In this document: positions 1 through 47,134 of the stretch, piece by piece
Position numbering within the stretch: position 1 is the first letter of the stretch
Layout of the letters: the number at the start of each line of letters is the position of its first letter
Assembly: GCA_902794035.1 (NCBI GenBank)
Contig: CADBFN010000012.1
Coordinates: 1 to 47,134, forward strand
DNA: 47,134 bases
Origin: an uncultured bacterium
GTDB lineage: Bacteria; Cyanobacteriota; Vampirovibrionia; Gastranaerophilales; Gastranaerophilaceae
Direction: 5' to 3'
Made by a program: the position numbers and the translations under genes
Notes under the pieces: model-generated
Databases searched by the model: none
What the model was told of the DNA's origin: nothing
What the model saw: the letters and a program-made list of their open reading frames with translations, nothing else

Positions 1-450
1 CGAGCCGAGGCTGAAGCATATTTTGGCAGTGCCTTATGGCACGAAGCCAAAATGCGAAATGCCGTTTAAGGCGAGCAACCAAGAGGAAACCCGCCGACCT
101 GAACTCCGTTCGCTAATAAATTGTATATGCTCAAGTACAAGGCGGATAACTCGCTTATCGCTCAAACAAATCCGTCTTTGAAGCTCTTTCGCATAACATT
201 TATTGCTCACTGCGTAAAGGTCGTACATCTTGCAAGCGCGCGCCGTTGTCCTTAGCGCGAGTGAGCAGAGGCAGGAGCGATAGCGACAGTTGAGCAATTA
301 TGGCAGTAATGAATATTCTGCCTGATTGCGAACGGTGCCGTTTATTGCGAACGAGCAAGAGCGCTTAGAGATTTGTGTCCGAAAGGACAAAAACGTAAGT
401 ACTATTTGCACTTATATCTTATGAGCGGAGCAATGCCTTTTGGCATTGCT
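1..450. other. G+C-rich, hairpin-dense region, apparently non-coding
   Basis: Base composition is clearly richer in G+C than the flanking genes. The stretch contains several perfect inverted repeats: a nested hairpin at 21-52 (TTTTGGC pairs with GCCAAAA and encloses GTGCC/GGCAC), a small GNRA-type hairpin at 376-389 (TGTCC-GAAA-GGACA), and a 9-bp stem with TTTT loop at 429-450. The octamer TTGCGAAC occurs twice near 326 and 344. An 87-codon frame on the minus strand (34-297) is open, but its Cys/Arg/Ser-rich composition is unlike any gene here, so I do not call it. A repeat-family member or a structured RNA are both possible. Confidence 0.5.
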
Positions 451-475
451 ATAATTTAGCGTGTTTTTCTTTTCC

Positions 476-518
476 GCCGACTTTTCTTCTTGCATCGCAA
501 TCAAAAAGAAAAGTCGGC
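476..518. repeat. Perfect 13-bp inverted repeat
   Basis: Left arm 476-488 (GCCGACTTTTCTT) and right arm 506-518 (AAGAAAAGTCGGC) are exact reverse complements around a 17-nt loop. No clean T-tract follows on either strand, so it may be the boundary of the repeat-like region at the left edge rather than a terminator. Confidence 0.6.
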
Positions 519-582
519 TGCAAGAATAATATCACATACTCATAATATGTATTATGTAGTATATACAATTTCAATTGTTAAT

Positions 583-614
583 AAAAAGACCTGAACTGTT
601 GTTCAAGTCTTTTT
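583..614 (-). terminator. Rho-independent terminator of the 678-1072 gene pair
   Basis: AAAAAGAC (583-590) pairs with GTCTTTTT (607-614), and TGAAC (592-596) pairs with GTTCA (601-605) around a 4-nt loop. The A/T-rich base gives a U-tract in either direction. It lies downstream of the small minus-strand genes and has no plus-strand gene before it, so I assign it to the minus strand. Between it and the gene end at 678 nothing else is recognisable. Confidence 0.7.
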
Positions 615-677
615 AATACTTTCTAATAACCATTTTACCCTGAGAATATAATATTTTTTCCTAAAGAAGTCCTTTTT

Positions 678-839
678 TTAACCTAACAAATTTTCTAATA
701 ATTTTGCGTTTGAACGAGCTTTTCTTGTGCGATGTAAATACTTTTCAATAGATGCTTTGATAGTTTTTTCTTTGTTTGTTAATTCGTTATCAAGCAATTC
801 AATGTAAGAATTTACTGTTGTCATTTGATAATTTTTCAT
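678..839 (-). CDS. Small 53-residue protein sharing a C-terminal motif with its RHH neighbour
   Basis: I do not recognise the family. The frame begins MKNYQMTTVNSY and ends SNAKLLENLLG; an AGGGGA sequence lies just before the first ATG, which is why that start is preferred over Met6. The middle is Lys/Glu-rich and probably helical. The gene follows the ribbon-helix-helix gene at 884-1072 after 44 nt on the same strand, and the two proteins finish with almost the same motif (SNAxLLxxLLG). That suggests either a degenerate duplicate that lost the RHH domain or a partner using the same binding helix. A terminator at 583-614 closes the pair. It is too small to be a MazF/PemK-type toxin. Coding status is likely but rests on ribosome-binding site, context and motif only. 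Confidence 0.6.
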   Translation of the reverse strand: MKNYQMTTVNSYIELLDNELTNKEKTIKASIEKYLHRTRKARSNAKLLENLLG

Positions 840-883
840 TTCCCCTGTTTCCTAATTTTAATATATTTTCTATATTATCATAA

Positions 884-1072
884 TTATCCAAGAAGTGCAT
901 CAAGTAGTTCTGCGTTTGATACAGATTTGCTTGAATTTCTAACTTGATTTCTGTACATATATGTTCTTAATGCTTCTCTGATAAGTTCTGAACGTGTTCT
1001 GTTTTCATTGTTTGCAACTGAATCAATTTCATCTAAAAATCTTTCCGGCATTGATATAAGTACTCTGGCCAT
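884..1072 (-). CDS. Ribbon-helix-helix (CopG-type) DNA-binding protein
   Basis: This 62-residue protein has the RHH pattern: an N-terminal beta strand (ARVLISMPERFLDEID), a turn, and the helix RTRSELIREALRTYM. Such proteins dimerise through the strand and bind operator DNA, often as antitoxins or autoregulators. The C-terminal tail ends SNAELLDALLG, the part that in antitoxins usually binds the toxin. An AAAGGAG ribosome-binding site precedes the ATG. No recognisable toxin is adjacent; downstream is only the 53-residue protein with the same tail. The sequence CAGGGGAAAT occurs upstream of both genes (near 840 and 1105), which could reflect duplication or an operator. The RHH assignment is firm; the antitoxin role is inference. 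Confidence 0.8.
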   Translation of the reverse strand: MARVLISMPERFLDEIDSVANNENRTRSELIREALRTYMYRNQVRNSSKSVSNAELLDALLG

Positions 1073-1212
1073 TTTAATTCTCCTTTATTTTCCCTGATAA
1101 TTTCCCCTGACATTTATATAAAGTATTTCTTAAATAAAAAATTGCTAAATTTTATCTATAAAGTATATATTTTTGTAATATAACTTAACATAATCGCTAA
1201 AACAGCCTCGTA

Positions 1213-2256
1213 TCAATGCTTTACTATTGAGTAAATGTTTAGTATGTCAGGGGAGTATTTTAATGTTTTCTCATATATAAGCTCAAAACATTCATTTATT
1301 TGTTCTTTTGTATTGCCGTTAAAGCAAGTCATACCAGAGTTGTCGGATAAGATTTTTGGGGCGGTGAAATGATATAGCTTGTCAGCATATGGCAAAAAGC
1401 TGTTGTTAAGAATTCCTCCTGCTTCAACGAATACACTCATAATTCCCAGTTCATACAGCTTTTTTAGAATGAATTTTATATCAAGTTGATTGTTTATAAC
1501 CGGAGTTTGTATATATTTTATATTTGTTTTACCGATTTCAGGTTTCAATTCACAAAAAACATATATATTGCCGTTTTTATATATTTTTGAGTTTAAATTT
1601 GTTTTAAGATTTCTGTCGAGTATAATTTTATTTTTATGTTTCATTTCAGGATTGTCTGATATAACTGTAGAAGATGATGTAAGAATTGCATCATATTTTT
1701 TTCTTAACTGTCTGCCTTTTTTGCGTGCTTTTTCAGATGTTATCCATTTTGAGTCGCCATTGCTTGTTGCAATTTTCCCGTCAATTGTGGTTGCTGTTTT
1801 TATTGCAACAAACGGCATATTAGTTGTTTTGTTTTTTATGAAAAATTCATTTAATTTTTTACACTCATTTTCCAGGATTGGGCCGATTAATTTTATGCCG
1901 GCTTTTTTTAATATTTCCAGTCCTTTACCTGCTACTATGGGATTTGGATCTTTCATTCCAAATACAACTTCCTTTATCCCTTTTTCTATAATTATATCCG
2001 TGCAGGGCGGCGTTTTCCCAAAATGGCAGCATGGTTCTAAGTTTACGATAAGAGTATGTCCTTCATTTTTGTTAATTTTAAGCAGAGCATCTCTTTCTGC
2101 GTGAAATTCTCCATATTTTTTATGATAGCCTGTTGAAATTATTTCTCCTCTTTTATTAAGGACTACACACCCGACCATTGGGTTTGGGGAAGTTTTACCT
2201 TTTCCCTTTTGGGCAAGTTTCAGGCATATTTTCATTTCTTTTTCAAAGATTTTCAT
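1213..2256 (-). CDS. ribD: Riboflavin biosynthesis protein RibD (deaminase/reductase)
   Basis: Bifunctional enzyme of the riboflavin pathway: it deaminates the diaminohydroxy-pyrimidine ribosylamine phosphate and then reduces the ribose side chain with NADPH. The N-terminal cytidine-deaminase-like domain shows the zinc site HAE (residues 52-54) and PCCHFGKTPPC (75-85, ligands Cys76 and Cys85). The C-terminal reductase domain starts near residue 148 (VAIKTATTIDGKIA) and retains a VEAGG motif. At 347 residues the length is normal. No other rib gene is in the window. There is no Shine-Dalgarno before the ATG; instead TAAAAT ends 6 nt upstream, suggesting a leaderless mRNA. It diverges from the hydrolase gene at 2320. 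Confidence 0.95.
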   Translation of the reverse strand: MKIFEKEMKICLKLAQKGKGKTSPNPMVGCVVLNKRGEIISTGYHKKYGEFHAERDALLKINKNEGHTLIVNLEPCCHFGKTPPCTDIIIEKGIKEVVFGMKDPNPIVAGKGLEILKKAGIKLIGPILENECKKLNEFFIKNKTTNMPFVAIKTATTIDGKIATSNGDSKWITSEKARKKGRQLRKKYDAILTSSSTVISDNPEMKHKNKIILDRNLKTNLNSKIYKNGNIYVFCELKPEIGKTNIKYIQTPVINNQLDIKFILKKLYELGIMSVFVEAGGILNNSFLPYADKLYHFTAPKILSDNSGMTCFNGNTKEQINECFELIYEKTLKYSPDILNIYSIVKH

Positions 2257-2262
2257 ATTTGT

Positions 2263-2268
2263 ATTTTA
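2263..2268 (-). promoter_or_regulatory. Predicted -10 box for leaderless ribD
   Basis: On the minus strand TAAAAT is followed by exactly 6 nt (ACAAAT) and then the ribD ATG, with no purine-rich ribosome-binding site between. Transcription starting about 7 nt after the box would begin at the start codon. Confidence 0.5.
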
Positions 2269-2319
2269 CATAAAATCGTGTTAAATTTAAATAGTTATCG
2301 AGATATTGGAGGTTTAATA

Positions 2320-2988
2320 ATGGTAGATTTAAAATATATTCATCACAGTGCATTTATGATAAAGCATGAAGACAAGTCAATCCTGATTGATCCTTGGGTT
2401 GATAAAAATGAAAATTTTAATTGGCATGATGAACCTATTACTGATATACTATTGACTCATTGCCATGGAGATCATCTTGGAAATGCGGTAGAAATTGCGA
2501 AGGAAAAAGATGCTCAAATTACTGCAATTTTTGAAACTGCACAATATCTTTCAAAAGAGTTTAATGTTAATACACGCCCTGTTGGTTTAGGAGCCTGGAT
2601 AAATTATCCTTGGGGCAGAGCATTGTTTTATCCTGCTTTTCATTCAAATTCATTGCCTGATGGCAGTTATGCGGGTGTTGCAGCCAGTATCATTTTAGAT
2701 ATTGATGGTGTTCGTATTTTCCATGCAGGTGATACTTGTTTAACAGGAGAAATGAAGATTATTAAAGAATTGTATGCCCCTCAAATAGCATTATTACCGA
2801 TTGGAGGGAATTATACAATGGATGTTGAACATGCGGTTGTTGCTGCAAGGTGGCTTGGAGTTAAGACTGTTGTTCCTATGCACTATGGAACTTTCCCTGA
2901 AATCGAAGCTGATTTGGAAAGATTTGCAAAGTTAGTTGCTATTGGAAATACAAATTGTCAGATTCTTGATCCAAATACTGATGCATAA
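2320..2988 (+). CDS. UPF0173-type metal-dependent hydrolase (metallo-beta-lactamase fold)
   Basis: The 222-residue protein has the metallo-beta-lactamase fold metal site THCHGDHLGN (HxHxDH), a second metal motif FHAGDTCLTGEM, and a late histidine in VPMHYGTFPE. This is the layout of the UPF0173/YtkL family of cytosolic metal-dependent hydrolases, whose physiological substrate is not established. I chose the ATG at 2320 because TTGGAGGT (2307-2313) sits at a proper distance; an in-frame extension upstream overlaps ribD and looks non-coding. It diverges from ribD with 63 nt between the starts, so the two promoters overlap. Confidence 0.88.
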   Translation: MVDLKYIHHSAFMIKHEDKSILIDPWVDKNENFNWHDEPITDILLTHCHGDHLGNAVEIAKEKDAQITAIFETAQYLSKEFNVNTRPVGLGAWINYPWGRALFYPAFHSNSLPDGSYAGVAASIILDIDGVRIFHAGDTCLTGEMKIIKELYAPQIALLPIGGNYTMDVEHAVVAARWLGVKTVVPMHYGTFPEIEADLERFAKLVAIGNTNCQILDPNTDA

Positions 2989-3075
2989 TAATATAAGTAA
3001 CTCTTATTATATATTTAGAGCTGTATATATTTATGTTATTGTGTTATTTTCAAATATGATTATGTGAGGTTTTTT

Positions 3076-4041
3076 ATGAAAGTATTATTCGTAATAGACA
3101 GAATTGAGTTAAAATATTTTGAGTTTAATCAGCTGGTGACAAACTTTTGGCTGATAAAAAGTTTGATAGAACGAGGATGTGAAGTTTATATTTCAACAAT
3201 CGATATGTTGAAGTTAAAATCCGCAATTCCTTATGCGGATTGTTACAAGTCTTATATTCAGGATGAAAATATCTTTTATGATAAGGACTCCATTTCTGAA
3301 TGGAGCGTTAATGATTTTGACCTTGTAATGTTCAGACCTGATCCCCCTGTGGATTTAGATTATATAAATGCTACATATATTCTTGATTTTGTCGATACAA
3401 GCAAAACTTTTATTATGAATAATATTAGTGCAGTGCGTAATTTTAATGAAAAATTACACAGTGTAATGTTTAATGATTTAATGCCTGAAAATATTGTTAC
3501 ATCCTCATTTAATGATATTTTAGATTTTTTAAATCAAAACGAAGAAATAATACTAAAACCCCTAAATCAGTGTTTTGGCGGAGGGGTAATGTATTTGAAA
3601 AAAGATGATAAAAATACTGCGGTAATAATAAATCAGATGACTCAAAACGGTTCAAAAGCCGTTATGGTACAAAAGTATATTGACAAAGCGATTTATGGTG
3701 ATAAAAGAGTTCTGTTTTTAGGCGAAAATATTTTGCCTTATTGTGTTCAAAAAGTCCCGAGTAATAACGATTTTAAATTTTGTAATCACAGTGACGAAAA
3801 TATTAAAAAAGCCGTTTTATCAGATAGCGAAATTGAACGGTTTAAGCCTGTTGCTAGAAAATTAAATTCCATGGGTATATTTATGGCAGGTTTAGATGTG
3901 ATTGATGGTCAGATTATAGAAATCAATGTTACAAGTCCTTGTTATTTCATAAAAGAGATTAACGGTCATTTTGGCTGTCATGTCGAGGATGAAATAGTTA
4001 ATTTTATTTTATCAAAAGTTATGAATTATCTTTATGCTTAA
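3076..4041 (+). CDS. gshB: Glutathione synthetase-like ATP-grasp ligase
   Basis: The 321-residue protein matches GshB, which joins glycine to gamma-glutamylcysteine using ATP. Visible family signatures are FRPDPPVDLDYI near residue 90, the glycine-rich ATP-grasp loop KPLNQCFGGGV, YGDKRVLFLGENI, and the metal/ATP-binding end GLDVIDGQIIEINVTSP. The start at 3076 follows GTGAGG at good spacing. No gamma-glutamylcysteine ligase is nearby, so a related peptide-ligase substrate cannot be excluded. The gene stands alone on the plus strand; the hairpin after it serves the opposing gene. Confidence 0.85.
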   Translation: MKVLFVIDRIELKYFEFNQLVTNFWLIKSLIERGCEVYISTIDMLKLKSAIPYADCYKSYIQDENIFYDKDSISEWSVNDFDLVMFRPDPPVDLDYINATYILDFVDTSKTFIMNNISAVRNFNEKLHSVMFNDLMPENIVTSSFNDILDFLNQNEEIILKPLNQCFGGGVMYLKKDDKNTAVIINQMTQNGSKAVMVQKYIDKAIYGDKRVLFLGENILPYCVQKVPSNNDFKFCNHSDENIKKAVLSDSEIERFKPVARKLNSMGIFMAGLDVIDGQIIEINVTSPCYFIKEINGHFGCHVEDEIVNFILSKVMNYLYA

Positions 4042-4044
4042 TAA

Positions 4045-4073
4045 TAAAGAAAAACCGCTAAATTGTTTAGCGG
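4045..4073 (-). terminator. Terminator of the 4115-5776 gene
   Basis: CCGCTAAA (4055-4062) pairs perfectly with TTTAGCGG (4066-4073) around TTG. Read on the minus strand the stem is followed by a U-rich tract (the plus-strand A-run at 4045-4054). On the plus strand no T-run follows, so it serves the minus-strand gene. Confidence 0.8.
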
Positions 4074-4114
4074 CAAGGGGAAAATTTACGAAAATATATA
4101 TTGGGAATGAAAAT

Positions 4115-5776
4115 TTATGCGTTAAATATGTTGAAGGATTTTTCAACGTTTTTGGATATAACTTTTGATACGGATTCATACTCAGTTGTAAGAGCGGTAT
4201 GTTCAGATTCAAGTTTTGATAATTGCATATCAAATCTTTTATCTTCGCTTTCAATTTTGTCCATGTGATTTTGATATACCTGTTCGGCAATTGCCATTTT
4301 TGATTTATTTTCTTTTTCGACAATTGATTCATCATCATCAAGAGTGGTTTTAACAAAATTGTTATTTGTAATGTCATAGAATGCAATTGAAAGTTTGCCG
4401 TTTTTTAATAATGTAATTAACCAATTATCATTGCAATAAGCTAATTTTTCATTGTTAAGTGCGCTTGTATCTCCTGATGCGGTTTTATAACTCATTGTAT
4501 TGATATATTTTTCTTCAATCATTTGGTCAAATGTTGTAAAACCTTTGGTTATCATTTGTTGATAAATGTTTTTGTAATATTGAACTTTATCGGCATCATA
4601 AACCATTTCAGAACCTTTTGCATATTTTTCACTGACTGCCATTGCATAGTCATAAAGTTCTCTTTGTTCTGCTGTTGAACCTTCGTAAAATATTGGCTTA
4701 ACAACTATATCATCTTCATTAATAGCTACAGTTGTTTCTTTGTTATTAGTGATGGCTGTCGGGTTTTTTACATCTGTGCCGTAGTCCTGATCAACATAAA
4801 TTTTACCATTGGCATCAGGTGTAATTTGAGTTCTTGTATTGTCAAAATTAACTTTATAGAAAGTATAACCATTACCGGATTTTTCAACATCAATGTTTTC
4901 CAAGTAAACGTAGCCATCATTTTCCATTAAATTATAGTTACGATTTGTACCTGTTTTCAAAATGTCATTCGGCTTGTATTTCGCTATGTATTTTGTGTCG
5001 CCAAGTTCGTCTAAATATGATTCTACTTCTACTTCGTTATTTACATAGTAGTAGTATGAAGTACTGTCATCTTTAAGGCCGCGTTGCAGGTTTATTAAAT
5101 TCTTTCCACCATTTTTACCTTCAATATGGGCTGTTTCATATGTTGAATACAATATACTTGGGGCTTCCGCTATAGGTTTTCCGCTTTCATCTGTTGGTTT
5201 TGTTTCATTAAATCCAAATCCTAAAATATGTTTTTCCTGAATCCCGAGTGTTGCATCATAGTATATCCCATTTTCGACACCTCTGTTTATGGATGCAAAG
5301 TATTTATCCCATGCATCGTGAACATCTGCTTCGGTAATACTTGTTTCCGAAACCTGAGTAAGAATGCCTTCAGACGGGTTGCTGACATTTTTTAAGAATG
5401 TATTGAAATCAACATTTTGGTGTGAGGCATTTGCTCCTGTAGCTTTATAATTAGGATCAAATGCTCTTGCAATTTTGTCTGTAACAAGAATTTGTCCTTT
5501 GTTATCAGATACGATGTATTGTTTTCTTGCTGCAACAGAATTAAGTGCTGTAAGTTGATTGTATGTTACAGGCTCATAAGTTGCACTGTCTCCGTTATAT
5601 CCTGTTAAAACCTGATACTGAGTAGCCTGTAAAGCTTCTAAGTATCTGTCATTTGCTTCCTGTGAATCATCTGCAAGACGTTGTTTTGAGTAAGCAACAC
5701 TTTGCTGCTCGAATTCGTTATTTGAAATTCGTGCTGTCATAAATAATAATCTGCCTTGTGATGCTGCCATTCCCAT
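4115..5776 (-). CDS. Unknown protein with flagellin-like layout (helical ends, variable middle)
   Basis: No family is recognised with certainty. The 553-residue protein begins MGMAASQGRLLFMTARISNN and continues with a Gln/Glu/Ala-rich, probably coiled-coil segment to about residue 60. A long Thr/Asn/Tyr/Gly-rich middle resembles an extracellular beta-rich region. It ends in a second long helical segment (from EKENKSKMAIAEQ through LESEHTALTTEYESVSKVI to SFNIFNA). Conserved helical termini around a variable core are typical of flagellin, hook and related secreted filament proteins. There is no Sec signal. I start it at 5776: AAAGGA lies about 13 nt upstream, and an in-frame extension to 5881 has no ribosome-binding site. 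It diverges from the membrane-interacting protein at 5957. Confidence 0.75.
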   Translation of the reverse strand: MGMAASQGRLLFMTARISNNEFEQQSVAYSKQRLADDSQEANDRYLEALQATQYQVLTGYNGDSATYEPVTYNQLTALNSVAARKQYIVSDNKGQILVTDKIARAFDPNYKATGANASHQNVDFNTFLKNVSNPSEGILTQVSETSITEADVHDAWDKYFASINRGVENGIYYDATLGIQEKHILGFGFNETKPTDESGKPIAEAPSILYSTYETAHIEGKNGGKNLINLQRGLKDDSTSYYYYVNNEVEVESYLDELGDTKYIAKYKPNDILKTGTNRNYNLMENDGYVYLENIDVEKSGNGYTFYKVNFDNTRTQITPDANGKIYVDQDYGTDVKNPTAITNNKETTVAINEDDIVVKPIFYEGSTAEQRELYDYAMAVSEKYAKGSEMVYDADKVQYYKNIYQQMITKGFTTFDQMIEEKYINTMSYKTASGDTSALNNEKLAYCNDNWLITLLKNGKLSIAFYDITNNNFVKTTLDDDESIVEKENKSKMAIAEQVYQNHMDKIESEDKRFDMQLSKLESEHTALTTEYESVSKVISKNVEKSFNIFNA

Positions 5777-5956
5777 AGTTGAGAATAATTCCTTTCTTGC
5801 ATATTTTCGTACAATTATTATGTCGGCATTTATTTGTGCATTCTTTAATGTTTTTTTTATTTTGTTAATATTTTGTAACATTAGGGCAATTATTGTATAA
5901 AATTTTTTTTTATAAAGATGTAAGGTTAGTTAAATAATTTTTAAGGTAGGAAATTT

Positions 5957-6799
5957 ATGGTCAGTATTTCAGCTATTTCATCAGGTCTTAGTACTGTTTG
6001 GAAGTATGGTAAAAGAGCATTAGAAGTTGCTCCTGAATTGGCATTTGGTACTGCAAGCGAAGCTGCAGGAAAAGCTATGAAGGCTACAAAAGGTTCTGTT
6101 TTTACTAAAGCAGAAGCCGGCTGGAGAGCATTAGAAAAAGCCGGCTCAGGTAGTTTCTTTAAAAATTTTCTTGGGAATGCAAAAAATTTCTTCCCGGATG
6201 TAATAAAAGCATTTAAATCAGGGTCAGCCGCTGCAGGCGTCAAAGGTGGACTCAAGGGAGTACTTAAATCTTTAGGTTCAAAAATGCCATTTATAATGTC
6301 AGCTTCATGGATGTTAATGGAAATTCCAAACGTATGGACTGCAACAAAAGAAAAAGGCATATTCCAAGGTGTTAAAGAAGTCCTGAAATTTGGCGCAAGA
6401 ATGACAACTGCAGGTTTAGGTTCCGCGATAGGTGCAGCTTTACCTATTCCGGGCGGCAGTTTAATAGGTTGGATGGCAGGTGAATGGATTGCATCAAGAA
6501 TTGTCGGTAAGTCTTATAAAGAGCAAAAAGCTGAACAGGAAGAACTTATTGCGCAATTAACCGGTCAGGATCCAAATGCTGTTGCTCAGCAAGGACAACA
6601 AGCTCAGCCTCAGGCTCCTAATCCGTATTGGCTGAATGGTTCTCAAGCTCAGCCTGTAACTCAAACACAATATGTTCCTCAAAATACGGCATATAACGGA
6701 ATGGCTAATCCGTTTGATTATAATCAATACAAGCTTCAAAGCATGCCTTATGCAAACGATATTATGATGCAAAAAATGCCATTCAATCAAGTAGTTTAA
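5957..6799 (+). CDS. Unknown protein with glycine-zipper membrane segment and Gln/Pro-rich tail
   Basis: Not a family I recognise. The 280-residue protein has a small-residue-rich N-terminal half (many Ala, Gly, Ser, Lys), a hydrophobic stretch around MPFIMSASWMLMEIP, then a glycine-zipper-like segment (AGLGSAIGAALPIPGGSLIG) that could insert in or cross a membrane. From about residue 195 the tail is Gln/Pro/Asn-rich, low-complexity and probably disordered. A good ribosome-binding site (AAGGTAGG) precedes the ATG. It diverges from the flagellin-like gene and ends at a strong terminator, so it is a single-gene unit. A secreted or envelope role is inference; no Sec signal is visible. Confidence 0.75.
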   Translation: MVSISAISSGLSTVWKYGKRALEVAPELAFGTASEAAGKAMKATKGSVFTKAEAGWRALEKAGSGSFFKNFLGNAKNFFPDVIKAFKSGSAAAGVKGGLKGVLKSLGSKMPFIMSASWMLMEIPNVWTATKEKGIFQGVKEVLKFGARMTTAGLGSAIGAALPIPGGSLIGWMAGEWIASRIVGKSYKEQKAEQEELIAQLTGQDPNAVAQQGQQAQPQAPNPYWLNGSQAQPVTQTQYVPQNTAYNGMANPFDYNQYKLQSMPYANDIMMQKMPFNQVV

Positions 6800-6848
6800 C
6801 AGATTTTAATAACCCTATAATATAAATACCTAACCCTAATTAACCTTG

Positions 6849-6886
6849 AAGGTGCTGTCTGAATTTTATCAGGCAGTACCTTTTTT
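6849..6886 (+). terminator. Strong rho-independent terminator after 5957-6799
   Basis: A 14-bp stem (6849-6862 with 6869-6882, two G-T wobbles) closes a 6-nt loop and is followed by a run of T to 6886. Confidence 0.9.
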
Positions 6887-6936
6887 GTAGCAAAAATATT
6901 TTTTTTGATTCTTATATTGTTATCATAAGGTGTAAG

Positions 6937-8661
6937 ATGAAAATAATTTCGAATTATGTAAATGTAAATAATAACAAAAATATTCGCAGTATCTCTTTTT
7001 CCGGTGGAGTTACAGGTGTTTCAAGTAAATATATTAAACCTGAAATTGTAACTGATATTATAGATAATAATTGTGCTAAAATAATTGCAGAGTTAAATAT
7101 CGGGAGCCGTATAATGACAGAATCAGATAAATTTATAAAGTTAAGAGAGGAGTTCTCACCTTTTTTGAATAAAGTATTGAGAAATGAAGAAAAAACAGCC
7201 TGGGATTTTTATATAAATTCAAATGAAGAAACAATGAAAGCTTTTGAAGTCGCTCAGGATGATGTTACGACCTTATTTAGTAATAAGGACTCATACAGTA
7301 AATTTCGAGAGGTCGATGGGTCAAAATTGTCAAAGCATGAACAAAAACAGTTAAAAAATCTGTTAAAAACCTTTGACGAGCGTATAAATACGGGTGAAGC
7401 ATTTAAATTGTTAGAAAAAAAAGAAAATGATATAGCTCAAAAATATAATTCTTATGTTCCAACTATTGACGACAAAGAAGTGTCTAAATCAGAGATCTCA
7501 AGAATATTGCAAATGGAATCTGATCAGGATTTAAGGCGTAAAGCTTATGAAGCTAACGTCAAAGGCGGGGATTTGATTGCGGATGATATGATTGAGTTCT
7601 TTAAAATGAGAAATGATTTTGCAAAATCAAAAGGTTTTGACAATTTTTTTGAATACAAATTAAAAGAAGATTATGATGTTGATGTTGAATTTTTGGACAA
7701 ATTGATAGACAAAGTTTATTCAGGCGCAAAAGATAAGATAAATTCAATTCAGCAAAAAAAATATAATGATTTAAAGCTGGTATTTAATACTGATAAATTA
7801 GAGGGATGGCACTACGGTTTTTTGACAGATTCAAATCCTGAAAAAGCAGTTAATGCTATTCTTGAAAATTATTCAATAGAAGATATTTCTAAAAAAGCAT
7901 ACAAAGGAATGGGTTATGATGTCGATAATTTGATAAAAAACGGTAATCTGACATTAGACTTGTATCCTCGTAAAAATAAAAATACACATGGATTTGCTTT
8001 TTGTATAAAACCGGGAGAAGATGCGAGAATATTAGCTAATTTAAGGAATGATTCAAAAAGTCTTGATACTTTAAACCATGAAATGGGCCATTGTGTTTAT
8101 GATTTAGGCATTTCAAATGACCTGACTGTCATGGACAGAGAACCGTCTTCTCCTGCTTTCACTGAAGCTATTGCGATGATGATGGGAGATCTGCCAAAGA
8201 AAGAAAATATTCTTTCAGGTATTGTGCCGCCTGATAATTTAAATAAATTTAAATTATCTTTAAGTGAAGATGAAGCTGAATTTATTTCAAAAAGTTTGCT
8301 TATTATCGATTTTGAACGCCAAATTTATAAAAATCCAAATCAAAATCCTGTAAAATTGTGGGCAGATTTAAGATTAAAATACAGAGCACAGGATAATTCT
8401 CCAAATAACGAATGGGCTACTATACCTCATTATTTGTCACATCCCGGGTATTATCAAAATTATTTCAGGGCTTCTTTAATGAAGGCGCAAATATATAATC
8501 ACCTTAAAAAGGTTTTAGGTAATATTACTGAAAATAATCAGACTGCAAATTATTTAAAAGAAAATATTTTTTCTAAAGGTGCATCTGTTGAAGAATATGA
8601 TCTTATAAAACAATTAACAGGCAAAGAATTTGGTGCTGACGATTATATCAAAACCCTTTAA
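6937..8661 (+). CDS. M2/M3-like zinc metallopeptidase with N-terminal SFxG leader
   Basis: The zinc-binding motif HEMGH lies at residues 381-385 and a likely third ligand, Glu410, in SSPAFTEAIAMM, the spacing seen in clan MA(E) peptidases of families M2 (angiotensin-converting-enzyme type) and M3. A later segment (IPHYLSHPGYYQNYFRA) fits the substrate-binding end of these peptidyl-dipeptidases. The 574 residues match a single-domain enzyme. The first 25 residues are Asn-rich, not a Sec signal, and contain SISFSGG; a similar start is seen in the proteins at 15071 and 17949. The ATG at 6937 follows AAGGTG. Its stop lies one base from the opposing tsaB stop. Whether it belongs to M2 or M3 cannot be settled by eye. 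Confidence 0.85.
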   Translation: MKIISNYVNVNNNKNIRSISFSGGVTGVSSKYIKPEIVTDIIDNNCAKIIAELNIGSRIMTESDKFIKLREEFSPFLNKVLRNEEKTAWDFYINSNEETMKAFEVAQDDVTTLFSNKDSYSKFREVDGSKLSKHEQKQLKNLLKTFDERINTGEAFKLLEKKENDIAQKYNSYVPTIDDKEVSKSEISRILQMESDQDLRRKAYEANVKGGDLIADDMIEFFKMRNDFAKSKGFDNFFEYKLKEDYDVDVEFLDKLIDKVYSGAKDKINSIQQKKYNDLKLVFNTDKLEGWHYGFLTDSNPEKAVNAILENYSIEDISKKAYKGMGYDVDNLIKNGNLTLDLYPRKNKNTHGFAFCIKPGEDARILANLRNDSKSLDTLNHEMGHCVYDLGISNDLTVMDREPSSPAFTEAIAMMMGDLPKKENILSGIVPPDNLNKFKLSLSEDEAEFISKSLLIIDFERQIYKNPNQNPVKLWADLRLKYRAQDNSPNNEWATIPHYLSHPGYYQNYFRASLMKAQIYNHLKKVLGNITENNQTANYLKENIFSKGASVEEYDLIKQLTGKEFGADDYIKTL

Positions 8662-8662
8662 T

Positions 8663-9274
8663 TTAGCCCATTGGCGGAGGTTGAATATATAGCGGTTTGA
8701 GTTCCTGCCATTTGCATTCATTTGATTTTAATTTTTCATATGACAATTTTGCAAGTATATCTCCTAAAGGGTATTCCTTTTGCTGATAAGAAATTCCGCC
8801 AAGTCTTTGTTGTAATTTGTCATCTGTTATTAAATTATAGTTGTTGTTTTTTAAAGTGTCTTCTACTTCTTCTAGTTGTATCGCACCTTTAATTTCTCCG
8901 TCAATTAAAAAATATGCACAATTTTTTCTCGCATCAAGTGCTACTGCGGTATTATTATCACCGAGTTTTTCCAATATTTCCAGTGACGAAATACCTACTG
9001 CGGGTATATTTAATTGCTGCGCAAGTGTTCTTGCTACTGTTGTACATGCTCTTATCCCAGTAAAACTTCCCGGCCCGATATTTGTCCCTATTGCATCAAT
9101 ATTTTGTGGTGTTAAATTATTTTCTTTTAACACATTTTTTATTGTAGATATTAAAAATGCCGAATGGTATTTGTTATCTTGATTTGTGACTATTTTTGAT
9201 GTCAAAATGTTGTTATCCTGAGCAAGAGTAACATACATTTTATCAAGACATGTGTCGAATGCAAGTATTATCAC
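8663..9274 (-). CDS. tsaB: tRNA threonylcarbamoyladenosine biosynthesis protein TsaB
   Basis: ASKHA-fold partner of TsaD in making the t6A37 modification of ANN-decoding tRNAs. The start IILAFDTCLDKMYVTL and the motif GPGSFTGIRACTTVARTLAQ are diagnostic. At 203 residues it is slightly shorter than E. coli TsaB. Translation starts with GTG (9272-9274) overlapping the tsaE stop as TAGTG, so the two are translationally coupled. It is the last gene of the yebC-DGC-tsaE-tsaB operon. TsaD and TsaC are not in the window. Confidence 0.93.
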   Translation of the reverse strand: MIILAFDTCLDKMYVTLAQDNNILTSKIVTNQDNKYHSAFLISTIKNVLKENNLTPQNIDAIGTNIGPGSFTGIRACTTVARTLAQQLNIPAVGISSLEILEKLGDNNTAVALDARKNCAYFLIDGEIKGAIQLEEVEDTLKNNNYNLITDDKLQQRLGGISYQQKEYPLGDILAKLSYEKLKSNECKWQELKPLYIQPPPMG

Positions 9275-9741
9275 TATTTTAATCCCTCTATTATTTTATT
9301 ACATTTTTCTCCAAAGCCTTCAAAGGAGTATTTTCTTGAATCATCATCTTCGTAAGTTACATTAATTTTTATATGATCAAACGGAATTTGATTTTGCGAA
9401 AATTCTGCCCATTCCACAAAAGTAATTTGTTTGCCTTCGGAGTATTCCTGAAGCTCGTCAAATATTGTTTTAACTCCTTCATGTTCAAGTCTGTACAGGT
9501 CAAAATGATAAACAGGAATTTTTGCACTGTGGTATTCATTAAGTATAACAAAACTCGGACTTGTTACTTTTTCTGTTATGCCTATTGCTTTGGCAACTTG
9601 CTTTACGAATGCTGTTTTTCCGGCTCCTATTTCACCGTACAAACTTATAAAACATCCGTCATTCTCTATTAGTTTTGCAAATTTGTAAGCAAGTTTTTGG
9701 GTATCATCTAATGTTTTGCATATCTTTTCAAATTTAGTCAC
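9274..9741 (-). CDS. tsaE: tRNA threonylcarbamoyladenosine biosynthesis ATPase TsaE
   Basis: P-loop ATPase of the TsaBDE complex. The Walker A motif is GEIGAGKTAFVKQ near residue 36; SPSFVILNEY and the FVEWAEF motif near residue 109 are typical of the family. Length is 155 residues. It starts with GTG (9739-9741) inside the last codons of the diguanylate cyclase, an 8-nt overlap, and overlaps tsaB downstream. Adjacent tsaE and tsaB on one transcript match their joint role in t6A synthesis. Confidence 0.95.
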   Translation of the reverse strand: MTKFEKICKTLDDTQKLAYKFAKLIENDGCFISLYGEIGAGKTAFVKQVAKAIGITEKVTSPSFVILNEYHSAKIPVYHFDLYRLEHEGVKTIFDELQEYSEGKQITFVEWAEFSQNQIPFDHIKINVTYEDDDSRKYSFEGFGEKCNKIIEGLK

Positions 9742-10960
9742 TGTTAATTACTACCTTGTTCCTTCCTGTATTTTTTGCCTGATATAGAGCTTTGTCTGCT
9801 TTTTTTATTAAGTCTTCGTCATTATCGTTTTCTTTGATTTCATAAATCCCAAGACTAAGTGTTATATTAATACTTTTTGTTTCGCAATCAGGTGCTGCTT
9901 TTGAGATATCTATTACTTTTTTTTCTACTGTTTGTCTCAGACGTTCTGCGACCATTTGAGCTTCATTTATTTTGGTAAACGGTAACAGTATTGAAAATTC
10001 TTCTCCGCCGTATCTGCCGGCTATATCGTATTCACGGAGCTGCCCTCTTATAACTTTTGCAATTGTTTTTAACACCAAATCTCCAACAACATGTCCATAG
10101 TTATCGTTTACACTTTTGAAGAAATCTATATCCGTCATAATACCGCATAATGGCGCGTGCTGACGTTTTGCATTTGCTACTTCCTGTTTTATACGAACTT
10201 CTAACTGACGCCTGTTATAAAACCCTGTAAGAGCATCAAGTGTTGCGTGTTTTAAAATTTCTGCGTATATATTTGCCCTGTTTATTGTTGTTGCAATTTG
10301 ATTTGATAATTGTTCAAGATATTCCTTGTCTTTTTCTGTTACTTCTTCTTCCGTACTTTTTGCAACAAGTGTTCCTATATTTTTGCCTTCAAAAGTCAGG
10401 GGAATAGCATATATTTTATTGTCGGAAATTGATATTTTTTCTTTCAGGTCTTTTGTAATTTCAATTATTTTTTCATCTTTACAGGCATTCGGGTAGGACA
10501 AAACATTTATCCCTGTTCCTTCATCTTTAAGAAATATATAAATAAGGTAATTTTCAAAAAATTTATCCAGCATTTCTCCGATAATAGGAATAATATATTT
10601 GAGTTCATACTGAGTTTCAATTATTTTGGCGATGTTTTTCATCATATCGTGATAATTCACGTCTTTTTGCATTTTTTCGTTGAGCAAAATGTTCTGAACT
10701 TTCAGCGATATAAATTGAGAGCATATATCAAGAAATCTTGTCAAATTTGCATCAATGTCCGAAAATTCTATACTGCCAAGGCATTTTTTGTGTTTATAGA
10801 GAGGATAACTATGCTTTAATTTGCTGTCGTTGTCTATATTCAGGTGAAAATCTCGTATTTCAAAATTTGTTGTGAAAAATTCAGACAACGCAGAGCTAAG
10901 TGTTTTTTCACTGTAGCTCTCGTTTAAAATATCTGAAAGTTTTTTAATTTTATCAAGCAT
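9734..10960 (-). CDS. GGDEF diguanylate cyclase with GAF-like sensor region
   Basis: Makes cyclic di-GMP from two GTP. The C-terminal GGDEF domain begins near residue 240 (LDALTGFYNRRQLE) and has an intact active-site loop, GGEEF, at about 318-322. An inhibitory-site RxxD (REYD, about 309-312) lies five residues upstream, so product feedback inhibition is likely. Residues about 100-230 resemble a GAF-type sensory domain; the first 100 residues are a further unassigned, possibly sensory, region. There is no membrane segment, so it is cytosolic. It sits between yebC (33 nt) and tsaE (8-nt overlap), an unusual place for a signalling enzyme. No EAL or HD-GYP phosphodiesterase is in the window. 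Confidence 0.92.
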   Translation of the reverse strand: MLDKIKKLSDILNESYSEKTLSSALSEFFTTNFEIRDFHLNIDNDSKLKHSYPLYKHKKCLGSIEFSDIDANLTRFLDICSQFISLKVQNILLNEKMQKDVNYHDMMKNIAKIIETQYELKYIIPIIGEMLDKFFENYLIYIFLKDEGTGINVLSYPNACKDEKIIEITKDLKEKISISDNKIYAIPLTFEGKNIGTLVAKSTEEEVTEKDKEYLEQLSNQIATTINRANIYAEILKHATLDALTGFYNRRQLEVRIKQEVANAKRQHAPLCGIMTDIDFFKSVNDNYGHVVGDLVLKTIAKVIRGQLREYDIAGRYGGEEFSILLPFTKINEAQMVAERLRQTVEKKVIDISKAAPDCETKSINITLSLGIYEIKENDNDEDLIKKADKALYQAKNTGRNKVVINSD

Positions 10961-10993
10961 ATTGCTGTTTTAAAAACCTATTATTTTTTTATG

Positions 10994-11746
10994 CTAGATA
11001 TCTGCCTGTTGTGCTATTTCGTCTGAAATATCACAGTTGGCATAAACATTTTGAACATCATCAAGTTCTTCAAGTCTTTCGATTAATCTCATTACAGATG
11101 TTGCGGTTTTAACATCTGTTATTTCAATTGTATTTTTAGGTATTCTTGTTAATTCTGCGTTTGAACTTTTGAAACCTTCTTTTTCCAATCCTTCAACTAC
11201 TGACTGGAATGTTTCAACAGATGTGATTACTTTGTATGTGTCTTCATCTTCTTCAACATCTTCAGCATCAAGATTTATTGCGGCTTCAAATAATTTTTCA
11301 AAATCAATACCTTCACTGTCAAAAGTTATAGAACCTTTTTTATCAAACATATAACTTACGCAATTTGTTTCTCCGAGGTTGCCTCCGAATTTTGAAAATA
11401 AACTTCTGACATCTCCTGCCGTACGATTACGGTTGTCTGTCATTGTTTCGACTACAACAGCAACTCCGCCGGCTCCGTAACCTTCGTATGTGATTTCTTC
11501 GTAATTTTCTCCGGCTCCTGCTCCTGCACCTTTATCTATTGCACGTTTAATATTATCATTCGGCAATCCAGATGCTTTTGCTTTTTCAATAGCGGTTCTT
11601 AATCTGAAGTTTCCTGCAGGATCAGGTCCTCCAAGTCTTGCAGCTACTATAATTTCTCTTGAATATTTCTGAAATACAACAGCTTTTTGTCCGTCTGTTT
11701 TCGCTTTTTTATTTTTAATGTTTGCCCATTTTGAATGTCCTGACAT
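10994..11746 (-). CDS. yebC: YebC/TACO1-family regulator or translation factor
   Basis: The opening MSGHSKWANIKNKKAKTDGQ and the segment GLPNDNIKRAIDKGAG are hallmarks of the YebC/PmpR/TACO1 family. At 250 residues it is full length, with the usual acidic second domain. Members have been described as transcriptional regulators and as helpers of ribosomes at polyproline stretches. The ATG follows GAAGGGAT. It is the first gene of the minus-strand operon with the diguanylate cyclase and tsaE-tsaB, and diverges from the omega-like gene at 11899. Confidence 0.95.
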   Translation of the reverse strand: MSGHSKWANIKNKKAKTDGQKAVVFQKYSREIIVAARLGGPDPAGNFRLRTAIEKAKASGLPNDNIKRAIDKGAGAGAGENYEEITYEGYGAGGVAVVVETMTDNRNRTAGDVRSLFSKFGGNLGETNCVSYMFDKKGSITFDSEGIDFEKLFEAAINLDAEDVEEDEDTYKVITSVETFQSVVEGLEKEGFKSSNAELTRIPKNTIEITDVKTATSVMRLIERLEELDDVQNVYANCDISDEIAQQADI

Positions 11747-11837
11747 ATTTAATATCCCTTCTTTTGTCTAAAATTACTGTTTATATGCAAATTTTATCAA
11801 AAATATCCGTAATTTTCAATATTCTTGTCTTAAACTC

Positions 11838-11866
11838 TTGTGTTTTGAAAAAATCTGTTATATGAT
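11838..11866 (+). promoter_or_regulatory. Candidate promoter for the omega-like gene
   Basis: TTGTGT (11838-11843), a 17-nt spacer, then TATGAT (11861-11866); the AAGTGAGG ribosome-binding site and ATG at 11899 follow at a sensible distance. Confidence 0.45.
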
Positions 11867-11898
11867 AAATTTATACTAAGTAAAAGTGAGGTTTACAA

Positions 11899-12138
11899 AT
11901 GAATCAAATAATTAAAGTGGCATGGGAATTAAATGAAAATTCTGACAACAGATATAAACTTGTATATGAAATTGCCGAACTTGCAAAAAAACTTGTAGAT
12001 GAAAATCAGGCTAGAAAAGCAAGAGAAGGCTTTGGATATGAAGATTCTCATGAAAGTGCATATTCAAAAGAAAATCCTGTAGAACATGCTTTGATGGTTA
12101 AAGCATCTGAAGCTGATGATAACAGATTAGTAGGTTAG
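11899..12138 (+). CDS. rpoZ: RNA polymerase omega subunit-like protein
   Basis: The 79-residue protein contains NSDNRYKLVYEIAELAKKLV, matching the NRYxLVxxxAxxAxxL core of omega, and a later ENPVEHALMVKASE that corresponds to the conserved K-P-[TV]-x-x-A-L block. Omega assists assembly of the beta-prime subunit. The ends are divergent, so this is probable rather than certain. The gene has its own likely promoter and is followed by a strong terminator, making it a single-gene unit ahead of punA. Confidence 0.65.
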   Translation: MNQIIKVAWELNENSDNRYKLVYEIAELAKKLVDENQARKAREGFGYEDSHESAYSKENPVEHALMVKASEADDNRLVG

Positions 12139-12146
12139 TGTAAAAT

Positions 12147-12180
12147 AAATACACGGGTGTTTTGGCTCCCGTGTATTTTT
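12147..12180 (+). terminator. Rho-independent terminator after the omega-like gene
   Basis: An 11-bp perfect stem (AAATACACGGG at 12147-12157 with CCCGTGTATTT at 12168-12178) with a 10-nt loop and a T-run. Confidence 0.9.
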
Positions 12181-12201
12181 GTGAAATTATAGCGGGGGGA
12201 T

Positions 12202-13008
12202 ATGAAGCATACTATTGATTATATAAAGACCTATACGGATGATTTTCAGCCGGAAATAGGTATTGTCCTGGGATCCGGATTGGGCGAACTCGCTGATAAA
12301 TATCAGGAGTATGCAATACCGTATAATTTGATTCCGAAATTTCCCAGAGCAACAGGTATAGAAGGACATAAAGGACAGTTAGTTTTTGCAAATATTGTCG
12401 GGCGCAGAGTTGTTATGATGCAGGGACGCTTCCATTATTACGAAGGTTATTCAATGGAACAGGTTACATATCCTATTAAAGTCATGAAAGAGTTAGGAGT
12501 TAATACAATAATTCTTACTAATGCTGCAGGAATTGTAAATAAAAGTTTTCGCCCCGGAGATTTAATGGTTATAACAGATCATATTAATTTTATGGGTTCA
12601 AATCCTCTTATTGGTAAAAATGATGACAAATTTGGCGTAAGATTTCCTGATATGTCCGAAGTTTACAATAAAGGATTAATAAAAATTGTTGATGCTGCAG
12701 GGAGATTGTTAAATCTGAATTTAAGACATGGTGTTTATTTGGCAACAACAGGTCCAAGTTATGAAACTCCGGCAGAAATAAAAATGGCGCGTACAATTGG
12801 AGCTGATGCTGCGGGAATGTCAACCGTTCCGGAGGCAATTGTAGCTAATTACTGCGGAATGCGTGTAATAGGGTTAAGTTGTCTTACAAATTATGCAAGC
12901 GGGGTTTCTGATAAAAAATTAAGCCATGCAGAAGTTATAAATACTGCAAATGAGGTGAAAGATAAATTTACCGCATTAATAATGATGATTTTGCAGAATG
13001 TGAAATAA
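12202..13008 (+). CDS. punA: Purine nucleoside phosphorylase (trimeric class)
   Basis: Cleaves purine nucleosides with phosphate to free base and (deoxy)ribose-1-phosphate in salvage. Signatures of the trimeric PNP/MTAP family are the phosphate loop VLGSGLGELAD near residue 23, GHKGQLV, MQGRFHYYEGYS, NAAGIVN, and the base-pocket segment TGPSYETPAEIKM, followed by DAAGMSTVPEAIVA. The length of 268 residues is standard. A purine-rich site (AGCGGGGGGA) precedes the ATG. The stop at 13006-13008 directly abuts the stop of the opposing glycosylase gene, leaving no terminator of its own. Confidence 0.95.
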   Translation: MKHTIDYIKTYTDDFQPEIGIVLGSGLGELADKYQEYAIPYNLIPKFPRATGIEGHKGQLVFANIVGRRVVMMQGRFHYYEGYSMEQVTYPIKVMKELGVNTIILTNAAGIVNKSFRPGDLMVITDHINFMGSNPLIGKNDDKFGVRFPDMSEVYNKGLIKIVDAAGRLLNLNLRHGVYLATTGPSYETPAEIKMARTIGADAAGMSTVPEAIVANYCGMRVIGLSCLTNYASGVSDKKLSHAEVINTANEVKDKFTALIMMILQNVK

Positions 13009-13599
13009 TCAGCTTAGTTGATCATAAACTTTGCGGACTTCTTTTATATCCTGCCACATAAGCCACTTTGGAGAACCTTTTTCCCGAGAATCATTCCTAA
13101 GTAGGTATGAAGGGTGAAATATAGGCATCATTTTTGAGTAATTCGGTCCTTCAAACCATTTCCCCCGAAGTTTTGTAATACCTGATTTCGTATCTATAAA
13201 TGAGTATGCTGCAACTTTTCCGCACAACAAAATTATTTTAGGCTTTAAAATTTCTATCTGAGCTTTTAAATATTCCTCACAAGCCGTTTTTTCCTCAGGT
13301 AGCGGGTCTCTGTTATCAGGCGGGCGGCATTTCAGGGTATTACAGATATAAATGTTTTCTTTCCTTGAAAAACCTACGCAGCCAAGAATTTTGTCCAGAA
13401 GCTGTCCTGCTTTTCCGACAAATGGTTCTCCCTGCATATCTTCATAATATCCCGGGGCTTCACCTATCAGCATTATTTTTGAATTTGGAACCCCTGCACT
13501 AAATACCGTATTAGTTTTTGTTTTGCATAAAGAGCATTTTTCACAGTTGATGCATTTTTGTTTTATGGCTTCAAGTGCATTGTCATACTCTGTAGGCAT
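13009..13599 (-). CDS. Family 4 (iron-sulfur) uracil-DNA glycosylase
   Basis: Removes uracil from DNA. The family-4 pattern is clear: the cluster cysteines CSLC (22-25), the active-site motif GEAPGYYEDMQGEPFVGKAG, the segment KCRPPDNRDPLPEEKTAC with the other two cluster cysteines, and the late HPSYLLRN motif. It is 196 residues long. The ATG at 13599 follows GAGGAAT and lies 3 nt past the stop of the M16 peptidase gene, so they form a two-gene unit. It converges on punA with no intervening base. Confidence 0.93.
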   Translation of the reverse strand: MPTEYDNALEAIKQKCINCEKCSLCKTKTNTVFSAGVPNSKIMLIGEAPGYYEDMQGEPFVGKAGQLLDKILGCVGFSRKENIYICNTLKCRPPDNRDPLPEEKTACEEYLKAQIEILKPKIILLCGKVAAYSFIDTKSGITKLRGKWFEGPNYSKMMPIFHPSYLLRNDSREKGSPKWLMWQDIKEVRKVYDQLS

Positions 13600-13602
13600 T
13601 TT

Positions 13603-14931
13603 TTATTCCTCAGGTATCAGTACTGAAATTACGGCATTATCAATTGACAGGTATTTCTTTATTGTATCTTCCAAATCTTCTATAGTAATATTTTCCAGAT
13701 CATTCAGGTAGTCTTCAATAAGTTTTAGGCTCCCGCATACTGTTTCGTAATATCCTATATTTTCACCGATTTCAGAAACTGTTTCAGCCTCATTAGCAAA
13801 TCTTGATTTGATACGTTTTTTAGACTTTAGTAATTCTTCTTTGGTAATTCGGTTATCAAGTAATCCGTTAAGCTCTTTTTTTAATAATTCAATGGCTTTT
13901 TCTTTTTCTTCAGGTTTAAAATTCGCCTGAATAAAGAAATTATTGCCATCTTTGAATTGGTAGTGTTCTGTTCCGACCATGTTGAAAATTTGCTGAGGCA
14001 TTTTTTCAATAAGGTTTTGCTGAAGTCTTGAACTTGAACCATCTCCGAATATTATACTAATCAAGTCCAGACAAATAGATTCTTTTAACTCGCACGCTTT
14101 TGGTCCAAGCCAGCCAAACATAGCGTAACCTGTCTGAACATTTGATTTCGTTTCTATATATTTGGTTTGTTGTACCGGTTTGTCAATTTCATTTTCTCTT
14201 GCAGAAATTTGATGTCTGTCAGGGAATGTAAATTTAGATTTAATCTTTTCTAATACTTCTTCGTGATTAAAATCTCCGACAATTATGGTTGTTACATTTT
14301 CAGGAGTATAGAAAGTTCTGTAATAGTCATCAATATCTTCTCTTGTCACCTGTGAAATTATCTCCGGAGTCCCTATAACATCTCTTTTATAGGGGTGATT
14401 TGTGTACATATTTTTGTTGCATTGATTATAAACTTTTGTCCAAGGCTGATCTTTGCGCATTCTTATTTCTTCAATTACAACGTGTCGTTCTCTTTTATCC
14501 GTTACGGTTGCATCATTTATATCAAACGGTGCTCCAAGTTCTTCAGGCGGGAAAACAGGATCCATCATCATATCTGCATGAAGATCAATTGCCATATCAA
14601 AATATTTGTTATTTTCGCCTTTTGGCAATGTTACATAATAAAAAGTATAATCCTTCCAGGTTGCTGCATTAACAATCGCCCCTTTAGATTCAAGAATCTT
14701 ATCAAATTCTCCAACTTTATGAGAATGAGTCCCTTTGAACATCAAATGTTCCAAAAAGTGGGAAATCCCGTTATTTTTGTCATTTTCATTTATTGAACCT
14801 GTTTTAACCCAGGAAGATACACTTACCATATTACCTTCTTTGTGCGCCAAAACAATTTTATGTCCGTTATCATTTGTATATATTTCTACATCTTTATTTA
14901 AATATGGGTATTTTATTAATGTTTTTTCCAT
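13603..14931 (-). CDS. M16-family zinc peptidase (processing-peptidase type)
   Basis: Inverzincin fold with the inverted zinc motif HFLEH at residues 58-62 and the downstream glutamate in VVIEEI (154/155). The segment between carries about 15 extra residues (GAPFDINDATVTDKRE) relative to typical members. The second half contains the usual ISIIFGDGSSSRLQQNLIE and substrate-binding features. At 442 residues it has the two-domain length of mitochondrial-processing-peptidase-like bacterial enzymes (PqqL/YmxG type). No signal peptide is visible. The ATG follows AGAGGT. It diverges from a much larger M16 enzyme at 15071, with 139 nt between them. Confidence 0.93.
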   Translation of the reverse strand: MEKTLIKYPYLNKDVEIYTNDNGHKIVLAHKEGNMVSVSSWVKTGSINENDKNNGISHFLEHLMFKGTHSHKVGEFDKILESKGAIVNAATWKDYTFYYVTLPKGENNKYFDMAIDLHADMMMDPVFPPEELGAPFDINDATVTDKRERHVVIEEIRMRKDQPWTKVYNQCNKNMYTNHPYKRDVIGTPEIISQVTREDIDDYYRTFYTPENVTTIIVGDFNHEEVLEKIKSKFTFPDRHQISARENEIDKPVQQTKYIETKSNVQTGYAMFGWLGPKACELKESICLDLISIIFGDGSSSRLQQNLIEKMPQQIFNMVGTEHYQFKDGNNFFIQANFKPEEKEKAIELLKKELNGLLDNRITKEELLKSKKRIKSRFANEAETVSEIGENIGYYETVCGSLKLIEDYLNDLENITIEDLEDTIKKYLSIDNAVISVLIPEE

Positions 14932-15070
14932 AATAACCTCTCTTTACTCTATTATATCATAATTATTATATGTGCCAAAATATGAAGGATTTTTACATTT
15001 TGTTTATTTATATGGCAATAAATTTTATTGTATTGTTTTTATATATACATAGGTTAATACAGGTAGATTT

Positions 15071-17878
15071 ATGAGAATTATTCCTAATTTTTCAGTAACA
15101 AATAATATTCAGGTAAAAAATACTCCTTCATTTGCGCAAAATAGTGATAGCAAAAATACTGTTACAGATTTGCAAAATGTTACTGTTGATTATAATGTAT
15201 CAAAGCCTGTATCTTATACAAAAATAGAGGACATTAAATTACCGAATAATCTTGTGGCTCATTATTATAAGCTGTCTAACGGACAAAAGGTCGTTATTGT
15301 ACCAAAAGATGGTACAACAGTTATAAAAAGTTATGTTAATACAGGTTCGTTTAATGAACCTGACAGAGTCCGTGGTATAAGCCATTATATAGAACACAAT
15401 TTATTTAATGGCTCTGAGGCTTTGGGCGATAAAGATTATTTTGAAGAAGTTCATAAAATGGGTGCATATACAAATGCTTCAACTTCTTTTTCAAAAACAG
15501 ATTATGAAATAGATTCTAATTTATTGGAAGATACTGATTTGGAAGAACAAATTAAACTTCATGCAGGAATGATTCAGACTCCGAAATTTCTGGAAGAAAA
15601 ATTAGAAAAAGAGAAAAAGATTGTTGATTCTGAAATAAATATGTATATGTCTGATGATTCATCAAATGCAGAAACTTTAACTATAAAAAATTTATTCAAT
15701 ATAAAATCAACCTCTCCAAATCTTGTAACCGGTACAACAGATAATATAGATGCTTTAACAAGACAGGATGTCATTGATTACTTTAATAACAATTATTATC
15801 CTGCAAATACCGTAACTGTTATTACAGGAGATGTTGATGAGGCAAAAACTATTTCTCTGGTTTCTAAATATTTTAATTCTACAAAGACTCCTGTTGGTCA
15901 AAGAACATTTGAAAAAATGACACCAATAGAAAAGACAGTCAGGGAAGATATAATTTCAAATAAGAAAACCGGAGCAGCAGAAATCTTTATTGGTTTTGCC
16001 GGTTGCGAAAATAATAATGAAAAAGATCAGGTATATTTAAGAGCCGTAAATCAACTGTTATTTGGTCTAGCTCATGCAAGAATTAAACAAACAGAACAAA
16101 AATATTCAACAAATATTTGTCCTTCAATAGAAAGACTTGGTTCAAGACCTTCTGACAGAAATGTCTTAATGGTTCATTCTTCTGTTTCAGAAAACTATGT
16201 CGAATCTGCGCTAAAGGATATTTATAAGGTGCTTGGTGAAATTAGTACAAATCCTCCGACTCCTGATGAATTTGAAGCTGTAAAATCTAATATTAAAAAA
16301 GTTAATTCAATCGGCATGCAATCTTCTGAAGATTTGAATTATCATATAGGTATGGATTTTCTAAACGGTACCCATTATAAAACTGCAAATTATGCTTCAA
16401 TTTTGGATAACATGACTTATGCTGATTTTATGAATACCGCAAGAAAGTATTATGATTTGAATAAAGCTTCAATCACTGTTGTTCATCCTAAAAATGCGAC
16501 AAAAGAAAGTATTGAAGATAATTATGCAAAATCAAAAACTCAGATTGCGTTTACAGGAGCAAATAAAAAAACTCCGATAAATATTGATAAAATTTCTCAG
16601 TATAAAATGCATAACAATTTTGAAGTTACCTTGGTAGATTCTGATTCTGATGTTGTAAATTATTATCTTGAGTATTATACAAAAGATAAATCTCCTAAAA
16701 AAGCTGCAATAGCAGATATTTTAAACGACATGCTTAAATACTGCGGAACAAAACAACATTCTTGGCAAGAGTTGGCAGGCATGAGCGATAAATATGCAAT
16801 AAATAGCGGTTTAGCTGCTTCAACAAGTGAATTTTCTCTGTCAGGAAGTTTCCCTGTTGATAATGCTGATATTGCTTTGAATATGTACAGAGAAAATATT
16901 TTGCAGCCTGATTTAACAGAAGATTTATTTAATAAAGCTATTCGTCATTGCAGGGATGAATACCAAAGTATTGAACCAAATGCAGATGCAAAATATAAAA
17001 AGACAATGTTTGAAGGAACTCACTTTGCTTATACTCCTGAAGAAAAATTGGAAAGTTTAAAAGATATAACATATAGTGATGTAATTGGGCTTTATAATGA
17101 GTTGTTATCCAAATCGCAAGGGCAAATAGTTGTTACCGGTCCGTTTTCAAAATACCCTCAGCTGAAGCAACAAATATTTGAAAATGCAAATGGGTTTAAT
17201 TTTGTTAAAGTAAAAGATTACACTTTGCCTCAGTGTTACAAAGAAAATTCTGATGTGCAGGTTCATACAACAGAAACAAACAGAAATCAGGCTGATATAA
17301 TTCAGGGTTACAAATTCCGTCAGAACGGTAATATAAAAGATGATGTGTGTATAACGCTTTTAAATACAATTCTTGGAATGGGGCAAGGATCAAGATTATT
17401 TAATGATCTTAGAGAAAAACGTCATCTAGCTTATATGGTTGATTCTATGTATCAAACTCAGGGTGATAGCGGGGTTTTGAGTATGATTATAAGAACAACT
17501 ACAAATAACAACGAAACAGGCGAAAAAACTTTAGATAACATAAAAAAATCTATAGAAGGTTTTAATGAAAATATACAAAAAATAACCTCTGAGCCTGTAA
17601 CAGAAGAGGAATTGTCAAATGCTAAAAAAGCTATGAAATCAAGTTTACTATCATCTTTGGAAATGAACTCTGTAAGAAACGCTATATTGAGTGATCATGT
17701 AACAACAGCTTATGGCGTAAATTATATAAATAAACAATTAGAAATTATAGATAGTATAACTGCACAGGATTTGTTAAATACCGCACAAAATATTTTCAGT
17801 ACTAAACCCGTTTATTCAGTTGCAGGTACAAAAGAAGCTCTTGATGCAAATAAGGAATTTTTACAAACTTTAAAATAA
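15071..17878 (+). CDS. Large two-lobed M16 zinc peptidase with N-terminal SFxQ leader
   Basis: The 935-residue protein is two M16 halves in one chain. The first half has the active site HYIEH (105-109) and the third ligand Glu188 (IVDSEINMY), 78 residues on. The second half lacks an HxxEH and is a non-catalytic lobe, but keeps the GMGQGSRLFNDLREKRHLAY region that lines the substrate chamber, as in pitrilysin/insulysin-like enzymes. The N-terminal 50 residues are Asn/Thr-rich and begin MRIIPNFSVTNN then PSFAQ, resembling the starts of the proteins at 6937 and 17949; this is not a Sec signal. The ATG follows CAGGTAG. It is followed after 70 nt by the unknown gene at 17949, probably co-transcribed. 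Confidence 0.92.
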   Translation: MRIIPNFSVTNNIQVKNTPSFAQNSDSKNTVTDLQNVTVDYNVSKPVSYTKIEDIKLPNNLVAHYYKLSNGQKVVIVPKDGTTVIKSYVNTGSFNEPDRVRGISHYIEHNLFNGSEALGDKDYFEEVHKMGAYTNASTSFSKTDYEIDSNLLEDTDLEEQIKLHAGMIQTPKFLEEKLEKEKKIVDSEINMYMSDDSSNAETLTIKNLFNIKSTSPNLVTGTTDNIDALTRQDVIDYFNNNYYPANTVTVITGDVDEAKTISLVSKYFNSTKTPVGQRTFEKMTPIEKTVREDIISNKKTGAAEIFIGFAGCENNNEKDQVYLRAVNQLLFGLAHARIKQTEQKYSTNICPSIERLGSRPSDRNVLMVHSSVSENYVESALKDIYKVLGEISTNPPTPDEFEAVKSNIKKVNSIGMQSSEDLNYHIGMDFLNGTHYKTANYASILDNMTYADFMNTARKYYDLNKASITVVHPKNATKESIEDNYAKSKTQIAFTGANKKTPINIDKISQYKMHNNFEVTLVDSDSDVVNYYLEYYTKDKSPKKAAIADILNDMLKYCGTKQHSWQELAGMSDKYAINSGLAASTSEFSLSGSFPVDNADIALNMYRENILQPDLTEDLFNKAIRHCRDEYQSIEPNADAKYKKTMFEGTHFAYTPEEKLESLKDITYSDVIGLYNELLSKSQGQIVVTGPFSKYPQLKQQIFENANGFNFVKVKDYTLPQCYKENSDVQVHTTETNRNQADIIQGYKFRQNGNIKDDVCITLLNTILGMGQGSRLFNDLREKRHLAYMVDSMYQTQGDSGVLSMIIRTTTNNNETGEKTLDNIKKSIEGFNENIQKITSEPVTEEELSNAKKAMKSSLLSSLEMNSVRNAILSDHVTTAYGVNYINKQLEIIDSITAQDLLNTAQNIFSTKPVYSVAGTKEALDANKEFLQTLK

Positions 17879-17948
17879 TTTATAATAGCAAAAAATAATT
17901 TTATGAGTTTTAAATATTTGTCTGAAGAATTTTGAAAGGTGTTTAACT

Positions 17949-18530
17949 ATGCAAATGATTGACAATAACTATCTTTATAATACAAGACCGAGTTTTTGCG
18001 GAGTAATAAAAAAAACGGATTATCTTACTAATTATGCGCTGGACTACGCAAGAGGAATAAAGCTTGGGGATTCAGAGTGGGTTAAATTAAAAATGTTTAT
18101 AAATACTTTGAAGGCTGTTAAAGCAGACAAAAGTCAAAATGTATTTGAACTGGAAAAAATTGGAAGTGCAAAAGCGCCATTGTGGTCTGTAAAGTACGGA
18201 GATTATGTAAAACAAGATGAATTTTTTAAATCGAATTTGTATAATAATAAATCTTACGGAAAAGAAGTATTGAGCAGTGATGCGTTTAACAGAGTTATAC
18301 AATTTGGAAAAGATTACTTTGGATTATCTAAATTAACAATGCCTATTGAAGAGTTTGCGCCTGCTAATAAATTTTTAAAATTGTCAAATATGTTTGCTCA
18401 AAAATCCCGAATTGCAAAAGATAAGGACAGCGCAGTAAAATTGTTCGAAAAAGCGAGAAAAGAAGAACTTAAAGCTGAAGAAAGTATCGCTGGTATCCGA
18501 AAACGTGTTCTTGATACTATATTGATTTAG
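17949..18530 (+). CDS. Unknown protein with N-terminal PSFCG leader
   Basis: No family is recognised. The 193-residue protein begins MQMIDNNYLYNTRPSFCG, the same type of start (M-x-[IM]-I-x-N then SFxG/SFxQ) as the metallopeptidase at 6937 and the large M16 peptidase just upstream. The rest is Lys-rich and mostly helical, without membrane segments, ending in a charged helix. AAAGGTG precedes the ATG. It is likely in one transcript with the M16 gene and its last 14 bases overlap the end of murG on the other strand. It could be a partner or substrate of the peptidase; this is inference. Confidence 0.75.
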   Translation: MQMIDNNYLYNTRPSFCGVIKKTDYLTNYALDYARGIKLGDSEWVKLKMFINTLKAVKADKSQNVFELEKIGSAKAPLWSVKYGDYVKQDEFFKSNLYNNKSYGKEVLSSDAFNRVIQFGKDYFGLSKLTMPIEEFAPANKFLKLSNMFAQKSRIAKDKDSAVKLFEKARKEELKAEESIAGIRKRVLDTILI

Positions 18531-19629
18531 TATTTTTAATTTGCTCCACTATTCTTGAGGCTCCATCATATTTCGCAAGTGATAAAGCTTTTTGCTGCAC
18601 TGATTTTAGATATTCTGCATCATTTGTGAAGATTGCAATTTTTTTGAGTAATGTTTCTCCGTTAGTTGCACCGTCTTCCAAATATAGTCCTGCACCATTA
18701 TTTAACATATATTTTGCATTTTTTCTCTGATGGTCTGCAGCAGCATATGCGTAAGGAACAAAAATAGAGGCAACTGCACTTGCACATAATTCCGAAATGC
18801 TTAAAGAACCTGCTCTTGATATTGCTATATCGCTTGCTTTTAATACTTCAGTCATATTGTTAAAATAAGGTTTAATAACTATATTTTTGTCATTTTCATA
18901 TTCAGGGTATATATTTTTCACTTTTGCAATAACATCTTCAAAATTTCTTTTCCCTGTCTGAAAAATTACCTGAATATTTCTTGCAGATAGTTCTTTTAAT
19001 ATTTCAACTGCGGCTTCATTTATTTTCTTAGCCCCCTGTGAACCACCCATTATGCAAATTGTAAGTTTGTTTTCTAATCCGATATTGTTCCTTGCCTGTT
19101 CTTTTGTTAAGGTAGAGAATTCTTTTCGGATGGGGTTGCCGTTTACAATACAATTTTTATTGTTTAGTTTTTGACATTCAACATCAAATGCAACAGAAAT
19201 ACTTTTTGCAAATGGTGCAAAATTTCTTGTTACAAGACCCGGATTTGCATCGCAATCGTGCATTACAAAAGGTACTCTCATCGTAATTCCTGCCAATAAT
19301 ACCGGAGCTGAAACATATCCGCCTGTGCCAAAAATTGCATCTGGCTTATACTTAAAAATATAAAAACAGCATTTTAACCATGCAACAAGCATTTGAAAAG
19401 ACCATTTAAAAAATTGTAATGTTGCTTTTCTTGGCATCCCTGAACTGTTTACCGGTAAAAAAGTATAATCTTTTTCTTTTGTAATGTCGGCTTCAAGGTT
19501 ATTTGGATTCCCCACATAAAAAATTTCTTCGGTGTCCTGTTCTTCCAGAAGTGCATCTGCAACTGCAATTGCAGGGTATATATGTCCCCCTGTTCCACCT
19601 CCGGTTATGAAATATCTTTTTTTATTCAT
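18517..19629 (-). CDS. murG: Lipid II synthase MurG
   Basis: Peripheral membrane glycosyltransferase (GT28) that adds GlcNAc to lipid I to give lipid II. It shows the N-terminal GGGTGGHIYPA loop (residues 10-20), the donor-domain motif MGGSQGAKKINEA, and the acceptor motif ISRAGSLSISELCA. Length is 370 residues. AAGGAC lies before the ATG, and the start overlaps the end of ftsW by 8 nt. It is the last gene of the murF-mraY-murD-ftsW-murG run; murC, murB and ftsQ, which often follow, are absent here. Confidence 0.97.
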   Translation of the reverse strand: MNKKRYFITGGGTGGHIYPAIAVADALLEEQDTEEIFYVGNPNNLEADITKEKDYTFLPVNSSGMPRKATLQFFKWSFQMLVAWLKCCFYIFKYKPDAIFGTGGYVSAPVLLAGITMRVPFVMHDCDANPGLVTRNFAPFAKSISVAFDVECQKLNNKNCIVNGNPIRKEFSTLTKEQARNNIGLENKLTICIMGGSQGAKKINEAAVEILKELSARNIQVIFQTGKRNFEDVIAKVKNIYPEYENDKNIVIKPYFNNMTEVLKASDIAISRAGSLSISELCASAVASIFVPYAYAAADHQRKNAKYMLNNGAGLYLEDGATNGETLLKKIAIFTNDAEYLKSVQQKALSLAKYDGASRIVEQIKNTKSI

Positions 19630-20809
19630 TATTTTCTGTCCTTATTTTTTTTATTCTCTGTTTTGAAATATTTAATAATATTCCGATCATTGACAAAAAT
19701 ACGATAATAGAGGTTCCGCCATAGCTTATGAATGGCAGTGTTACACCGGTTACAGGAAATAGAGAGCTGGCGACTGCCATATTTAAAAATGCCTGAAAAC
19801 CTAATATAAATGTAATGCCTATGGCAAGTAGTTTTCCATACATATCATGGCATCTTCTTGCAACTTTTAAACCTCTGTGAACTAATACGGTGAAAAGTCC
19901 TATAACAAAGAAGCAGCCCAAAAAGCCAAATTCTTCGGCTATTATTGAGAAAATAAAATCTGTATGGCATTCAGGCAGATATGCAAGTTTTTGTATTGAA
20001 CCTCCGTAACCGGTTCCGCCAAATCCGCCTGAAGCAAATGCAATAAGAGATTGTATAATGTTATATCCTTTGCCCTGAGCATCGCTGCCAGGGTTTAACC
20101 AAATATTAATTCTGTCCATTTGGTAGCCGTGTAATAATTTCGGAATCATTGAAATTACTCCGACCCCAATTATTCCGCCGCCGATTCCAAGAACAATCAA
20201 TGGCCCGCTTGCAGCTATATACATCGCCAAACCGGTAGTTACCAATATAATTACCATACTCAGATTTGGCTGTTTGAATACAAGAAATAATACGACAAGT
20301 AACGGAATGCACACTTTTACGATAAAATTTGAATCAAATATATTTACTTTATCTTTAAAAGCACTAGCTATCAGCATACAAAATAACGGTTTTGCAAATT
20401 CTGAAGGCTGCAGCTGCATAAATCCCAAATTCATCCAGCGTCTTGCCCCGTTAATTTCCATCCCAAGTGGCGTAAATTGTACCAAACAAAGCAAAATTAT
20501 AACCACCCAAAGAAATTTTACATTATATTTCTCTAATTTGTGATAATCAAAATTAGTAAAGAATGCCAAAGCTCCGAAACCCACAGCTGCAAAAATCCCT
20601 TGTTTAAGTAAAAAACTTGCGATATTTAATCCTTCACGCATGCATTTTGGAGCCGTTGCAGAAAATATTGCCAAAAATCCGGTTATAACCAAAAAGATTA
20701 CGACAATAAGCAAATGCTTATCAGGAGCAGTCAATATTGAATCTGACTTCTTCTTTTTCTTAGTGTTATTATTTTGTCTTAAAGGATTATTATACTCTTG
20801 ATAAGACAT
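19622..20809 (-). CDS. ftsW: Septal peptidoglycan glycosyltransferase FtsW
   Basis: SEDS-family membrane glycosyltransferase that polymerises lipid II at the division site. After a 35-residue Asn/Lys-rich cytosolic start come about ten hydrophobic segments. Family motifs include GARRWMNLGFMQLQPSEFAK and, near the C-terminus, NMAVASSLFPVTGVTLPFISYGG. I start it at the ATG of MSYQEYNNPL (395 residues), preceded by GAGAGG; a longer in-frame start would run far into murD. The start lies about 20 nt inside the murD end. No class B penicillin-binding protein is adjacent. Confidence 0.95.
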   Translation of the reverse strand: MSYQEYNNPLRQNNNTKKKKKSDSILTAPDKHLLIVVIFLVITGFLAIFSATAPKCMREGLNIASFLLKQGIFAAVGFGALAFFTNFDYHKLEKYNVKFLWVVIILLCLVQFTPLGMEINGARRWMNLGFMQLQPSEFAKPLFCMLIASAFKDKVNIFDSNFIVKVCIPLLVVLFLVFKQPNLSMVIILVTTGLAMYIAASGPLIVLGIGGGIIGVGVISMIPKLLHGYQMDRINIWLNPGSDAQGKGYNIIQSLIAFASGGFGGTGYGGSIQKLAYLPECHTDFIFSIIAEEFGFLGCFFVIGLFTVLVHRGLKVARRCHDMYGKLLAIGITFILGFQAFLNMAVASSLFPVTGVTLPFISYGGTSIIVFLSMIGILLNISKQRIKKIRTENNE

Positions 20810-22136
20810 ACTCTTTAAAGACCTCTCCTCTGTGTTCGTAACTGTTAAACATATCAAAGCTTGCACATGCAGGCGATAATAATACTACATCAGGTCTGAG
20901 TTCTATCCCTTTATCAATTGCACTTTGCATTGTTTGCTCTTTTATTATGTTATTAAAACCGCTTTTTATAAGATTTTGTTCAAATCTTTCTGTTGCTTCT
21001 CCAATCAGGATAACTGTTGTTATATGTTTTTTTATGGATTCACAAAATTCTGCCAAATCAGTGTTTTTATCCCGACCTCCTGCAATTAAGACTACATTTT
21101 TATTGTTAAATGAGTTTATTGCAACAATTGAAGCTTCAGGATTTGTGGCTTTTGAATCATTGTAAAATTTAATATTATCTTTTTGGGTAACAAATTCAAG
21201 CCTGTGTTCAGGAGCTTTAAATTCCATTATAGCAGATTTAATTGTTTCATTATCAATACCTGTTAATTTGGCGCATATAATTGAACATTCAATATTTTGG
21301 TAATTATGTTCTCCTATTAATGGACATTGAGAAATTTTAATTATTTCTTCTTTAATTCCATTTTGTTTGAAAATTATTGTGTCATTTTCAACATAGCAGC
21401 AATTATCTCCGAAGTTATCCCCAAACATAAATACATTGCCTTTTACTTCTTTTGAAAATTCAAGCAGTTTTTCATCTTTAGCATTCAGAACACAATATTT
21501 TGCGGTCTGAGGTTCTCTGAAAACTCTTGCTTTTGCATTAAAATAATTCTCTAAACCGTTGTGCCAGTCAATGTGATCAGGGGTAAAGTTTGTCCATACG
21601 GCGATATATGGTTTGAGCGAAGTACTCATATCAAGCTGAAAAGAGCTTGCTTCGCATACAAAATAATCAAGATTTTCGTCAGCTACAAGACAAGGCGGAG
21701 TACCGATATTTCCGCAAGCTTCTGTCTTTAACTTTTTGCTGAGTATATGCTGAGTAAGAGCCGTAGTTGTTGTTTTCCCGTTTGTACCTGTAATAATTAT
21801 AAATGGGATATCACACTCTCTGTATGCCAATTCAAGTTCAGATATGACAGGAATTTGTTCTGCTCTGACTTTTCTTATAATTTGGCTTTGAGGAGGAATT
21901 CCGGGACTTGTCACTGCTAAATCAGATTTTGATATAAATTTTTCGCTGTGTCCGCCATATTCGACATGTATTCCTAAATCTTCAAGCATTTTTGCATTGT
22001 CAGACTGTTCTTTTGTTGTAATATCGTTAAATTCAGTCAAATATACATCTGCTCCATGTTTTTTTGCAAACTTCGCTGCTGCTATTCCGCTTTTTGATAA
22101 CCCGAGAACAAGTACTTTTTTCCCTCTTACACTCAT
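20790..22136 (-). CDS. murD: UDP-MurNAc-L-alanine:D-glutamate ligase MurD
   Basis: Cytosolic Mur ligase that adds D-Glu to UDP-MurNAc-L-Ala. The ATP loop is GTNGKTTTTALTQ near residue 118; EASSFQLD and the NFTPDHIDWH segment (carbamylated-Lys/metal region) and the C-terminal domain motif NDSKATNPEA are typical of MurD. Length is 448 residues. The start overlaps the mraY stop (TAATG) and AAAGGGG precedes it. Its order between mraY and ftsW is the standard dcw order. Confidence 0.97.
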   Translation of the reverse strand: MSVRGKKVLVLGLSKSGIAAAKFAKKHGADVYLTEFNDITTKEQSDNAKMLEDLGIHVEYGGHSEKFISKSDLAVTSPGIPPQSQIIRKVRAEQIPVISELELAYRECDIPFIIITGTNGKTTTTALTQHILSKKLKTEACGNIGTPPCLVADENLDYFVCEASSFQLDMSTSLKPYIAVWTNFTPDHIDWHNGLENYFNAKARVFREPQTAKYCVLNAKDEKLLEFSKEVKGNVFMFGDNFGDNCCYVENDTIIFKQNGIKEEIIKISQCPLIGEHNYQNIECSIICAKLTGIDNETIKSAIMEFKAPEHRLEFVTQKDNIKFYNDSKATNPEASIVAINSFNNKNVVLIAGGRDKNTDLAEFCESIKKHITTVILIGEATERFEQNLIKSGFNNIIKEQTMQSAIDKGIELRPDVVLLSPACASFDMFNSYEHRGEVFKEYVLSRV

Positions 22137-23116
22137 TATATTATCCCCTTTGAAAATAATTCATACAATAAAACTGCAAATGCCGAAAACAGTATTGATA
22201 CTATTGAAAAAACAATTACGACTTTTTTTTCGCTCCAGCCCAACAGTTCAAAATGATGATGAATCGGAGCCATTTTAAATACTCTTTTACCTGTTGTTTT
22301 AAAGCTCGTTACCTGAATTATTACAGATAACGTTTCCATTACAAATACTGCACCGAAAAATATCAGTAAAAACTCAAATTTGCCTAATACTGCAAGAGTA
22401 CCTAAAAGCCCGCCTATTGCAAGTGATCCTGTATCCCCCATAAAAACCTGAGCTTTTGGTTTGTTGTATTGCAAAAATCCTATTAAAGCTCCGGCTACTG
22501 TCGCAGATATGATTGCCAGATCTGTATTGCCAAATGATAATGCAATTATCGCACACGCAACAAATGCCGGAATCCCGCAGCCTGCTGCTAATCCGTCTAA
22601 GCCGTCTGTAAGGTTATATGCATTTGATGATCCTGTTATAATGAATACTGCAAATATCGGGTAAAACCAGCCTAAATCCAGTGTAATATGCCCTATACTA
22701 AACTGGCAGGCATTGTTATTTGTAAGCATTAAAGCTATTGTTGGCAGTAATGCAATTGCAATTTGTCTGAATAATTTACCTCTCGGTGTTAAACCGTCAT
22801 TACCTTTACCTTTAATTTTAATAAAATCATCCTGAAACCCTGCAAGAGTGTAGAAAAATAAAGTTATTATGGTTATCAGAGCCGTTGTTGTCATTTCTCT
22901 TGCAAGTGACAGAACTATTACTGATGCCATAATGATTGCCGCAATTATAAAAACCCCACCTGTTGTCGGAGTTCCCTGCTTTTTGGCATGATTTTCCGGT
23001 GCAAGTTCTTTTACATATTGACCAATCATTTTTTTCTTCAATAAATCTATATACGGCACTCCAAACAGTGAACACAATATGAGTCCAAGAAGGAATGCAA
23101 TTGTTGTCATTATCAT
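22136..23116 (-). CDS. mraY: Phospho-MurNAc-pentapeptide transferase MraY
   Basis: Integral membrane enzyme that moves phospho-MurNAc-pentapeptide to undecaprenyl phosphate, making lipid I. About ten transmembrane segments are visible, with the cytosolic motifs HAKKQGTPTTGG, QDDFIKIKGKGNDGL, NLTDGLDGLA, MGDTGSLAIGG and APIHHHFELLGWSE that form its Mg/uridine site. It is 326 residues long. GAGGGAT precedes the start, 7 nt after murF. Confidence 0.97.
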   Translation of the reverse strand: MIMTTIAFLLGLILCSLFGVPYIDLLKKKMIGQYVKELAPENHAKKQGTPTTGGVFIIAAIIMASVIVLSLAREMTTTALITIITLFFYTLAGFQDDFIKIKGKGNDGLTPRGKLFRQIAIALLPTIALMLTNNNACQFSIGHITLDLGWFYPIFAVFIITGSSNAYNLTDGLDGLAAGCGIPAFVACAIIALSFGNTDLAIISATVAGALIGFLQYNKPKAQVFMGDTGSLAIGGLLGTLAVLGKFEFLLIFFGAVFVMETLSVIIQVTSFKTTGKRVFKMAPIHHHFELLGWSEKKVVIVFSIVSILFSAFAVLLYELFSKGII

Positions 23117-23123
23117 TTTTTAT

Positions 23124-24449
23124 CTATCCCTCATTTTTTATGTAATCTAATATTTCTTCAAATTTCATTGTCCTTGAAGCTTTTAAAAATATTGTATTAC
23201 TCTTGTGTAAATTTTCAACAATGTAAACAGATGCCTGTTTATTATTGTCAAAATATTTAGTATCTATCCCCTCAGATTCAAGAGGTTTGCCTATTTCATG
23301 GGCTAACTTGCCTATAAAAATGTATTTTACATTTTTATTTAATTTTGTTAAAAATTTTCCGACTTCGTGGTGATATTTTAGCTCATTTTCGCCCAATTCA
23401 GCCATATCTCCAAGTATAACAACAGGATTTTGGTATAATTCCGTAAATGCTTTTACAGAAGCTTTCATTGATTCAGGATTGGCGTTATAGCTGTCATTTA
23501 TAAATTTTAAACCTTTGATTTCTTCAACTTCCCATCTTTTTTCAATAGGGTGATAGTTTAGTAGTCCTTCGGCTATTTCTTTTGCGCTCATTCCTGTTTT
23601 TAATCCTACATTTATGGCTGATAAGGAATTCTCAATGTTATACTCTCCTTCAACATTGAGTTCATAAATGTTATTTTTATATGCGAATTTGGAATAAGAA
23701 GGTTTTTGTTCTATGATTTCAACTTCATTCATTGCATAAAATATTTTTTCGCCAGTGAATTGCAGATGTTTTTTTATAATGTCCTGATTCAGGGATATGA
23801 ATGTTCCATTTTGGTCAAGTCCCTTTGCTATTTCGCATTTTGCTATTGCAATATTATCAAGAGAACCCAGACGTCCGACATGCGCGCTCCCGCAATTTGT
23901 TACAATCGCATAGTCAGGATTTAGATATTTTGTAATAAGTTCAATTTCTCCCAATCCTCTCATTCCCATTTCTACAATAAGCATCTGTGTATCTTCAGGC
24001 ATTGATAACACTGTTTGACAAAAACCTATTTCGTTATTATGGTTGGAAAAAGTTTTATGAGTTTTGTATTTCGCACTCAAAACTGCATATACCATTTCTT
24101 TTGTTGTTGTCTTGCCTGCACTGCCGGTTATTCCTACTACTGTGGGGTTGATTTTTTTTCTGTAATATTGTGCCAGTTTTAAATATGCTTCCTTTGTATC
24201 TTTCACTTTTAAAACTAAATCCGCCTTATCATTTATGCTGCTTTGTGAGGTAAAATAGGCTTTTGCTCCATTTTCTACCGCTTTGTCAATAAATGCTTCC
24301 CCATCAAAAGTTTCTCCTTTTAACGGTAAATAAATGTCATTTGGGGATATTGTTCTTGTATCGGTTGATACAGTAAAATCCAAGTTTAAACCGCTATCTT
24401 TTAAAACTTTTGCTCCCGTAATCTCAATCAATTCTTCTTTATTAAACAT
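23124..24449 (-). CDS. murF: UDP-MurNAc-tripeptide:D-Ala-D-Ala ligase MurF
   Basis: Adds D-Ala-D-Ala to the UDP-MurNAc tripeptide. The three Mur-ligase domains are present: the N-terminal substrate domain with STDTRTISPNDIYLPLKG, the ATP loop GITGSAGKTTTKEMV near residue 107, and the C-terminal NDSYNANPESMKAS. Length is 441 residues. It is the first gene of the mur run; murE is not upstream. No Shine-Dalgarno precedes the ATG. Instead TAGAAT ends exactly 6 nt before it, suggesting the operon transcript begins at the start codon. Confidence 0.96.
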   Translation of the reverse strand: MFNKEELIEITGAKVLKDSGLNLDFTVSTDTRTISPNDIYLPLKGETFDGEAFIDKAVENGAKAYFTSQSSINDKADLVLKVKDTKEAYLKLAQYYRKKINPTVVGITGSAGKTTTKEMVYAVLSAKYKTHKTFSNHNNEIGFCQTVLSMPEDTQMLIVEMGMRGLGEIELITKYLNPDYAIVTNCGSAHVGRLGSLDNIAIAKCEIAKGLDQNGTFISLNQDIIKKHLQFTGEKIFYAMNEVEIIEQKPSYSKFAYKNNIYELNVEGEYNIENSLSAINVGLKTGMSAKEIAEGLLNYHPIEKRWEVEEIKGLKFINDSYNANPESMKASVKAFTELYQNPVVILGDMAELGENELKYHHEVGKFLTKLNKNVKYIFIGKLAHEIGKPLESEGIDTKYFDNNKQASVYIVENLHKSNTIFLKASRTMKFEEILDYIKNEG

Positions 24450-24455
24450 AATTTT

Positions 24456-24461
24456 ATTCTA
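24456..24461 (-). promoter_or_regulatory. Predicted -10 box for leaderless murF operon
   Basis: Minus-strand TAGAAT, then 6 nt (AAAATT), then the murF ATG, with no ribosome-binding site. The spacing is the same as at ribD, rqcP and hydE. Confidence 0.5.
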
Positions 24462-24509
24462 CATCAAATAATAAATATTAGTCTGAAATTTAACAAATAT
24501 TAAAAATGC

Positions 24510-24538
24510 TTGACATTGAACTATTATCGGATGATAAT
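24510..24538 (+). promoter_or_regulatory. Promoter of rplU-rpmA
   Basis: A consensus TTGACA (24510-24515), 17-nt spacer and GATAAT (24533-24538). The predicted start near 24545 leaves a leader of about 85 nt that contains AACCTT/AAGGTT (24573-24578 with 24596-24601), possibly an L21-type autoregulatory leader. Confidence 0.75.
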
Positions 24539-24630
24539 AACAATACGTTATTACTCGGGCAATCGTTTATAAAACCTTTAACACTAGCATTTAAGAAGGT
24601 TACGAACCCAAAAATGAAAGGACAGATAAA

Positions 24631-24987
24631 ATGTACGCAATTGTAGAAACAGGCGGAAAACAGTATCAAGTTGAAGAAGGTCGTTACGTTGATATTGAAA
24701 AATTAGAAGGCGAAGCTGATGCCAAAGTTACATTTGATAATATCGTTATGATTGTAAACGGTAAGAAATCAAAAGTTGGACAACCATATGTATCAGGTGC
24801 ATCTGTTGAAGGCAAAATTCTTAAACAGGATAAAGCTAAAAAGATTATTGTTTACAAACAAAGACCTAAAAAAGGTTACAGAAAAAAACAAGGTCACAGA
24901 CAACAGTTTACAAGAGTTATGATTTCTAAAATCAGAACTTCTGCAAAAAAATCAGCTAAAGAAGAAGCAACAGAATCAGCTGAATAG
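24631..24987 (+). CDS. rplU: 50S ribosomal protein L21 (bL21)
   Basis: Begins MYAIVETGGKQYQVEEGRYV and contains the RPKKGYRKKQGHRQ rRNA-binding stretch. At 118 residues it is longer than the usual ~103 because of a Lys/Ala/Glu-rich tail. GAAAGGAC precedes the ATG. It forms a two-gene unit with rpmA, but the commonly following obgE is absent. Confidence 0.97.
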   Translation: MYAIVETGGKQYQVEEGRYVDIEKLEGEADAKVTFDNIVMIVNGKKSKVGQPYVSGASVEGKILKQDKAKKIIVYKQRPKKGYRKKQGHRQQFTRVMISKIRTSAKKSAKEEATESAE

Positions 24988-25018
24988 AAAGTAATATAAT
25001 TATAAGGAGAATATAAAA

Positions 25019-25273
25019 ATGGCACATAAGAAAGGTATGGGATCCACCCGTAACGGTCGTGACTCCGAGTCTAAGCGTCTTGGTGTGAAAAAGTTCGGTG
25101 GAGAAACAGTTAAAGCAGGTAACATTATTGTTCGCCAAAGAGGAACAAAAATTCATCCTGGCAACAATGTAGGTATCGGTTCTGATGATACTTTATATGC
25201 ATTGATTGACGGGCAGGTTAAATTTGAACCTCACAGACGTGACAGAAAACAAGTTTCTGTTTACTCTGCTTAG
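25019..25273 (+). CDS. rpmA: 50S ribosomal protein L27 (bL27)
   Basis: The 84-residue protein begins [16 protein letters not shown], so the flexible N-terminus that reaches the peptidyl-transferase centre is encoded directly. The cleavable N-terminal extension of Firmicutes L27 and the Prp protease gene usually placed between rplU and rpmA are both absent. AAGGAGA precedes the start 31 nt after rplU. It ends at a strong bidirectional terminator. Confidence 0.97.
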
Positions 25274-25282
25274 TAATATGTT

Positions 25283-25320
25283 AAAAAAAAGACCTTCGCT
25301 TATTGCGAAGGTCTTTTTTT
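25283..25320. terminator. Bidirectional terminator between rpmA and 25335-25682
   Basis: GACCTTCGC pairs with GCGAAGGTC around a short loop, with A-runs before and T-runs after, so it can stop transcription from both sides; the two genes converge on it. Confidence 0.92.
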
Positions 25321-25334
25321 GTGTGTAAAATTTA

Positions 25335-25682
25335 TTATACAAACTCATGTTCTTCTTCTAAAAATCTGTCAGAAGCTCTATCAACATCGTTCATTCCTTC
25401 TTGTTTTAAATTATTATAGAAAGCTACTGTTTGATCTGCGCTAACAGTTTGGTAATTATGGCCCTCAGGTATTTGGTCATATTTCTTTGATATAATATCA
25501 GGAATAAATGTATTTGTAGATTTTGGATAATATGTTGTTTCATCAAATTGTGCATAAACCCTGGTCATTTGTACATTTGGCTGTTTTGTTTTTTCTGTAG
25601 AATTATTTGTGCCATTAGTTTTAGAACCAGAAACCTTATTTGTGCTAAAACCACCTAATATTTTTGAAGTCCATTCTCTCAT
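25335..25682 (-). CDS. Hypothetical 115-residue protein
   Basis: No family is recognised. The first 40 residues are Ser/Thr/Asn/Lys-rich and probably disordered; the rest (from about VYAQFDETTYYPKS) has mixed secondary structure and ends in an acidic stretch (DRFLEEEHEFV). There is no signal peptide or membrane segment. GGAGAT precedes the ATG at good spacing and the gene shares the rpmA terminator, both supporting that it is real. Confidence 0.65.
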   Translation of the reverse strand: MREWTSKILGGFSTNKVSGSKTNGTNNSTEKTKQPNVQMTRVYAQFDETTYYPKSTNTFIPDIISKKYDQIPEGHNYQTVSADQTVAFYNNLKQEGMNDVDRASDRFLEEEHEFV

Positions 25683-25877
25683 CTTGCTATCTCCATGTTC
25701 TCTTCTCTATACCTTAATAAAGTATTTTGAAAAGTTTGGATTTCAGAGTTGAGTTATTTTGTTACATTCCTTAATATTATAATATAAGTTGTGAATAATT
25801 ATGGTAAATAAACAATTAAGGGAACAGTAGTTATATTATGCCGAACGATTGATGATTTTACCAAATATGTAACCAAC

Positions 25878-25905
25878 CATTCACAATTCACTATTCACTC
25901 TTCAC
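25878..25905. repeat. Four tandem heptanucleotide units
   Basis: Four consecutive 7-mers, CATTCAC, AATTCAC, TATTCAC and TCTTCAC, lie in the intergenic stretch after rqcP. Heptanucleotide tandem repeats are known from cyanobacteria; any relation here is only suggestive. Confidence 0.55.
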
Positions 25906-25907
25906 TC

Positions 25908-25935
25908 CTTGAATTGTAATATACTACAATTCAAG
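25908..25935. repeat. Perfect 11-bp hairpin over the end of rqcP
   Basis: CTTGAATTGTA (25908-25918) and TACAATTCAAG (25925-25935) pair perfectly around a 6-nt loop that includes part of the rqcP stop codon. No U-tract follows on the minus strand, so it may protect or stop the rqcP transcript only weakly. Confidence 0.6.
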
Positions 25936-26166
25936 GTACAGAGTCGATGCTTCCTGAACACTTACAGCACCTTGCGGGACTTTTATAACTTTAACTTTCA
26001 GAGTTCTTGTTGCGTATTCAATTTCTATAATATCGTTTTCTTTAATTTGTTTGGCGGGTTTTGCCGGATTGCCATTAACGAAAACTCTGCCCATATCGGA
26101 AACCTCATTAGCAACTGTTCTACGCTTTATAATTCTTGATACTTTTAAAAATTTATCTAATCTCAT
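25924..26166 (-). CDS. rqcP: S4-domain RNA-binding protein RqcP
   Basis: The 80-residue protein is essentially one S4 domain: MRLDKFLKVSRIIKRRTVAN, then GRVFVNGNPAKPAKQIKENDII. Length and sequence match RqcP (YabO), which helps RqcH add alanine tails on stalled 50S subunits; Hsp15 is the longer relative. RqcH is not in the window. The ATG has a close AGGA, but also an extended -10 (TGA-TAAAAT) ending 6 nt upstream, so the mRNA may be almost leaderless. It diverges from the phosphoesterase gene with 61 nt between the starts. Confidence 0.85.
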   Translation of the reverse strand: MRLDKFLKVSRIIKRRTVANEVSDMGRVFVNGNPAKPAKQIKENDIIEIEYATRTLKVKVIKVPQGAVSVQEASTLYLEL

Positions 26167-26172
26167 AATCCT

Positions 26173-26181
26173 ATTTTATCA
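26173..26181 (-). promoter_or_regulatory. Extended -10 box just upstream of rqcP
   Basis: On the minus strand TGA-TAAAAT is followed by 6 nt (AGGATT) and the rqcP ATG. Confidence 0.45.
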
Positions 26182-26227
26182 CATGTTAAAAATTTATGAT
26201 ATAATCTTTTCTAAGGGAGATTGTGTA

Positions 26228-27052
26228 ATGAAAAAGTTTTTGACCTTAATTGCATTTTTTTTACTTATGTGTATGCAAAAAGTTTTTGCTGAAAATATAA
26301 AGTTTGTTCAGGTTACAGATGTACATATGTCGCATAATTCGGAATATTCTCAAAAAGTATTAAAATCAGCTGTTGAAGATATTAACAATCAGCCGGATGT
26401 TTCTTTTGTCGTTTTTACGGGAGACAATATTGATCAGGCTTCCGAAGAAAATTTGAGGATGTTTGCTTCTATTATAAAAAAATTAAATGTTCCGTATTAT
26501 GTTGTAATCGGCAATCACGACGTATATAAATCAGGAGGAATGTCAAAGGTTCAATATTTGAGTATTCTAAGAGAAAGCAACAGATTTATAAGACAAAAAA
26601 AACCTAATTATAAATTTTCGAAAAAAGGTTTTGTTTTCTTAATTGTTGATGGCGCAAAGGAAGTTATTCCGGGGGCTGCCGGATATTTCAAAAAAGATAC
26701 TCTTTCCTGGCTGAATAGGATGTTAGACAAAAATAAAAGAAAAACTGTGATAATTTTCCAGCATTTCCCTGTTGAATACCCTGATCGCAATTCATCAAGG
26801 CTAAAAACTCACAAAACATATAAAGTCGAGGATTATAAAAGTGTCTTAAACAGACATAATAATGTATTAGCCATAATTTCAGGACACTTACATGCTAACG
26901 GCGAAATAATGAATAATGGTATTTATCATATCTCATCTCCTTCATTACTCGGTCTGCCGCATTCTTATAAGATTATTGACATTGTAACAACTAAAGATTT
27001 TTCACCGATAATTTATACTCAGCTTAGAGAAGTGCCGATGAAAGACGAATAA
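26228..27052 (+). CDS. Secreted metallophosphoesterase (calcineurin-like)
   Basis: The first 22 residues (MKKFLTLIAFFLLMCMQKVFA) form a Sec signal peptide, probably cut after VFA. The mature part has all the metallophosphoesterase blocks: QVTDVH, FTGDNID, VIGNHD, FQHFP and the final GHLH, which bind two metals. At 274 residues it is a single-domain enzyme; the substrate cannot be read from sequence. I chose the ATG at 26228 because it follows AAGGGAG and starts the signal peptide; an in-frame extension upstream crosses rqcP. It converges on the gene at 27056 with 3 bases between the stops. Confidence 0.92.
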   Translation: MKKFLTLIAFFLLMCMQKVFAENIKFVQVTDVHMSHNSEYSQKVLKSAVEDINNQPDVSFVVFTGDNIDQASEENLRMFASIIKKLNVPYYVVIGNHDVYKSGGMSKVQYLSILRESNRFIRQKKPNYKFSKKGFVFLIVDGAKEVIPGAAGYFKKDTLSWLNRMLDKNKRKTVIIFQHFPVEYPDRNSSRLKTHKTYKVEDYKSVLNRHNNVLAIISGHLHANGEIMNNGIYHISSPSLLGLPHSYKIIDIVTTKDFSPIIYTQLREVPMKDE

Positions 27053-27055
27053 GAT

Positions 27056-27370
27056 TTAATGTCTGAATTTAGCAATAATTTTGCTGATACCCTTGGCTCC
27101 AAGTATAATAAGAGGTATGGATGCCAAAATCCCCAGTGCATATTTTATAATTTTAGGTACACCCTTTTTTACTTTGTCAGGATCGCCTTTTTGAGAAAGT
27201 TCATATATATCTTTTGTCAATCCGTTGTAAATCGCCTGTGCTTCAAAGTAGTTATACGGGCGTTTAACAGGTAGATGCTCAGGAAAATCTAATACTCCGA
27301 CAATGGGTTTATTGCCGTAGTGCATATTGCTGTTTGCAGGATTTTCTACATAATAATTTCTATCTACCAT
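27056..27370 (-). CDS. Hypothetical small protein with C-terminal membrane anchor
   Basis: Not a recognised family. The 104-residue protein has a polar N-terminal two-thirds (MVDRNYYVENPANSNMHYG and a Pro/Tyr-rich stretch) and one strong hydrophobic helix near the C-terminus (YALGILASIPLIILGAKGI), followed by a basic tail, as in tail-anchored proteins. There is no clear ribosome-binding site before the ATG; the upstream sequence is an AT alternation. The coding call rests on frame length, composition and the membrane helix. Confidence 0.55.
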   Translation of the reverse strand: MVDRNYYVENPANSNMHYGNKPIVGVLDFPEHLPVKRPYNYFEAQAIYNGLTKDIYELSQKGDPDKVKKGVPKIIKYALGILASIPLIILGAKGISKIIAKFRH

Positions 27371-27490
27371 ATATATATAAAAACATGAACTCTGTAAAAA
27401 TTGCTAATAAGTTAAAACCTACTGGTGCATATTATGTAAAGATATATAAAAATATACTTGATTTTAAATGTTGTTATGATAATATTATTC
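27371..27490. other. Spacer before the L10 leader
   Basis: This AT-rich gap holds no gene that I can support. A possible promoter for the rplJ transcript is TTGATT (27458-27463) with a weak TAATAT (27480-27485) 16 nt later. Confidence 0.35.
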
Positions 27491-27556
27491 TACAACCGCA
27501 GACCGTTAGTGTCGCAAGACTTAATAGATTTATCTGCTAGCCGAGGTTATACCGAA
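27491..27556 (+). ncRNA. L10 leader (ribosomal protein autoregulatory RNA)
   Basis: The conserved blocks of the bacterial L10 leader are present in order: GCAGACCGTTAGTG, a short variable hairpin, ACTTAATAGATTTATCTGC, and TAGCCGAGGTTATACCG. In this family the L10-(L7/L12) complex binds the leader and represses its own operon. It ends about 130 nt before rplJ. The remaining 27557-27688 is an AT-rich leader with a GGTTTAATC / GATTAAACC inverted repeat that could form the regulated structure. Confidence 0.8.
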
Positions 27557-27688
27557 AGTAAATAGTAATTTAAAATAACAATTGACTTTAGTATAAGATT
27601 TTGCGGTTTAATCAGAAAAGCAAAGTCTTTTTTGGTTTTTATAGGTCGATAAAATGTAAGATCGGATTAAACCGATAAAGGAGCAAAA

Positions 27689-28210
27689 ATGGCAACAAAA
27701 GCATTTAAAGCTGAAAAAATTGAAGAAATCAAATCAAAAATAAAAAAGGCTCAAGTTGCAGTTATCACTGAATACAAGGGTTTAACAGTTGAAGAAATCA
27801 CAACTTTAAGACGTGAACTTCAAAAAGACGGTGGCGATTATATGGTTACTAAAAATACATTGGCTAAAATCGCTGTTAAAGGAACCGAATACGAAGTAAT
27901 GACTGAAAAACTTACCGGTCCTGTAGCTATTGCATTTGGTTTTGAAGATCCTGTTGCACCTGCAAAAGCCGTAAAAGCTTTCATTGATAAAGCTAAAAAA
28001 GGTGAAATTTTAGGTGCTGTATTAGACGGGAAATTATTATCCGTTGAAGAAACAAAGGCATTGGCAAATCTTCCATCAAAAGAAGAACTTTTTGCAAAAA
28101 TGCTTGGTTCAATCAACTCTCCTGCTTCAGGTATTGTTGGTTGCGTCAATGGAGTTATGGCATCTCTTACAAGAGCTATTGCGGCTGTAAGAGATCAAAA
28201 AGCTGCTTAA
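27689..28210 (+). CDS. rplJ: 50S ribosomal protein L10 (uL10)
   Basis: Base of the ribosomal stalk. The 173-residue protein shows AVITEYKGLTVEEITTLRRELQ and MVTKNTLAKIAVKG in the rRNA-binding domain, and a C-terminal helix that carries L7/L12 dimers. AAAGGAGC precedes the ATG. Unlike the common order, rplK and rplA are not upstream and rpoB is not downstream, so rplJL stands as a separate unit behind its own leader. Confidence 0.97.
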   Translation: MATKAFKAEKIEEIKSKIKKAQVAVITEYKGLTVEEITTLRRELQKDGGDYMVTKNTLAKIAVKGTEYEVMTEKLTGPVAIAFGFEDPVAPAKAVKAFIDKAKKGEILGAVLDGKLLSVEETKALANLPSKEELFAKMLGSINSPASGIVGCVNGVMASLTRAIAAVRDQKAA

Positions 28211-28313
28211 TGAAATTTGCATATAGTTCTTATTATTTAATAATTCGGACTGCAAATAAAAAAAGCAAAAATTAAATGGTACAACTCAAAAATAAATTAA
28301 AGGAGAAATAAAA

Positions 28314-28694
28314 ATGAGTAACGTAGAAACTATTTTAGAATCAATTGAAAAATTAACATTATTAGAAGCTGCTGAATTAGTAAAAGCTATGGAAGAAAAA
28401 TTCGGCGTATCTGCAGCTGCTCCTGTAGCTGTAGCTGCTGCTCCTGCAGCTGGTGCTGCTGCACCTGCTGATGACCCTGATGCTGAAGTATCAGTTATCT
28501 TGGCATCTGTTCCTGCTGATAAGAAAATCGCTGTATTAAAAGAAGTTAGAAACATTACAGGTTTAGGACTTAAAGAAGCTAAAGATTTAGTTGAAGCAGC
28601 TCCTAAAGCAGTTAAAGAAGGCATTAAAAAAGCTGAAGCTGAAGAAATCAAGAAAACTCTTGAAGCAGCTGGTGCAGGTGTTGAAATCAAGTAG
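28314..28694 (+). CDS. rplL: 50S ribosomal protein L7/L12 (bL12)
   Basis: The 126-residue protein has the N-terminal dimerisation domain (to about residue 33), an Ala/Pro-rich hinge, and the factor-binding C-terminal domain with [20 protein letters not shown], whose Lys and Arg residues contact elongation factors. AAAGGAGA precedes the start 103 nt after rplJ. It is followed by a strong hairpin at 28725-28755 and then by two genes with copies of its C-terminal domain. Confidence 0.98.
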
Positions 28695-28695
28695 T

Positions 28696-28724
28696 TTGAT
28701 TTTTCAATATAAAAATGTTATAAT
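28696..28724 (+). promoter_or_regulatory. Promoter for the L7/L12-CTD-like gene pair
   Basis: TTGATT (28696-28701), exactly 17 nt, then consensus TATAAT (28719-28724). It begins right after the rplL stop and predicts a start near 28731, inside the left arm of the terminator hairpin. Confidence 0.7.
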
Positions 28725-28755
28725 AGACGGGCAAATTCTGGGAATTTGTCCGTCT
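28725..28755 (+). terminator. 14-bp hairpin ending the rplJL transcript
   Basis: Positions 28725-28738 pair with 28742-28755 over all 14 positions (one G-T) around a 3-nt loop, followed by ATTTCTTT. Transcripts from the embedded promoter would lack the full left arm and so escape it. Confidence 0.75.
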
Positions 28756-28775
28756 ATTTCTTTATAGGAGAATTT

Positions 28776-29195
28776 ATGTCAGATGAAATATGTACATACA
28801 TAGCATTAGCCCTTTCGCTCATGGTGGTAATACTGAAAGTTGTCGATTCCAAAAAACATTTATTCAATGGTAATAAATACGAAAATACAGTATTGAAACA
28901 AAGACACATTGATGAAATACTTGATGCAACGTGGGGTAAAAAGGAAGAAGATAATGATAATGCAGATAATCAAAATGGCACACAATCTTTTTCTGTTGTT
29001 TTGATTTCCGTTCCAAATCAATATAAAATTTCAGTATTAAAAGAAATTCGAGAAATAACTTTTCTTGGTTTAAAAGAGGCAAAAGACATTATTGAATCAA
29101 CACCGTATGTTATAAAAGAGAACATAAGCAATTCGGAAGCAAGAAATATAAAAAATATTCTTGAAAGGGCAGGGGCAGAAGTCGTAATTAGGTAA
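28776..29195 (+). CDS. Membrane-anchored protein with L7/L12 C-terminal domain (paralogue 1)
   Basis: The 139-residue protein has an N-terminal membrane helix (ICTYIALALSLMVVILKVV), a charged Asn/Asp/Lys linker, and from about residue 72 a domain that aligns without gaps to the C-terminal domain of the rplL product upstream. QYKISVLKEIREITFLGLKEAK corresponds to [22 protein letters not shown]. The factor-binding Lys, Arg and Lys positions are kept, while one conserved Gly is Phe. The N-terminal dimerisation domain of L12 is replaced by the membrane helix, so it cannot join the stalk in the usual way. The ATG at 28776 follows TAGGAGA. It is likely co-transcribed with paralogue 2 after 20 nt. 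The function is unknown. Confidence 0.88.
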   Translation: MSDEICTYIALALSLMVVILKVVDSKKHLFNGNKYENTVLKQRHIDEILDATWGKKEEDNDNADNQNGTQSFSVVLISVPNQYKISVLKEIREITFLGLKEAKDIIESTPYVIKENISNSEARNIKNILERAGAEVVIR

Positions 29196-29215
29196 TTTAA
29201 TTCGGGGGGAACAAA

Positions 29216-29626
29216 ATGTTAGATGAACGATTCTTATATGGCGCAATAGCACTGATGCTGATTATAATTTTAAATGAGTATGTATTTAAAAAATATTTTA
29301 AATTTGATATGGATAAATTTGATGTTGTTCAGTTTTCTCTGAATTTTAAACGTAGATGTCAGATTTATATTAAAAAGATTTTTGGCTGCAGGGATATTGT
29401 TATTCAGAAATCTACAGGGACAAATAGTCTGTTGTTACTAGATTCAGGTGCAAATAAAGCTACTTTTATGGCAACTTTAAGGCAAATAACGGGTATTACC
29501 TATGACCATGCAAAATGGATTGCAAATTCTGCACCTACTGTGTTTATGACAAATATTTCAGCAGATGAAGCCGATTTAACCAAAAAAGCCCTTGAATTTG
29601 TAGGTGCTAAAGTCGAAATTCAATAA
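29216..29626 (+). CDS. Membrane-anchored protein with divergent L7/L12 C-terminal domain (paralogue 2)
   Basis: The 136-residue protein starts with a membrane helix (FLYGAIALMLIIILNEYVF), followed by a basic linker and, from about residue 70, a more divergent L7/L12-CTD-like domain. ANKATFMATLRQITGITYDHAK and SAPTVFMTNISADEADLTKKALEFVGAKVEIQ follow the L12 pattern through to its end. The central Arg and the AK pair are kept; one factor-binding Lys and the GLGLKE loop are lost. GGGGGGA precedes the ATG. It closes the two-gene unit with paralogue 1 before a strong terminator. Confidence 0.82.
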   Translation: MLDERFLYGAIALMLIIILNEYVFKKYFKFDMDKFDVVQFSLNFKRRCQIYIKKIFGCRDIVIQKSTGTNSLLLLDSGANKATFMATLRQITGITYDHAKWIANSAPTVFMTNISADEADLTKKALEFVGAKVEIQ

Positions 29627-29644
29627 TTGATTATAAATATGACA

Positions 29645-29680
29645 ATAAAAAAGTCGGACAATTTTAGTCCGACTTTTTAT
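29645..29680. terminator. Bidirectional terminator between 29626 and 29698
   Basis: AAAAAGTCGGA pairs with TCCGACTTTTT and continues into A/T-rich flanks that give U-tracts on both strands; the two genes converge here. Confidence 0.9.
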
Positions 29681-29697
29681 TGTAAAATTTTAATGTT

Positions 29698-30369
29698 CTA
29701 TTTAACTGTTAATACAAATCCGCCTTTATCGGCATTTTGCAATGCTTCTCCTTCAATTTTGGCTCTAAGATTTTTAATGTATTTGTACACATAATCTCTT
29801 GGTAATTCAAGTAGCTGAGCAAGATCTTTTGCATATACGACTTCATTCAGATGAGATGAGAAGTAATCAAATACTCTTTGTTCTCTGTCTGTTAAAGCCT
29901 TTTTAAATACAACTCTTACTTCGTCCCTAACAACATCGCCTGTTTTTACCTCATTTACAATTTCTTTTTTTGCTTTTTCTGCTTTTTTATTTATAGTTTT
30001 AGCGGCTGATTTTTTCGTTGCTTGTTCAATTTTAACTTCTTCCGCTTTTTTTGCTTCTTTTTTAGAAGATGTTTTAGCAGGTTTTTTATCTTCATTTTGC
30101 AAACTTTTTACTGAGAACGGAGAAACATATAGATCTTTTTCTTTCTCATAAGCTCTGTTTGCGATAGAACTTAGTCTTTCTGCGCCTGAAGACCATTCTG
30201 CTTCTTTTGAAATAACAGGTTTACCATGTAAAACTATATCAACTAAATCATTTGTAGCTTTTTTTTCTTCAATTTTCTTCCCTAATCTGGCAGCAAATTC
30301 TTCAAGTGTTATTTTTTCTAATGAACTTCTCCATTGCTTAATCTCTTCCTTACTTAGATATTCAGCCAT
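29698..30369 (-). CDS. Winged-helix protein with Lys/Ala-rich linker
   Basis: Family not recognised by name. The 223-residue protein has an N-terminal helical region (about 1-80), a long Lys/Ala/Glu-rich linker (about 95-145) resembling histone-like tails, and a C-terminal domain (LTDREQRVFDYFSSH, then KDLAQLLELPRDYVYKYIKNLRAKI and GGFVLTV) with the helix-turn-helix and wing pattern of OmpR-type DNA-binding domains. There is no receiver domain. AAGGAGAT precedes the ATG. A DNA-binding role is likely, its targets unknown. Confidence 0.75.
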   Translation of the reverse strand: MAEYLSKEEIKQWRSSLEKITLEEFAARLGKKIEEKKATNDLVDIVLHGKPVISKEAEWSSGAERLSSIANRAYEKEKDLYVSPFSVKSLQNEDKKPAKTSSKKEAKKAEEVKIEQATKKSAAKTINKKAEKAKKEIVNEVKTGDVVRDEVRVVFKKALTDREQRVFDYFSSHLNEVVYAKDLAQLLELPRDYVYKYIKNLRAKIEGEALQNADKGGFVLTVK

Positions 30370-30535
30370 TCATTATCTCCTTACTAAACTATTCCTTACT
30401 TCCTTAATCTATCATAAAGCATGCCCAGTGACACAAAATGTTTCAGAAAGTAAATTTTTATTTATTTTGTTAAGATTTAGCATTTTTTGCTTGATTTTTT
30501 TCTTTTGAGGGAAATCACAAGTAAATTCTGTTTTA

Positions 30536-30544
30536 TGGTAGAAT
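30536..30544 (+). promoter_or_regulatory. Extended -10 box for leaderless hydE
   Basis: TGG-TAGAAT ends at 30544; 6 nt later is the GTG start of hydE. No Shine-Dalgarno is visible and no good -35 is needed for an extended -10. Confidence 0.5.
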
Positions 30545-30550
30545 ATTTCT

Positions 30551-31555
30551 GTGAGTAATAAACTTTTTACTAAAAATGAAATAATAGATATATTAAAAGA
30601 TGATTCTAAAAATGAATGGTTGTTTTCTTTAGCTGATAAGATCAGGCAAGAGAATGTCGGGGATGCGGTACATCTGAGAGGTCTTGTCGAGTTTTCAAAT
30701 ATTTGTAAATGTTCTTGCAAATATTGTGGTTTAAGAACTGAAAATAAAAAAATTGAAAGATACAGGATATTAAAAGATGAAATTTTACAAATCGTATCTG
30801 ATGCCGTTAATTTGGGATATAAGACAATAGTTTTGCAATCTGGTGAAGATGGGTATTATTCTTGTGAAAAAATTGTCGAAATAATAAAGGCTATAAAGGA
30901 TTTTGATGTTGCTTTGACATTGAGTGTCGGAGAAAGATGTTATGAAGATTACAAGGCTTTTAAAGATGCCGGAGCTGACAGGTATTTAATTAGAATTGAA
31001 ACCACAGATCGCGATTTATACGCTAAAATGCATCCTTATGCGGATTTCGATAACAGAATCAGGTGCTTAAAGGATTTAAAGACATTAGGTTATGAAGTCG
31101 GGACAGGATGTCTTGTAGGTTTGCCAAATCAGACAATTGAGTCTCTTGCAGATGATATTTTGTTTTTTAGTGAAATTCAGGCTGATATGGTTGGAATCGG
31201 TCCTTTTATACCTCATCCTGAAACCCCTTTAAAGAATGAAAAAACGGGGAGTTTTATTTTAGCCTTAAAGGTTATGGCTTTAACCAGGATTATGCTTCCT
31301 GATATTAATATACCTGCAACGACCGCTATGGAAACTTTAAATCCCGATGGCAGAATTATTGCGTTAAAAAGTGGTGCTAATGTCGTTATGCCAAATATTA
31401 CAAAAACGCAATACAGAGCAAAATATGAAATTTATCCGAATAAAATTTGTTTAAATGACAGTCCTGATAAATGCAGGGGTTGCATTGGTGCAAAAATAAA
31501 ATCCATCGGAAGGTATGTTGCTTCAAATTATGGCTTTAGCCATAATAACGGATAA
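30551..31555 (+). CDS. hydE: [FeFe]-hydrogenase maturation radical SAM protein HydE
   Basis: Radical SAM enzyme that helps build the diiron subcluster of [FeFe] hydrogenase. The SAM-cluster motif CxxxCxxC is Cys52, Cys56 and Cys59 (CKCSCKYC). LQSGED, RIETTDRDLYAKMHP, GIGPFIPHPETPL and NIPATTAMETLNPDGR are HydE signatures. The C-terminal CLNDSPDKCRGC has the C-x7-C-x2-C spacing of the accessory cluster in Thermotoga HydE. It is 334 residues long and starts at GTG, because later starts would remove conserved residues. HydF, HydG and the hydrogenase are not in the window. PylB or BioB are less likely. Confidence 0.88.
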   Translation: MSNKLFTKNEIIDILKDDSKNEWLFSLADKIRQENVGDAVHLRGLVEFSNICKCSCKYCGLRTENKKIERYRILKDEILQIVSDAVNLGYKTIVLQSGEDGYYSCEKIVEIIKAIKDFDVALTLSVGERCYEDYKAFKDAGADRYLIRIETTDRDLYAKMHPYADFDNRIRCLKDLKTLGYEVGTGCLVGLPNQTIESLADDILFFSEIQADMVGIGPFIPHPETPLKNEKTGSFILALKVMALTRIMLPDINIPATTAMETLNPDGRIIALKSGANVVMPNITKTQYRAKYEIYPNKICLNDSPDKCRGCIGAKIKSIGRYVASNYGFSHNNG

Positions 31556-31619
31556 TAATTTTGCAAAGTTTGTATTCTTATATTATAATAGGTTTGTCGT
31601 TTAATATAAGGAGGTTTTT

Positions 31620-32261
31620 ATGATTGATTGTTTAAGAAAGTATCTTGTAGAGTTTATTGGTACATTTTTTCTTGTATTTACAATTGGTATGACTGCAGCA
31701 TTTGGCGGGGAAGGTTGCATTGCGCCTTTGGCAATAGGTGCTGTTTTAATGGTAATGGTTTATGCCGGAGGATATATTTCAGGAGGTCATTATAATCCTG
31801 CAGTTTCTTTGGCAGCCGCAATGAGGCGTGCGTTAGAATGGAAACAGTGGTTCTTTTATACCTTTTCACAGATTATTGGTGCTTGTTGTGCTGCGTTAGT
31901 TGTAAATCTGTTGTCAGGTGGTTTGGATGCTCCTGCAAAAATGTCTTTTAGTTTGGAAACAATTTTTGTGGCTGAATTTTTAGTTACTTTTGCTCTATGT
32001 TATGTTGTATTGCAAACTGCAACCTCAAAAAAGACCGAAGGAAATTCATACTATGGTTTAGCTATAGGTTCAACTGTTATGGTAGGTGCATTTGCTGTTG
32101 GTAATATTTGTATGGGCGCATTTAACCCTGCTGTTGCTCTATCAGCTTTAGTTACAGGTACAGTATGCTGTTCTTGTGTTGTTTGGATTACTATTTCAGC
32201 TAATATGCTCGGCGGATTATGTGCTGCGCTTGTTTACAGATGTATAAATACTGATGTATAA
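31620..32261 (+). CDS. Aquaporin-family channel lacking the filter arginine
   Basis: The 213-residue protein has six membrane helices and the two half-helix motifs GGHYNPAV (NPA at 59-61) and MGAFNPAV (169-171). The residue after the second NPA, an arginine in most aquaporins and part of the aromatic/arginine filter, is Val172. By eye, the other filter positions are Ile39 and Gly156/Ala157 in place of Phe43 and His174 of AqpZ. This would give a wider, uncharged pore, so the substrate may be a small neutral solute other than water. AAGGAGGT precedes the start. It lies 64 nt after hydE and may share its transcript; a terminator follows. Confidence 0.9.
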   Translation: MIDCLRKYLVEFIGTFFLVFTIGMTAAFGGEGCIAPLAIGAVLMVMVYAGGYISGGHYNPAVSLAAAMRRALEWKQWFFYTFSQIIGACCAALVVNLLSGGLDAPAKMSFSLETIFVAEFLVTFALCYVVLQTATSKKTEGNSYYGLAIGSTVMVGAFAVGNICMGAFNPAVALSALVTGTVCCSCVVWITISANMLGGLCAALVYRCINTDV

Positions 32262-32283
32262 ATATTAATTATATTTAATTAAA

Positions 32284-32330
32284 AAAATGACTGTTATTTT
32301 TATTCTATGGAAAATAACAGTTATTTTTTT
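32284..32330 (+). terminator. Rho-independent terminator after the aquaporin
   Basis: A long A/T-rich stem with ACTGTTATTTT opposite AAAATAACAGT, a 10-nt loop, and a T-run to 32330. Confidence 0.85.
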
Positions 32331-32341
32331 ATTTGTGTTAA

Positions 32342-33394
<1,053 letters not shown>

Positions 33395-33407
33395 TAAAGG
33401 AGCAAAA

Positions 33408-34241
33408 ATGTTCAATACAGAAGATACATATGAAGTTGTTATATTTTCAATCGGAGATACAAAAGCCGGAACTAAAATGGGAAAACTGCAGTTGAGAAAT
33501 ACTGTGGATGACAGTGTTCTCAATTGTATATTGTGGGAAGAAACACTTAATCGTTTTGATGCAAAGATTTTCAGAACAGGCAATTTAGTCAGAATTGTTT
33601 CGGCTTCCTTTAATGAAAAATATAATAATTGTCTTGTTTCTGCTTTAGAGCTAATAAAAGAGGCAAAGCTTGGGCTTGAGTCTGCAGAAATTGAACATTA
33701 TTGGACAAAATTGCAATCTTATATTAATAAAATAGAAAAAGCTGAACTAAGAAATTTTGTTGCCAATCTTTTTGAAGAACATAAGGAAAAATTCAAAATT
33801 ATGCCGGCGGCAAAGCTTATGCATCACAATTATATTGGGGGGTTGCTTGTCCATACAGTTGAGTGTGCACAGTTCGCAGAATTAAATTTACCTTCGTTTG
33901 CCTCTAAAATTAATTCAGATAATATTTACGCTGCTTGTTTATTGCATGATTTTGGCAAAATTTTTGAATATACAATTGATGCTGAAACTGGACTTATAGA
34001 TTACGCGCCGGGTTTTAGAGAAACTTGGATTTCTCACTCTCAGTACGGATTTTGTATATGTATGAATGCGGGCTTTGTAAAAGTTGCCCGAATGATTGCT
34101 GCACATCATGGCAGGGCGGATTGGGGTGCAATTATTGATTTGAGTGAAAAAGACATTGAACCTGAACTTTATTTAATTCATTTAATCGATAATTTGTCCG
34201 CAAAATTTGGAAAAATTAATACAAGATTATTGGAAGAATAG
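33408..34241 (+). CDS. YhaM-like 3'-5' exoribonuclease (OB fold plus HD domain)
   Basis: The first ~90 residues look like an OB-fold nucleic-acid-binding domain (GDTKAGTKMGKLQLRN, ILWEETLNRF, GNLVRIVSASFNE). The rest is an HD phosphohydrolase-type domain with HHNYIGGLLVHTVEC, CLLHDFGKIFEY, IAAHHGRADWG and IHLIDNLSAKFG. This architecture is that of YhaM/Cbf1, a Mn-dependent 3'-5' exonuclease. Length is 277 residues, slightly short for the family. AAAGGAGC precedes the ATG. Its stop directly abuts that of the opposing histidine kinase gene. Confidence 0.87.
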   Translation: MFNTEDTYEVVIFSIGDTKAGTKMGKLQLRNTVDDSVLNCILWEETLNRFDAKIFRTGNLVRIVSASFNEKYNNCLVSALELIKEAKLGLESAEIEHYWTKLQSYINKIEKAELRNFVANLFEEHKEKFKIMPAAKLMHHNYIGGLLVHTVECAQFAELNLPSFASKINSDNIYAACLLHDFGKIFEYTIDAETGLIDYAPGFRETWISHSQYGFCICMNAGFVKVARMIAAHHGRADWGAIIDLSEKDIEPELYLIHLIDNLSAKFGKINTRLLEE

Positions 34242-35027
34242 TTACTTGTTTACGACTTTATTTGCTTTCTTGTCGTAGTTGAGTCTGAAACCAAATGTAC
34301 ATATGCCTTCAGGAACACTTTCTGCATAAATTTGTCCTCCATGTGTTTGTATAATCCTTTTTGCTGTGTATAACCCCAATCCTGTACTGTTTTTGTTGTA
34401 TTTTGAATTTATGGTTTTAGCAAATTTATTAAATATATTTTTAAGTTCATGTGGTTTTATATAATTACTTTTATTTGAGATTGAAAATGTTATATAGTTG
34501 CCGGTTCCTGTTGCCCTGATGATTATGTCTGAACGATTAAAAGAGTATGTAATTGCGTTCTGTATTAAATTCATTATTACCCTTTCAAGTTGCAGCTTAT
34601 CTCCGCTTATTATCAATGATGCAGGTGCATGCATGATAATTTTTAAATCTTTCTCATTAATTAAATATTCATTGTTTTTTAATGCAGAATTTATAAGTTT
34701 AATTATGTCAAAATCAGTCTTATTTAATAACATTGTGTCAGATGTATATTTATAACCTGCAAGTGCTGTACTGACAAGATTAGACATGTATTTTGCCGAT
34801 GAACATGTCAGTTTAAGCATTTCATACTGCTTTGGGGTTAATTGCCCAAATTGCCCTTTTAACAGTAAATTCAACATGTTTATTTGTGCGTTTGCCGGAT
34901 TCTTTAGGTCGTGAGTTAATCCCGCAACATAAGACATTTCGTCTTTATTAAGATTTTTATACTTTTTTATCAAATACATTTGATAAGCCATCATAAAAGT
35001 AAATGCTAATACTATTAATAACACCAT
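34242..35027 (-). CDS. Orphan sensor histidine kinase with minimal N-terminus
   Basis: The 261-residue protein has one N-terminal membrane helix (VLLIVLAFTFMMAYQMYLI), then directly a HisKA domain with the phospho-acceptor motif GLTHDLKNPANAQ near residue 39, and an ATPase domain with NLIQNAITYS (N box), and STGLGLYTAKRIIQTHGG (G2 box). A sensor domain between membrane and kinase is missing, so the input must come through the membrane or a partner. No response regulator is nearby. The start codon has no convincing ribosome-binding site. Confidence 0.9.
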   Translation of the reverse strand: MVLLIVLAFTFMMAYQMYLIKKYKNLNKDEMSYVAGLTHDLKNPANAQINMLNLLLKGQFGQLTPKQYEMLKLTCSSAKYMSNLVSTALAGYKYTSDTMLLNKTDFDIIKLINSALKNNEYLINEKDLKIIMHAPASLIISGDKLQLERVIMNLIQNAITYSFNRSDIIIRATGTGNYITFSISNKSNYIKPHELKNIFNKFAKTINSKYNKNSTGLGLYTAKRIIQTHGGQIYAESVPEGICTFGFRLNYDKKANKVVNK

Positions 35028-35063
35028 AACAACAATATATTAGGCTCAGAAGATTATTTTGCC

Positions 35064-35081
35064 ATTAGCCATCAGGCTAAT
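35064..35081. repeat. Small palindrome upstream of gdhA
   Basis: ATTAGCC-ATCA-GGCTAAT is a perfect 7-bp inverted repeat about 90 nt before gdhA; it may be an operator or a weak hairpin. Confidence 0.4.
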
Positions 35082-35170
35082 TATTTAGTTAACTTTATAA
35101 AAAATTAATTTGCAATTATATTACAATAATAGTACAAATAAATAGGAAGTTATGATAAAAGGGAGAAAAA

Positions 35171-36520
35171 ATGAATAGTTACATTGAAAGAGTGATTAGT
35201 GATGCACAACAAAAAAATAGTAATCAGCCGGAATTTTTACAGGCTTTAAAAGAAGTTTTAAGTTCATTAGAACCAATTATTGATAAAGACGATAAATATG
35301 AGAAAAACTCTATTCTTGAGAGAATGACCGAACCTGAAAGAATTATTATGTTCAGAGTCCCTTGGGTTGATGATAATGGTAAAATTCAGGTAAACAGAGG
35401 GTACAGAATTCAATTTAGTTCCCTTATCGGACCTTACAAGGGTGGCTTAAGATTTCATCCAAGCGTAAATTTGAGTGTAATGAAATTTTTAGGCTTTGAG
35501 CAAATATTTAAAAATGCGCTTACAGGTTTACCTATTGGAGGCGCAAAAGGTGGTAGTGATTTCAATCCTAAAGGTAAATCTGATGCTGAAGTTATGCGTT
35601 TTTGCCAAAGCTTTATGACTGAACTTTATCGCCATATTGGACAGGATGTTGATGTTCCGGCAGGTGATATCGGTGTTGGAGGACGTGAAATAGGTTATTT
35701 ATTCGGTCAATATAAAAGAATTCGCAATGCATATGAAGGTGGTGTTTTAACCGGTAAAGCAATATGCTATGGCGGTTCTCTTGCTAGGACAGAAGCTACA
35801 GGATACGGTTTATTATTTTATATGAGAGAAATGTTAAAACAGCATAATTCTTCTATGGAAGGTAAAACTGTAACAATTTCAGGCTCGGGTAATGTCGCAA
35901 TCTATGCGGCTCAAAAAGCTTTTTCAATGGGCGCAAAGGTCGTAGCAATGAGTGATTCAAACGGTTGTATTTATGATGAAAACGGAATTGATTTGGATTG
36001 TATCAAAGAAATAAAAGAAGTTAAAAGAGGTCGTATCAAAGAGTATCTTGACTGTCATCCAAATGCAAAATATTTTGAAAAAACAGGTGAAAATTCTCCT
36101 ATCTGGGAAATTAAAACTGATATAGCTCTTCCTTGTGCAACCCAAAATGAATTACAGCTTGAAGATGCAAAAAAACTTGTCGCAAACGGTGTTATTGCTG
36201 TTGGAGAGGGTGCTAATATGCCTACAACTTTAGAAGCAACTGAATATTTTCTGGCTAATAAAGTTCTTTTTGCCCCTGCAAAAGCTGCTAATGCCGGCGG
36301 TGTTGCTACTTCCGCTATAGAAATGACTCAAAACAGTATCAGATATTACTATACTTTTGATGAGGTAGAAAAGAAATTAGACCGCATAATGACAAATATT
36401 TTCCATGAATGTAAGGTTGCTGCTGATGAAGCAGGTGTTAGCGGAAATTATGTTGTCGGAGCAAATATTGCAGCATTCAAAAAACTTGCTGATGCTATGA
36501 TTGCTCAGGGTTTGGTATAA
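35171..36520 (+). CDS. gdhA: NADP-type glutamate dehydrogenase
   Basis: Interconverts 2-oxoglutarate plus ammonia and glutamate. The 449 residues match hexameric class I enzymes. Key segments are GPYKGGLRFHPSVNLSVMKFLGFEQIFKNAL with substrate lysines, GGAKGGSDFNPKGKSD, the PAGDIGVGGREIGYL loop, and the nucleotide fold ISGSGNVAIYAAQKAFSMGAKVVAMSDSNG; a Ser after the strand suggests NADP. AAAAGGGAG precedes the ATG. It is a single-gene unit and probably the main route of ammonia assimilation here. Confidence 0.97.
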   Translation: MNSYIERVISDAQQKNSNQPEFLQALKEVLSSLEPIIDKDDKYEKNSILERMTEPERIIMFRVPWVDDNGKIQVNRGYRIQFSSLIGPYKGGLRFHPSVNLSVMKFLGFEQIFKNALTGLPIGGAKGGSDFNPKGKSDAEVMRFCQSFMTELYRHIGQDVDVPAGDIGVGGREIGYLFGQYKRIRNAYEGGVLTGKAICYGGSLARTEATGYGLLFYMREMLKQHNSSMEGKTVTISGSGNVAIYAAQKAFSMGAKVVAMSDSNGCIYDENGIDLDCIKEIKEVKRGRIKEYLDCHPNAKYFEKTGENSPIWEIKTDIALPCATQNELQLEDAKKLVANGVIAVGEGANMPTTLEATEYFLANKVLFAPAKAANAGGVATSAIEMTQNSIRYYYTFDEVEKKLDRIMTNIFHECKVAADEAGVSGNYVVGANIAAFKKLADAMIAQGLV

Positions 36521-36538
36521 ATTATAAAATATATATTT

Positions 36539-36567
36539 AAAAGCTGCATATTATATGCAGCTTTTTT
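36539..36567. terminator. Bidirectional terminator after gdhA
   Basis: AAAAGCTGCATA (36539-36550) pairs perfectly with TATGCAGCTTTT (36554-36565). The T-run overlaps the stop codon of the opposing Xre gene. Confidence 0.92.
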
Positions 36568-36970
36568 ATGAATGTATTTGAAACGGACATTTAGTGCAGT
36601 GTGCTTTTGGATGTAGAATCAGGTTATCTTCAAGATCGTACATTTTTGCTATCCGAGTAACCAAAGGAGCTCCGCATTTAGGACATTTTAGTCCGCCTGC
36701 ACCATTTAATATAAGTTCTTTTATGCTGTCTATAATTTCATTTGATATAATATTTTCCGTAATGTCTTTTTCTAAAGCCTTTATTTCATCAGGTTCACAT
36801 TTCAAAACTTTTGCTAAGGATTGTCTTATTGTTACTGGTAAAAAAAGTATTTTCCCTTCTTCAATTTCTTCAATATCATTTTGAGAAATGTTAGAAGCTA
36901 TTGCCAATCCTTTTACTGTGAATCCTAATTCTTCTCTTTTTTGTTGAATAAATTTTGCTAATGTTTTCAT
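36566..36970 (-). CDS. Xre-family regulator with C-terminal zinc ribbon
   Basis: Residues 1-60 form a Cro/C1-type helix-turn-helix (LAKFIQQKREELGFTVKGLAIASNISQNDIEEIEEGK). A linker follows, then a zinc-ribbon-like end with two CxxC pairs (KCPKCGAPLV and HCTKCPFQIHS). The 134 residues form a compact DNA-binding, perhaps metal- or redox-sensing, regulator. It converges on gdhA; whether it regulates that gene cannot be told. Confidence 0.8.
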   Translation of the reverse strand: MKTLAKFIQQKREELGFTVKGLAIASNISQNDIEEIEEGKILFLPVTIRQSLAKVLKCEPDEIKALEKDITENIISNEIIDSIKELILNGAGGLKCPKCGAPLVTRIAKMYDLEDNLILHPKAHCTKCPFQIHS

Positions 36971-37162
36971 ATAAAAATTTTATCATAAATTATTTTAAAT
37001 TCTATTATTAAGAAATATTAAGAATTCTTTAGCTCTTAAATAGCTTGATATTATTGCTTTTAAACAAACTCTAAAAAAATAATTGTTTAAAAAAGGCAAT
37101 TTTTCAGAATGAAAATTGTTTATAAATGTACAGGGGAATAAACTAAGAAACGGGGAAAAATC

Positions 37163-38218
37163 ATGTTTGGATTAGGAATGAGTTGTTACGGAAATTTAAC
37201 TAACGCATCGATGGCTTATCTTCCATATATGCCATATAATCCTTTTGGGATTACAAATTTCGGCGGAGATATTCAAATATTCCCTGTTGAAAATTATCAG
37301 CAATCTCAAATTGGAATTGCATTTAATCAGATTGCTCAAATGAGCGGATGGCCTGCAGGAATAAGCAGCGGATATCAGACTCAGCCTATGCTCAATCCTT
37401 ATGCCGTAATAGGTCAGGCATCTTCAATGGCAGCTATGTCATTTAACCAAATGGGCTCTCAGGAAATAAATACTGCTTTACAGGCTATAACCGCAGAAAA
37501 AACAAAAATTCAGGCTCAATTACAGGCAAAAGATTTAAAAGCTGAAGATAAAACAAAGCTTGAAGAAAAATTAAAACAGTTAGAAGAATATGAAAAACAA
37601 ATTAATGCTATAAAAACAAGTGGTATGGATCCACAATCAGCGTATTTGAAAGCAAATGAACTTAAAGTTGAAGCTCTTAATTATATCAAAACAGGTCAAA
37701 CAACAAATCAAGGCGCAGCGGATGAATCATCAAGCTCAAGCTCATCAAGTTCATCAAGCTCATCAAGCTCATCAAGCTCAGATTCATCATCTCAAGCTGA
37801 GCCTAAAAACTTCACATCTTGGGTCGATGCATTCCACGATGCAACTTTCAAACCGGGTACTGATAATGAAACCTTCAATGCTTGTTGTGAAGAAATAACA
37901 AAAGATGATGTTGTTGAAAGAATGATTCAATGGAATCAGTCATATCCGGGAGAATCATTTATGGAAGTATTTATGGCTGATGCAAACAGCAGTCAAAAAG
38001 TTAAATACGGAAAACATATCCAAAGAGCATTGCGTGATAAAGCACAGGAATTAGGCATTGATTTAAGTAATGATCCTGATTATCAAGCTATTACAAAAGA
38101 AATGGACAGCTGGTTCTGGATTGACAATGGGGTTGCCGATCATTACAATGCCCTGATAAAAAAACTTGCTGCTAAGATGGGATATCAATATGATTATAAA
38201 AAATATTCTATGTTTTAA
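37163..38218 (+). CDS. Unknown protein with coiled coil and 18-residue poly-serine linker
   Basis: Family not recognised. The 351-residue protein starts with an aromatic, Pro/Tyr/Asn-rich region without Sec signal (MFGLGMSCYGNLTNASMAYL). A strongly charged coiled coil follows at about 110-150 (ITAEKTKIQAQLQAK onwards), then a run of 18 serines (189-206) plus SSS, then a globular, Trp/Asp-rich C-terminal domain (FTSWVDAFHDATFK to the end). CGGGGA precedes the ATG. It is a single gene followed by a terminator. Composition resembles the unknown proteins at 4115 and 5957, and a surface or secreted role is a guess. Confidence 0.75.
   Translation: MFGLGMSCYGNLTNASMAYLPYMPYNPFGITNFGGDIQIFPVENYQQSQIGIAFNQIAQMSGWPAGISSGYQTQPMLNPYAVIGQASSMAAMSFNQMGSQEINTALQAITAEKTKIQAQLQAKDLKAEDKTKLEEKLKQLEEYEKQINAIKTSGMDPQSAYLKANELKVEALNYIKTGQTTNQGAADESSSSSSSSSSSSSSSSSSDSSSQAEPKNFTSWVDAFHDATFKPGTDNETFNACCEEITKDDVVERMIQWNQSYPGESFMEVFMADANSSQKVKYGKHIQRALRDKAQELGIDLSNDPDYQAITKEMDSWFWIDNGVADHYNALIKKLAAKMGYQYDYKKYSMF
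37727..37792 (+). repeat. Serine-codon microsatellite (9-bp units)
   Basis: Eighteen serine codons (TCA/AGC/AGT) followed by GAT and three more. From 37742 to 37777 the unit TCATCAAGC (once with AGT) repeats four times. Unit changes would keep the frame and only alter linker length. Confidence 0.9.
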
Positions 38219-38269
38219 TAAATAAAAGCTTGATTCATAAATTAAGGTTAGGTAGTTAGTGTAGATTTT

Positions 38270-38297
38270 AACCCGCATAATTGCGGGTTTTCTTTTT
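38270..38297 (+). terminator. Rho-independent terminator after 37163-38218
   Basis: AACCCGCA (38270-38277) and TGCGGGTT (38282-38289) around TAAT, then TTCTTTTTG. Confidence 0.88.
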
Positions 38298-38420
38298 GTT
38301 AAGAATTTTTAATACTTTATAAAAATTTGTTATGTTTTGAGCTTCTATGGGAATATATATATTGTATATAAACTATTTTCTTTTTCTTTATTTTCTCCTA
38401 CATAAACCTTTTACCTAATA

Positions 38421-38447
38421 AGCCGTCCCCTACAAGCGGCTATTTTT
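38421..38447 (+). terminator. Second terminator-like hairpin before the PLD gene
   Basis: AGCCG (38421-38425) pairs with CGGCT (38437-38441), then ATTTTTATG. It is read best on the plus strand, about 130 nt past the first terminator, with no gene in between. Confidence 0.4.
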
Positions 38448-38456
38448 ATGTAATTT

Positions 38457-40253
38457 TTACAAATGTTGCTTACAGCCTTCGTCTTGTGAGTCTGTTTTAC
38501 CGTCAAAATTGTTATCTACTCCATCCTGACAAGATCCGATAGAGTCAAAACTTTCTGCTCTTGGTGCGTATTTTAAATATTTATCAGGTATTTTATTCCA
38601 TAAATACAGGAAGAATTTTCTGTAATTCTTTGCTATTTCAGTATTCTTTATGACAATCATATTTTCGTCATTTTTATTTTCACCGCTGTTTGAAAAATTC
38701 ATTGAGCCTATGACAATATATTCATCATCAATAATTATTGTTTTTGAATGTAATTTACCGGCATAATTTTCAGCTTTTAGCGCAATATTATTTCCCCGTA
38801 TGATTTTATGTTTTGTATTGCGTGTATTTACACTGTTTGCATCAATTATAATTTTTATATCGACATTGCGCATTTTGGCTTTTATCAAAGAATCGGTTAT
38901 TCCTTTGTGAGTAATTAAAAATGTAGGAATATAGATATATGATTTTGCGTTGTTTATAAGTTGTATAATTCTTGTTGCAGATTTATCCTGAGGCGAAAAA
39001 TATATTTCGATTTCATTATTCCCTAATTTGAATTTATTTTGGGAATTGTTTTTTAATTTCGCATTGTGGAATTTGCCGTTAAGCATTTGTTCAAATTCAT
39101 TTTTATAAAGCTTAGCAATTTCTTTTGAATTTATTATAATAACATCATTTGCATCATATCCGCTAAGTCCGCTTTTAGAATAATTCATTGAACCTGTTAT
39201 GACTTTTTGGTTATCAATAATCAGAAATTTGTTGTGCATTATTTTAGAGCCTTCAGGACTGGTTCTGTCGCTTTTGCTCTCATTTGCAATGTTTTTTATT
39301 ATGTTATTGCTTTTATAAAATGTATTTGTTGGATTTGGTGCTTCATCATAGACAAACCTTATTATTATACCTTTATCTTTTGCATTTTTTAATGCAGATG
39401 TAATTGAAGGAATGTCATCATAACCATATATCGCTATATCTATACTTTCTTTTGATTCTTGTATGGATTTTACTATAAGTTTACAAACTTCGGTTGAACA
39501 ATGTGAATCAGGTTTTAATTTTTTAGTAAAATCAAATTTGTATAACGCAATATTTCCGCTGACTGTTTTTAGGTCGCTGTTGTTTATATATAATATATTT
39601 TTCGATTTATTTTTGGCTAATTTTTTGTTAATTTTATGACAAAAATTGCATGGTTTTGCATCTTTAGGAAGTTGTTTTCTTGGTATTATAACCTTGTCGT
39701 GTGCGGCATTACCATATTCGCAATCAAGTTTGTGATATTTGTTAGAATGATGATTTAATATTACTAAATCAAGCTTTTTCGAAAATTCAAGATTCTTTTT
39801 AAATTTTTCTATATTCCCGATTTGATTATTCTTTATGCCATATCCGCTATTGTAAATTATGTCTGAATAATCGGTGCCTTCTATTTTTATTTTGCCGTAT
39901 TGACATTGCGAAGTTACTTTGGGCGATTTTATAAATGTAACTTTTTTATTTAAAATATTTTTTTCGCTAAATTCTTTTGATAAGTAACTAAGATTAATCA
40001 AATCGGTATCGGATAAATTATATTTTGATTTTATGCTTTTAATGTTTTTATACTCAGTTGAAATGCTATCTATATCACTTATGCAAACAGTTTCCCCATT
40101 ATCAGCTATTGCGTTGTTATTAAAATCAATAATTAACTGCGTTGGCGTTATGACCTGCAAAACAATATTGTATTTTTTGTAGGATGAAACAAAAAAGTAA
40201 AATAATATAAATATTGTTATTAGTATAATTATTGTTATAAGTTTATTTTTCAT
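38457..40253 (-). CDS. Membrane-anchored phospholipase-D-superfamily protein with extra N-terminal domains
   Basis: The 598-residue protein has an N-terminal membrane helix (ITIIILITIFILFYFFV). A region of about 35-150 resembles a staphylococcal-nuclease-like beta barrel. A Cys/His cluster follows (YHKLDCEYGN and PCNFCHK). Then come two phospholipase-D halves with HxKxxxxD motifs: MHNKFLIIDNQKVITGSMN and LHSKTIIIDDEYIVIGSMN. Two intact HKD motifs make one active site for a phosphodiester bond (nuclease or lipid). The C-terminus has a Cys-bracketed Asp-rich loop, CQDGVDNNFDGKTDSQDEGC, of the calcium-binding kind. The helix direction suggests an external enzyme, perhaps an extracellular nuclease. 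It is a single-gene unit. Confidence 0.85.
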   Translation of the reverse strand: MKNKLITIIILITIFILFYFFVSSYKKYNIVLQVITPTQLIIDFNNNAIADNGETVCISDIDSISTEYKNIKSIKSKYNLSDTDLINLSYLSKEFSEKNILNKKVTFIKSPKVTSQCQYGKIKIEGTDYSDIIYNSGYGIKNNQIGNIEKFKKNLEFSKKLDLVILNHHSNKYHKLDCEYGNAAHDKVIIPRKQLPKDAKPCNFCHKINKKLAKNKSKNILYINNSDLKTVSGNIALYKFDFTKKLKPDSHCSTEVCKLIVKSIQESKESIDIAIYGYDDIPSITSALKNAKDKGIIIRFVYDEAPNPTNTFYKSNNIIKNIANESKSDRTSPEGSKIMHNKFLIIDNQKVITGSMNYSKSGLSGYDANDVIIINSKEIAKLYKNEFEQMLNGKFHNAKLKNNSQNKFKLGNNEIEIYFSPQDKSATRIIQLINNAKSYIYIPTFLITHKGITDSLIKAKMRNVDIKIIIDANSVNTRNTKHKIIRGNNIALKAENYAGKLHSKTIIIDDEYIVIGSMNFSNSGENKNDENMIVIKNTEIAKNYRKFFLYLWNKIPDKYLKYAPRAESFDSIGSCQDGVDNNFDGKTDSQDEGCKQHL

Positions 40254-40627
40254 TCTTATTCTGAATGATAATAAAAATTAATTTTTAATGCAAATATTTT
40301 TTGCTTAATAGAACTTAATATTCATGCTTGTTTTATTGCTGAATGTAAACGGATTTTTATTGCATTTTTTCATAGAATTATATAATCAATTTGTTTAATG
40401 TGAATTTATAATTTTTTTATTTTTTTAATCGAAAAGTGTTGATTTTACACGTTAAAACACCATTTTTAATTGTAAAGTTATGTTAAAATTCTCATTTTAT
40501 GATTCAAGATAGTCTAAAAAAATGCCGTCACATGTGTTATAATATATATGGAAGATATACTATAATTTTAATTGCTTAAAGACCCCATAAAAAAAATTGG
40601 TATAATCTTATTAGAAAGGTGGCGAAT
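40254..40627. other. AT-rich promoter region before the Ycf45-like gene
   Basis: Nearly 375 nt without a gene. Two extended -10 boxes point right: TGT-TATAAT (40535-40543) and TGG-TATAAT (40598-40606). The second would start only about 15 nt before the ATG. I see no RNA gene or other reading frame in the rest. Confidence 0.5.
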
Positions 40628-42250
40628 ATGAGCAACCTGCAATTACAAAACGATATTGAAAAATTATTAGAGATTTTGCCTGATAAAATCAACAGGTGTG
40701 TTGAACCGGCAATGTTGGATGATGCAATTGAAATTGTTTTAGATTTGGGCAGAGTTCCGGAGATTCGTCATTCCGATGGTTCTATAGTTTATTTACAAAC
40801 TGATTTGGTAAATGATTCTGATATTGAATACATTACTTCAAGAGTTCAGGAATTTACATCTGACAACCGTTCAGGTATTGCAGGAACTTTGCACAGAATC
40901 AGTGCTATTCGCAACAGGCAGGGTAAAGTGGTTGGTCTTACCTGCCGTATTGGTCGTGTTGTAACAGGGACAATATCTTGTATCAAAGATATTTGTCTGC
41001 AAAATAAGAGCATACTTTTCCTTGGAAGACCGGGAGTTGGTAAAACTACTAAATTGAGAGAAATTTCAAGACTTGTTGCTGACGAGTTGGCAAAGCGTGT
41101 TGTTATTGTTGATACGTCAAATGAAATTGCAGGAGATGGAGATGTTCCGCATCCTGCGGTTGGCCATGCAAGAAGAATGCAGGTGCGTCAGCCTGAATAT
41201 CAAAAGGATGTTATGATAGAAGCAGTTGAAAACCATACTCCTGAGGTTATTATTGTTGATGAAATAGGTACCGAAGAGGAAGCTCAGGCTGCCCGTACAA
41301 TCGCAGAACGTGGTGTTATGCTGATTGCTACTGCTCATGGTAATACATTGGAAAATCTTATAAAAAACCCTACATTATCCGATTTGGTCGGAGGAATTCA
41401 ATCGGTTACTCTGGGTGATGATGAAGCCAAAAGGCGTTCTTCTCAAAAAACTGTTCTTGAAAGAGAAAAACAGCCTACTTTTGATATAGTTATTGAAATT
41501 CTTGACAGAAATACATTAGCCGTATATAAAGATACAGCAGAAGCGGTAGATTATATTTTGAGAGGATGGCCAATTAAGCCTGAGATTAGAAAAGTTGATA
41601 AAACTTATGAATTTACCGCTCCTGCACCGATATCTGTGTCCAAAACACCAAATGTATTTGATAAAATTAATTTACTTGATAAAACTATTGAACATCCTGA
41701 AAGTCTTAAGTTTTCTTTTTCAAGGCAAAAGTATGTTGAAGAGGTAAAAAATTACAAAAAAATATATCTTTATGCCGTATCAAGAAGTATTGCCGAAAAA
41801 GTTATTGAACGGCTTGACCTGAATGCCGAAATTACAAGAAACATTGATGATGCTGATATAGTAATTGCACACAAAAACTTTGTAAAAGGTGGAGCTAAAG
41901 TTCTATCAACTGCTGAAAAAGACAGATTACAAATCTTTTATGTAAAAACAAATTCTATGGCACAGATTCAAAAAATAATTAAGCAGGCTCTTGATGTTGC
42001 AGAATTAAATGAAAAACAATCATTTTATGACGTTACCGAAAGTGCGTTAGATGAAGCAAAGGCTGCTATTGAAAAAATCTTGTCAGGTGATGTAAAAGAC
42101 ATTGAATTGAAACCTCAAAATCAGCAGATAAGAAAATTGCAACACGAATTGGCTGAACAGCATAATCTTGATTCTACTTCAATCGGAGAAGGCGAAAACA
42201 GACGTTTGCGTTTAAGGATTGTTGGTGGAACTGATTTTGAAAATAAATAA
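40628..42250 (+). CDS. Ycf45-type AAA ATPase with R3H domain
   Basis: The 540-residue protein matches the cyanobacterial/plastid Ycf45 family, related to SpoIIIAA-type secretion ATPases. The Walker A motif is GRPGVGKT (133-140), followed by VVIVDTSNEIAGDGDVPH, the Walker B segment PEVIIVDEIGTEEEAQAARTI and LIATAHGN. A middle domain follows (YAVSRSIAEKVIERL onwards), and the last ~70 residues form an R3H single-strand nucleic-acid-binding domain (RKLQHELAEQHNLDSTSIGEG). I use the ATG at 40628, since AAAGGTGG is well spaced to it and too close to the upstream GTG. The role is unknown; its presence links the genome to Cyanobacteriota. Confidence 0.88.
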   Translation: MSNLQLQNDIEKLLEILPDKINRCVEPAMLDDAIEIVLDLGRVPEIRHSDGSIVYLQTDLVNDSDIEYITSRVQEFTSDNRSGIAGTLHRISAIRNRQGKVVGLTCRIGRVVTGTISCIKDICLQNKSILFLGRPGVGKTTKLREISRLVADELAKRVVIVDTSNEIAGDGDVPHPAVGHARRMQVRQPEYQKDVMIEAVENHTPEVIIVDEIGTEEEAQAARTIAERGVMLIATAHGNTLENLIKNPTLSDLVGGIQSVTLGDDEAKRRSSQKTVLEREKQPTFDIVIEILDRNTLAVYKDTAEAVDYILRGWPIKPEIRKVDKTYEFTAPAPISVSKTPNVFDKINLLDKTIEHPESLKFSFSRQKYVEEVKNYKKIYLYAVSRSIAEKVIERLDLNAEITRNIDDADIVIAHKNFVKGGAKVLSTAEKDRLQIFYVKTNSMAQIQKIIKQALDVAELNEKQSFYDVTESALDEAKAAIEKILSGDVKDIELKPQNQQIRKLQHELAEQHNLDSTSIGEGENRRLRLRIVGGTDFENK

Positions 42251-42279
42251 AAAAATAAATTACATTTACTCATAAGTTT

Positions 42280-42339
42280 GAACCCCTTTTTAAAGACATA
42301 GAAATTACGTCATTCTTGCTGTACTTTATTAAGGGGTTC
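42280..42339. repeat. Inverted repeat between convergent genes
   Basis: GAACCCCTT (42280-42288) and AAGGGGTTC (42331-42339) are exact complements, extended by TAAAG/CTTTA, with a long loop. It probably serves as a terminator or mRNA 3' structure for the convergent genes. Confidence 0.5.
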
Positions 42340-42357
42340 CCGTTTTATGATGTAATA

Positions 42358-43521
42358 TTAAATTGCTAAGATAATGTTTGTAATGTTTTCATCAGAAATA
42401 TTTTCAAGTGCGTTTTCTTTGTCTTGTGGAGTTAAATCTCCTAATTTTTTTAGAATTTCTATTGCTTTCAAAACTATTGTCTGATTATCTGAGAATAGTA
42501 ATTGGCGAACCTTTTCAGGATTGTTTGTAAATTCTAAAGCGGTATAAATAAACAGGCTGTTTGGAGTTAGTTCTTCCTGCGCTATTTTAGATAAATTTTC
42601 GGTGTCTAATCCTGATAATAATTCTTTTATTGCCTGAATTTCCTGTTTTGTTTCTTTGCCTTCATCAAACATGTATTCATCATTTTCTGTCAGGGTTTCA
42701 AATTTATCTATTGCATTCAGTAGTATAACCCCAATTTGCGAAGTTACATTTCCGTTTATCAAACTGTCAAAAATTTCATATAATTCATAGTCAAATACCT
42801 GAGCAAGTGAACTGACTTCCCCCAAACCATTGATAATAAGGTTTAAAATAAACAATCCGTCAGGTCGTTTTATAATCTCATTCAATGGTATCAGGTAAGG
42901 AATTTCTGCAGCAATATGTTCTCCGAATGATGAATATTTTGCTGCTTGTATTAGTTCATTTATGCAGGATTTATCGCCATAAGAAACAAGAAATTTTGCG
43001 CCTTCAAGTTGTTCAAATTCATCATCAGATTTCAATTTGGTGAGTGCATTGTTATATAATTCTTTGTCTCCAAATTTTGCCAATGCAGTGATGCAATTTG
43101 AACTTAAAAAGGAATCTTCACTAAGTGCATATTTTTTTAAAAATTCTAAAGCCAAAGTATCTTTAATAACTGAAAAATATTTTGCGCAGTAGGTTTTTTC
43201 GCTAATTGTGCCATTTTCAAGCAAATCAAGCATAGTATCTGTCAAATCTTCATCAGCATATTTTGAAAGTGTATTTACAATAAAATCTTCATATGACGGA
43301 GAATAGTATTTTAATAATTGTATCAGATTTGTATAATTATCTTTGTTACATACTTTTTCTAATCTGTCCGATACATTTTGTTTAATAAAATCGTATAAAT
43401 AATCATCTTTTTCGACAAGTTCTTTGAACAGACCGCTATCAGGCGTATTGATAAGACTATAAGCTACGGGTTCAAAATCTTTGGGATTTTTACCCGTTAA
43501 TTTTTTAAGGTTCTCAGACAT
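42358..43521 (-). CDS. HEAT-like helical-repeat protein
   Basis: The 387-residue protein is a series of short helix pairs with the leucine/alanine spacing of HEAT-like repeats (for example SSNCITALAKFGDKELYNNA and IVLKAIEILKKLGDLTPQDK). Such solenoids are protein-binding scaffolds. It has no enzyme motif, signal or membrane segment. A weak GGGGCA lies before the ATG. It follows the SLOG-domain gene by 26 nt on the same strand, so the two may work together. Confidence 0.78.
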   Translation of the reverse strand: MSENLKKLTGKNPKDFEPVAYSLINTPDSGLFKELVEKDDYLYDFIKQNVSDRLEKVCNKDNYTNLIQLLKYYSPSYEDFIVNTLSKYADEDLTDTMLDLLENGTISEKTYCAKYFSVIKDTLALEFLKKYALSEDSFLSSNCITALAKFGDKELYNNALTKLKSDDEFEQLEGAKFLVSYGDKSCINELIQAAKYSSFGEHIAAEIPYLIPLNEIIKRPDGLFILNLIINGLGEVSSLAQVFDYELYEIFDSLINGNVTSQIGVILLNAIDKFETLTENDEYMFDEGKETKQEIQAIKELLSGLDTENLSKIAQEELTPNSLFIYTALEFTNNPEKVRQLLFSDNQTIVLKAIEILKKLGDLTPQDKENALENISDENITNIILAI

Positions 43522-43547
43522 AAATGTGCCCCAATATATAAATCAAA

Positions 43548-44144
43548 TTAATCCAAATAAAATACCGTAATAACTTTATGTCCTTCTTCGGCATATTTTA
43601 CGGCATTGTATAATGTTTTACTTGTATGTGACAAGAAACAAATTAATTGATTACATTCATCAATAATTTCTCGGTTGCAAACTCTTGACGCATCTGCTAA
43701 TGTCATCATAGCTCGGTCAGAATGTTCAATTATATTCGGAACTCCTATTAATTGATCCTGAACATCACTTGGTTGCTGTCCGATTGTTTGTGGTAATATT
43801 ACACTCAGTTTTTCAGGATTTGCTTTCATCGCTCCGCGAATTGCCGCAGCATTTGTACCTGACGAGCCACCTGATGTTATAATTGTATTTCCTTGCATTA
43901 CAAGTGCGGTTGCAAGAGTTTCTATCATTTGCTGGTGAGTAATAGGAAGATTACGGCTTCCGATGATAGCTATTTTTTTAGCTGATTGTTTAATTGTTGC
44001 CAATTCCATTGCAAGTTCATCAACTGTGTTTGGAGAATCTGCTTTAACTGTATCCATATCATCAATTGGTACTACAATTGAACTTTCCTGATTTTCTTTC
44101 TTTTCATCCGAACTCATTAAAATTCCCATCTCACTTTCTGTCAT
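43548..44144 (-). CDS. SLOG/DprA-like Rossmann-fold protein
   Basis: The 198-residue protein has an acidic disordered first 50 residues, then a Rossmann-like domain: KKIAIIGSRNLPITHQQM, TIITSGGSSGTNAAAIRGAM and a late EIIDECNQLICFLS. The GSR and GGSSGTN loops resemble the nucleotide-binding SLOG fold of DprA/Smf and LOG proteins, but the DprA C-terminal domain is missing. It could bind a nucleotide ligand or single-stranded DNA. AGGTGA precedes the ATG. It diverges from the helicase gene. Confidence 0.75.
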   Translation of the reverse strand: MTESEMGILMSSDEKKENQESSIVVPIDDMDTVKADSPNTVDELAMELATIKQSAKKIAIIGSRNLPITHQQMIETLATALVMQGNTIITSGGSSGTNAAAIRGAMKANPEKLSVILPQTIGQQPSDVQDQLIGVPNIIEHSDRAMMTLADASRVCNREIIDECNQLICFLSHTSKTLYNAVKYAEEGHKVITVFYLD

Positions 44145-44227
44145 TTTCTTTCACCTTTACATTGATTAATTATATTTTTCAAATATGCTATAAGTATAGC
44201 ATATTTTTTTTGATTTGGGAAGAGGTC

Positions 44228-46720
44228 ATGGTAAATCTGTTAGAAAACTTGAATAAAGAGCAGGCTCAGGCGGTTCAGACAACGCAGGGTGCTATGCTGA
44301 TTTTGGCAGGTGCAGGTTCAGGCAAAACCAAAGTTTTAACAACCCGTATTGCCTATATGATTGAAAATGGAGTAAAACCCTGGAATATTCTTGCTGTTAC
44401 ATTCACAAATAAAGCTGCAAAAGAAATGAAAGAGCGTATCGGCCGTATCATTGGTGAAGATAAAGTAAAATCTATGTGGGTAGGGACTTTTCATGGTATC
44501 TGCGGCAGAATTTTACGAGAAAATATTGATAAATATAATACCTCTACCGGTAAAAAATTAGATAAAAATTTCACAATTTATGATGACTCTGATACTAACC
44601 AAATAATAACAAGAATCATAAAAAAAATGAATTTGGATGAAAAAATCTATGCAACAAAGCTTGTCAAATCTATTATTTCAAACGCTAAAAATAAAATGCA
44701 GGATTCGGATATGTTGTTTAGAATGTCCAGAGATTACAAAGGACAAAAGATTGCATCTGTATATGAAGAATACGAAAAGGCTTTAAATGCGAATAATGCT
44801 ATTGATTTTGATGACATGCTTATGCTTAGTGTAAGGCTTTTAGAACAAAATCAGGAGGTCAGACAAAAATATTTTGAGAAATTTCAGCATATTTTGGTTG
44901 ATGAATATCAGGATACAAATTTGGCTCAGTATAAACTTGTGAATATGCTTTATACAAATATGAGTCAGGATGTGCCTGCTGAACGTTCATTATGTGTTGT
45001 CGGAGATGTAGATCAGTCAATTTATTCATGGCGTGGCGCTGATTTTAAAATAATATTGAATTTTCAGCATGATTATAAAGATGTAAAGGTTATCAAGCTT
45101 GAACAAAATTATCGTTCAACCGCAAATATTTTGAATGCTGCCAATGCTGTTATTGAAAACAATGAACAAAGAGTTGATAAGGTTCTTTATTCTAACTTGG
45201 GTGAAGGGGACAAATTAAGCTATTATATTGCGGCAGATGAAAATGATGAGGCAAATTATATATCGCGTAATATAAAGAAAAATGCGTATGGAAATTACAA
45301 TCAGTTTGCGATATTATACCGCACAAATAATCAGTCAAGAGCTTTGGAAGAAGCTTGTATGGCAAGCGGAATTCCTTATCGTATTTATGGCGGTATAAAA
45401 TTTTATGACCGAGCCGAAGTTAAAGATATTCTGGCTTATTTGAAATTAATCAATAATACAAATGATTCACAGTGTTTAAGAAGAATAATTAATGTTCCAA
45501 AGCGCGGAATTGGTGATACAACTATGAAACATTTATCTGATTTTGCAAACGAGCGTGATATAAGTCTTTATGATGCGATAAAAATTTGCGATGAATGTGA
45601 AAGTATTAATTCTAAAACTTGCTCAAAACTGAAAGATTTTGCAACTTTTATTTATAAATGCTCTCAGGCTGTCAGCTCTTATTCTTTAAAGGACTTTATG
45701 TCGTTATTAATTGAAAAAACTGATTATTTATCCTATTTACAGGATACTTATAAGGATTCCGAGGAATATAATGATCATAAAGGCAATTTGCAGGAACTTA
45801 TAAATGTTGCTGAAGAATTCAAACCGGAGGATGAAACAGAAACTTTATCGGAATTTTTGCAGCAGGTCGCATTGGTATCAGATTTAGATTCTTTGGATGA
45901 AGAATCAAACAATGTCACTTTAATGACTTTGCATGCTGCAAAAGGGCTTGAATTTCCGACTGTTTTTATCGCCGGTATGGATGAAGGTATTTTCCCGAGT
46001 CAAAGAACACTCAATACTCCTTCTGAAATAGAAGAAGAACGCAGATTGATGTACGTTGGTATTACGCGGGCAAAAGAAAAATTATTTTTAATATCGTCTA
46101 AACGAAGACAAACCTGGGGAGAATACAGATATTATAACCCGTCAAGATTTATAGAAGAAATTCCGAAAAATCTGATAGAATCTTTTGAATCAGACAATAC
46201 AGGAGAAAATTATTCAACCTTCAGAAGTGCGGTTTCTAAAGCAAAATCTTATTCAAGTTCCTCAATTTCAACGAGCCCTGATGGTTATGTTCGTCCTTCT
46301 GCGGGTTTTGGTGCAAATTTTGTAGCCCCTCAAAAACGTGGATTATCTTATCATAAACAATCTTTAAACAGAACCCCGCAAAAGACAATAGTTGTAAAAT
46401 CGGCTGTGAATAAGAAAAAAGAAGAAGAAAAATTAAAGGCTTTTTTTGCAGATAATAAGATCAAACGTATGGCAGATGAACGCAGAGCAAGACTTGCACA
46501 GGAACAGGAAGATGCTAAAAAGAAGGAGCAAGAGCGAATAAATGCTCAGACTGTGACAGAAGTCTATGAAGTAGGACAGCGTGTTTTTCATCAACAAATG
46601 GGTATAGGGCATATTACTAATGTAATGAATTTGGGTGAAAGTGTTATGTACACCATAGATTTTGGTAAAGCAGGCAAAAAAGCTATGGATGCTTCTTATG
46701 CCAAATTAAAGAAGTTTTAA
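44228..46720 (+). CDS. pcrA: ATP-dependent DNA helicase PcrA/UvrD
   Basis: Superfamily 1A 3'-5' helicase of repair and replication. The 830-residue protein opens MVNLLENLNKEQAQAVQTTQ, with Walker A AGAGSGKT (27-34), TFTNKAAKEMKERI, the Walker B VDEYQDTN, VGDVDQSIYSWRGA, QNYRS and LMTLHAAKGLEFPTVF motifs. The C-terminal end (VGQRVFHQQMGIGHITNVM to KLKKF) is the Tudor-like domain of PcrA that contacts RNA polymerase. The segment of about 670-770 is a Ser/Lys-rich linker. The start at 44228 follows AAGAGG; a longer in-frame start would cross the opposing gene. Confidence 0.95.
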   Translation: MVNLLENLNKEQAQAVQTTQGAMLILAGAGSGKTKVLTTRIAYMIENGVKPWNILAVTFTNKAAKEMKERIGRIIGEDKVKSMWVGTFHGICGRILRENIDKYNTSTGKKLDKNFTIYDDSDTNQIITRIIKKMNLDEKIYATKLVKSIISNAKNKMQDSDMLFRMSRDYKGQKIASVYEEYEKALNANNAIDFDDMLMLSVRLLEQNQEVRQKYFEKFQHILVDEYQDTNLAQYKLVNMLYTNMSQDVPAERSLCVVGDVDQSIYSWRGADFKIILNFQHDYKDVKVIKLEQNYRSTANILNAANAVIENNEQRVDKVLYSNLGEGDKLSYYIAADENDEANYISRNIKKNAYGNYNQFAILYRTNNQSRALEEACMASGIPYRIYGGIKFYDRAEVKDILAYLKLINNTNDSQCLRRIINVPKRGIGDTTMKHLSDFANERDISLYDAIKICDECESINSKTCSKLKDFATFIYKCSQAVSSYSLKDFMSLLIEKTDYLSYLQDTYKDSEEYNDHKGNLQELINVAEEFKPEDETETLSEFLQQVALVSDLDSLDEESNNVTLMTLHAAKGLEFPTVFIAGMDEGIFPSQRTLNTPSEIEEERRLMYVGITRAKEKLFLISSKRRQTWGEYRYYNPSRFIEEIPKNLIESFESDNTGENYSTFRSAVSKAKSYSSSSISTSPDGYVRPSAGFGANFVAPQKRGLSYHKQSLNRTPQKTIVVKSAVNKKKEEEKLKAFFADNKIKRMADERRARLAQEQEDAKKKEQERINAQTVTEVYEVGQRVFHQQMGIGHITNVMNLGESVMYTIDFGKAGKKAMDASYAKLKKF

Positions 46721-46803
46721 GTTATGCTTTATATCTTGACAAAAGCCTAAAAAAAATGAATAATTAATAATACGGAATTAAAAATAGAGAGGATAATTAA
46801 AAT

Positions 46804-47134
46804 ATGTTAAAAAGCAGTAATAGCAAGCGTTTCAACCTCGGGGGGGGGGTAAAAGCCTCTCATAACAATGGTTTCTGCGATTTCGCAAGCCGTCATTCTG
46901 AACAACTCGTGCCGGAAGATTTTACCAAAAATTTTGTCATTCTGAACTTTACAAAGCGAAGCACCGCAACGAAGCGAGGATGCCTGAGCCTGTATGCATT
47001 GGAGCGCAGCGAGTCGCTGTTTCAGAATCTTAAAATTTTTGGCTTGTTTCATGTTGTTTCAGAATCTATCAATTTGATTAATCAAAATGACATTTCAAAT
47101 GTAACCCGTCATTCTGAGCGTAGCGAAGAATCTC
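46804..47134 (+). CDS. Open reading frame crossing a G10 tract and repeats, cut by the window end
   Basis: GAGAGGAT sits 10-17 nt before an ATG, and 110 codons follow without a stop to the window edge. The peptide begins MLKSSNSKRFNLGGGVKASH, where GGG is encoded within a run of ten G (46840-46849). It then contains RHSEQ and finally RHSERSEES, the peptide reading of a well-known dispersed bacterial repeat (GTCATTCTGAGCG). In this lineage I recall pilin-like proteins whose leaders carry such repeats before an FTLAEVLITL-type segment; that segment would lie outside the window, so this is a guess. A spurious frame through a repeat is the alternative. Confidence 0.4.
   Translation, partial: MLKSSNSKRFNLGGGVKASHNNGFCDFASRHSEQLVPEDFTKNFVILNFTKRSTATKRGCLSLYALERSESLFQNLKIFGLFHVVSESINLINQNDISNVTRHSERSEES
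46890..47134. repeat. Dispersed G+C-richer repeat copies (GTCATTCTGA family)
   Basis: GTCATTCTGAAC occurs near 46892 and 46937, and GTCATTCTGAGCG near 47109. TTTCAGAATCT occurs twice near 47020 and 47058 and partly reverse-complements the same core. The composition is unlike the genes, and the cluster runs off the window. Confidence 0.65.

Follow-up and report, generated by a model that had tools for sequence, protein, structure and literature searches.

Predicted membrane-anchored proteins with a bL12 C-terminal domain encoded behind rplL in a genus of Gastranaerophilaceae

Introduction

In bacteria, translation GTPases gain access to the ribosome through the L12 stalk. The C-terminal domain (CTD) of bL12 carries a positive site, formed by helices 4 and 5, that binds IF2, EF-Tu, EF-G and RF3 (available excerpt of PMC6753160). 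The E. coli numbering of the 62GANK65 motif, and the critical role of its K65, are given in the accessible part of PMC6110070. Outside the stalk, known counterparts of the proteins described here include YqjD, ElaB and YgaM of E. coli. These are small membrane proteins with a single helix, and they may recruit the translation machinery to the membrane; as far as the consulted portions of PMC10502375 and PMC8778775 describe them, the helix that anchors them is C-terminal, and they associate with the 30S side by way of the N-terminus.

The window analysed here is a stretch of 47,134 nucleotides from an uncultured member of Gastranaerophilaceae. Two consecutive genes behind its rplL encode small proteins, TMa and TMb, which share the CTD with bL12 in sequence and predicted fold and have a hydrophobic N-terminal helix in place of the bL12 dimerisation domain. 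Like YqjD, ElaB and YgaM, they are small and have a single helix; unlike in those proteins, the helix of TMb is N-terminal, and the Pfam scan, which returned only PF00542, gave no sequence relation to them. Among the matches listed for open-licence PMC articles (titles and abstract starts), there was no description of a membrane-anchored L12 CTD.

Locus organization

The features of the locus are collected in Table 1. The L10 leader ahead of rplJ suggests that rplJL probably has a control of its own. The convergent gene downstream of TMb is a steady neighbour, present in 16 of 17 loci read in the genus and, in addition, at L112 and L093.

Table 1. Features of the rplJL-TMa-TMb locus (positions in the window).
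Feature	Position	Strand	Description
L10 leader of rplJL	27478..27642	+	Rfam RF00557, 51.1 bits (gathering score 44)
rplJ (uL10)	27689..28210	+	ORF; named from the L10 leader, its position ahead of rplL and the label in the initial annotation
rplL (bL12), ribosomal copy	28314..28694	+	PF00542 and PF16320; TIGR00855 154.8 bits (cut-off 84.4)
Extended -10 promoter of the TM genes	28696..28724	+	TTGATT-17-TATAAT, TG one base ahead of the -10
Terminator-like 17-bp hairpin, then T-rich bases	28722..28758	+	Gap between rplL and TMa; overlaps the promoter
TMa gene	28776..29195	+	ATG at 28776, stop ending at 29195; 139 aa
TMb gene	29216..29626	+	ATG at 29216, stop ending at 29626; 136 aa
Terminator-like hairpin	~29648..29678		Gap between TMb and the convergent gene; seen by eye, absent from the scanner list
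Convergent gene	29698..30369	convergent to TMb	223 aa, starts MAEYLSKEEIKQW; weak HTH-like match below cut-off

Domain identity and predicted structure

The initial annotation had described two consecutive genes, each combining a membrane helix with an L12 CTD. Their coordinates were right, and both the profile search and the structural comparison it had suggested bore the domain out. PF00542 (Ribosomal_L12) matched residues 72-138 of TMa with 81.1 bits (E 7.2e-23) and residues 74-136 of TMb with 40.5 bits (E 3.6e-10), both above the curated Pfam cut-off of 25.9, which rules out a chance resemblance to the L12 CTD. It was the sole Pfam family matched in either protein in a scan at E up to 1. 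The dimerisation domain PF16320, already reported as gone, gave no match in TMa or TMb at that threshold, and the rplL of the locus matched it at 79.7 bits in addition to PF00542. The TIGR00855 equivalog of bL12 scored 75.6 bits in TMa and 39 bits in TMb, both below its cut-off of 84.4. Because they lack the dimerisation domain and miss this cut-off, TMa and TMb fall outside bL12 proper. The genome of origin has three PF00542 matches above cut-off, all at the rplL-TMa-TMb locus; a fourth, weak match (L004; 16.8 bits, E 0.014) with ATP synthase-like neighbours was rejected as chance.

AlphaFold2 models were computed as single chains from 38 TMb orthologues (mean pLDDT 77.2, pTM 0.51) and six TMa-like sequences (mean pLDDT 72.9, pTM 0.47). 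In both models, an N-terminal helix and a low-confidence linker precede a confidently predicted C-terminal domain, whose elements follow the order strand-helix-helix-strand-helix-strand. In Foldseek comparisons with the PDB, the E. coli L12 CTD (1ctf) was the top match of TMb, at a TM-score by target of 0.92, 1.0 Å and 37% identity. For TMa it came second, behind an E. coli L7 chain, at a TM-score by target of 0.95, 0.8 Å and 46% identity. A search with the TMb sequence matched 13 chains, 12 of them bL12 and one a coat-protein chain (E 0.006). The C-terminal domains of TMa and TMb are true bL12 CTDs in sequence and predicted fold.

Chains of ClpS, the ClpAP adaptor, ranked lower in the Foldseek lists of both proteins, with TM-scores by target of up to 0.70 and 6-17% identity in the listed matches. 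These chains are soluble adaptors. The general fold is thus common to TMa, TMb and ClpS, and neither TMa nor TMb had a ClpS family match in Pfam at E up to 1.

Membrane helix and topology

Hydropathy and the models predict a membrane helix in both proteins. Across the 38 TMb rows, the first helix was N-terminal in every one and hydrophobic, with a best 17-residue mean of 1.93-3.49. In all 38, Lys and Arg were more numerous in the 15 residues after the helix than ahead of it. Under the positive-inside rule, this positive charge C-terminal of the helix predicts a cytosolic L12 domain. TMb, together with TMa as an accessory protein in some species, would then display a bL12 CTD to the cytosol.

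Distribution in the genus and beyond

PF00542 was searched in 146 genomes of the order, of which 17 belong to the genus and 129 do not. Each of the 17 genus genomes had two or three matches; the 129 others had one or none, except G102 with two, the better of which is truncated at a contig end. A TMb profile built from 16 TMb proteins was run on 46 genus genomes, and TMb was called from the match score and from how far the N-terminal part was covered, since the raw tally includes rplL. The initial annotation had considered that the arrangement might be unique to this assembly; TMb was present in 41 of the 46 genomes, extending into the CTD in 40 and cut by a contig end in one (G174). The five genomes lacking it (G151, G152, G154, G161 and G171) are 66-88% complete and have no rplL match either; every one of the 41 genus genomes with any rplL or TMb match contained TMb.

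It had also been proposed to look for the rplJ-rplL-TM-L12 order in other Gastranaerophilales; beyond the genus, no sign of it appeared in the genomes and loci covered here. A family-wide search with the TMb profile comprised 239 genomes, 13 of them from the genus. In the remaining 226, the matches listed were all rplL-like; these scored at most 54.2 bits and, like rplL, started at profile position 63 or later, and 13 of the 226 genomes had no match at all. No TM-L12 gene lay behind rplL in the 30 best-scoring loci of other genera, read with flanks of up to 1.5 kb.

All 41 TMb loci were read. In 37 of them, rplL is followed immediately by TMb, or by TMa and then TMb. In G147 and G148, the two genes are at the ends of separate contigs, and in G156 they are separated by a gene of 233 aa whose start, as judged by eye, is prepilin-like. 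G068 also has them on separate contigs, with TMb intact and its usual downstream neighbours kept. Upstream of TMb in this genome (L112 4180-5310) are transposase-like and methylase-like genes, as judged by eye. TMa-like copies occur in six of the 41 genomes (G000, G051, G129, G150, G121 and G157) and comprise about three sequence types.

In G166 and G168, we also observed a further small protein, the third, that ends in an L12-CTD-like part and is encoded away from rplL (L103 292-606; L106 5177-5491). It adjoins a 142-aa protein with a signal-like start and is near-identical between the two species. Spread by phages or plasmids was considered and dropped: the matches were CTD-only, and the annotated ones (P0003) were mostly rplL, many in chromosome-sized records.

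Origin and selection

The CTD tree comprised 79 rows and 69 kept columns; its bootstrap was unsettled and a long-branch warning was raised, so its depth is uncertain. The 38 TMb rows clustered together, apart from rplL and the TMa-like copies, with a support of 94/79 and in 100% of the 200 bootstrap trees. TMa-like copies were nearer to rplL than to TMb and may have one or several origins. The repeated duplication of the L12 tail proposed initially thus holds as regards the L12 CTD origin, while the tree does not tell one TMa-like origin from several.

In rplL of the genus, VPADKK, one residue longer, replaces GANK, giving K64 K65 in 40 of 40 rows. GANK was found in rplL at 29 of 30 other loci and GTNK at one; TMb retains G62 and N64 in 38 of 38 rows. 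A further genus, g14, has VPADKK at all eight rplL loci (L131-L138) and one PF00542 match per genome, hence no TMb. The idea that TMb is the heir of the old rplL tail was discarded, as VPADKK in rplL and the presence of TMb do not co-vary.

The position of the genes directly 3' of rplL invites the reading that they are functionless, decaying rplL duplicates. The patchy and diverse TMa-like copies (six of 41) agree with it, as does TMb of G163, broken across two frames, possibly by a sequencing error. Against it, 16 positions are invariant across the 38 TMb rows, the promoter described below is conserved, and TMb is kept in every one of the 41 genomes that gave a match. The CTD dN/dS was 0.07-0.13 in five close TMb pairs; over the 275 usable of 703 pairs, its median was 0.22 and its maximum 0.45, with dS near saturation, and for this reason only the close pairs were taken as evidence. 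In these pairs, the TMb CTD is under purifying selection. The conservation of TMb already contradicts decay, which we regard as very improbable.

Promoter and hairpins

The separate TATAAT promoter noted in the initial annotation is real as a conserved motif: TTGATT-17-TGnTATnAT, scoring 13 or 14 of 14, was kept in 34 of 41 upstream regions, with a spacing of 16 in one, compared with 14 of 4100 dinucleotide shuffles, a contrast that overstates independence, as the motif was picked after viewing the gaps and the species are related. The exact pattern, modelled on the site in the window, matched nowhere else in the 1.79 Mb genome; allowing one mismatch added 18 matches, against nine for a backward control. 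Loose promoter scans of the window showed no excess of sites over shuffles. The promoter fits an ordinary sigma-70 pattern.

The terminator claimed for the two genes has a candidate in the hairpin after TMb; the hairpin with T-rich bases lies between rplL and TMa and has the look of a terminator for rplL. The gaps between rplL and the first TM gene all contained a hairpin, of 11-21 bp (37 of 37), a raw count taken without a shuffle control. With a stricter promoter pattern, the hairpin came first in 15 of these gaps and the promoter in 16, and six had no such promoter. We must also note that the overlap of -10 and hairpin seen in the window (28696-28758) is found in about half of the genus, the other half being hairpin-first. 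Because the -10 reaches into the base of the hairpin, the TM transcript should lose part of the 5' arm and escape the terminator, which would still stop transcripts from rplL.

Factor-binding face and proposed function

Positions in rplL, TMa and TMb are given in E. coli residue numbers. In rplL of the genus, K65, I66, L69, K70, R73, L80, E82 and K84 were each present in 40 of 40 rows. The Lys/Arg/Lys surface attributed to the first protein was recovered: TMa of the window retains K65, K70, R73, L80, E82 and K84. Among the six TMa-like rows, R73, L80, K84 and an acid at position 82 were kept in all, and K65 and K70 in four. TMb of the window has K65, R73, A83 and K84, with A66, A70 and an altered GLGLKE loop, matching the description of a protein that kept the Arg and the AK pair and lost the loop. 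Across the TMb rows, R73 was kept in 38 of 38, K65 in 34 and K84 in 32. At the changed positions, A66, T71 and Q74 were present in all 38, A70 in 37 and Y80 in 33; position 82 was free, and the rest of helix 4 was nearly invariant.

Helix 4 of TMb is constrained like that of bL12 but retuned. This is the chief ground for supposing that TMb still binds something through this face, and equally the chief ground for doubting that the full set of bL12 partners is bound. Since A66 (38/38) and A70 (37/38) stand where rplL of the genus has I66 and K70, TMb may not bind the usual factors, and the consistency of both changes argues that it is not simply another usual factor-binding site. A GTPase partner specific to the genus was considered and set aside: PF00009 counts were alike, five to seven in the 17 genus genomes and two to seven in the 129 others (best candidates, at most 20 per genome), which gives no extra translational GTPase particular to the genus.

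We tentatively propose, as a reading that is quite possible if somewhat short of probable, that TMa and TMb act as membrane tethers for translation factors and, by way of these factors, for ribosomes. This reading draws on the L12 CTD fold, the canonical face of TMa, the R73, K65 and K84 of TMb, the charges flanking the helix, the genus-wide presence, the purifying selection and the promoter; the sharing of the fold with ClpS, which is unrelated to the ribosome, counts against it, as do A66 and A70 of TMb and the PF00009 counts. The helix-4/5 face would hold a translation factor, TMa the usual ones and TMb a subset or one special partner. The tethered factor would bring ribosomes to the membrane, where a second, membrane-fixed stalk head would raise the factor concentration for membrane-bound translation; alternatively, factors or ribosomes would be parked there. 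If this is true, a factor-binding domain freed from the ribosome, fixed in the membrane and retained throughout a genus would show that the recruitment of factors can be given a location in the cell, or that the L12 domain can be reused as a tether. With TMa and TMb, the organisation of translation at the membrane can be approached through small proteins open to direct tests.

The same helix 4, invariant in TMb yet unlike that of bL12 (A66, T71, Q74 and A70, with position 82 free), would also suit a CTD repurposed as a membrane-tethered binding module for a non-translation partner, for example an adaptor like ClpS, while TMa may still bind factors. ClpS has the same fold, and the L12 domain occurs in a kinase-like protein (L113), in other membrane proteins and in one orthocaspase (excerpt of PMC8283722). 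The mostly retained K65, R73 and K84 of TMb, its place next to rplL in 37 of 41 genomes and the Pfam scan, in which no ClpS family matched, speak against such a module, which we consider rather unlikely.

A CTD lacking the dimerisation domain should stay out of the stalk, leaving a bound factor off the ribosome. The membrane-bound CTDs might therefore act as a decoy or brake that keeps translation GTPases off ribosomes under stress and slows translation, and the membrane-bound YqjD, ElaB and YgaM are tied to ribosome hibernation in the accessible text of PMC10502375 and PMC8778775. The promoter, however, is of the ordinary sigma-70 pattern, and a decoy of the usual factors should retain K70, which TMb has lost. 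This role seems improbable to us.

Related proteins elsewhere

Outside the genus, 10 of 103 phylum genomes had at least two PF00542 matches each; of 109 genomes from the phylum of a Peptococcaceae genome, three had two. We read 13 loci with extra or weak matches, a subset of those listed; nine of them encode a protein with a hydrophobic stretch (19-residue mean of at least 1.6). L118 encodes 156 aa with one helix and a full CTD, and falls outside the TMb group of the 79-row, 69-column tree, on a long branch. L119 and L122 combine two hydrophobic stretches (by eye) with a CTD, and L123, L124 (796-1245), L125 and L128 a helix with a short part of it. L120 (762-1514) is among the nine with a hydrophobic stretch and an L12-CTD-like part. 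L121 (727-1740) is a membrane-type protein with two PF00542 matches, presumably of the band-7 type.

The membrane-helix proteins of the phylum (L118, L119, L122 and others) share with TMb the N-terminal hydrophobic stretch followed by the CTD; they differ in their linkers and are not beside rplL in the stretches read, and fixation at genus level was seen for TMb alone. The TMb family is the case shown here as genus-wide, and like architectures recur in distant members of the phylum, which makes the locus more than a local oddity. A more far-reaching form of the tether proposal would have a genus-wide, retuned L12 domain act as a second stalk that delivers GTPases to membrane-bound ribosomes, with TMa and TMb differing in factor preference and similar proteins having arisen separately elsewhere in the phylum. 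Taken as a whole, we hold this form to be doubtful.

The L12 CTD is reused in other settings. An L12 domain is listed in one of 473 cyanobacterial orthocaspases in the available part of PMC8283722. An Embleya plasmid (L113 2093-2746) encodes a protein that looks kinase-like by eye and has an L12 CTD at its end (PF00542, 86 bits).
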